A DNA stretch of 64,000 bases, taken from NCBI GenBank assembly GCA_963855995.1, contig OY979718.1, positions 42,033,559 through 42,097,558 of the forward strand, given 5' to 3'. Below, piece by piece: positions 1 through 64,000 of this stretch. The DNA is from Muricea muricata. Lineage: Eukaryota; Cnidaria; Anthozoa; Malacalcyonacea; Plexauridae. A program made the position numbers and the translations under genes. Within the stretch, counting starts at the first letter, position 1. Every line of letters starts with the position of its first letter. Below the pieces are notes generated by a model. It was not told the DNA's origin and ran no database searches. It saw nothing but the letters and a program-made list of their open reading frames with translations.

Positions 1-2085
1 CTATATAAGCCTCTGAACTACTACTATATAAGCCTCTGAACTACTACTATATAAGCCTCTGAACTACTACTATATAAGCCTCTGAACTACTACTATATAA
101 GCCTCTGAACTACTACTATATAAGCCTCTGAACTACTACTATATAAGCCTCTGAACTACTACTATATAAGCCTCTGAACTACTACTATATAAGCCTCTGA
201 ACTACTACTATATAAGCCTCTGAACTACTACTATATAAGCCTCTGAACTACTACTATATAAGCCTCTGAACTACTACTATATAAGCCTCTGAACTACTAC
301 TATATAAGCCTCTGAACTACTACTATATAAGCCTCTGAACTACTACTATATAAGCCTCTGAACTACTACTATATAAGCCTCTGAACTACTACTATATAAG
401 CCTCTGAACTACTACTATATAAGCCTCTGAACTACTACTATATAAGCCTCTGAACTACTACTATATAAGCCTCTGAACTACTACTATATAAGCCTCTGAA
501 CTACTACTATATAAGCCTCTGAACTACTACTATATAAGCCTCTGAACTACTACTATATAAGCCTCTGAACTACTACTATATAAGCCTCTGAACTACTACT
601 ATATAAGCCTCTGAACTACTACTATATAAGCCTCTGAACTACTACTATATAAGCCTCTGAACTACTACTATATAAGCCTCTGAACTACTACTATATAAGC
701 CTCTGAACTACTACTATATAAGCCTCTGAACTACTACTATATAAGCCTCTGAACTACTACTATATAAGCCTCTGAACTACTACTATATAAGCCTCTGAAC
801 TACTACTATATAAGCCTCTGAACTACTACTATATAAGCCTCTGAACTACTACTATATAAGCCTCTGAACTACTACTATATAAGCCTCTGAACTACTACTA
901 TATAAGCCTCTGAACTACTACTATATAAGCCTCTGAACTACTACTATATAAGCCTCTGAACTACTACTATATAAGCCTCTGAACTACTACTATATAAGCC
1001 TCTGAACTACTACTATATAAGCCTCTGAACTACTACTATATAAGCCTCTGAACTACTACTATATAAGCCTCTGAACTACTACTATATAAGCCTCTGAACT
1101 ACTACTATATAAGCCTCTGAACTACTACTATATAAGCCTCTGAACTACTACTATATAAGCCTCTGAACTACTACTATATAAGCCTCTGAACTACTACTAT
1201 ATAAGCCTCTGAACTACTACTATATAAGCCTCTGAACTACTACTATATAAGCCTCTGAACTACTACTATATAAGCCTCTGAACTACTACTATATAAGCCT
1301 CTGAACTACTACTATATAAGCCTCTGAACTACTACTATATAAGCCTCTGAACTACTACTATATAAGCCTCTGAACTACTACTATATAAGCCTCTGAACTA
1401 CTACTATATAAGCCTCTGAACTACTACTATATAAGCCTCTGAACTACTACTATATAAGCCTCTGAACTACTACTATATAAGCCTCTGAACTACTACTATA
1501 TAAGCCTCTGAACTACTACTATATAAGCCTCTGAACTACTACTATATAAGCCTCTGAACTACTACTATATAAGCCTCTGAACTACTACTATATAAGCCTC
1601 TGAACTACTACTATATAAGCCTCTGAACTACTACTATATAAGCCTCTGAACTACTACTATATAAGCCTCTGAACTACTACTATATAAGCCTCTGAACTAC
1701 TACTATATAAGCCTCTGAACTACTACTATATAAGCCTCTGAACTACTACTATATAAGCCTCTGAACTACTACTATATAAGCCTCTGAACTACTACTATAT
1801 AAGCCTCTGAACTACTACTATATAAGCCTCTGAACTACTACTATATAAGCCTCTGAACTACTACTATATAAGCCTCTGAACTACTACTATATAAGCCTCT
1901 GAACTACTACTATATAAGCCTCTGAACTACTACTATATAAGCCTCTGAACTACTACTATATAAGCCTCTGAACTACTACTATATAAGCCTCTGAACTACT
2001 ACTATATAAGCCTCTGAACTACTACTATATAAGCCTCTGAACTACTACTATATAAGCCTCTGAACTACTACTATATAAGCCTCTG
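1..2085. repeat. 23-bp perfect tandem array (minisatellite), about 90.6 copies
   Basis: The unit contains TATATAAGCCTCTGAACT and repeats every 23 bases from the first base of the window, so the left end of the array is not seen. I noticed no variant unit. The array stops abruptly at base 2085, inside a unit, where the sequence switches to unique DNA. Each unit carries TATATAAG, a match to the TATA-box consensus. All forward and reverse frames hit stops, so it does not code. It lies upstream of a dyskerin exon and so most likely sits in a dyskerin intron. Confidence 0.97.
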
Positions 2086-2395
2086 TTTATTTTGGTGCCA
2101 CAAAACCATGAGGACCAATGGAACTGTAGTGTCACGTGTGTGACGGAAGAATCGCCCCAAACCTTATTTCTACATTTGTTAGCTTGAGCTGTTTGGCCAT
2201 CACGGAATCTTTGTTTAAGGACTAAATACAATCCAAAACATCTGAAGAAATAGATTTATTTTTTACTAAATTGTATTCAAACCTTTGTCAAGGCTTTACT
2301 GCATTGATTTGGTGCTTTTTTCATGGTTCTTTTGTGACAGATATTTGGGAGTGGTAGTAGTTGTAATGTACCTAAATCTACGTTTGTTTTGTCAG
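2086..2395. other. Unique intronic sequence between the array and the first visible dyskerin exon
   Basis: I see no coding similarity here. The dyskerin exon before 2396 should encode the segment just upstream of the [10 protein letters not shown] motif, and it is not present. It must lie to the left of the tandem array, outside the window. Confidence 0.6.
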
Positions 2396-12155
<9,760 letters not shown>

Positions 12156-13891
12156 GATTCATATTTCTATAACACTTTTATCATAAATTTCCTAAAAATA
12201 TATTTTTACACAACCAATTGCTGTCGGGGAAAATAAAACGAAGGAACATCTCGTTCACGCACTGCTCTTGTTTTTTGGAATATGTGAAGGTTGTTAGCAT
12301 CAGTTTCTTATCATAAACAAGACGCCTGCTGAGGCGTTTCACTCCGCCTGCCGAAACGAAAATGGCACAAGGCCAGGCAGGGCTGTAACTAGAGAGCTCA
12401 TTGGGGGTGGGGTATATTCACTTATTTCTGTTTTGCCCAACTAATTCCTTTTTAAATCAATTATTATTAGGGTACCTTCCAAGGCATTTTACCAGTATGC
12501 TAGCACATCTTATGTAATCACTAAGATAACCAAAAATCAATGTCTGAGTGACTTGCCAGGCACTATGTCCAGAGTCCTAGTAGGATTGCATTTTTTAGGA
12601 TTTAATTTAAATTAAAAACTTTCATAGTACATATATTAAACAAGATTCTCTTGTCATAATACCACCAACATATAGCTGTTTTATTTTGCAAGTAAAGAAA
12701 ATTTTACTAAAAGTGTATACACTACATCAATATATTAAACTATAGCATCATTTAAATCTGTAGCACACTGCCTGAAGTCTCCACGATATAATTTGTTGGG
12801 AACTTTAGACTAACATATGTATTTCTGGAATTGGAATGTAAAATGTCTCTTGTCTTTCATGATTATATGAGAACCCACAAGCAAATTAATCACTTTGCAC
12901 GAATTATTAGCATCTCAACATAGGTAGAAACACAAAACCAAGGAAAGAAATCACAACGTGTTTAGAATTAGGAACACATTTCCTAGACTCATTTTTTAAT
13001 CATGGAATGATGGAGTCATGGAGTCTATCAGAATTTGCCGTTTTAAACATTCTGGAGCAATGTTTTGATAAAGAACCTTCCTGTCCCTTTTTGTTAACAA
13101 TTATTACATGTTAAAAATTGTGTTTTGTGTATAGATATTTCAGTAGAATTTGCGTTTGTTCTTGTGTAGAAATTTCTAAATTTCCTTAAAAGTAGGAACA
13201 CAACAGAAAATGACGGAAACACGTTCTCAAAACTTCACCGCGATACATCGCTCCTCGGTAAAGTTTCGCGGTGGAATTTGTCGTTTTAAAACATTTTGCA
13301 TGAGAATCTTTGCACGTAAAACCTTGCGGTTTAGATGCTCTAGCATACATGTTAAAATGCGTGTTCTGTTGACATATTCCGCTAGAAATTGAGTTTAAAC
13401 GCCGTGTTTAGGTCGGCCCACGCGGCCTGTGCCAGCGGTATTACCCATGAGCGCTGCGCCAACTTGCGACACCGAAAAAAAAAGAAAAAACAGAAGCGGG
13501 GCGCATTTAAAACTCCGCCTCGCCTAAGGCAGGCGAAGACCCTCTTGTTTGTTTTTCTGCAATTTGAGAGCTTAGACCAGAACCATGACAGAAGGAATGT
13601 CTGTTTCGAGCGGTTTTAGGGTCAAGTGGTTAACCAACCGACCTGTAAATACATACATGAGTTGTAATAAATAGTTGAATAGTCTAAAGAAATGTGAATG
13701 CGCATTAAAATTGACATTGACGAATTCAAATTGTATATTATAATGCTATTCAAAATCAATATAAAACGTTAACGTTTTATTGTTGGGCTGTTTTTGTTTC
13801 AGGGGGGGATTTCCTGTGTTAAGGGGTACCTCTTCTTGTGTCTGGGGGGGGGGGGGTGATGCGAAATGGAAATAATGCGATGTAAACAAAT
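12156..13891. other. Intergenic region between dyskerin and EI24
   Basis: AATAAA at 12232-12237, about 80 bases after the dyskerin stop, is a plausible polyadenylation signal. Two diverged direct copies are visible at roughly 13030-13160 and 13275-13400 (both contain AATTTG, CGTTTTAAA and ACATGTTAAAA). A 13-G run is at 13844-13856, just before the EI24 start. I see no coding region. Confidence 0.55.
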
Positions 13892-16800
13892 ATGGCCGCA
13901 TCAGAGGTACTTCCTTATGTAAGAAGCGTATTTAATGGTGTATATGATTCAGTATTTGGGATAATAACTTTTTTCAAACCTATATATCGAAAGGAAGATA
14001 CCATTCGTGTTGGAACTGCACCAGAAACAGAAGATGCTGATACAAACAGAACTAGGAGGCGACCCAGGCCATCCACAACAGCTTCGCAGAAATGCCAGAG
14101 GTTGTCTATAATATTATATATTTTGAATGCATGAATTGAAGCATGCAGGGCGGTTCATACAATGCGAGGGTGCTAAAGTTTGACCACTGCCCACATTGTT
14201 ATATTCCAAAATTGTCTCCTGGGAAAGGATTGTAGAATTGTTCTCTTTGTATTTCACTATTTCCTAGGTATTAAATTTGTAGATATACTGTATGGCGTAT
14301 GCTTTATACGTACATATATGCTTTATGCCTAATTTGCTGGAATGCATAAGTGCATAGTAACAAATTCACTAAAATATTGAACACGTTGGTCAGTAGTAAT
14401 AATTACCAAAGCAAGTTAGGGTTATATTTGTGTGTCTTGTTTGGTATGAATTTTGGTTGTGGTTTAATACTACTCTATATAGTGTTCATCATATTGTTAA
14501 AAGCTCAACAGCAAGGTTCAGGGAGACATGGTGTTGTTGATATTTATAATTAAAGCTCACATCTTAACAATAATATGAACGATTTTAACATATATTTAGG
14601 AAGGTTCATTCGTCCATGACCACATGTACATAAGCAAAGAATAAAGTACATAAAACTTCATATAACACTAACTATAGTGTCTCATTATATTGCATCACTA
14701 CAATAATGTCAACACTCCCACTTAATGAGATCACCAGTCTATCACCAATGTCATTTGATTTCTTCAATTCCCATCATACTTCTGAACTTTTCGAACTTGA
14801 CTTTTGATACTGGTTTTGTCATGATGTCTGCCATCATATCTTCCGTTTGACAATTGTCAACATTAATAACTTGATCGTTTACTTTTTCTTGAACAAAATG
14901 AACTGATATGTCAATATGCTTTGTTCGATTATGGAATTTTGCATTCTTCGATAATTGTATTGCACCTCGATTGTCCTCGTAAATAAGAGATGGTGTTTCT
15001 TGTGTCAATCCTATGTCATTCAACAATCTCCTTAGCCAGACTGCTTCTTGTGCTGCTGAACTGAGTGCCATATATTCTGCTTCAGTTGTTGATCGGGATA
15101 CACAATGCTTGTCTCTTGCTTTGCCAACTAACTGTGCTGCCATCAATCTGGAATACATATCCAGATGTTGAACGTCTAGTGTCCAAGTCCCCAGCCCAAT
15201 CAGCATCTGAATACCCAGTAAGAGAACAAGTGTTGCCTTTCGCTTTATAGATAAGACCAAAATCAGTTGTTCCTTGTATGTATCGTAGAATCCTCTTCAC
15301 GCCTTGCCAGTGCTCCTTTCCCGGTCTTGACATGTATTTTGAGAGAATTCCAACAGCAGATGCCAGGTCAGGACGTGTTGCAGTTGTTGCATATGTCAAA
15401 CATTCTATTATCTTTTGATACTCTTGTACATTCACAGGATCCTCATCATCAGACAACTCATAGAACTTCTTACCTGGTTCCACTGGTGTAGAAACAGGTT
15501 TGCAGTGTTCCATATTGAATCTTTTCAGGACTCCTTCAAGATACTTTGGTTGGCTAATGGTCAGAGTTCTCGACTTTCGATCATGTTTCACCAACATGCT
15601 AAGAACATGATTAACTTCCCCAAAATCTTCAATCTTGAATCTCCTTCCAAGTGACTTCTTCTCTTTGTTAAGCATAACAATATCATTTGAGAACAACAGG
15701 ATATCATCCACATGAAGAGATAAGATGACAAAGTTAATCTTGCCATTCTGCTGTTTCACAGATTTGATATACAGACATGGATCAGCTCCGACTTGTTTGT
15801 AACCATCTGATTTAAGATAACCATCAATTGCCGAGTTCCAACAACGAGCTGCTTGCTTCAAGCCATAGAGACTTTTCTTTAGCTTGCAAATATGTTTTGG
15901 ATTTTCTTCGTCTGTGTAACCATCAGGTTGTTTCATGTAGATCTCCTCGTCCAGGTCACCTTGCAGGAAAGCAGTGTGGACATCCATCTGATGTACTTCC
16001 CAGTCGCAAGTGTTTGCTAGTGCTAGTAAAGTTCTAATGGACGTGTTTCGTACAACAGGAGAAAATACTTCATGGTAATCGATACCCTCAGCTTGAGAGT
16101 ACCCTTGGGCTACAAGTCGTGCCTTGAATCTGTCCACCGTCCCATTTTCATCTCGCTTTACCTTAAAAACCCAACGGCTACCTACGACATTCTTTCCTTC
16201 TGGTAACGGAACAAGTTCCCAGGTATCGTTACTGATCAGTGAATCATATTCAGAGTCGGTTGCCTCTTTCCATTGAATACAATGATCTCCACTCCAGGCT
16301 TGCTTGATGTTCCTTGGCTCACTGATATCTGCGGCAAGATCCTCGACATTATACAGTTCTTTATCATATCGAGCAGGAGGTCGTCGCCGTCTTTGGGGAT
16401 TCAAATTCTCAACATTTCGCATAAATGTTTCTTCATAGGTTTCTCCCACTGGTTGGTGGTGGTGTGCAGGTTCAGGAACGTTATTTTGTACATGATTTTG
16501 TTGATCATTCGCATCATCAGGGTTATCACTATCAGCTACATCTGGAACGGGGAATGGGTCAAATGGTAACTGTTCATAATTTGGTTTTGATGATTGTTCA
16601 CCGTTATTAAACTCATGGAACCTTTCTTCGTCGAACACGACATCTCTACTTCGAATAACAATGATTGGTAGACATGTCATAGAGCTTGAAACCTTTTGTC
16701 CCTTCGGGGTATCCCATAAATATACACATACGAGATTTCCTTTGCAATTTCTTACGCTGATGATCAGGAATGTGCACGAATGATTTGCATCCAAATACTC

Positions 16801-19800
16801 TCAGGTTTGACACATCTGGCTTACGATTGAACAGTTTTTCAAAAGGTGTTTCACCTTTCAATGCAGTAGTTGGGCTACGATTTCGAAGATACACTACGGT
16901 ATTTGTAGCTTCAGCCCAGAACTCGAATGGAACTTTGGAGTGTGCCATCATCGAACGACTAGTTTCCAAAAGTGTCCGATTCATCCGTTCTGCTACCCCA
17001 TTTTGTGCCGGGTTGTACGGAACTGTGGTTTGGTGTACAATTCCACTTTCTTTCAGGTACGCTTTGAAAGCTTTCGAGCAGTATTCACCACCGTTATCTG
17101 AGCGTAGGACTTTGACATTCTTTCCAGTAGTGTTTGCTGCGTAGTTTGCAAACTCTTTAAACTTCTCCAACACTTCGTCCTTGCTTTTGATGAAATAAAC
17201 GTGTACATACCTCGAATAGTCATCAACAAATGTAACAAAGTACTTTGAATTTCCATGGGAATTGACATGCATTGAATTACACACGTCGCTGTGCACAATT
17301 TCAAATGGTTGGGTTGCTCGGTAAGGTATTTCTTTCGGATAGGCAGTCGGATGTTGCTTCCCCATCATACAGGATTCACAAGTAGAGTTGTCTCCACTCT
17401 GTCCCGTAGTGTTCATTCCATCAACCATGTTTTCATTGATCAACTTTGTAAGATTGTCCACTCCTAAGTGACCAAAACGACAGTGCCAAAGGTGTAGATT
17501 CGGATCTTCTTTTGCAACATTAACCTCTTCATTACTTGGGATAACTTTCAGCATGTAGAGTTTTCCACACATTTCTCCAATAGCTAACAACTTCGAATTT
17601 CTTGTAACTTTACACATATCTCCTTCAAACGTAACAAGTGCACCTAATTTCACCATTGCTCGGACGGATAGTAAGTTCTTTCCAAGGTCAGGAAGATACA
17701 GAACTTCTTTCAACGAAATATTTTGAATACAACCATCCAGATCAGCAATTACATCATAATTTCCTTTTCCATAGGCCAAAATGGTACGATTGTCCCCGAG
17801 ATTTACTTCGCAAGGTTTCTTGAATTCTACAAAGTCAGTGTAGATGATCTCTCTCAAAGGTCATATGCTGTGTTGCCCCCGAGTCAACTATCCAGCCAGA
17901 CTTGTTTTCCACATCAGACGTATGTAGTGCTTCATTATCTACAACATTGTCATGCTTCTCTTTCTTGGCACAATGAGCGGATCCTTTCCCTTTCTTTTGA
18001 GTGTTACTTTGCTCAGCATTCAACTTCGCTTTACGCTTTGGACAGTCTCTAGGAAAATGTCCACGTTCTTGACAGAAATGACATGTTACACGGAATGATT
18101 TCCCAGTATATTTTCGTTCAGTGTTTCCACCAGTTTTCTTTTTTCCTTGTGGTGACGTATAAAATTTTCTACCACCTCGTTGGACTGAAAAAGCATCCTC
18201 ACATTTCTTTGACTTTGTGTCATTCTCCCTATCGGCATCATTTAAAAGCATTGCTTTGACTTTTTCATAAGAGAGATTGTCCTCACCAACAGCATCCAAG
18301 GCCGTGATTAAAGGTTTAAATTCTTCAGGAAGACTTGCAAGAACAGTCATAGCTAACTCTTTATCATCAATCGTCTGTCCCATTTCCTTTAATTGGTCGT
18401 GCAGGGAACGTAAATGATTAATATGTGCCAACATATCTCCCCAACTTTGAAATCTACACGAATAGTATTGCTGTCTCAATCTCACCTTCTGCAAAATAGA
18501 CTCACGTGCGAATTGGCTTTTCAGGGCATCCCAGGCTTGTTTTGCGTTTTGCGTATCTCTGACGTGTATTTGCTGCTCAGGCTCCACGGCCAAGCAAATG
18601 TACGTCCATGCCTTTTTTGCCGCTGTTTCAAAAGCTTTCTTTACTTGCGCCGAAGCAGTTTCTTCAGGAGGTTCAGCCGATCCACCCGCGTGGGCAAATA
18701 AATCGAAACTCTCCAAGTAAAGTCGCATGTTGAACGCCCAGGATCTATAGTTAGATCCGTTCAATTTCGCCATCCTCAGCACATTTTCGACTGCAGACGC
18801 CATCGTAATTTTTTTGCAATTTGATACCGATTTTCGCTTATTTAACAAACATTTCTTAACTTAGAGCCTTCCTGGGCCCATAACCTGTTGATATTTATAA
18901 TTAAAGCTCACATCTTAACAATAATATGAACGATTTTAACATACATAAACTGTTTTAGGAAGGTTCATTCGTCCATGACCACATGTACATTAGCAAAGAA
19001 TAAAGTACCGAAAACTTCATATAACACTAACTATAGTGTCTCATTATATTGCATCACTACAATAATGTCAACAGGTGTACCTATTACTCCATAAATATAA
19101 ACTCTGGTAAACCAAAGTGAGACAAACCTACTACCGAAAGCAAGACAATTGAATAAATTACGTAGGATAACTAGTGAGAAAAATTCATTAGTAATACTGC
19201 GATTTCCAGTTGAGCGTGGAATACGGAAAGTTTGTTCGTTAAGTTTTGTAGTTTGAATAATAAGTTTGTGACATCATTCCACAATGTTACTAGGGTGCGT
19301 TCGCAAGGCTAAGCATGTAAACCTGATTTCAAGCATGTATTTAAATTATATAGAGAATTGTAACGTTTGCTCACGAATCTTTGTTATAAGTAACTTCGCA
19401 TATTACTCTCGATTTCAGTTTGCTTTTGAAAAATCACTTCGAATGTTCGTTTGTAAGTTCAGAATGCTCATTGCTACGTTCCAATGTTTGTTTTGAAGTT
19501 CGTTCCGAGTATTTACGATGATTGAACAGTGAGCAATTTGATTAGCTGACTTATTATGGCAGCCAATCAGAACTTGCAAAGCTGGCTCATCGTAAATTGT
19601 CGGAACGAAATTCAAAACAAACATTGGAACTTTGCAACGAACATTCCGAACTTACAAATGAACATTCGAAGTGATTTTTCAAATGCACAGAGAAATCGAG
19701 AGTAATATGCGAAGTTACTTATAACAAAGATTCGTGAGCAAACGTTACAATTCTCCAAATAATTTAAATACATGCTTGAAATCAGGTTTACATGCTTAGC

Positions 19801-22800
19801 CTTTGAAACCTTTGAAACGTCTGTATTTAAATATACTCGTATAATTTGCAGTACTGTATTTACTTGACAACATTGCGAGCGCGCCCTAGTAACATTGTAG
19901 AATGACATCACAAACTTATTATTCAAACTACAAAACTTAACGAACAAACATTTGCAATTCCACGCTCAACTGGAAATCTCAGTAAGGCATGCACATAATA
20001 ATTGGCTTTGCCAATTTTATTCTGAAGGTAACTATTTTATTTCCCCATGCTAAAGTGGACCTGTGCATGAAACTCAGAACATGTGTGCTGCTTTGTTCTT
20101 AAAAATATACTCGGCTTGGATAAGTACTTACCAATCTGAAGTACACTCCCTCCTGCAATTCTGCTTGCCAACCAAAATAATGGCTGATCCTAATAGCAAC
20201 ATTCTTAATTTCAAAACTTGTTATGGTGAGTTTTAAGTCAATACGTACGTCCCTGTTGTTATCTTGCATAATTTTTCAGTTGCCATATATGTTAATTTAT
20301 ATCTTCTGTCATTTCTTTATTTCCAATTCCACCTATTCACTGTCACAATTTTAATGAAGATTGGTTTCATTTGTCGCCATTTCAGATCTAGCTTGTCTCT
20401 GTTTAAACGCTTTGTGTCCTATCAGAATTTACTCTAACGGAGCCTCTGATATGACATGCTTATCCAAAGCCGCCTCCTCCAATCATGTTCTCAATGAAAC
20501 ATACTAGTTTCAAATTGCACTCTATTTAGCTATAATAAATTGCAACTAAAAGAAGGTCAATGATGCAATACGTTTGCACACAAAAAGATATCTCTCACTT
20601 TTTTTTGAAAGCTAGATTGATCATAGTGTCATACAAAGTTCTTTTCAAGATATTCTGTTGCAAAAACATGATCACTAAGTTAAGTTAGTTTCAACAAGTT
20701 TCATAAAGGAAACTTAAAATGGATTTATTAAAACCAGGAAATAATTTTTCTATTAAGTATTTATCGCTAGTTCCAGGCTTTGCTTGCTAGAATTATTTTT
20801 TTGTGTTCACTAATGACAATCAATCAGTTTCCTAAAGAAATGAATGGTGATAAGGATTTGAAATGTGGCTGTACCCAGTTTTCCTTACTTTTATTCAGAT
20901 TAATATACAGTATCCTGCCAGATCCTGCATTACATGTTTACTATTTCAGAAACAAATTTAAAAACGGGCCTCATTGCACGCGCTTTCAGTGTGGTGCTAT
21001 AATAACATATATGCATAATGCTTAGTGTTTTATTACTTGGAAGTGTTTTTAATAAGGTTGATTATTTCTTTGGACTACCAACAGTCTAATTTAATATAAC
21101 AGTTTCACAGCACTCGTCTTCATCTTGTACCATACTTTTTGCCCTTCACACGCCAGGACTTTCATTGTAATCTGTTCCAGAACAGACGCATGCACAAGTG
21201 AAACATGTTTGTTAAATTGTCGCTATTGGTTCTGAGTTTTTTAAACTGTCCCATGATGTTGAAATATTTAATAGAAATACCCAAATAGTAGATTACTGGG
21301 TTGATCACAAACTTTAGTTTTAATAAGTTGTCAATTCTTACTGAGTTCATCTGCAGGTTTCTTCTTTATTCATTTATAAAACAAGCTCATATATTCACCA
21401 TGCAGTTGTGGGTTTTTCGAAGATCGGATGGCGACTTTTTCAAGCGTTCTAATCACACAATGAAAACGCTGTCCATGGGATGGCGCTATTCAACCTTCAA
21501 GAACCATCCCCTGGTTTGAAACTAATTCTTTTTACCATAGATCTATTTCGCCTTACCAGCTTTTTATGCACATCTAAGTCACGCTATGTATAGTATTTAT
21601 GCCTGTCGTGTTTTCGGGTTTGTTTCTATTTCTTTTTTTTCAAACCGCATATATGCACATTGCAGTCTGATGTGATTAGTATAAAATGCCATGAGTATAT
21701 TATGGTGACTGTCCTTTTTCGGTTATTGACCAATCATTTAACTGAAATCGTGATCTTTTAAAATAAATGTAGGAAATATAAATATTGATAGCAAACATGC
21801 GAATTACATGATATTTTTGTTCCAGCTATAAAGAAATATATTCTATGATGATGCAATGTTGTATTTTAAATGGAGGGATATTTTGGGTACGTAACTGATC
21901 TTTTTTTAAAAAAAATAGTTCCTCAATGCAAAAGCCTTCCTGATGAAATAAAATCCTCTGAATTGTCCAGTTGATGAAACCTTTACATTAAAGGAATTTT
22001 TTTTGTGTTGTTGGGTCAGACAAATTAAAAGGATTTTTGTCAAGGTCTCTTAGTTTCTTTATTGTTTTACTAGTTTAAGTAACTCTGCAAACTAGCTGAC
22101 GTATAGGTGTACATGGTCGTAATGTGGTAGAACTTATTTCATCTTATTTCTTAGATTGTTCCCGGCTTCTATTTTAACATGTGTACAGTATGATTTCCAC
22201 TCGTAATTAAGACTCATTTACCCTTCTTACTTCTTGTTCTGCAGTCTGAGCCAAATAAATAGAGCATGGTGGGGCGGCGATGATATGAATATTATTTTCG
22301 AGTGTTAAAAACAATATTTTACGAACGAACGCAGCGAGTGAGTAAAATATTGTTTCAACACGAGAAAGTAATATTCATATCTTCAAGCTACCGTGTAATG
22401 TTCTTTTTATTATATGGTCAGAAGTCGGAACAAGTGAACATATAAATCCCGCTGGAAAACACACTCGTTTTTCACGCGTTACATATTTTTTCACTAGTGA
22501 AAATATGGAAAATACGAGTTTTGTAGTTTATGGTAAAACACCCATAACCATGCATATGATAATATTGATTATGTATATAATCTAAAATAGAATGTAATAC
22601 TTTTTAGATGAGCATTCTTCTGTTCGAAAATTATCTGATACCAGTGTTACAACGACTAACCTATTTTATTTTTAGTAAGTTCACTTCGTTTTTGTCTATC
22701 AATATAGCTATCAACACCGCTTAAAGTGTTTGTGAACAAACGAACCAAATTTATTGTTATATCACAAAATAGACAATCTCATCGACATGCACGCATTATA

Positions 22801-25800
22801 CAATTACACATTAATTGTGTATTCTGTATCTAAAAGAAGCAGTAGCGAAGCCAGCCCGACAATTTCGTCATGCTATACAAATTTAAATCATCATTTATTT
22901 CTTTAGAAATTGATTCCTTATACGGTCTTTAGACACAAAAAAAATTGCTTTTGCATGACCAAATTTCGGGGTGGCTTCGCCACCGAAAAGAAGTTGACAA
23001 CGAGTTAATTCACCAAAAAAGCTACATTGTCACGAAGTTTGTATCGAGTTGCATCAAGCCTGATGAATACAAATTCATATTTGTAGACTTGCATCAAGCT
23101 TGTGGATAAAATTTTTTGACAATCAACTTGCATCAAGGCTGTTGACAACTTGCTCAGACTTGCTATCATTAAGCCAAGCAAAGGCACTGAAAAGAGTTGG
23201 AAATGATTCAATTGACTCGCTTCAAACTGACTCCCCCTCCCCCTCCCCCGGATATCAAAATAGGAAAATACGGTGTATTTTTACTCAAGATATGCACGTT
23301 TGTAACTTTTGTCCCAGAACTCCATCTCATTGATTCTATGGATTTGAAACTAAATTTTTGTGAACTTCGGCAGAAACTATAACTGGCTCAGAGACAGCTC
23401 AAAATTTGATGTGGATGTGGATGGTTCCGGCTTTATCCTACATATTTCGAGCATTTTGGGTGATCCCACTGTTCTGGCTCACGAAACCTCTCAACAGTCT
23501 TTGGTACCAGGTGAGTATATTTGTAGTTAAAGTACAAGGTTATCGTCAACAATTGTTTCGAAACAGTTCACTTATAATTTAGGTTTTCAGCACTAGCTTC
23601 CATGTACGGAATTGACATGACGTCATTTGTTCCTGAAAATTCGTTCCTGTAAAACAAATAGGCTCTTCCAAATTGAAGATGGGAATGAATTCAGCTTTTT
23701 CTGTAATTTTCCCAAAAAGAAGGCATGACCTCTGGAATTGACCATTATCTATTAAATATGTTATTGTTTAGTAGCTACAATAGTTTATGTAGTGTGTTGA
23801 CCAGTGCATGATGTTGAAATGTAACTGTCCTCACTGACCGCTTATTTTGCAAACATTCCTCGCAGGCAATGCCTGCATGTCAGGAAATCATAATTTGACC
23901 AATATTTTGCTGTCATTGATACATTTTTAGGTTCAGTACTCGACTCCAGTTAAAATAAAGCTCAAAATATCAAAACATTTGCTTTCCGCGTCATTTGAAT
24001 TATTTCCCACTCTTCTCTAACATGCAGTTCTCATGTTGTCTGGAGTGTTTAAAAAATCGTGAAAATGAAATTACTTCTAGATTTGTGAAACCTTAAAAGA
24101 TACGACTTTCGTGACAGGACCCCCCTTCCCCCATCCTCCTCGCGTTAACATTGTCGGTAATCATTTGCTTTCTCTTCGTTCTTATTGCGTGTATACAAAC
24201 TGAACGAAATGTATTACTAAAGATTAAGAGATACCGGCAGATTGACGATGACGTTAAGTAGAATAGAATGACTTCACGTAAATTTCGTAGTTGGAAAAGT
24301 ACCCGTAGTGTTGGCCATTCATCTGAATTCCAAAGCGATAGATGGCGCGCATTTGAAGCCCAATGGAAATTTATAAACTAGAGGGATTCGAACTGCTAGA
24401 ACTGGGACTATGGTGAGAAGTTGCCGTCAAAACTGTCAGGATCGTAGATTTTGGTTGTTAATGTACTTTATTTTTGGCTTCTCTTTCGTCGAAGGCGAAT
24501 GACTGAAGTTCTATCTTTCGATATGTACGGAGGTCACTGGGTTGCGTCTTATTTACTAGAACCGTGTACTAGAACATCAACATTTGCTGATTGCCTTTTG
24601 CATTTGAACGAATTAGGAGATAGCGGATTTGGCATATCGTAAAAGAAGTGGCAAACCAACTGTCTTGTTGTCATCTAGCGGCAGGTATTGAGTATTGCAA
24701 TCCTCATGTTAACTGAAAAACTTAACTAAATTAGGATCGAAACGTTCCATCAGCTTAGCATCTTTATACAAGCTTTTCAAATTCATTATTATATGAAGAA
24801 GTATATAATATATAAATTAAAGTAACTAAATGACCAATGAGAAAAGCGTACGGGATATATTTAAAAAATTAGATTCATATTAATCTGAAGCGAACGACGA
24901 GAAATTTGTTGGCCCGAACGAGCTAGATTTGAACTCGCATCTTCGTGTTACTAGACCGCCCTCTACCAATTGAGCTGTGTGGAGTCAACTGGAATAAGTG
25001 TACTCGCGATCATCGTATCGAAGACAGAATCCCGAGGGGTGATGTGTGTTGTATGAAACAATTACCCTTATATTGTTCTCTGTGTAAATTTATTTCCCGA
25101 AAATATTAAAAAAATAATAATCTAGCCAGCTGAGAGGAATATTATTGTTTTCAATGCATGTAAAGCAAATTAAAATCTACTGCTGTACATGTATTCTCAC
25201 TAACGAGCATAATTGTATAGCTCGGGTAACGAGTAGAACTTCTTAATTGTAGCCCTTTTTGTTAGAAAAACCTTTTTAAGATATAACAGTTATGATCATT
25301 ATGTATTTTTAAATTAATATTAATAGCTTCTTCATTTATACTTTGTAGCTTTGCTCAAAATGTGAGTTTAACCATTGCTGACATATTCTTTAGTCTGTTT
25401 ATCCAAGGTTTTTTCTTGCTGCAAGTAAGTTTCTAATTTGTACCCCGACCCTTTCTTAATATTTCTCCAAAAAAGCTGAATTAGCATTCGTATTTTTAGT
25501 ATTAATCTTGTACATTATAAATTTCGATTTTCTTTTCTTCATATTCGTTTTTGTGACGTAAGCTTTTGTTCGTTTTGATGTGAAGCATTCCCTGAAAAAA
25601 GGGTTTGGGCCTACCTTTTCCTTGCCAGATTTGAAAACCTATAGTAAAGTAAATATTATATAAATATTTTATAATTGATTCATTACTATTTCTTTTTCTA
25701 AAAAGTTTCTAGTTTGTATTTGAATTTAATTAAACCTGTCTTAGAATTGAAATTTTTCAAGTTCACGTGTTATAAATGAACCAATGAAATGCCACATTAA

Positions 25801-28215
25801 ATCACGCTTGGTTTTAGTGACACATTAAATGAAGATATACAGTAAAACCCCGCATAAAAGAACCAGTTAATTTTGACTTCAGACTGAAGAAGTGTTTCTT
25901 ATATAACAGGTACTGAAAAAAAATCAGGCTGAACTGGTTCTTAACTGGTTCTTAACTGGTTCTTATTTCCAGTCAACAACAATTGTTCCTGGTATAGAGT
26001 TTTAAACCTCTTATTGTATAAAATGTGTTGAATACATTATGAAGATGAAATATGTTGTGAATTGATTTCTGTTTTGATAAAACAAAAGCATGCAGGATGT
26101 GGGTTAAAGACAATTCCTGCTGGCAAGATCACAGTATTTTGTTTTCCTCCTAGTACACGATTAGCACCTATTTCAGCTAAAAGTTTAATAAGGATTTTTA
26201 AGAGCCAGTTTGATTTGTCAGCCTGTGTTTGGTTCTTTTATTTTGGGTACCATTTGCCCAAATTTCAGGCTGGTAATTCTTAACCCACTGGTTCTTCTAT
26301 GCAGGGTTTTACTGTACGCCTTAAATTGTGCTTACTTTCATCAGCTAGTCTCGGCAGCTTAGGGCTTAGAGGCCAGAGCAATGTTCGGCATCAAACAGTC
26401 TACATAACAGTTTCCGATACAATTTCCAGAATATGTGTAATTCCACTCGATATTTAGAAGCATTAACCCCTAAATTTATTTAGCATCAAATAGAATATTT
26501 TTTCCATTCCTGTAGGCGACATTAATTAGTATAGTTCCAGTTGTTGGTCCAATACTTAGTGTTTTGCACATGACTTTGCTACATTCACTATATTGCTTTG
26601 AATATACCTGGGTGAATAGAGGTAAGTTGCATTTAGATCAGATAATTTCTGACACTTTGTAATCATGGTTTTATTCTCATCTTGGTTTTTTCCCCTCCCA
26701 CAGGGTGGAGAGTTGAGAAACGTTTAGCTTTTATAGAAAATAACTGGCCTTACTTTGTTGGCTTTGGGCTGCCATTAGCTTTGTTAACGAATGTATCTGG
26801 TTCATTTGTTGTAAGGTGATGTAAGATACATGCTGCGAGATTATTAAATCGTAATAAGAACAGTCATGTTCTTGAGCTATACGAAATTACTGATTTGTTC
26901 CTTTGGTTAACAGTTATTGTCTATCTGATTATTTTTGAGATGTTGTTACCGTAGGTATCCGCCTGACCTTTTTATAACTGCATGTATCATGCATACACAG
27001 CCAAAAATGAACAACCTGTTCGGGGCTGATGAAAACAGGCTAGAACAATGTTTTGCTGCCAGCATTGTTCAATGTTGTCAACAATATTGTTCAGTATTGT
27101 TGAGCCTGAATTAGCCTGCAATCAGGTGTAACAATGTTGAATAATATTGTTGACAACATTGAACAATGTGGGCAGCAAAACATTGTTCATTGCTGTTTTC
27201 ATCAGGCCAGAACAGGTTGTTCATTTTTTGCTGTGTAGTAAATAAATTGCGACGACACAACAATGATTTTGATGTCAGACGTGATACTAAATGAATAAAT
27301 AATGATTTTGGAGACGTCGCGGTATACCAGTGATCAGAAGGGTAAACCACAGGGTAAACATTGTAAAGCTATTATGTGGTTGCATATTAAGTAGATTTTA
27401 AAAGATTTCTGTTGATACATTTCGATTATCTTGACAGAAAATCGTGCCCATTTAACCACGAACCACGATAGTGAAACAATTTTAAAATGTTGATTTAATC
27501 TTATACGTAATTATCATGTCAGTCTGCTAAGCCTTAAAATGCTTGTTTACAACTAAATGTGTTTTGATTCGTGTGGAAAGCCGAGAACAGCTGAGATTAC
27601 CGCACGAATTAAGAGACATTTACGCTTTAGAAATGATTCAACATCGATTGAAGTGCCGTAAAATCATAATTGCTTACACTTGCAATTTCCTCTTTTTGAG
27701 AGATGTGAATGAGTCAACTAGTGAAAAATGTTCAGGTTAGAAATCAGAACATCCGCTAATAATCAACTTGTTCGCATCTATATCACTATCCCAAAATCGC
27801 AATCGAATCGCAGCATGACAATTACAAACTGGCCTTTGGATGTAATTTGTAGCACATACTGCATGTGCATTCTAGTGAATACCTTGTTCTTCTTTTAGTG
27901 GTTGTATTTTTGCTATTTTATTTCCGTTGTTTATCGTCAGTGGAAATGAAGCTCAACCAGTCGAAACAAAGTAAGTACCAGCTAGCGTGTTTCGGGCAAA
28001 CATTTGCCGCTCGCGTGAATTGGCTAATTGGGCGAGTGGAAAATGGATTGTAAATGCTGTATTCAGAAGATACATACTTAATTAGTATTTAATAGAATTT
28101 TCTCTGCTATAGTAGCGTTCCAGTCCATATATTTTCCATATCTATTTGGTTAACGAACAAGGTCTTAAGAAGATCGTGGACAAGTACGAAACTTGAAAAG
28201 TCGAAAAATAATTGA
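13892..28215 (+). CDS. EI24: EI24-like ER transmembrane protein, complete ten-exon gene
   Basis: EI24 (etoposide-induced 2.4, PIG8) is a multi-pass ER membrane protein linked in animals to autophagy and apoptosis. Exons by eye: 13892-14100, 21826-21886, 22608-22674, 23374-23510, 24617-24666, 25349-25424, 26516-26621, 26704-26815, 27899-27970, 28113-28215. All phases agree and give 330 residues, close to the human protein (about 340). Visible in order: an N-terminal segment with a basic RRRPRPS stretch, QCCILNGGIFW, LIPVLQRL, FRAFWVIPLF, EIADLAY, LHMTLLHSLYCFEY, ENNWPYFVGFGLPLA, and SGCIFAILFPLFIVSGNEA. Alternating hydrophobic segments match the family. Donors of exons 1 and 5 are both GTTGTC, which is unusual. 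The exon 5 donor is the least certain junction. The family call is secure. Confidence 0.93.
14535..14714 (-). repeat. 3' LTR of the copia element (180 bp)
   Basis: A direct copy of 18886-19073, with TG...CA termini. The adjacent internal sequence, read on the - strand, is purine-rich (AAGTGGGAG) and is a candidate polypurine tract. It contains AATAAAG at about 14641, but on the + strand only. Confidence 0.93.
14751..15110 (-). pseudogene. Copia RNase H domain fragment
   Basis: The frame contains STTEAEYMALSSAAQEAVWL, YEDNRGAIQLSKN and RTKHIDISVHFVQE, the standard copia RNase H motifs, and ends at 14751 close to the 3' LTR. It is out of frame with the upstream reverse transcriptase; the break is near 15,110. 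Frames on either side overlap from 15082 to 15260. Confidence 0.85.
15110..16660 (-). pseudogene. Copia reverse transcriptase region
   Basis: The open stretch encodes WVFKVKRDENGTVDRFKARL, DVHTAFLQGDLDEEIYM, KKSLYGLKQAARCWN and the catalytic LHVDDILLF, a variant of the copia YVDD box with His before VDD. Downstream it continues through the connection region (YSDADWAGD, start of RNase H). Joined to neighbouring polyprotein pieces only by frame changes. Confidence 0.88.
16646..17857 (-). pseudogene. Copia protease remainder and integrase
   Basis: The frame encodes the latter part of the aspartic protease (LYLPDLGKNLLSV), then integrase. The zinc-binding HHCC module is HCRFGHLG followed by CESCMMGKQ. 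The catalytic core shows HSDVCNSM, DDYSRYVHVYF, LRSDNGGEY and NPAQNGVAERMNRTLLE. It ends at 16646 where a frame change separates it from reverse transcriptase. Confidence 0.88.
17835..18848 (-). pseudogene. Copia gag and start of protease
   Basis: A 337-residue frame. An initiator at residue 16 (MASAVENVLRMAKLNG, about 18803) looks more natural than the first ATG. It holds the copia capsid-like region (LNGSNYRSWAFNMRLYLES), a CCHC zinc knuckle (CHFCQERGHFPRDC), a basic stretch, and the protease active site WIVDSGATQHM. The frame closes shortly after the active site, at a GAGAGA stretch where the next frame takes over, so a small indel there is the likely break. Confidence 0.88.
18872..18885 (-). 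promoter_or_regulatory. Copia primer-binding site matching the initiator-tRNA anticodon arm
   Basis: Immediately inside the 5' LTR, the - strand reads GGTTATGGGCCCAG. It is complementary to the anticodon stem-loop CUGGGCCCAUAACC of eukaryotic initiator tRNA-Met, not to a tRNA 3' end. This is the half-tRNA priming arrangement known from Drosophila copia. Confidence 0.85.
18886..19073 (-). repeat. 5' LTR of the copia element (188 bp)
   Basis: A direct copy of 14535-14714 with a short extra segment (ATAAACTGTTTT) and a few base changes. The target duplication GGTGT follows at 19074. Confidence 0.93.
19197..19982. mobile_element. Long inverted-repeat element with TA target, 786 bp
   Basis: Arms of more than 300 bases are inverted copies: CTGCGATTTCCAGTTGAGCG at the left and its near-complement at the right, flanked by TA on both sides (19195-19196, 19983-19984). 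The right arm carries an extra segment around 19800-19880 that the left arm lacks. Reading frames in the two arms are mirror images of each other, so neither is a gene. TA flanks suggest a Tc1/mariner-type MITE. Confidence 0.78.
22278..22391. repeat. Hairpin-forming palindrome in EI24 intron 2
   Basis: ATATGAATATTA near 22285 pairs with TAATATTCATAT near 22370. The AACAATATTTTAC segments pair around a loop containing GAACGCAGCGAG. It looks like a short foldback MITE; no target duplication was resolved. Confidence 0.6.
24912..24984 (-). other. tRNA-like sequence, probably a tRNA-derived SINE or pseudogene
   Basis: On the - strand there is a box A-like AGCTCAATTGGTAGAG and, about 30 bases on, a box B-like GAGTTCAAATC. 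The anticodon loop would read CTAGTAA (AGU, threonine). The acceptor and anticodon stems do not pair properly, so it is not a functional tRNA. It lies in EI24 intron 5. Confidence 0.55.
25840..26314. mobile_element. TA-flanked MITE (Tc1/mariner or pogo type), 475 bp, in EI24 intron 6
   Basis: The ends are CAGTAAAACCC with TA on both sides (25838-25839, 26315-26316). The TIR continues imperfectly as GCATARAAGAACCAG. The interior holds a triple short tandem of AACTGGTTCTT. It does not code. Confidence 0.82.
26996..27235. mobile_element. Palindromic TA-flanked MITE, 240 bp, in EI24 intron 8
   Basis: The left end CACAGCCAAAAATGAACAAC and its near-complement at the right are flanked by TA (26994-26995, 27236-27237). 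The arms extend almost to the centre, so the whole element can fold into one hairpin. Confidence 0.82.
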
Positions 28216-30238
28216 TTCCTGAGAATGCAATTTTATAAAACTGTACGAGTCATACTTGCACTCATTGGTCATTATCTTTGAATGAAAAACTGAATGCATA
28301 TTCACTAGCTGTTTCGAGACGAGCGAGCATTATCACGCAAATTGGCGTTTTCCATTTGCCATTAAGCTTTCTGCTAGAACCATGGTGAAGCAATGGGCCT
28401 TATGACGTCGAGTGCGGCTGCCGAAGTTACATGAAAATTGATTGGCTTGGGAAAAACGTCGAGCCAATCAAATTTTATGTGACATTAATTTTTCTCCATT
28501 TGATGTCATTATGTAAAAGGTCGCGTTGGGTGGCGCGTAAGGAAAACATGTATCAATTGAATAAACGTGAATTTTTAATATCCGCGTTTATGTAGCATCC
28601 TATAATAAGTTATAGCTAATGCAGTTAGTGTCAGTATTACAAATAACTTTTTAACAATATATAAAGTGAATGTGATCATAGAACGCCTCTCCATTTGTAA
28701 AGTCAAAACCTTATGTAAAAGGATTATGTCAATATATTTTTCTTTTTGTCTTGTCGATAGGAGCCTTTGAAGTAATTATAAAAATGTGTTGTTAAATTTT
28801 CTGTAACGTGCTTTCTTTTTAGAATATTGAAGGGCAAATGATATTAGCCATCCGCCGTCTTGTTTTATAATTAGGCTGTCGGAAATGTTTGATAATCGTA
28901 ACGCTACTCACAATTCACTAGTTTAAGGTTTTCTAAGTTTTTAATTCACCATCACAATCACGCTCACTATGGCAGTTTGTACCCAACTCACCCACATGTT
29001 ACTAATAGCATAAAATGTCCCTAACTTATCTATCAGTCTCTAAATATATGATTAAATCTTGTTACATAATAATTAACTAAATTCTTAACTATAATTAAAT
29101 TCTTAACAAGGCCTGTTTTAATGACGTCACATGCAGGGTAGACTGTATAAAAGTTACAGTTAATTAGTTAAATCCCAGTGAAATTTTCTTGAACACTTTG
29201 CAATTTACGCAAGAAGTATATACAGACAAATCCAGTTAGATTTTAAAATTCAACGTATTTGCTAGATGTTCTTGAAGAAAAAAATTATCAGCTTGTGACG
29301 CATGGCATTTTTGAATATCCAAGATGGCGGATGACTAATGTCTTTGTCTATCTTGTTCTTCAATATTTTCGAAACTAAGCATGGTGCCAAAAATTTAACA
29401 AAGGATATTACAATTGCTTACAGGCTCTTATCGATAAGTAAAAAAAAATTTAGATATGCCCGTTTAACAGACAGCTTTGGGAACCTGTCAAGGTATTCCA
29501 ACATGCGTCAGTTTTGGCAGACTTCAAGGCACATAAATTCCGCTAATTTTTAAGAGATTTTGATTTGCTTTGTGAGACTGTATTAATACGTTAGTTGCTA
29601 CCAGTAGGAATGTAGTTGTGTGATTTATATGCTTACAGTTTTCTAAAATCCGGGGGGGGGGGTGTTAAATCAGGAGACTTTATAACCTCATGGGTGTTGC
29701 TGCAGCGTTTTTCGCAAGCGGCGTATGCCGGATCACAAGCGCAATTTTGATATTTTAAAATTTGTATTAGAAATATTTAGGTAGCCTGTGCACATTCTGT
29801 ATTACACGCTAATACAGGATGTGCACAGGCTAATATTTAGTAAGACGATTGCATAAAATTGTAAAGTGATAAGTTTATTTTTATATAATGAAATAATGTA
29901 AATTGCTGATAGATATATATTATGTGTAAAACAATGTAAATCAATATAATTATATATAGGAATTTTTGAATTTGGCTATAATTGTCTAAAGTTTATTTAT
30001 TTTATTTTATGTTATTAAGCTTCGCCACAAGAGCGGGGCCGTACCATAGATATCTCATATACACTAGATGGTGCATCCCACACTGTGGGCAGGCGAAAAT
30101 TGAAGCCAGATCGCAGGCGCTGGTCGTTCTCACAGAGCATGATAATTTGTGTATTTTGTATTGCGGAAACGGACAAAGTTGACAATAACTCCTCTTTTAT
30201 GCAGCTAAAAAGTATTTAATACACAAATACAGAAAATT
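28216..30238. other. Intergenic region downstream of EI24
   Basis: No gene seen. From about 28844 to 29339 an inverted pair, ATTAGCCATCCGCCGTCTTG and its near-complement, brackets sequence related to the interior of the MITE at 3552-4068. A small hairpin (AGCCTGTGCACAT arms) is at 29776-29840. An 11-G run is at 29652-29662. Confidence 0.5.
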
Positions 30239-31911
30239 AATAATAATAGTAATAATAATAATGATTTATTGGAAGAACATCCACAAAAGTGGCTCTTCGT
30301 CATCCAATACATTACAGTTAATAGTAATACGAATTACAATATATTAAATACTAAATATTCAATTACATTTAAATACATAACTAGCAAGTTTTAGTAAACG
30401 ATTAATCTAAACGAGATTTAGCTTTATCAAATAAGAAGCTCCTAATAGCGTTTATGAATGATTTAAATACAGTAATATTTCGTATGTCCGCTGGCAATGC
30501 ATTGAATAATCTTGCTGCCATATCTTGAAACGTACTGGATTCCTTAGGAATTAGTAAGGATGATGCACATCAAGCTATAAGTGCTGACTTTATGCAATTC
30601 TAACTTAAGACTGTCTGGTAATACGTTACTATATATTCCTTTGTCGGTTAATTTCAGAAGATTATACTCCTTCTTTCAGAAATTGGTAGCCAACCTAAAT
30701 TTAACACTTCCTTTGCACTACAATATTTTCCTAATACGAAAGCGGTACATGCATTCTGTACGCGTTGCAAACGTTTCAATTGATAATCTGGTAAAGGACT
30801 TACAACGACGCTGCAATAATCCAGCTTAGTAAATATCAAGCACTCTACTAATTGCTTTCTTATGGGAAACTGTGCAATATAACGTACTTTCCTTAAAACT
30901 GCTCGGGTACTGTAGCAGGAGGACAAAGTTTTTGTAATATGCTCGTTCCAGGTTAAGTGATTATCCAAGTGGACACCTAATAACTTGGCTACTCTTAAAC
31001 GTTCCAAACTGGAGCCATTGTTGACCAGAGAGAGCGGCTTTTTATCTAATGAATGAACCCTATCCATCTGGGGTGTTGAAACTAGCATCCATTTAGTTTT
31101 TGATTTGTTGGCAGCTAAATTAGAATCGTCAGAAAAGTGGCCAAGACATTCAATATTAGCATTCATATTTGCGACTGCCTCTTCAAGTTGACTTACTTTG
31201 GTGTGCTGGTACAGTGTAGTGTCATCGGCATATTGGTGACACTTAAATTACACTGAACATAACTCTGAAGATCCGAAACATACAAGTTGAATATAACTGG
31301 CCCCAAAATAGAGCCTTGTGGGACATCAAAAGCCACACTTTCCATATCAGAACCTTTGTCGTCAATCTGCACAAATTGGCGCCTTGTAGATAAGTATTCT
31401 ATTAGCCAAGAAAGAAAAGTTTTTGAGAACCCCATACTATACATCTTATTAATAACTGTTTGAAACCGTACTGTATCGAAGGCTTTTGAATAGTCAGCAA
31501 GAACCAGAAGAGATACTTCGCCACTATTCATTTATCGAATCTGATCATTTCGGATACTAAGACGGGCAGTGGTGGTCGAATGGCCTTTCCTAAAGCCAGA
31601 CATATGTGGACCCAATAGTGCAGTTTGGTCAATGAAATCAAGCATTTGTTTTAACACAACCCTTTCAAAGATTTTTGACATAGCAGGAAGAAATGAGGTT
31701 GGCCGAAAGTCGTCTTCACATTTTGGATGATCTATCTTAGGAATAGGTGAGATTCTAGCTGTTTTCCAAACATTTGGAAATGAAGATGTTTCGATACATG
31801 AATTTATTATGTGAGCAAGAGGTGATGCTAGATAACTGGCAACAGGTTTAATAAACTTGGCAGGTATTTGATCAATTCCAGTCGAGCAATCCGATCTCAA
31901 TTCCCGAATCT
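30239..31911 (-). mobile_element. Second 5'-truncated non-LTR retrotransposon (CR1/L2/Jockey-like)
   Basis: Three - strand frames follow in LINE order. 31532-31900 begins in RT (GIDQIPAKFIKP, FPNVWKTARISPIPK, SGFRKGHSTTTA). 31193-31531 has DYSKAFDTV and VPQGSILGPVIFNLYVSDL. 30654-31166 has NKSKTKWMLVST and LNLGWLPISERR near the C-terminus. The YADD region falls at the break near 31,180. The 3' end at 30239-30270 is an ATT-rich microsatellite tail. It is a different family from the element at 8880-11005. Confidence 0.88.
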
Positions 31912-32770
31912 GTATAGTGAAAGTATAGTGTTTTCTGTAGCATTTTTTTTATTAGCGAGAACGACCAATATGACCGCCGCCTATTGTTATGAGCGGATAC
32001 CGCTGAGACTTTTGGCTTCACTGTTTGATGTACAGATGCGCTATCTAGTGTATATGAGATATTTATGGACCGTACCGTCAAAGATAGTTGATTTTTGTGA
32101 GGTAGAATAACCGGAGAAAAACCATCAAAGCACAAGAGATATCAATTAGGAAACTTAACTTATATGAAGTCCCTCACCAGACGTTGTTTCAGTGGTGAGA
32201 GGCACAATGCGCTAACCGCCTGCGCCATATCCATGCTTCCAATGTGTCATCATCTGTGCTGCGCAGTAGCCAAAAAACGATGCCGGCTTGTCATTTTACT
32301 GGATCCCTGCAAGCTAAGTTGTGGAAATGCCTATATGCGATAGAAGAGCTTACAAAATAGCTAGGCTCTGTTGTTCAAAGCTGGATTATCGCTAACCTTG
32401 GATTAAAACTTAAACCAATGTTTTAGTTTCTCTATTTATACCCATCCATTTATTTCAAAACTTAAGTAAGCAAACATTCTATTGATTTAGACAAGAGTCT
32501 GAAGAAATATTTTTCAGTTGGTAAAAAAATGGTGAAAAATTTGTTTTGTATTTTGCTTTAACCAAGGGTTAAGCTGACCGTCTATTGAACGACTGGCTTT
32601 AGAATGAAATACACATTAGGTGGTTCATGTGACTTGATTTATTTATGACGAGGCACAATTTGTTCCTATTTTTTAATCAAAATTAAATATAATCTACACC
32701 TACACCTACAATTTACGGATAACTGTGTTTGCAAAATTTGCGTGGCCGTCTCGTACTCTTTATAAAGATC

Positions 32771-33165
32771 GTCCCACAAAAAGCGGACGCTATTGAATTC
32801 AACTATTGTTACAATTTGAATGGCCTACCACTGTAAGTGCTCCAGAGCGTCCCTGAAAAATGTTCGCTGTTGAAATCACTTATTAGAACTTTGAATAGCC
32901 TAGCACTAAGCTGAACACAATAAACCGTAAAACCGATTGTTTCTTTCAGAAAAATTACGTGCCTTATAAGCAATTATAAGCAATACGATTCTTAATAAGT
33001 CGTTTAACAAGTCTTTGCGTTCGGGTTATTGCAAGGCCATTGAAAGTTCTAACAATAAGTGATTTCAACAGCGTCCATTTTTCAAGGGCACTCTGGGGCA
33101 ATTATACTGCTAGGCCATTCAAATTGTAACAAGTTGAATTCAATAGCGTCCGCTTTTTGTGGGAC
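32771..33165. mobile_element. Inverted-repeat MITE, about 395 bp
   Basis: GTCCCACAAAAAGCGGACGC at the left pairs with its exact complement at the right, and pairing continues for about 60 bases, including TATTGAATTCAAC. Inner segments repeat TTTGAATGGCCTA-like sequence in both orientations. No clear target duplication was found. Confidence 0.75.
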
Positions 33166-33790
33166 ACCTCGTACAAACGCTAAACAGGATTTGAAATGGC
33201 TTAATTATCATACATAATTAGATATTCATAGCATTGAAGCGATAACAATAGAAAATTAAGTTGCTCTATCAAGCGTATGCGTAACGAAGGAACGAATTGG
33301 AGAGGTTGTTACGGCCACAGTCAGCATTGGCTTGTTGTTGAAGAGAATCATGACCCCTAGTTGCAAAGACGAGATATGAGATCCTCAGAGTGGAAATAAG
33401 CATTGAGAATGTGAAATGCAGTTCCACAAGCAACGCAGTATAAGATTTGAAGATTGGCGACGCGGCAAGAAAACGAAGCAGTGATGTGCGAAAGCAAGCC
33501 TTCTGCTTAGATCTTCAGAATTTGCAAAGGTTTGTTGGCGTGATGTAAAAAATAACATTCACATATCCTATATGTAAAGTGTGTCACTTATAATCATGTT
33601 TTGTTATTTAAGATATAACTAAATATTTTGTTATTAAGAAGCTATTCATAAATACATCTGCAACATAGCTATACACAGTATGCAGTTTACTAGCCAGAAT
33701 AATGGCGGAACAACCAGCGTTTCTATTGGCCAGGAAATGCAATTGCCTCCTGAGAAGTTTAATATGCGGCACGAACCTCAAGTGTATACA

Positions 33791-33930
33791 TTGGTGTATA
33801 AAAAACTCCCACTTAATGCTATAAAAGATTCACTTGGCTTTCAAGCAAACTAGATTTTAGATCCCAGGGAAGTCTACTCGTATTCGGGCGTAACAACCTG
33901 TCTTTTTGCGGATTTTTTATACACCCTGTA
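33791..33930. mobile_element. Short MITE with GGTGTATAAAAAA ends, about 140 bp
   Basis: The left end TTGGTGTATAAAAAAC and the right end, read inward, TACAGGGTGTATAAAAAAT are inverted. A third isolated end of the same type (TACAGGGTGTATAAAAAAG) is at 43429-43447. Confidence 0.6.
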
Positions 33931-34059
33931 TGCCCGAGTTGAGTAGTGCTTGTGATGCAGCTTACTGATTTAGAAATATCTTAAATATGGTAATTACATA
34001 TTTTTAGATGATCTTTTATCTTTTGTTTTCCCCTCAATTTCCCTATTGTTAGTAGCTTA

Positions 34060-34190
34060 TCGGGTTTTCAATTTATGTTTCGGTAACTAAGGCAACGGTT
34101 AGGGGTAGAAGAGGTTAGGCGTTAGGGTTAGGGATACTTGGGGATAGAATCATATTAGTGACCGAAACATAAATTGATTACCGCTTATGG
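34060..34190. repeat. Inverted-repeat element with TTAGGG-like core
   Basis: AATTTATGTTTCGGT and its complement, ACCGAAACATAAATT, bracket a GTTAGGGGT/GTTAGGGTTAGGG core. It is a short foldback repeat. Confidence 0.6.
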
Positions 34191-34318
34191 TTTGAGGTAT
34201 CCAACTACATACACGTGATGGAAATTACACCATGTTATCGGCCGAAATGCTTTGATTGTCTCCGTTAGATTAGTATTTCACCGTGTGGTAATGATCGCAT
34301 ATTGGTCGCATAATGATC

Positions 34319-34482
34319 GTATAATAAACATTTATTGGATGAGGTTTTTGTGATATGCAGAATTATCAACGTCGAGGTAAGAGTTATCAGCCGAGCCGAA
34401 GGCGAGGCAGATAACTCTTACCGAGACATTGATAATTCCGCATATCACAAAAACCGAATCCGATAATTGTTTTATTATACAT
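34319..34482. mobile_element. Near-perfect hairpin MITE, about 164 bp
   Basis: Arms GTATAATAAACATTTATTGG... and its near-complement pair through TTTTTGTGATATGC and GGTAAGAGTTATC to a short GC-rich loop (GCCGAGCCGAAGGCGAGGC). The transcript or single strand would form a long stem. Confidence 0.75.
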
Positions 34483-34539
34483 TGTAAGCGGAGGAAATAA
34501 ACATGGTAACGAAAGAATAGATTTCTCTTTCTAAAACCT

Positions 34540-34796
34540 TTTTAAAACTCGAGCAATTTCGCTTTTCTCGAGCAATTTCGCTGTTCTGCAATCCTCTTTT
34601 CCAACAAATATTCATGAAACACTTGTTGAGCGACTTTATATGTTCTTTTGCATGTGTTTTTGGAGTCTTTTTCCTCAAGCAATTGACAAATTTCGTCTTC
34701 GGCGAGATGCCATAACATGAGACAGAAAATATCGAGAGAAAAAAATGTTGTTGCCATGCCAACCATTGATGCCAACGAATACCGTAGGCTCAACAT
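34540..34796 (-). pseudogene. Fragment resembling the N-terminal helical domain of a Crypton/tyrosine-recombinase-like protein
   Basis: The short frame contains LAEDEICQLLEEKDSKNT followed by KVAQQVFHEYLLEK. The pattern of Asp/Lys-Asn-Thr followed by an amphipathic helix ending in FxxYL recalls the core-binding region of Crypton-derived proteins. There is no catalytic domain. Confidence is low, and it could be a fragment of another transposon-related gene. Confidence 0.35.
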
Positions 34797-34975
34797 GCAA
34801 ATAACTCAATTATCTGCTAGCAGATAACTGAGTTATCAGCAAATTGCGTGATAGTCGCATTTATCTGTATGCAATTGACCAATTACAGCGCATAAAGCAA
34901 CTGCAATGTATAATAATAAAGTTTAATTGCAGTTTGTGACTACTACTACTAGCACTAAAATGCTCTGCGAGACTC

Positions 34976-35377
34976 TTAAGGTGGCTCGATAGTCAGAATT
35001 CATCAGAAATTTTATGTCTCTACGATTAAATGTTTTGTCGTGAATGCTTGAGCTTCATTTTAGTTCATTGCACAGCTCTATAGCACTGTTTGCTGTATTT
35101 AAAAAAGAATTTCTTAAAAGTTTGCCTGAACATAGAAATCACGTTTCTTGTTGGAACTCGTTTCTAATTATAAGTTCATTTGCATAAACTCCACACCTTA
35201 CCTATGACAACAATGTCTCTGGACATACGAATGGTAGGAGTATAAAACTTTTCCAATTATGAAGACAACCAGCAGAGCTATGCAATGAACTAAACTAAGC
35301 TTTACACGCGCACTGTAAAAAATTCTATGGCGAAAGAAGTATTATGTGCTATGAGTTAGACTATCGAGCCACCTTAA
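34976..35377. mobile_element. TTAA-flanked MITE, 402 bp
   Basis: Both ends read inward as TTAAGGTGGCTCGATAGTC, with TTAA at 34976-34979 and 35374-35377, which is the piggyBac/Kolobok target. A related end, TTAAGGTGGCTCAATACAG, is at 40752. Confidence 0.78.
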
Positions 35378-35897
35378 TTAATATATGCATGTATACATGC
35401 ACTGGACTAAACATTTTGCTCCTATACGGCAACATATGTACCAAATTAAAGGAAAATATGAAAATAATTACAGTGCTAGACAACAATGTTTCAGTGGTTA
35501 TAATGACGTCTGCAGTTCACCTGTTTAGCAGCAGTGTGAAAATGCTGAATAACGACATAAACAAGACAAACTCTAGTCATGAACATCATAATGGACATTT
35601 TCGCCCAGATAATCATCATCAAGTTCAGGTTTGGGTGATGGCGTACGTTGATCTTCTCCAGGCGGCTGTTGCTCTTCTTCTTCGAGGAAATACACTGAAA
35701 ATACGACAATTTTTTAGATCATGTGCAACTCATGACTGTATGGATTATCTTTTTAGGCTAGGGTCGGTTGCTATCATAACGATTGATTAACAATGAGAAC
35801 AAAAGGCAATGACCTATCACTTTTGTTTATGCAATCAAATCATAAAACAAGTAAACAGAGTAATATCCAAAATTGGCTGCTAACATCGTCAGCTAAC

Positions 35898-36160
35898 CTC
35901 TAGCCTGAGTATCAAGTTCTGTTTTATAAATAGAGCCTGACACAAACCTTAATCTCATTCCCTTCCGCCCACAGCAGAGTTATATTCGGCGAATATCATG
36001 CAAAGTAATCTAATTAGCACTAGCCAATCAAAAAGCAGATTAAATGCGTTTACTCTAACGGACCAATTAAGGCTCAGTCCAGATTATGGACTGAAGAAAA
36101 CAGAAAAATATCAGCTTTTGTATCAGGCCCTACTTTTTCGTAAGGCCTGATACTCAGGCT
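35898..36160. mobile_element. Inverted-repeat MITE, 263 bp, with 7-bp duplication
   Basis: AGCCTGAGTATCA at the left and TGATACTCAGGCT at the right are inverted. AGCTAAC flanks both sides (35891-35897 and 36161-36167). Confidence 0.7.
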
Positions 36161-36522
36161 AGCTAACATCAATATAAGATTATTGTCAACAACCATAGTT
36201 CTCACCCTTAAAAGTGTGTGGAAATTGAGGGTGACCCTGACAAATACTGTTACAGAGAGTAATCAGAAACTTCCACGCTCACTTGTTTAGCACCCAATTA
36301 CAATCCTTTGTTAATACCCAATAACAACCGGATATAGTTACCTGCCGCACGCAATCCTCTCCCAAAGTTACGCACAACAATCCACAAAAAGAAGGAAACC
36401 AAACATCGTGTGACCAAAAATAAACACGCTGAAGCGATAAACAAAAGAACGAAAGAACGACATATTATCTTATTTTCTATACACTTTGTATAACTATGGC
36501 CTATCTAATGCATCTATTTAAC

Positions 36523-36678
36523 AATAGATTACATTTTGCCGTTGTCTGTTCAGTAATAAACACACGGTAGACGCCATAATGTGGAAAGAACAAAAAAATG
36601 GTCACTGATGTTCTCACCACATTATGACGTCTACCGTGTATTTATAACTGAACAAACAGCAGCAAAATGTAATCTATT
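36523..36678. mobile_element. Hairpin MITE, about 156 bp
   Basis: Inverted arms contain ATAGATTACATTTTGC and ACACGGTAGACG with few mismatches and a loop of about 40 bases. No coding capacity. Confidence 0.72.
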
Positions 36679-37493
36679 CGTTTTATATAATAAAAATGTG
36701 AAATAATAAAAGTGTGCTGTGATTGGCTTGTGGCTGAAATGGCGTCAGCGTGCGTCTGTCCTCTAATAGATCACAATTCTCGACCAATGAAAATCCAGAA
36801 TGAACTCTGATTATTATATAATTAGCATTATGATGAAAGAATACAAACAGCAGACATTTTCTTATTAATCGTACACACTTGTATGGGTTTAAGTAACGGT
36901 AATTAGGTCAGCAAGACCACACAAAATATACATTAAAAGTACTACATCTACGGTTGTTTTAGTAGGAACATTACTCAGTCTTTCCTTAAAATCATAGGAA
37001 TAAAGGATAACGGACGTTCAATTTCATGCAAGTATAACCGTTCATGAACGATCGCAGCGTAATTCTGTAACAATAGACTAAGAGAAAATGTGTTGAGTAA
37101 TAGAATATGGGAATGCAATTAAGATTAAGCAATAAAGCTGTAAGGACTATGGGATTGTGTATTTAAACAATGGGATTTCGTTCAAATTTAGGCTAAAAAT
37201 AGGAATAGCACTCTCCCTTCAGGATCCTTATATTTGGTTTGAAAACCTAAGTAACATAAACTTTATGATAATTAGGGCAAAATCTTTATCCGATTCACAG
37301 ATATTCATTGAACCTGTATTTCCTTAATTTGTGTTTTTGTTATGAATTACAAATGACTTCACAAATAGCTTTATAATACAGCATTTGTAAATTCTGAACG
37401 CTGATTGGCTAAGAGCCTTGTTGATATAACTCTATGTCAACACGGAAAATTTCCCGCCACTCTTCTGTTAAAGTTCTTTGTGCTATATTATAA

Positions 37494-37658
37494 AAGAAAT
37501 ATAAAACATTTTTTCCGTATTGATATACAGTTATATCAACACTCGTGAAAATCGGAAAAACTCGAAATTGTGTGAATTCTACACACTTTCTCGTTTTTCC
37601 AATTTTCACTCGTGTTGATATAACTGTATATCAACACGGAAAATGTTTTATATTTCTT
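37494..37658. mobile_element. Hairpin MITE with TGTATATCAACACGGAAAA-type arms
   Basis: Arms include AAGAAATATAAAACAT, ACAGTTATATCAACAC and GAAAAACTCG with complements in reverse order. A partial third copy of the arm (TTGATATAACTCTATGTC) lies at 37419-37436, so two related elements may overlap here. Confidence 0.7.
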
Positions 37659-38793
37659 AAATATAAAGCGATGGTGATTGATTGTGAAGATGTTAACCGT
37701 TACCCCAGACTTTTACCAAATACCTCATTCAAGCTTTCTTAATACAACATTAGGCTGCAAATGCTAAATCTTACCGCAAACAATGATGGATACGTTTATT
37801 GTGTTGGTTTGGTCATTCCAATCCATCCCGGTCTAAACGAGTGTAAATAGCGGTGAATAAAGTTGGAGAGAGGAAATCATGAAAAACAGATGAAGAAGTG
37901 AGCGACTAGAATCTAAATATATACAAAATGAGATTGTATATAAATGATAGAGGAGTGTTTTATTAATCAAAGTGCCATAACATGATTTTAGGAATATGAT
38001 GATTAAAATGTGACGATTATTATTTAGTACAAGCCTCGACGGGGTTATAAACTTGGCCTTTTTTTGTTCATTTAGCTGTTAAAAAGTCGAACTGCTACCG
38101 ATCATGGTGGTAGGCCCAAGATCAACACAGTTTAAAATAATTTTCCAGCAGAATATTTCGACAAAAATACACAATTTAACATGTATAGTGAAACATCTAA
38201 ACATACTCATTGTTACACTTAAAAAAATATACAAGTTTATGAATAAATTGTTATTCGTTATTTCTAAACCAAATTCATCAAATAACTACACGAGTCTGCG
38301 TTTGGAATATAACACACACAGTGTGTGTATTGGCAACAAAAATATTTAATGCAATTCAATGCCTAATTCTATTGCTGCTTTTGGCAATTCTGTCTATAGC
38401 TAAACAAAGTATTTTCCTCAGTCAAATAACAACATCATTTCATACTAAATATTACCGTGATGATCTTGTAGAGAACATATGCTGGTTGAGGCAGACTAAG
38501 GACCAAGAAGACAGCTACCAACTTGTTGTTTTCGTATTTTGGCTAAACAAAGATAAAAAATTAAATGAACATCTATTACTGCGCTCTCAACAATAATTTT
38601 AACCCTGACTATAAACCCTGCCGTCGTGACAAAACAGCTTTAGCAGACTTCTGCAGTGGGTTTATAGTTATCATGCATTTGCAATTAAGCAGGGAGGGTC
38701 ATGCATGCTTCATCAATTTGCTAACTGAATAAACAGGAAGCTTACGATATATACCCTCATTAATCGGGTTTCTGCTGCATGACAACACAAGCT

Positions 38794-39236
38794 TATCCTA
38801 GGATATACACAATAAAACAAATTCTGAAAATAGACATCTTGTATTCCTGATATGCAAGAAAGAACAAGAAAACGACGGAGTCGGTGATATTTCGTCTTTA
38901 TTCCAAAGACATTGTCAAACCAATAGATTATATTACAAACAGGCTGAACAATATGATCAGCCAATCAGGTGTGGTAAGCAAATCAGGTGATGTTCTTCAC
39001 CTGATTGGCTTACTACAGCTTGCCAACTTTGTAGATATATAGCACAGCCTGTTTGTAATATAATCTATTGGTTTGACAATGTCTTTGGAATAACGACGAA
39101 GTATCACCGACTCCGTCGTTTTCTTGTTCTGTCTTGAATATCAGGAATACAAGATGTCTATTTTCGGAATTTGTTTTATTTTGTATTTCCTTAAGTTGTC
39201 TGCTTGTCGTGGTTTCTGTTATCCTAGGATGCATAG
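38794..39236. mobile_element. Long palindrome, about 440 bp, with arms near 200 bp
   Basis: TTATCCTAGGAT near each end starts inverted arms that pair through AATAGACATCTTGTATTCC, GACAATGTCTTTGG and CCTGTTTGTAATATAATC, to a centre near 38985 (CACCTGATTGGC). The right arm has about 25 extra bases and one arm has base changes. Frames on the two strands mirror each other. It abuts the exon at 39255. Confidence 0.78.
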
Positions 39237-39254
39237 CAACATTTTGCAACCTAC

Positions 39255-42200
39255 CACAAGGTAACCAACGATAAGCCAGACTATCCCTACAAATATCCCA
39301 ACAACAAGAATAATAATTTCTTCTTCAGCAGCATCTTCAAAACCAGATGTCAAGACCAACACAATTAAACTGAGCTATAGTTTTTAAAACATGATATTTT
39401 GGTTATACTGTCTATAAACTCTGTACTTCACACCTAATGAGTTTATTTATTTCAGCCATACTCCAGCGAGGGAATGCTTATTTAAGAGGCGAATCCAAAT
39501 ACAGGTGGCACTTTGCTGAAATATATATGAAATCGAAAAGGAGCAATAAATTCCGTGCTAAAGTAATAATCGATATTACATGTGTTCATTAGGTGATATA
39601 TACCATCCCTAATTGAGGTGACACGATCTATAATTGAGGTGATACGATCCCTAATGGAACTGATAACGTCCTTAATTGATGTGATACGTTGGCCAGTTGG
39701 GGTGAAAAGATCACCAACTAAGGTCATACGATCTCCATTTGAGGTGATACAATCCCTAACTGAGGGGATACGATCCCTAATTGAGGTGATACGATCTCTA
39801 ATTGAGGAATACGATCCCTAATTGAGGTGATACGATCCCTAATTGAGGTGATACGATCCCTAACGGAGGTGATACAATAGAAGAGAGTGTGTTATAGTGT
39901 ACTTGATAGGGGACGCTTTTGGGTAACTTGGAAACCTAGATATAGCTCCGATATTGAGGTCAAATGCGAAGAAGAGATGTTACACGAAATTTGATTTAGT
40001 CAGAAAAAATGTTTCTCATTATTTTTTTACATACCGCGGTTTCAAATTCAAATATTAACAATGTTTGAAATATGAACATATTCATACACATATCTATAAA
40101 AAATGAAAAATCCAATGTATTCGGAATACAATTGACAATTTGTACATACTGTTTTGTAGAATGCTGGTCTTTTGTTACAATCAAGCTATTTTCTGTTATA
40201 GTTGTTTTATCTACAAGGGGGGGGGGGGAACAAACATTTCCACTTAACCTGAAATTACATTTCCACACAACGACTAAGTAAAACGAGATTGAAAAACTGA
40301 GAACTATAGTAGATGCCTACAGCAAAGCGGCTCCAATAGAAAAAAGGTACATCAAAATCTAGAAGTTTTGGTTTTAACCATTACCTTAAAAAATATTTTG
40401 AACATGTTAGGCGAAAAACGAAATCAAGTTAATGCAAATGGTGTCTGTACTTTAGGTGGCGACCTACTGATACACATACAAGAACAATCACGAGCGAATC
40501 TTGCAATCTTTTGATGTGCAAGTTGCTCTGAGGAATTCGGAATCGTTTGAAAAATTAACGATGAAACTCTACCCGAGTTTCAATGTTTATTAGCTGCAAT
40601 TTAGAGCCAAACCGGATGTTCTTTTGCAAGCAATATTGCATCGTTGATTTGCAAGTTCTCAGAGGAATTTGCAATCATACAGAAATTGTAAACCAGCTCG
40701 CGTTTCATTCGGCGCACCTGCAAGAAAGCGTTAGAATTGTTTTTAAATACTTAAGGTGGCTCAATACAGTTTTCCAAAAATTAAGCTATAGTTTACTTTA
40801 ACACCTTTAATTTTCACGCTGTTAAATTTAAATTTATATTTAAGTCTGTATTGAACTGTTCATGTATTTTAACATATTTTCTTTCACATTATGACAGTTT
40901 TGATGGTCAATGCTCCGTTGCTGCGGCACTATGAAATTTACTCAGAAACGATGTATTTTGCTGCGCAAATCTAAAAGAAGCAAGGTGACCCCCAATTTTC
41001 TTCTTCGCATTATGCAGATTAACATTGTGCAAAATTTAGAAAATGTTGTGTCTTGAAAAACATATACAATGTATAATGAAAGACTTTTGTAGGTCGCCAA
41101 CTAAAGTACAGGCTATTAACTTGATTTCTTTTTCGAAAGTAATGGACAAAACCAAAACTTCTAAATTTTGATGTACCGATTTTGATGTACCTTTTGAACA
41201 CATTTTTACAACCGGGAAATACTTTGAACAGGAACTTAGGGATTTTGAACAGGAAGTTAGGAACTTTGAACATGAAGTTAGGAAAATTTACAAAATTGCA
41301 AATTCCCTCAGGAGATTTGCAACTTTCTTTAGGGAGTTTGCGAAGGGAATTTTCAAAATGGCAAAAGTAATTAGAAAAATTCCAAATGAGCTCGGAACTC
41401 GAAACAGGAACGCTTCATGTAGTTTGGCAGTAAGTTCGTTCTTAAGAAAGTACATCTTGGAGCAGTGATACTGTCTAAGTCTCGTTAGCGATAAAAGAGC
41501 ATATTATTTATTTTGCTAATGTGGACACATGATATCAATATAATACAGCCACAAACTTACTTTGGAACTTTATATTAGCAGAACGCAGTGTTCTGATGAT
41601 AAGATTCTTAGAAGTAAAATGTTGCATTGAAATTTTGAAACAAAGGATTAGGTCAATCGGTCCCAAAACCAACAGCACAATCAGGCGAACCTTTATATAC
41701 AAAATAACTTCATATTAAATAAGAAGTGAACATCTAATTTCTATGATTTCATCTGTGTACTGGGTCATATTTACCTGAATCCAATTAAAAAACAGTTCTA
41801 TTTGTTAAACTCAAATATATCTTTTGATTTTTTTTTTTTGGGGGGGGGGGGGGTAGGGTGTTTGCATGATGTATACTTAATATACTGGATTTGTTTTTCA
41901 TATAGGATAAAGATACATTTCTCACGAGTTATCCTGCGTTGCAAGTTGCAAAAAAAAATTGCAGCTTGTGACAGTGCCGTGATGAATGTATATTCATAAG
42001 AATTACGCGTTGAATCACAATACCAGTAACAACGTGTTCCGTTCAATGGAAATTTGAATGATACAGTATACTGCGACTGATATGATTGCAATCATAAATG
42101 CCCACAGTTGGTAAGGTCGTTCTCCAAACACCCCATGATATATATAAACCAAACAAAATACTAAAAAGAAACAGAAATGACACCGGTGAGCCCAACGTTA

Positions 42201-44960
42201 ACTAATCTGCATGAAGACACATCAACCTGAATTGTCCCTGTCCCAATAAATTATAGCCTAAACGCAGATGCGGGGGGGGGGGCTATACCTCCTACCAAAA
42301 AAACATCAGAATAAAATAATTAAAGTAGAAACTAGGAAGTATTTGCCTGAGCCCTAGTCTTGGTCCCCGGCGCTTTGATGTTCTACGGTAGTGCGTACCG
42401 CGCACCGCGCGCGAGACATGCGCGCTTAAAGTCATTTGATATACATATGTGTGTTGCGAAGCGCCTGGCAGAAACCGGATCAAAAACTGGAGCGACTTTC
42501 AACTGGCTCGCCCGGATACAATCTAATTTTTGTTAAAAATGGAAAATATCGCGGGTTCTTTGAAAACAATAACTGTACAAGGCAAATTCGTCTAAATTCT
42601 TCTTATAAATATTCAAATAGGTTTGCCAAACCTACGGGTTTGTAAACATTATATTCACGCTTAGCCAGTCCAAATTGAATACATGGGAAGCATATACATA
42701 TGCCTTATTGTCCCGATATTTTCCTCGATCTTTGCCCATAGTTGGGACGATGTAAGATGTTAGACTGCGTGCAAGACCAAACGGGTGATGTTCACGACAT
42801 GTCACCTAAACCGCGCAGACATTAGGCTGACAACGTTTGTTGGCGAGGCCGTGAATCGTGTTGGTCAGTGAGAGATATCCTGCATGAACGCTGAAGATGA
42901 GTATTAGCGAAGGCAGGTCTACCTCGTAAGACTTTACACTGTTTATGAGAACTGGGCACTGTTCAAAAGGCCAAGTAATGAGCAGACAATGATAGCTAGA
43001 AAAATTCTTAGTCTGTGAAATGACAAATTAGTAAAATCTATTTGATAGCAGAATTTACAATTTGCCCGCCATAGGAAGCATTTACATATTGCACGTGCGA
43101 CAGGCAGTGCGCTGGGTGTAGTTCGGGCAATCGACGTAACCGTTTACAGAACAACCGTTAATCTGAAGACCACTGCCGTTGAACGACGTTAAAATGGCAA
43201 AACTGTTTGGATTTGCTGCCGGATTTGCCACTGCACGATACGACACGGAATTTCCACAAAGCAAGGTAATACAAAATTACCACTTCAGCCAGCTCAGTAT
43301 AAATTTTCTCAGAGGGGGCCAAACATTTCGCCAGGGGGTGGGTCTGGCTACGTCACTGGTTCAATAAATGTAACATAGATTAATTTTGTTATGAACTCAA
43401 AATAATGATGTAAATAGGAACTTGATGTACAGGGTGTATAAAAAAGGTAATCCAACTTTGGAGTGCTCTCACTGACATGTTTATTATTTAATCTACAGAA
43501 ATCATTTTTTCATGGTCAGACAATTTGCAACAAGTCTGACATATTGCAATAGACTTGTTATCAACCAGCTGATATTAGGGTGCATTTGCATGGCTTGCAA
43601 CCGCTTTTGAAAACATGTTTGTTTCAAGTTTATTGTTCAAACTTGCATATGCACTGAGGTGCTGCACCAGATAGGTACATACACTGTATTAATACTCTAC
43701 CTGAGTTCACCAAAAGCACCAATCCAAATGTGGAATCTGAATCATCAACTGTATTCGTTAGACGATAGATCGTCATAGCAATGACGCCAAGTGTGCTTAA
43801 AGTTCCCAATACAAGGAAGGCAACTTCAATATTTTCTAAATCTGAAGGCACTCTCAGCTAAAAAGTTGAAGTTTTATTTTTAGTGTCGTTGTTGCTGTAT
43901 AGTTAACCTGTGAAGTGGGGGTTATGGGCACATTTAGCAGCAAAGGTAAAGTGAATGTGAGGGGCTGATTACATAAGGTGAGTTGTCGCAGTTTGTCGAG
44001 GTGTAAGAGATTTGTCAATCCCCTGGCTTCTATTATAAACACTCCTAAAGATAATATCGAGATGACATGGCAAACAGGACAACTCACCTAGCCAGGACCT
44101 CATTTACTCACAGCTGGGACAACTCAGCTATCTAGGACAAGACTTCAAAAATTTAGCCATGTAATTGCATTTTACAAAGTTGTCCTGGCAAAACAGTTCT
44201 CGAGAAAGTGCACACAAGCGATTTTAATTTTTAAAATGTAAATAAATAATAAGTTATAAACCTCAAAATAGGAACAAAATGTTGTTTGTGCGTTTCAATA
44301 CATGCTTTATAAATAATACTTTCAATACCAATTCTAAACAAAATTAATGCAGGTAACACCATTTTCCCCTGTTAGGAAGCTAAAATACAATATATAAACC
44401 ATTATTGAAAAATCAATATTGAAGAATCAACTTGCTTTATCGGGACAATTTGCTCCATGTAATCAGCCGCCACTCACTTAAAATCAGCTTAAATAGCTCC
44501 AGCAATTTTTAAAATCACTCGTGTGCAATCGTCCATACAAATGATAATTGTCATTTTATTAGTTCCATAATGCACTTTCACTTTAACAATGATTTCACTT
44601 ATGATTTCATCATACTTGCCCCCATATAGAAATGCCCCAGTTTTTACCACCTATGAAACACTTAATATCCAATTATAAGAAATATATAACTAATAAAATT
44701 TAATGTTGTTATTGAGTTTCATGTTATGTACATATACATTGTATTTTAATTCCTGTTACAAGCGATATCAAAAGTACAATAATACCTTTTTAATTTAAGC
44801 GTTCATATCATAGTTTAATTACCTTTCCAAAAGGCGAATCTACAGTTCTAACAACAGAGTGGAACACGTTTACTTCTCGTGAGTTTGAACTAGTGTTCGA
44901 TGAATCTGAATCTATTCTTTCTGCGCGACCTTCCTTGGAGCCGAAAGTTTCGTAATCCAT
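39255..44960 (-). CDS. Multi-pass membrane protein of unidentified family (partial gene model)
   Basis: Exons by eye on the - strand: 44823-44960 (ATG, MDYETFGSKEGRAERID...), 43701-43857, 42024-42160, 41561-41690, then a missing exon, then 39255-39374. The first four join in consistent phase. The N-terminus is hydrophilic and Ser/Asp-rich. Hydrophobic segments follow: IEVAFLVLGTLSTLGVIAM, FGLVLLVNSVFCLVYIY, LWAFMIAIISVAVYCIIQ, VRLIVLLVLGPIDLILC and, in the last exon, IIILVVGIFVGIVWLIVGYL. A conserved-looking HGVFGERPYQLWAF lies between segments two and three. I do not recognise a named family; localisation in a membrane is inferred from the helices alone. The linker exon between 41561 and 39374 and the 3' end were not found. 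The last exon is assigned to this gene by character and strand only. Confidence 0.6.
39596..39869. repeat. 21-bp minisatellite
   Basis: About 13 variants of GATACGATCCCTAATTGAGG. The unit is a multiple of three, so a short frame gives a false heptad (EVIRSLI) repeat. It probably lies in an intron of the - strand membrane protein gene. Confidence 0.85.
40346..41191. mobile_element. Inverted-repeat element, about 850 bp, with internal repeats
   Basis: GGTACATCAAAATCTAGAAG at the left pairs with the complement near 41155-41176. A second inner pair, TACTTTAGGTGGCGACCTAC, is at 40451 and 41085-41108. Another MITE end (TTAAGGTGGCTCAATACAG) lies inside at 40752. The structure looks nested. Confidence 0.6.
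41212..41300 (+). repeat. Short degenerate 21-bp tandem repeat
   Basis: Three to four copies of TTTGAACAGGAAGTTAGGA with changes. The matching frame gives LNRNLGI-like heptads, which are a consequence of the 21-base period. Confidence 0.65.
41828..41853 (+). repeat. T12-G14 homopolymer junction
   Basis: A run of T is followed directly by a run of 14 G. Other G runs are at 13844-13856, 29652-29662, 40217-40228, 42272-42282 and 55751-55765. Confidence 0.9.
43194..43265 (+). CDS. Possible first exon of a nested small gene (MAKLFGFAAGFATARYD...)
   Basis: ATG followed by 24 clean codons (hydrophobic, small-residue-rich N-terminus, then RYDTEFPQSK) and a donor GTAATA in phase 0. It lies on the opposite strand inside an intron of the membrane protein gene. 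No second exon was found, and I do not recognise the product; it could be chance. Confidence 0.3.
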
Positions 44961-47900
44961 GACGCAGATTGTTCAATTTTGTGTCGTATTTGTGGTAGAT
45001 AGCTGGAAAGACGGTCGTTTTAGTAATTTATATATTCTACGATCCGCCCCTCTTCTTGCAACACTTGCCAATAGGTTGCGGTATGATCATAACTTCATTG
45101 ATTTGAGGAATAAATCTTCCATGTCATAACACACGTACACGGTGTATGTGACCAGCTTTGAAAACAAGCTGACCTGCGATTGGGTGGTATACCGAGAACT
45201 GTCACGGTCATGCATACACATTTGCAGCACTAGCACTACTGTCAGGCGGGAAAAGTTAATTACCACAAGCTAAAAGTCACTTACCAGTTTTCTAGAAGTT
45301 TTATAGTTTAATAATTTTAGGCCGTAGAATTACGTTGCGCGGGGTAGCGCCTGGCTCCGTGTGGTACGCACTGCTGGCAAGTATCAATTTTTATGGGGTT
45401 TTTTCCGGAACAGCAAGTTCTTAAACTTAGTGTTGGCCAGAAAAGGCAATTGACTGGTAAGAGCTTGAATAGGTGATGTGACATACATGAGAACAAAAAC
45501 CTGGAAGGTTCGAATTCCAACTTGATTCTGCCTGCTCTCTGTTAAAATATGTTATTTCCGTCTGCAACGCAGGCCAGCAATAATCAGGAATGACAAGGAA
45601 GCACAAACCTGGAAAATTACCGTTCAGCATTAAACTCGAGTCAAATATTCATGGCTGATGGCTAGTAAGGTTTATTAGGGTCCCCGTTCCCTCTATTAAT
45701 GGGCCAGACTTAATATTTTGCAAAGAAGTAAATTGAAGTGATGACTTTACCTCAGCAAGGCCATTTTTTATAATACGGTTCAGTTATGCTCAGGCTACCT
45801 TCAGAGTCTTTAGGTGCGACGCGTAACAATATTGTGCTCATGGCTCCACTGCGTAGTTGGTGGTGATTTGCGAAGTATGCTAAATTTGCTGTAAACTAAG
45901 CTAATCACGACATATACATTTTTAACAAACATTATTTCCAATTTTTTTTGTAAATCAGCTACAGTGTTACCTTGTGCATGACATTCTGTTTCTCATCTCT
46001 GACTGAACGTATGCCCAACAATCATTATACACTACAATTAATGGCATTAAGCATTTCAGGTGATCTGAAAACTCGTAAAGCACTAGTTGTCAAAAAGAAA
46101 TCCTTTTTTCGGTCCAAGCTACTGAATTCGTCAAGACATATAGTTTACTGGTTTCAAATTTCTGGTGGGCTTATAAGTTGCTTTAAAAGTTTGCCTAATT
46201 TCAATAAATTTCATCGCGAAAAAAAGAGACATGTGATTGAAAAACAGGAAATGGATTTCTATTCGGTAGTCAGTTCTGGGCTAACCAGACGGACGGTCAC
46301 ATAAAACTACTGTACTGACGGTTTTCGTCGGGTGGGTGATCAGCAGTTGAACGTGTCTTTCGCAACTTGTCACTGCACTACCACTCACTGGCCAATTTTG
46401 TTGTACGACCTCTTTTTACAATATTCACGAAACAAACTGACGTTTAATGTTTTAAGTATTTAATATTCTAGTTATACAGCAAAAGTAAGCATGCAGGTGT
46501 TTTTTCCCCTATTTTACTACATCTCGATCTAATGTAAATGGTAATTTTGCACGAGCAATTTTGCTATCAACGGTCATCTCCGGCATAAAGCGTGGTCTGT
46601 TTTCGCAATCTAAAAAAGCGTAGAATTGAGCATAACAAAAAAGATGGCAGCATGTAGTACATTTTATCAGAATGCATTGCGGGCATCAGGCAAAAGTGAA
46701 GAAAAAATTCCACGAAAACACCTAAGGAGGATAAAACTTTAACAAAACAAAGAAAGTAATCTTCTCTCATACTTGTCCTTCAACGGACGTCAATTTTCTT
46801 TTTGAAACGATTTTCGACCGCAACGCATTCTGGTAAAATGTACGTCCGCCAGAAAAGTTCTTTTTCGTTACGGTCAATTACTGTCGCTATTCGAGTTCAT
46901 ATTGTTGTAATGCTGTTGCACGAAGACCCAGTTCCTGCAGAGTTATGACGGAGACGGACCAAGAAGAAAACAGCCAGGTACCCGATAGCAATTAGCCTTA
47001 ACTATAGTTAAATTATTAAGGACAAAATTAAAATAAATACTAAAATTATTTTCAAATACCTGTATACGTATAAAAATGACAAGTGCACTCAACACATTCG
47101 AGAAGTATATAGTAAATTGTGAACAAATTTGCTGTTGCACCAAGTGTGCCTCTTGAATATAGTGGTCAGGCGAAAAATGGGAAGGCGCCTAGCAGTTCTA
47201 CCTTGTTGCCCGTGCGCCCTCTCTAAATTCGACAGGCAGACATGATGCAAGTCTAAATTTTGGATTACTGTATGCTACCAAAGTTTCTGTGATCAAAAAA
47301 TGTTTTGACTGGATGAAACTGGACGCTACTATTTTAGTCGTCTAATTAATCAATCATAATTATGCAGTTCTAGTATCGCTTTCGATATTTGCCATTTCTT
47401 CACCAGTCTTCTATTAATTTTGTACACTTTCCAAAACGAAATTTACAACAACTAGTTTGTCATCTTTCAAGCGTTTTCTAATTCTCCGGAGAGTACTTTA
47501 TTGAAATTTTAAAACAAAAGATTGGTGGAGATCATCAGGAATGTCGGGTGGTCACAACCAAACTGCAACATGAAGAAAAAAGGTTTTTTATTACATCATC
47601 AATAATTAATAAGCTGATTGGCAAACGTTACAAAGTTACCAGTTTCAACAAGTGCCAAATACCAATCAAGTCTTATCGAATGGTGTAAAATACGACCCAA
47701 CGTTCGCAACGTTGTGAACCAGCAAAATGTTTGCACCCAGTGAATAATTGTGATTGATAGCGTTAGGGCAAAGGCCAGGGCCATTGTGTGTGCATGAAAA
47801 TATACATATATTCCAGTAAGTTACTGGAATTGTTGAATGTTGTCACCAATAAATTTGTTGGATTACAACGTTCGGATATTGGATTAGGGTATGCAAATAT

Positions 47901-48390
47901 GCGAAATTAAATAAAGAAAGCATAATACAGAGGTTTATGGGTCCATGATAGCTTATTTTAATACATTGAAGAAATACTTTATATTAAAAGAACTTATAGC
48001 ATCTTGCTTTTACTACAAATAAAAATACCGTATTCACGGTTGCTATTTATCTATCCCGAACAAACGTTTAAGAAACAATCTGAAATTGACTTTTAATAGT
48101 TGAATGCAAACGAGCAACTGTATATTCTATAGTAAAACCCGCAATAATTCTCAGGGAATTTTACATGCACAGACTGAATTTCCGACGTCATGTATAGAAC
48201 ATGCCATTTTGCTATACTCGCACTAATCTCGAGGCTACCTAATTTACTCTACAGTATTTATTATATGTACCCTTGTATACGTATCCCTGCAACATTAAAT
48301 GTCCCTGTACTAACGTCAACCACTTGCAAGACGACAGATGCCTTGATATATATGAATAAATTATTATCGCAGTTTTGGATTGCTGCTTAC
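44961..48390. other. Region between the membrane protein gene and the last visible Ig-gene exon
   Basis: No convincing exon found. The remaining cytoplasmic exons and 3' end of the Ig-type gene should lie here on the - strand after 48391 (phase 1), but I could not pick them out. A short + strand ATG with donor (46945-46977, MTETDQEENSQ) is weak. Confidence 0.45.
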
Positions 48391-51300
48391 CTTGGTCTTT
48401 TTCTCGTGCGTTTGAAACCATCGGTGATATACTCTCGTCTTGCTTCTAAAAGACATGCAAAACAATAAATATTACTTCGTACACAATACCGAAAATACGT
48501 CTCTAGTTGATACATTCTAGTCAGCTACCACTAAAAGCCTTTGCTCGGCATGTGGCAATTTTTTCGCGGTTGTTCGCCTCTTCTCTGCCCTGTCCACACT
48601 ACCGAATGGCATATATTAAAAGCGAAATAGAACATCCTAGATATTGACCATAATCTTATAACTGATACTAACATTAGGTTTTGACATTAGGTTTTGAAAA
48701 TATACATGCAGTAGGTTTTGGTTATATATTTACTGCGCTCAAAATATTGTTTTTCGCACCGTCGTTTAATATCCTGTACTATATAATTCAGAAATCAAGA
48801 TACTTTCTATTTTCAGATATCTAATATATAAAGAATGGCTTTATACGAACTTATGCACGTGCAAGCAGCATAAAAAACCAGTGCATGCATGAATTAATTT
48901 AGACATTCGATTTTTTCTTGCAAGAGAAATGTATACGAGAAATAAATATTTAAAGTTTTCGTATATAGCTATCTGTATATTGCATCATTACAAATGGAAT
49001 ATTTAAGATGTACATACATTCTTTTCTGGTGTGTTTTTCTTCTTCTTCAAAACGACGACCATGGCTATTATTACAACAAAAATCACAATTGTAATAGCAA
49101 TCACAATACCAGCAGTGGCACCTCCTCCAAGATCTCCCGTACTTTCACCATCAGCACCATCTTTTCCTATTGTTAAAACCATAAGTTATTTTTATTAACG
49201 ATAGATATTGAAAGGTATACAGGGTGTTCCAAGCAAACCGGGACCATTAAGAAATTCTTAACAAATTCTTTATTATTTTGAATGAAATATATAACAGAAT
49301 ATATATTATTATATATTGGCAGGTGACACCTGATTTTTCTGGATTTTGATTGATCAAGACTGTCTCTGAAGTGATCGTCACTGGCCACAATGATTATATT
49401 TTTGCTTAGTGATTCACATCCATTGATTGATTGACTGATTGAGAACTTCATTTTGTTCCGTATTGATTAGCACATTACACAACTACATATAGTATAACAT
49501 ACACCGTGGACACCCGTCGATACACAAACATAAGATCTGTAGAAATGAGGATCAGTATTTGGTGTGTCAGCTTTCGACCTGTGTGGCTCCATGCGACTAC
49601 CGCCATTTGCAATTGAGCGTACACCGTGCGTTTTTTACGTGTTTGTTTCGTATTATGAAACTTGATGTTTATTGGCCAAAACTTTTACGAAACAAACTCG
49701 TAAAAAACGCACGGTGCGCGCTCAATTACAAATGGCGTAAGCATCTATTTAATGTACTCAAGACCTTTTTCTTGAGATGTTCTAGAGCTAGGGGATTTAA
49801 ATCTAGCGTAGACGAGGTAGCCAAGCACATCATTGCCATTTTGCTGAGAAAATAAACGACTGTTTTAGAGAAAAGGAATACTCGCAAATTCATATCTACT
49901 AATTGACCATGCAACGCCGAGCTTAGGGGTAGGGGGCAACACTGTCATATGTTTGAGAGTGTTTCCGAACACAGGTACAGGTACACTGTAAATCCTGAAG
50001 AGCTAATCAAACTCAACAGTGTTGCATAAATGGTGACTGAGAAAATCTTCCAAATTAACTCGGTAGAGTAACAGTGCAAATCAGCTAGGTACCTATACGC
50101 TGTTGTGCTGCATGTTATTACTACAGTTGTTGGTGCTGGGTGATGTTTTAATCTATTCTGTTATGTCTTTGTAAATTAAATGTTTGGTCGTTGACGGTTT
50201 GGCTAAGAATAACATGGAACAAAAAAAAGTGAAAGAAAAATATTCGAATAGATTCCGAATTCAAATTCTTCTAATTGGTCGAAATTCACCTAATCAAAGT
50301 GTTCTTCGACATAAATCGTCAAGAAATACGTTTTACACCTCGTTTAAAATACAGTCCTTTTCCCTACCATGAGCACCATCCTTTCCCGCTTTTTCGTTCA
50401 CGGTGATGCTAATTACGTTTGATTCGGATCCACCAGCATCATTTTCTGCAACACATTTATAAGACCCTGAATCTTTCAGTTCAACTTCTCTTCCGTTGAA
50501 CAAATACGGACTGTTTGCTCCGGGAACCAATTTATTGTTATGATACCAGGTAATTCTTGCTTTAGGTCTTCCTTCTTTAACTGTGCGGCATTCTATAGTT
50601 ATACGGTCATTCACACTAACATTGGTCCTGTCGATTCTCAGCATCACTTTAGGAAGAACTACAAAACAAATTAATTGCTCCTACTTTAATTGAGTGCAAA
50701 AAAGAAATTCAGAGGCTCTCCTTTTGAGACACACAATTTTAAAAGATTGTTATATATCGGTAATATCACTTCTCAAATTCATGAATAATTATTAAGCATT
50801 TTGACTAAGATCATCTCATTCTGTCATGTGAATAGGCTTTCAAACACGGTAATACCCTGCACCAAGCACTAGTGTTCGATCATCAAACACCAGTGTTTCA
50901 TTTATGTTAATTCAAAAAACACTGGAAATGATTGTTTCTTAGCACACAATCATTACCACACAATGATTTTTCCTTCATTAGCATGCATTTGAGAAGCTAG
51001 TACGTCAATGAAATGATCTACTGATGGCGGTTTCCCACTTGGTGAATTTAAACACGCGAATAGAAAATTTGCTGCATGTTTTCGCGCGAAGGGACGATTT
51101 ACTTTTGATCTTTCAGCTGAAATCAAACGAAACTAATTAGGTTTGTACAAAAGCAAAAAGTCGCTTCCAGTGAAAAATGATACCAGCGACATAACGAGAA
51201 TTCCACTGTCTGCGACGCAGGCCACACTTCAACACTCTGAGATAATTCCGTACACCTGGGTAATAAGTCAGCAGATACTATGCACAACATATATTTTCTA

Positions 51301-54300
51301 TTTTCTGCTTGAACGTTATTAGACACTTATTATTAATTACTAAGTCTTGCTGGCAAAAAATGTGGGGCTATAGCCCTCCCCCCTGCCCCCTCAATAATGT
51401 TTGTTTTTGAGGTTTTTGTCTATTGCAGGCTGGTTGATTCATTGGATTGTGTTAGACTTGATGCTACAGCAATGGTACAAATACATTGTGAAATCGTAGT
51501 GTATATTACTGTGTACTCTGATAACTGGTCTGGAATGAGAGTACCAGGAATTCACATATTGGTGAGATTAGCAGTTTGACCACTCGTCAGATTTTATACT
51601 ATCGAACAAATTTATCTGCAGCAAACTGTGATCGCCTGAAGTTCATATTACATATGGATTTTTGTGCATCTTATTGGCAGCTTAAATAATTGGATGGAAA
51701 AATCCATAGTTTTAATTAATAGTTTTGTGTGAATGGTTGTTGTAGCAGATGCATTAAATTATGCTGTCGGCTACCGGTGCTTCTTTATTTTGGCAAAATA
51801 CATGTACAGTCATAAACATGATATCTTTTCGGCTTTGTTTACCCTGCTAATGCCTGCATATGTTATACAAGCATACGAGGCACAAGCAAATGAAGTTTCC
51901 AGTATTGATAGATATGCATAACTGATCAATCTATTGCTTCTCCCGGTACCTTTTTCGCGAGCCTTTAACCTGTAAGGCTATTAGGGAATGGATAGATATA
52001 ATCTGCTTAGTTCTTTGTTGTAAATTGTTTAAAATAATTAGCCATGCACATGTTATTGTAATTAAATATTTTGTACTGATTTTTTAACATTTGTCTCAAA
52101 TAATAGAAAAGAGTAGACACATTTCCAGATGTCTTACTGTTCATGCGCAGATACATGTACGCGTGGCGTACCCGGTACCCGTACCCGCGAATTATCTCGG
52201 CGGCCCTTATGTAGACTACATAAAGGCGCATGTCAGGAAAATAAAGAAAACCCACCTGAAATGAGCAACTTTCTACTGGATTTATCTTCATGTTTGTTTG
52301 AAACAAGCGTCACAAAAAAAATCTTGTCATGAGAAAACTCCTTCAAATCAGTTAGCATAAAGGAGAATTCCTTTGCTGAAATATTACCAGTCCAATTGAC
52401 TAATGCTGCATATTTTATTGCATTGCGTGGGTAATACTGGACGGGTGGTGGTGGACTCGATGGCAATGCGTAACCGAATCCGAAATATAACAGTTCGTCA
52501 CTTTCAGAGGTGTCCAACCGAGCCGCCAAAAGTTCTCTACTTCCATTATAACGCCAGCGAAAAGTAACATTATCCCCAACCAATACGGTCTTTGGCTCTA
52601 TTCCCAGAAACTCTATGTCAGCAGCGTCTGCGTAAAAATAAAAAATGGCACATTAAATATTATAGAAGTTTGCAATGGCAAATCACTTTAGATAACATCG
52701 ATATTTAAATAACCATGTATATTAAAGTCATTACAAGAATAGTCTTACATGGGGTGAAAACAATTTCAAATCATACGCTAACCATCGCTGCAAACGTTTC
52801 ACACCCGTAGGTAATGCAGATAGAAGCAATACATATTTTGAGCCCGTGGTTTAGCGAGCACTTATAAAAAGTCGAGTAAGGGATGTGATTATACCAGATC
52901 CCGCTTACCCGGGATCGAATAAAGCATAAAACGGTCTCGAGGTGTTGAAATAAGTCATTTTACGAAACGACACAACCAAAGTTAGAATACTTTCAGTATT
53001 GATGAATAAAGATATATTTTATAAAAAATTAATGCAAAACAGTCAACACCATGTTTATTTCATATGTCGACAAAATAAAAATCTCAGGCAATCAGGAATT
53101 GAACATTTATTTATCATATATATAGACGAGGACTCATATTCAATCCCGGGTAGGCCGTAGGCGAGATGATATAATCAGCCCCTAAAGAAAGCAATTTAAT
53201 TTACGCATGAGACAGAAACTTTCGTGATTCTCGCATGTACAATCATATTTTTCTGTTTCTAATCGCTAATTACATAGTTGAAGGTTAAAATGAAACAATA
53301 ACCTGTCGAACAGAGAGACAATTCTGGAAATTTTGCCACATTGTAACACCGTATACACTCTAGGCACCCTAGAGTTGCAAAAATGGTAATGTACATATTA
53401 CATCATATTGTTTTATGTAATGCACAAAGTATCGAACGATTGATCACGCATCTACGCATGTGGCGACCATGAGTTTAACGTTTTATCTGCGTTAATCGTT
53501 ACCGTTTTGACAAATGTTGAAGTGCATACGTGATTTAAAAAACAATTCATATACTTTTGAAGGTACTTTTACTCATGAAATTTTGATGTTTTGAAACAAG
53601 TCGTTTAAATAGAAAAATGACTTATCAAGTACGTGATCATGCTGTGTCAGTATTGAAACAGACCCAGTTAATTTTTGCCTAAGGAGTATAATTAAGTTGG
53701 AGATGATTGATTGGATTAAAACATCTTGTAATTACTCCTGGCTATTTCCATAGGTGGCCCAGAAATCGGTGGTTTTTAACCTTAAATAAATCAATCTTGT
53801 ACACAATATTACACGAACGTCGCGCGAGACTGACCGAAAATCGGACGAGAAAAAACAATTCCGTGAGTTTCTGACAGCATTAAAAGGAATATTATGTGCA
53901 AGATTGATTTATTTAAGGTTAAAATCACCGATTTCTGACTCACCTATGCTATTTCTGGTATCTTCCTCAGTTTGAACTAATGAAATTCACAATACTTTGT
54001 GCCAACCGAGACCACTGCCGAGACCCTGAATTTCGCTCCATTTCACGGGTTTTCAGGAAAAAATATGAATAAATAAATAGCGAAATATTATTACTATTAT
54101 TATTATTATTCAAATATTTAGAGGGTGGACACTTCAGTGTATAAAACACTGTTATCAATATGTGCCCTCATTACCTATTGCTATACTGATAGTACATAAA
54201 GTTTACTATGAAATATATAAGTTTTCATTACACTAGTTAAAAATAGGTACGCCTAGCGTACACGTGGGCAGCCGCGAAAAGATCGGCGAACTCAGAAATA

Positions 54301-57300
54301 AAATCGGCGAACTCAGAAATAATGCTGCTAGCTATCTCTTACTCTGCTGGTCTATTTTTGAAAAAAAAATAGTAAAACCCCTAAACAGCGACACGTAATA
54401 AACTTGAATGGCGGCGTAAATATATAAAGAACAGCATTTTGCCGCAAATTGCGACACGATGCGCTGCCATAATTAAACATAATAAGGTTGGGACGTTCTA
54501 TGGTTAAACAAGCTTTAGGCTGCCAGTCAGCTGTTTTCATAGAATTTATTATATGCACTATTGTGGCATCAACCATTAAAGGCTATACAGATTGGCAGCC
54601 GAAATCTTGTTAATAATTAAACATTTTACACAGAGACAACATTTTACTGAAAATACTGTATATATAATGCCTCAGTCACTTGTAACCACGGCCCCCCACC
54701 CCACCCCCGGGACATAGCGGGGATTGTTCAAAAATATAACGGGGATTTAACGCCATTTAACAGCGCAATATGCCCCGTAGAGCCGTGAAATGAACTACGA
54801 ATTTTAACATCGGGGAATCAAACCGGGATTTAACCAGGGTTGGTAGTTTGGCCTATTAGAGGCCAAATAACTCAATTTTGGCTTCTTTTTTTCTTGCTTG
54901 GCCTCAAAAAAAAAGTTTGGCCTTTTGGCTACTTTTTGGCCTCTTTCTATTTCAAAGTAATGCTTGGAAAATGTTTCGATCTTAGTTTGATTATATATGT
55001 TTAATTGTCATAATAATGTAGGTATACTAATTGTGATATTAAAGGCATTTAGTATTCATGAGGACTTTTAGTATAGAGGATTATTTAGCATTCATGGAAT
55101 AGATTGGTTGTGCTACGCAGTACACTAGACATCGCACTGGTTGTAAAAGAAAAGCTGAACAGTGTCAATACCCAAAACTATTAGGAATGAGTTTGCGATA
55201 AAATTGGGCTTTTTAGCATTTATTTGGCCACGTTTGAAAAATTGTAGTTTGGCCTCTTTTGGTAGATTTTGGCCTCTTTTTGCATAGCTATTTGGCTCCA
55301 AGCATGCGCAGGACCTACCAACCCTGGATTTAACAGCCGGTCTTAAAATGGCGTCCCACAAAACAACTTGTAGAAAGAATGATTTTTAATATGTTTATGT
55401 ATCCTTAGCAATTCATAAACTTACAGTAGGTATACATTAAATCAGGTTTTACCTTATTTATTTCAGCAATATTAAAAGATCTATTTGAAATTTGATATGC
55501 ATGATTGAACGCAATTTATAAACACGAGCTTTATATATTTGTTATATTAACTGTTACTATTATCTTGTTATATTGGCGTAATATTTTTAACACTTCATAA
55601 GGTTTTAAATTAATGTGTGATCTGGTTGATTTGGATGTTTTGAGGCCCTGCCATACTGGGGGTTTAACAAGTAACTTTGCACCAGGGGTGGGGAAATTAA
55701 CAGTTTTTAACACTTGGTTAGTGTTAAATTCCCCGCTATGTCCCGGGGGTGGGGGGGGGGGGGGGCGTGGTTACAAATGACTGAGGCATAATTATACTAG
55801 ACGAAATCTCAGGCGTTTCTCCAAGAAAGTTATCTAAATATTTCAGCGTGAGCATCTGGCCGTCGTTTGCTTGCTTGTCTAGGGAAGCTTTTAAGTACCT
55901 ACACTGTAGGGAACCTCGTTAATATACAGTGGGTTTAAAGTAAACAATGACAATTGAAATTCGTGGGTCAATTACCGTGAGAGAATTTTGAAACTATTTT
56001 AAATCTTGCAAATTGAAAAGTAAAAATAATCACACTTACAAACCTGTCAAGGTTGCAAAATTAAAATGCGTGGCACTCCCCCTATGAACTTCAAAATCCA
56101 CTTTAAATCTACTTTGACAAGATTTTGAAAATTTATTTTGTGTGCGTGAAAGAATATTGCGGAAAAAATGTGTGCCAATCACGCCAAATGCGTGACACTT
56201 GACATGTCTGCACTTATCAAAGGATAGAGGCAGCATGTATAAAAGTAGCTGCTGTCAATCACTAATTTGATACCTCTAGATAAAATGGATTTAATTTAAT
56301 GTTTTATAGCTACATATATTTTTATCATTTCATTAAACAAAACAAGACTAGAAAGTAAACAAAAATAAGTATTTAATTAATAGTTTTGCATTCTATTCAC
56401 TTTCTATGGCTATGATTAATTAATGTATCATGGGGCCAGCTTCCAATTCAACAGTATCTGGAAACAAAGATCTTTGTTTCTTAATGCAATGTCATCTAAT
56501 GATATGTTTTATAAAAGCTATCTAATGCACATCAGCTGGCATTTGAGAGTATTGATATCTGTCGTTGCCATGCTTACCCATGTGGATGGTTAGGTGCAGA
56601 CGTGTTCAGCTAATAATCTGGGGATTTGCATTACTTAGAATCAGGTCCAACTCACTTTGACCTGTCCATGCAGAACCTGACCACAAAACGTCTGCACTTT
56701 GTCACACCGAACGTTCATGTTCAGTGGAAGTCATGACTGCACTAATTGCATTAAGAAAGAGAAAAATTCTAATATTTAACCCTCAGCTTCAGCTATTCTT
56801 TCATACACTTTGCTGCTTTAGCAGGCTATCTGATAACTAATGTCCTGTCAGTCAGCTTGGCATTCTCTATTACTGGTCACCTTAGGCTATCATAGGTTGT
56901 GCCTAGACTGTGTGCAGCTCCTATGATATTAACCTTGCTTATTATGGAACCTCATTTACACAAGGAGCATAAATTACTAAAAATACAAAGGATGAAAACA
57001 TAGCTGCATCTGCTATCTGTTAAAACACAGCAAATGTGAAGATCAGTAAAATTTTTGGTTCGATTGATTATAAACAAGTCATACTACAAAATATATATTC
57101 AATAAATATAATAAAAACATTCTATTTTTAACCCTAACATTTAAACACACACTTGGCCCAACAAATGCAACTAAATATGAGGCAGGTGTCATAAACACTC
57201 TAAACTTGGTTAACCAACAGCCTATGCACAGACTTAGGCTGGAAGAAAACAACACCTTTCTTTCCACATATGTATGTACATTTTTCATGACAAGTCAGTG

Positions 57301-58382
57301 TTTTGAAAATATTCAGAGCACTCAATCAGTGCCACCACTCTACTGCTCAGAGCAAATAGGTTGAAACAAAATACAAAATTCTGCAGGTGCTAATCAGTGT
57401 TTCAGATCCTTAGACAATCATCGATATCGTTAGCCAGTTTTTACCCACAAGTCAAATGAAGCTACACACACACAGACACACACACATTCAAGCTCAAACT
57501 AGACAAAGAGAGCTTGAATGTGGGATGAATTAACTATATACCACATATCTCAAATTTCAATTAAAAGCTAATGTTCTCTGAAACAAATAAATTAATCGTA
57601 TTTTATAGAACATTTCGTCATATGCATCTTTCAGATAAATGAAGAGCCCTGGTGTGATATAGCTGCTTGATAGAGGTAAACAAAAACTTGTTGAAATATA
57701 ATATAAACAAGTGCTTATGGATGCATTTTAGTTCCATCTTGATTTCCTGTTTCTTACTGTAAGGCAGTCAAAATCCACATCCAATTATTCTGTTTGTCAC
57801 AATAACATAACATTCCTTGGATATTGTGGAATGATGTCCAGGCTTAACGAAGTCAAATAATTGAGATGCTTACTATTATATTTAATAATCAATGCTTATT
57901 TATAAAAGCAGTCGTGTAGGCATGTCTACATATTCAGTAATATACAAGTATATACGACATAATGAATCCAATATAACTTAATTGTAGCCTATCAATACGA
58001 AACACCTAAAATATGTCCAGCAAAAATTTATGAAAGCAAACTGTTTACGTTTAAGCTTCACTGACTACCCGTTCAGGGTACACGATTATTTTACAACCTG
58101 TGTCGTATTTCTAGAGTCAGTGCTAACATTTGTTCTATGGAATTGCTGAAATACGCGAGCAGCATAAGTCTAAGTGCTCAAATCGAACACAAGATTACAT
58201 ATCGAATTCAACTGGTAACGTTAATTGCAACAAAATATTTCGTTTATATTTGCTCCGACAAAGATCAACAACCGACTTGCAACATATAAAATAATCGTAT
58301 AAATTTATATCAATATACCTGATACCTTGACTGCAATTATTAATAGACTCGCTAACGTATAATGCATCCTGAAACATTCCAT
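48391..58382 (-). CDS. Ig-superfamily type I membrane protein (V-like domain, I-set domain, stalk, TM); 3' end not resolved
   Basis: Exons on the - strand: 58319-58382 (signal peptide, MECFRMHYTLASLLIIAVKVS), 52256-52627 (V-like domain), 50368-50658 (I-set domain), 49018-49166 (stalk and TM), 48391-48445 (start of cytoplasmic tail). Junctions around both Ig exons are all phase 1. The V-like exon (VGDNVTFRWRYNGS, FMLTDLKEFSHDKIFFVTL) contains no cysteine and four N-glycosylation sequons. The I-set exon has both disulfide cysteines (TIECRTV, DSGSYKCVAENDAG) and ITWYHNN. Then follow a Gly-X-Y-like stalk (GKDGAHGKDGADGES), a helix AGIVIAITIVIFVVIIAMVV and KKKK stop-transfer. The role is probably cell-surface recognition or adhesion. 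The layout recalls hydrozoan Alr-like proteins, but orthology is not shown. Confidence 0.8.
49597..49741. mobile_element. Hairpin MITE, about 145 bp, in an Ig-gene intron
   Basis: CGCCATTTGCAATTGAGCG and its complement are joined by inverted CACCGTGCGTTTTTTACG segments and AAACAAAC tracts. It lies between the TM and I-set exons. Confidence 0.75.
50659..52255 (-). other. Intron between I-set and V-like exons
   Basis: No further Ig exon recognised. AT-rich unique sequence. Confidence 0.5.
53750..53947. mobile_element. Inverted-repeat MITE, about 198 bp
   Basis: ATAGGTGGCCCAGAAATCGG at the left and the near-complement at the right are followed by inverted TTAACCTTAAATAAATCAAT. It lies in the long first intron of the Ig-type gene. 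Confidence 0.75.
54086..54180 (-). mobile_element. Short LINE 3'-end fragment
   Basis: A TTA-rich run followed by CACTGTTATCAATA and GTGCCCT-like sequence matches the 3' end of the LINE at 8880-8945 (CACTGTTATCAATAGGAGCCCT). It is a heavily 5'-truncated relative in the same orientation. Confidence 0.6.
54667..55789. mobile_element. Inverted-repeat transposon, 1.1 kb, carrying a nested hAT MITE
   Basis: The ends ATGCCTCAGTCACTTGTAAC and ATGCCTCAGTCATTTGTAAC are inverted and continue through G/C-rich sequence with CCCGGGACATAGCGGGG. The interior repeats GGGGATTTAAC-like motifs. A separate element is inserted at 54835-55326. No transposase found. Confidence 0.8.
54835..55326. mobile_element. 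Nested non-autonomous hAT element, 492 bp
   Basis: The ends are CAGGGTTGGTAG in inverted orientation with an exact 8-bp duplication GATTTAAC at 54827-54834 and 55327-55334. The interior has several copies of TTTTGGCCTCTTTT in both orientations. Confidence 0.9.
55790..58318. other. Unique intron sequence with a CA microsatellite
   Basis: Upstream part of the Ig-type gene's first intron. A short CA repeat is at about 57465-57490. I see no exon. Confidence 0.5.
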
Positions 58383-58565
58383 CACAACAACGGACAACTA
58401 TTAAATCTCTATTCTCAAGAGGCGGACTAGCTGAGTCAGAAGAAAATGAATATGGATGAAGGACGCTTCAGAGTTCGAAAGGATGATTGGTGTTGCCAGG
58501 GATAAGAAGGGCGCGGCTTTCCGTTCGACAAAGACGTTGGCGTTTCCGCGTTTCTTGGTTCTAAT

Positions 58566-61464
58566 CAGAGGAGGTTGGACAGCTGTCACGTGACATTTTC
58601 CGACCAATGATATTACGTTATTTTCTGAGCGCTAGCAAGAGGCCAGTCGACTAGAAAATAAGCATCAGGCTTAAAAACATCTAAATATTTCGCGTTTTGA
58701 TGTAAATTCACATTCGAATACCATTCAGAATGTTTTAAGAACAATTGGTGGACCCACAAACGAAATATTGTGTAAGTATAACGTCATTTACTACTTTAAT
58801 TCCGTTCTTGAAGGGAGTGCTATGTCGTCATGTGATTACCCAAATCCGTTTTGGGTGTCAATTTTCAAAAGCAAAAATCTCGAATTTCCATGGTTCGATT
58901 TCGCTCATTTTTGGCTAGATGCTAGATCAAACACTTATCTTTCGTTTAAACTGTCGGAACCCATCAGAACCTCTCACCGTTTTCGAGATATTCGCCTTTG
59001 AAATTTGCCTATCATTTTTCGTGCGGTAAATATGGTATGTCTTTATATCGAGTTAATTTCCCCAATTTCTCGTGAATTTTAGTAAAGAACGTTGATGCTT
59101 TGGTGCTAAGTTGTGCTATTGATGCATTTGCTGCCGAATATCTCCCGTATTAGTATTTCAAGAATGTTTAAAAGGTGAAACGTTTTGTATTAAAATTTTT
59201 ACAGATTTATGTTTAACTTGTGAGTAACCTGAGATCGTCAGTCTAGTATGGAAAGACTATATTTTATTATTTGGTTTGTTCTGCGGATTTATAGGTCTTG
59301 ATGTCAGATTGACAAAAGAGGAACCGTTTAAACTGAATAAAGAGCAAAATAGAGATTTGAAAAAAGGTACGCAGATTCACATTTGTTTACTATAGCTTTG
59401 GTGTTTCCCCTGTCATGCACATTGCATTGCTAGCATTTGGTTTTCCCCTGGCGACTTGTCATATATTATATTCTAGAATTATATTCAAAATAGAATATTT
59501 TTATTTTTTAAATAGAATTGATGAATGGAGCTTTGAAAAGATTCTTGGTCTTCATCATGTTCACAATATTCTTGGGTTTCACTATACCATTATGCAGTGA
59601 ATTTGAGTGGGGGTCAACCTCAGTTGAATTTATCCTTATGCTGTAGTAGAATGAGCAAATGATATAAAACTGGATGTTTTTGCATACCAAAACAAGACCA
59701 ATATATAACATCAATGTAATATAATCATTAGTATTTTCTATATACCATTTAGGCAAGCAATGCTTACCAGGTTCTCTCACAAACTTCATCAAATATTTTA
59801 CATAGCTTGTAAATTAAAATGGAGCTTAACATATGTTTGATTAATTTCTGTAACATGACTTTTGGTACAAGTCTCAAAAATTTGTGGGCCCAGTAAGAAA
59901 AAAATTCATTTATTGTAACAAGTATACACACAGAACAATTATATTTAAAAACAACTTGTGTGTAAACAGATATATGCAGTGTTGTCATAACAATAACAAT
60001 GATAAACTAGCTTTATTGGACACAATTTACAAACATTTAAGCATTTTACACATCTGATATATATACAATATATTTTAAAGTCTTTCTAATGTCTATTCTG
60101 ATGTCTTTTGATATTGAATTACAATAAAATATATATGAATGTAATAATTAATGTAATGTAAGGAATGTACTTTTGACTAAGGAATGTGACTCTTTGGTAT
60201 AACATTTTTTGAATGAAAAATTAATGACTGGTGTATGAGACACATGTCAAATGCACCCCTACTTTCCCTACATAACAAGCATGCAAAGCTTAACACACAT
60301 GCCTAAGCTGTTCCTTTTTTATCAGATTATTTGAAAACACCTAATGCTAAAGATGTCTGCTCTATATACTTAATATGTTCAACACAAGCATCAATGATAT
60401 ATATTTCCTGCAGCCATAAGAGTGTTGATACTTGTATAATTCTGAGGCAATAGTGCATAATTAACCAACATGAGTCTAATCTCCTCCAAATCTAAATCCA
60501 GAACAATTGTCTTTTTATCCAGCCAAATAATAACCTAATATAAATTTGCACTATCTTGTCTTCCCAAAGAGCAATGTATGCTTGTTCCAAGTTATCTTGG
60601 TTGTTTTTTTAATGGGCAGCACCAATGTTTTTAGATCCTACAAAATGTGTGATCTCTTCATCTTCACCACATTCATTATCGCACTTTCACTGTCACTATC
60701 ATCTCCATTATTAACATCAAATGCATGAGACAACCAAACCAGTAGATTTTTTCTACAAATGCATATTAGAAAATTGAAGTATATATGTAATAGCTATTAA
60801 AGTGAGAATCAAAACATGCTGTCTGAAATCTGAATACATTTATAGTTAAATCACAATGAGTGCTTTCAGAACAAGCACACATATTGCACTTAAAGTAAAT
60901 CAACATATATTTGTGTATTTAAAATTATGAATATTTTACGGTTTCCTTCAACAAAGAAATGTAAAATTTATACAAAACAATTTCCTTTAACAAAGAAATT
61001 GAAATTGTAAAATATGAATAATAAACACACAAATAGAACCCCAACTTGTGATTCATCTAAGAAAGTTTATCATCTTATTAATTACCACATGAACAAATGA
61101 TAAAACAACCAGGAATACTTATTACCAGGAACACGTTTCACATCAATGATACAAGGAGATTTAAGTCTGTTCACTTTCAAGATATTAAAAGCAATTTTGT
61201 CTCTCAGGCAATTACAGAAACCCCGCACGCAATGTCAAAAAAGTATACTCGGATCAGCAAAGCCACATCGTAAAAAGAATCGTAGAGACAAAGTTGCACA
61301 GTGCTATTTTCTTGGAGAATTACAGCCCGATAGTCTCGTCTTTCGAAAACTTCCATATTCTAGAGATGTTTACTTCGCTGAGGTCAACGCGTGAATGAAG
61401 CCAATCATCAAAGCGCATGCAAATTTCCCATGATGCTTTGCGAGTAGCTGTCCAACCTCCTCTG
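58566..61464. mobile_element. 2.9-kb DNA transposon with 8-bp target duplication (hAT-type) in a divergent promoter
   Basis: Inverted ends are CAGAGGAGGTTGGACAGCT (19 bp, identical), flanked by exact GTTCTAAT at 58558-58565 and 61465-61472. Eight-base duplications fit hAT (or P). The interior is AT-rich and I find no transposase. A 76-base exon-like stretch, 59291-59366 (acceptor TATAG, donor GTACGC, LDVRLTKEEPFKLNKEQNR), and a frame at 61146-61394 are unexplained. It separates the two divergent signal-peptide exons. Confidence 0.85.
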
Positions 61465-61966
61465 GTTCTAATAGACAGCTCTCGGGAGCAGATCTCTAAC
61501 TCAGAAACTACTCTGAAGGTGAATTTTTCATAAACAACGGTTTTTTAACATGGGAATTCAGTTTTTAATGAAGAAAATAATAAAAAACTAAACAAAGTAA
61601 AACGTTTAGTATGTCGGACAACTAAAAATACGATTTTCGTTACACTCTTGCCTGTGTCTTGATTTTTTCAAATTTGAATTGCAACAACTTTAACTTTGCT
61701 ATATCATAAGTATAGCCTTCAATAGATTTCAGATCAGTTATAATAATTTACCGTGAATTTCATAAATTCGTACCCCAACAAATCTTATCCAAATGTACGG
61801 AAACTTGACCCACCGTCATCCTGACCGACATATTAATGTGCATATTATGCATTGAAATTAACAGCCATACGTCACAAGTGTAAACATTGTTTGAGCATCA
61901 TTCGCTTGGCCACATTATTGTCTTCGATTATTTAACCTCCTGCCATTTATATCTCCGAGGATCGCT

Positions 61967-62030
61967 ATGAATCTACTAAGCGCTCAAGTTTTCTTGTTGG
62001 TTACGTCGATAGCCTGCTTCACTGATTCAG
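61967..62030 (+). CDS. Signal-peptide exon of a second, divergent secreted or membrane protein gene
   Basis: ATG then MNLLSAQVFLLVTSIACFTDS and donor GTATAC in phase 1. Length (64 bases), phase and type match the signal exon of the Ig-type gene at 58319-58382 on the other strand. This suggests a head-to-head paralogue. No domain exon is found between 62031 and 64000, so later exons should lie right of the window. That it is an Ig gene is inference. Confidence 0.6.
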
Positions 62031-64000
62031 GTATACATTGGTTCTATTAAAATAATGTGACTTGGTATCTCGTTAGATCACTATACGTATACATAGATGG
62101 CTTTTTAAGTTCTTTCAAGATATCAAACATGCTGACATTGTACAGTAGGAATCTGGTCAAAGTCATAGACATTTTAAAGTAGCGAGTTCTTAAAACACAT
62201 ATCTATAAAAGTTGCATTCTCTATAATTTGTGAAGCCTATTGCTTTGACTGACGATTTTTACTAAACAGATCAGAGGACGGTGGTATCTTAAAGTTTTGA
62301 ACATTGATATAGTAACTCGGAGCAGGTCTTGTATAAATAATACATCTAAAAGCAGCTACGGCAAAGGGAAAGAAACTTTACCTGTGGAATTCTTTACCTT
62401 TTGATCTATATATATTGTGAATATTGTGACATAGGAAAAGGCGAAGTGGTTGCCTAACAATGAATGACTCAAAGAGAACACAGACCATGTAATTCGTAAG
62501 AATCAAACAGCAATATATACTAGCAATTATGTCAATAAACAAAATGTTGTTCGACAAAACAGCTAACGCCATCAAGGCTTTCATCAAGTAATCGGCTCGT
62601 CCATATAACTGTTTGTTTTAGTAAACTTAAGTTACTTTAAATGCTTTCCGTGTGACGCAGCAGCGTTAGACAAATATTTCTACATCCGTTTCGAAATCAG
62701 AACACGAACAGAAAGAATCGAATACACTGAAATGTAATAAACGAATGCTCATTAAAGTTTATTAGAATATCTTTCAACTTTGTGAATGTATATCCGACTA
62801 TCCGTGCTGATGGACAATCTAGTGATTGAAATGGAAATTGTTACAAAATTTATCTCACACTCGGTGTAGTTACGTTTTGGAAGAGAACTTCATGTCCTAG
62901 ATTTTTAATTGTATTATAACCAGTTGAGGATTCTATTGTATTGAGTTGCAATTAATATGTAACTTGGTGGTGACATGATTTGTGTTATTACTGTAAGTTT
63001 TATTGACCAATACTAATTAAAGTTTATATTGTATTTATATGGTATTTATATTGTAGACAGTGTGAAACAAAATTGAATATGACTATGATTGAATATAATA
63101 ATATATGTGCTATAGAGTCCATGGCAGGTAATGCATTAATTAACAAGACACATGTTCGGGTATTCTTATGCACCATTATGGCTGCCACTTAAAAAGTAAA
63201 TATTGATATGGATATATTGAAATCAACAAATTAATGCTTGAAATTGACATAGTTGCAATTTCACATTCTGGTGCAAGGTGATTGGAGCAATTAGGACATG
63301 AACATTACAAATATATGAATGGCAATGTTGCACTATTTTGGGGGACAGAACACCTGATTTGAATGCAAGATAGATGCTACATCCAGTGGCCAACATCCAG
63401 GCATCCACAAACCACTTGTGGGGGACTCCCAGGACTGGGGGTTCAGAAATGTAATTTCCTGCTTTCTGGCACAAGTTTTTGTAACAGTAATAAGCCTAGT
63501 TGAAATGTGACTTTTGAAACATGATAGACATACACATTTTATTGATTATGCATGAGGCACCCTGCACTCCCAATAGAGAGGTTCAGATCAACCTTGAACC
63601 CAGGGCCTTTTGGTGGGTTCAGATTTGACTACCACTATCACTACCTTAATCAATCTTTCAACCAATCAGTTGAGCTTGGTCTACCCAACCACAGATTACT
63701 ATTGTACCAGATGTCTATCTTCGCCAAATATCTGTTACAAGTTTTTGACTGCTTACGCGAGCTGACGAAAGATTTCCGCCATGTTCTTAGTAAGCGCAAT
63801 CCACGCCATACAACGTAAGCAACAGTCTAACCGAGTCTAAAACCTATGCATGTCTGACAAAGGCCTGGCCTGGACGCGAGTCTGACGCAAGTGTCCGCCA
63901 TGTTCTTAGTAAGCGCAACATACGTGATATTGCGAAAAATGACGAGTGCAATTCGTGATCAGAGTGAAAATCGAGAACACAAATTTACCTTGCGAAAACA
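62031..64000. other. Sequence to the right edge, presumably intronic, with a direct duplication
   Basis: No exon recognised. At 63756-63810 and 63878-63932 two direct copies share TCCGCCATGTTCTTAGTAAG (about 122 bases apart). Confidence 0.5.

Follow-up and report, generated by a model that had tools for sequence, protein, structure and literature searches.

The window (the whole 64,000-nt stretch of Muricea muricata DNA analysed) and its right-hand extension hold two predicted IgSF genes on opposite strands, pointing away from each other, with a hAT-like element between their first exons. Both genes look real but ordinary in kind. Their exons are as follows, those of the right gene after exon 1 being given in extended window coordinates.

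58319..58382, minus strand: left gene exon 1, encoding the signal peptide; 21 codons plus 1 base, phase 1, donor GTATAT
52256..52627, minus strand: left gene exon 2, V-like; 124 aa, no cysteine, phase 1-1, acceptor ACGCAG, donor GTGGGT
50368..50646, minus strand: left gene exon 3, I-set/Ig; phase 1-1, donor GTAGGG
49018..49166, minus strand: left gene exon 4; GKDGADG stalk, predicted transmembrane helix, KKKK stop-transfer
61967..62030, plus strand: right gene exon 1, encoding the signal peptide; 21 codons plus 1 base, phase 1, donor GTATAC
67778-68143, plus strand: right gene V-set
74415-74699, plus strand: right gene Ig
75932-76174, plus strand: right gene Ig
76674-76937, plus strand: right gene FN3
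79160-79291, plus strand: right gene transmembrane

Signal-peptide exons and gene models

Left exon 1 (minus 58382..58319) reads MECFRMHYTLASLLIIAVKVS followed by G|GTATAT and right exon 1 (plus 61967..62030) reads MNLLSAQVFLLVTSIACFTDS followed by G|GTATAC, each being 64 nt long and ending in phase 1, with a second in-frame ATG at 58367 in the left exon. The positions and reading of these two opposite-strand signal-peptide exons with GTATA donors are exactly those given by the sequence-only reading. ORFs were counted on both strands of 184 kb (the window, 40 kb to its left and 80 kb to its right). A strict class (ATG start, hydrophobic, 21 codons, ending G|GTATA), whose rule was set after the pair was seen, had exactly two members, namely both signal exons; six 21-codon hydrophobic ORFs were found with any G|GT, and 47 when the class was loosened to 16-32 codons with any G|GT. 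With 47 such ORFs a signal-like ORF by itself is not rare, and one of the two exons could be a chance ORF, the Ig exons on that side using another first exon, a reading that gains some weight from the genome search, in which no second copy of the left signal exon was found. It is nevertheless improbable. Both signal exons are lifted above chance by their phase-1 joining to Ig exons that follow on the same strand; both also adjoin a CpG-rich stretch, and they are the sole members of the strict class in the 184 kb.

An inverted duplication, by which both first exons would descend from one ancestral signal exon, is disfavoured. The exons share length, phase and the TCAG|GTATA junction, but 26 of their 64 bases are identical compared to a codon-shuffle mean of 22.7 (26 was reached in 958 of 5,000 shuffles), the nine inverted repeats (16 nt or longer) listed for 54000-64000 include no pairing of both exons, and the V domains are not confidently alignable, leaving this origin very unlikely. 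The equal length of the two signal exons is no evidence for common descent; matching exon length and phase are mostly the usual IgSF layout.

When joined, the left gene encodes a signal peptide, a cysteine-free V-like domain, an I-set domain and a transmembrane segment in one open frame from the ATG, with GT-AG sites and phase 1 at every intron before the transmembrane exon, and as a predicted gene model it has the composition of an IgSF type I membrane protein. The V-like label of exon 2 is taken from length, position and pattern, because the exon matched no Pfam family at E<=1, and a genome search with it at E<=0.001 returned itself only. Exon 3 matched Ig_2 (5.9e-13), Ig_3 (1.2e-10) and I-set (1.6e-9) in Pfam. 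The frame of exon 4 is open down to 49021 and the exon appears to end at AAT|GTATGT; a cytoplasmic exon was looked for and none was recognised. In sequence comparison with solved structures, the left ectodomain matched IgSF proteins, with FCRL5, titin and contactin-2 among the matches listed (best 60 of 99), mainly over the I-set part.

The V-set and Ig exons that the sequence-only reading had sought to the right of 64,000 are present there. The joined right gene encodes a signal peptide, V-set, Ig, Ig, FN3 and a transmembrane segment in one open frame from the ATG, again with GT-AG sites and phase 1 introns up to the transmembrane exon, and is likewise predicted to be an IgSF type I membrane protein. 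Pfam matches were to V-set (9.2e-11), Ig_2 (1.4e-10) and fn3 (1e-5), with the third Ig exon below cut-offs (Ig_2, 20.6 bits compared to 27). RPTP delta, contactin-2, DSCAM and NCAM1, likewise IgSF proteins, were among the solved structures listed for the right ectodomain (best 60 of 85, E<=0.001). The V-set alone gave one strong match, JAML (6.3e-10), and weak ones to VEGFR2, sodium-channel beta-3 and nectin-2 (E 0.004 to 0.09). This domain has a single cysteine, at the F-strand position, the B-strand cysteine being replaced (IAIPWTF). The earlier expectation of two divergent cell-surface genes, at least one Ig-type, is borne out by these models, in which both carry predicted Ig domains.

Intergenic region and hAT-like element

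The region between the two first exons consists of three parts, none assigned to a strand.

58383..58565: left part of the intergenic region as it was before the insertion, with the left TSD copy GTTCTAAT; GC 0.46, CpG o/e 1.29
58566..61464: hAT-like element; 2,899 bp, 19-nt TIR CAGAGGAGGTTGGACAGCT, apparently non-autonomous, probably a young insertion
61465..61966: right part of that earlier intergenic region plus right-gene leader; CpG o/e 1.12

The start codons are 3,584 bp apart today because of the hAT insertion. Removing the element leaves 677 bp from ATG to ATG, in agreement with the estimate of about 680 bases made by eye. The 19-nt TIRs are perfect and the 8-bp TSD GTTCTAAT is found at 58558-58565 and 61465-61472; a target duplication of 8 bp together with CAGAGG at the terminal inverted repeats marks hAT elements. 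The family is mobile and multicopy, with 16 of the 54 matches listed spanning positions 1-2899 (window copy counted) and five other copies 99% identical. The element thus resembles hAT DNA transposons in its target duplication, its short CAGAGG terminal inverted repeats and its 2.9-kb multicopy family, and differs from them in that no transposase was recognised in the window copy (the longest stop-free stretch wholly inside is 108 aa), for which reason it is apparently non-autonomous. CpG observed/expected was 1.29 in the left flank and 1.12 in the right one, compared to 0.82 in the window and 0.96 in 50000-54000. A core-promoter motif scan of the intergenic region returned nearly nothing, with one TATA-like motif at 61945 in the right half, matched in reverse orientation only. 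Scans for tRNAs, Rfam families and bacterial promoters were unproductive.

A duplicate of the block on the same contig

The contig carries a duplicate of the block at C3:26.21-26.25 Mb, 15.9 Mb from the pair, with a divergence of 5.9%. It keeps the same order, including sequence to the left of the hAT insertion point (57670-57822, 58511-58557), and holds the right gene in damaged form and two short stretches from either side of the left signal exon; the left signal exon and the hAT element are both absent from it. One segment of the window is missing there.

57823..58510, no strand: segment absent from the paralogous block (C3:26.213 Mb); holds the left signal exon and proximal upstream region

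Since the duplicate holds the same order, the divergent arrangement is probably older than the duplication. The transposon insertion is probably later, given five 99% identical relatives compared to 5.9% divergence of the block. For the 688-bp segment a deletion in the duplicate is tentatively preferred over an insertion in the window, because the segment was found once in the genome and no target duplication was seen at its ends. Where the copy lacks the hAT it has a tandem CATGATTCTAA, which was considered as a hAT excision footprint; this was dropped because the insertion probably postdates block divergence; slippage fits better.

The 61465..61966 region is present in the paralogous block, split there by a 6.7-kb insertion. 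The right signal exon is open in the copy, with seven substitutions and no indel (7/64 compared to 598/10,190 in introns, p 0.10; if anything faster). Ig2, FN3 and TM diverge at the non-coding rate, no match to Ig3 was found in the paralogous gene, and its transmembrane exon carries frame-breaking indels and an in-frame stop. As this copy looks degraded, the duplicate says little on constraint on the pair, and its use as proof that the right gene functions alone was dropped. Upstream, 61500-61966, a range picked afterwards, differs at 15 of 467 positions (p 0.014 compared to introns and flank, where 598 of 10,190 differ); over the whole 61473-61966 the figure is 19/494 (p 0.06).

The older block copy and the young hAT insertion amount to a natural experiment. 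In the window the right upstream region lies beside an intact left start with the transposon between them, and in the duplicate the right upstream region is found with the left start lost.

Explanation of the pair and comparison with known systems

We read the locus as two type I membrane IgSF genes arranged head to head, probably ordinary neighbours without a dedicated joint function. From the gene models, transcription would start on both strands of the former 677-bp intergenic region and run outwards. The leftward product would be a short receptor with signal peptide, cysteine-free V-like domain, I-set, short stalk, transmembrane helix and lysine-rich stop-transfer, and the rightward product an adhesion-type receptor with signal peptide, V-set, Ig, Ig, FN3 and transmembrane helix. 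In each, exon 1 would supply the signal peptide, and its phase-1 end would let symmetric phase-1 Ig exons join in frame. Both proteins would most likely act in cell-cell adhesion or recognition through the outermost V-type domain.

One bidirectional promoter with co-expression of both genes is plausible. A stronger proposal is that of a co-regulated receptor pair, expressed in the same cells from that promoter, whose proteins cooperate in self/non-self or homotypic recognition as haplotype-linked partners. The 677-bp spacing before the insertion, the CpG-rich flanks, the two N-terminal V-type domains without a canonical disulphide (the left has no cysteine, the right has one) and the lower divergence of the post hoc range 61500-61966 are consistent with it. 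Against these, the hAT insertion now splits the intergenic region, the duplicate has no left first exon, no clustering of Ig genes was seen in the scored genome lists, and hhalign detects no relationship between the N-terminal domains (probability 0.3), although in global alignment 974 of 1,000 shuffles scored below the real pair. We find no convincing relatedness between the two domains. We therefore regard the co-regulated pair as unlikely. A linked recognition module outside the large Ig clusters of the genome, with disulphide-free V domains, one promoter and one haplotype, its promoter recently rewired by the hAT element, would be a long shot.

The suggestion that the pair marks the edge of a recognition-gene cluster found no support, as no other Ig gene lies near it in the scored genome lists. 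Ig_3 matches (150 scored of 652 candidates, a list that misses weak Ig exons, the left I-set exon itself being outside the 150) included none between C3:36.02 and 45.57 Mb. Of 217 V-set candidates 150 were scored, giving 67 matches; the closest one to the pair, itself excepted, is 3.47 Mb off. The left I-set exon has 28 relatives besides itself, none of them on C3. A motif scan of the 184 kb, which missed the third Ig exon of the right gene and may let weak Ig exons escape, picked up nothing beyond the exons of this pair and two unrelated frames. What began as a guess by eye is now two concrete gene models, back-to-back IgSF surface genes with no visible cluster around them.

Alr proteins have a V-like domain followed by I-set. 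PMC11876637 counts 40 genes, Alr or Alr-like, in the Hydractinia allorecognition complex on chromosome 3, and PMC13119343 gives 22 putative Alr genes for the Podocoryna complex. The present pair resembles Hydractinia Alr genes in encoding predicted IgSF surface proteins, a likeness judged on domain type, and differs in that no tandem cluster of related V-like/I-set genes was seen at this locus. The right gene shares with adhesion-type IgSF receptors the N-terminal V-set, further Ig domains, FN3 and a single predicted transmembrane helix, whereas its V-domain B-strand cysteine is replaced; the likeness is one of domains and sequence matches. Bidirectional promoters, or divergent pairs, are defined in PMC2670823 by start sites less than 1,000 bp apart. 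While this pair differs from divergently paired genes in lying 3,584 bp apart today, and its distances are taken from start codons and not start sites, it is like them in its opposite strands and, with the transposon taken out, in start codons 677 bp apart.

Two signal exons and the predicted genes they open

Both signal-peptide exons described by the sequence-only reading, lying on opposite strands with 21 codons plus one base each and ending in phase 1 at a GTATA donor, were confirmed on direct reading in an assembly of 453,007,491 bp and 74 contigs (window at C3:42033559-42097558). The sequence to the right of position 64,000, where that reading had proposed looking for V-like and I-set exons, was examined, and V-set, Ig, Ig, FN3 and transmembrane exons were found to continue the frame of the plus-strand signal exon. 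These exons favour the earlier proposal of two cell-surface Ig genes, and both are predicted to be ordinary immunoglobulin superfamily (IgSF) surface genes placed back to back.

Exons of the left and right IgSF genes (coordinates above 64,000 continue the window numbering into the right flank)
58382-58319, minus strand, left exon 1, signal, joins the next exon in phase 1
52627-52256, minus strand, left exon 2, putatively V-like, 124 residues, without cysteine
50646-50368, minus strand, left exon 3, Ig/I-set, clear domain match in Pfam
49166-49018, minus strand, left exon 4, GKDGADG stalk, transmembrane helix and lysine run
61967-62030, plus strand, right signal exon
67778-68143, plus strand, right V-set, Pfam V-set 9.2e-11
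74415-74699, plus strand, right Ig, Ig_2 1.4e-10
75932-76174, plus strand, right third Ig-type exon, a weaker Ig, Ig_2 5.3e-4, below the curated cut-off
76674-76937, plus strand, right FN3, 1e-5, just above the cut-off
79160-79291, plus strand, right transmembrane exon, same joined frame

AG and GT are present at each junction of the left gene and the joined frame is open down to 49021, the extent tested. We infer that exon 4 ends at AAT/GTATGT; read on past this point, it meets a stop ten residues beyond the KKKK motif, and a search for a cytoplasmic exon recognised none. Left exon 2 had no Pfam match at an E of 1 or below, and its single match to a solved structure was not meaningful (E 4.9); its place, size and strand-like pattern suggest a V-like domain. 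FCRL5, titin and contactin-2 were among the best structure matches to the V-like and I-set domains together, and these fall on or around the I-set exon.

All right-gene exons after the 64-nt first exon are multiples of three and all junctions are in phase 1. IgSF genes commonly have a phase-1 first exon followed by symmetric phase-1 domain exons, so the equal phase of the two first exons is expected, and their equal length is a mild coincidence. A signal-ORF rule (an open frame from ATG, a 9-residue hydropathy maximum of 2.2 or more, and G as the final base ahead of GT) applied to both strands of 184 kb returned 47 candidates of 16-32 codons, and a lone signal-like ORF means little. Six candidates had exactly 21 codons and two combined 21 codons with GTATA, these being the pair itself. 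This exact combination, found twice, is no product of background under a rule that was drawn up after the pair was known and whose exactness flatters it.

The two genes do not appear to be close relatives. Their signal exons are identical at 26 of 64 bases compared to a shuffle mean of 22.7, with 958 of 5,000 shuffles as high. Global alignment of the two N-terminal domains beat 974 of 1,000 shuffles, and hhalign gave a probability of 0.3 with single or near-identical sequences as inputs. Both domains lack the B-strand cysteine and the right one keeps one cysteine, at the F-strand position. We read the two domains as probably belonging to a single, very broad class and not as close paralogues.

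The intergenic region and its duplicate

The sequence-only reading had put about 680 bases between the exons without the transposon, and the distance was indeed 677 bp until a hAT-like element inserted (58566-61464; 2,899 bp, 19-nt perfect terminal repeats, 8-bp duplications GTTCTAAT). Sixteen of the 54 hAT-family matches listed, window copy included, cover positions 1-2899, a lower bound on copy number as 40 of 789 candidates were scored. Five further listed copies are 99% identical to the window copy, and the element is therefore young. Contig C1 (>122 Mb, more than twice the 60.7 Mb of C3) holds 40 of the 54 matches listed and is perhaps a chromosome rich in repeats. Elements of Copia, LINE and hAT-like type all occur at the locus and, with the introns and IgSF genes, suggest an animal genome. 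One of them is a minus-strand retroelement at 14751-18860, spread across several ORFs, which we take to be Copia-type from the look of its proteins. An inverted repeat at 54664-55792 within left-gene intron 1 (arms of 45 nt separated by 1.04 kb, with 87% complementarity) may represent a further small DNA transposon.

A single close relative of the right V-set exon, at 98% identity, was found at C3:26230218-26230577. Aligning 184 kb against the 100 kb surrounding this relative, and in finer detail over 57500-92000, gave 16 collinear pieces matching 57670 to 88778 with C3:26213186-26248535. These mark a segmental duplication some 31 kb long within one contig, its two copies separated by 15.9 Mb and each carrying additional insertions. 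The hAT element is absent from the corresponding site and a 6.7-kb insertion lies in the copy's upstream region at the base matching 61842. The copy retains, directly joined, the pieces 57670-57822 and 58511-58557 from the left of the hAT site, so the block probably once held the left gene's start; the copy lacks 57823-58510, which contains the left signal exon and for which the genome search returned a single location. The divergent order of the pair is probably older than the duplication.

In the copy the right signal exon retains an open frame, with 7 substitutions and without indels, the transmembrane exon is broken by frameshifting indels and a stop codon, and the third Ig exon was not found; the copy's right gene looks degraded. 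The V-set exon differs at 8 of 365 positions compared to 598 of 10,190 intron and flank positions (P = 0.002) and is the sole right-gene exon diverging clearly less than introns while the rest of the copy decays, with Ig2 (17/284), FN3 (15/264) and the transmembrane exon (7/144) at the non-coding rate. This likeness may reflect late selection, gene conversion or chance. Over the four codon-alignable exons (signal, V, Ig2, FN3) pN was 0.038 and pS 0.086. An open frame between the right FN3 and transmembrane exons (MIYDDLKRL...EGTYLLGY; 77907-78116, plus strand) is open in both copies, with 4 synonymous and 11 non-synonymous changes over 70 codons, and is either an alternative tail exon or chance.

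A bidirectional promoter had been proposed for this region. CpG observed/expected was 1.29 and 1.12 in the two hAT flanks compared to 0.82 for the window, 0.96 for 50000-54000 and 0.66 for 54000-58300. Known core promoter motifs in the flanks are sparse: a single TATA-like site at 61945, in reverse orientation, one ATTGG at 58486 and two CGTCA half-sites. Upstream positions 61473-61966 differ between copies at 19 of 494, slightly under the intron rate (P = 0.06), and from 61500, a start bound picked afterwards, at 15 of 467 (P = 0.014). The intergenic sequence is consistent with a promoter and proves none, least of all a shared one.

Other Ig loci and known recognition complexes

The suggestion that the pair marks the edge of a recognition-gene cluster was not borne out. 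A genome-wide Ig_3 search gave 652 candidates, of which the best 150 were scored, all over the cut-off; these are concentrated at C2:4.20-4.36 Mb, C10:1.38-1.43 Mb, C3:51.29-51.50 Mb and elsewhere, with none in C3:36.02-45.57 Mb. The left I-set exon itself is outside this best 150, and weaker Ig exons are thus invisible there. The V-set search (150 of 217 candidates scored) gave 67 matches, with the right gene and its copy ranking 8 and 9, the nearest other V-set to the window, pair aside, 3.47 Mb off and one match about 1.05 Mb from the copy. Scoring all 125 candidates gave the left I-set exon 28 non-self matches (E of 0.001 or less), none on C3; the best of these, on C51 and C15, share about 30% identity with it. 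Motif scans of the window and flanks, a weak screen that overlooked the third Ig exon of the right gene, found the exons of both genes plus two frames unlike Ig domains. With no further Ig gene nearby in these searches, the pair stands alone at their sensitivity.

Minus-strand Ig exons with distant similarity to the left I-set exon occur in runs at C51:2-282 kb and C15:4.6-7.7 Mb, and C51 has 10 of the 28 non-self matches. They may include a tandem cluster of Ig genes on a short contig, which would be a better recognition-cluster candidate than this pair. The literature searched, covered in part, includes the allorecognition complexes of Hydractinia (PMC11876637) and Podocoryna (PMC13119343); no comparable divergent IgSF pair was met in that portion, and we claim no absence. 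At C2:4.31-4.36 Mb, among the best 150 of 652 Ig_3 candidates, Ig exons of equal or near-equal score are spaced about 1.6 and 2.1 kb apart, a regular pattern resembling tandemly arrayed domain exons.
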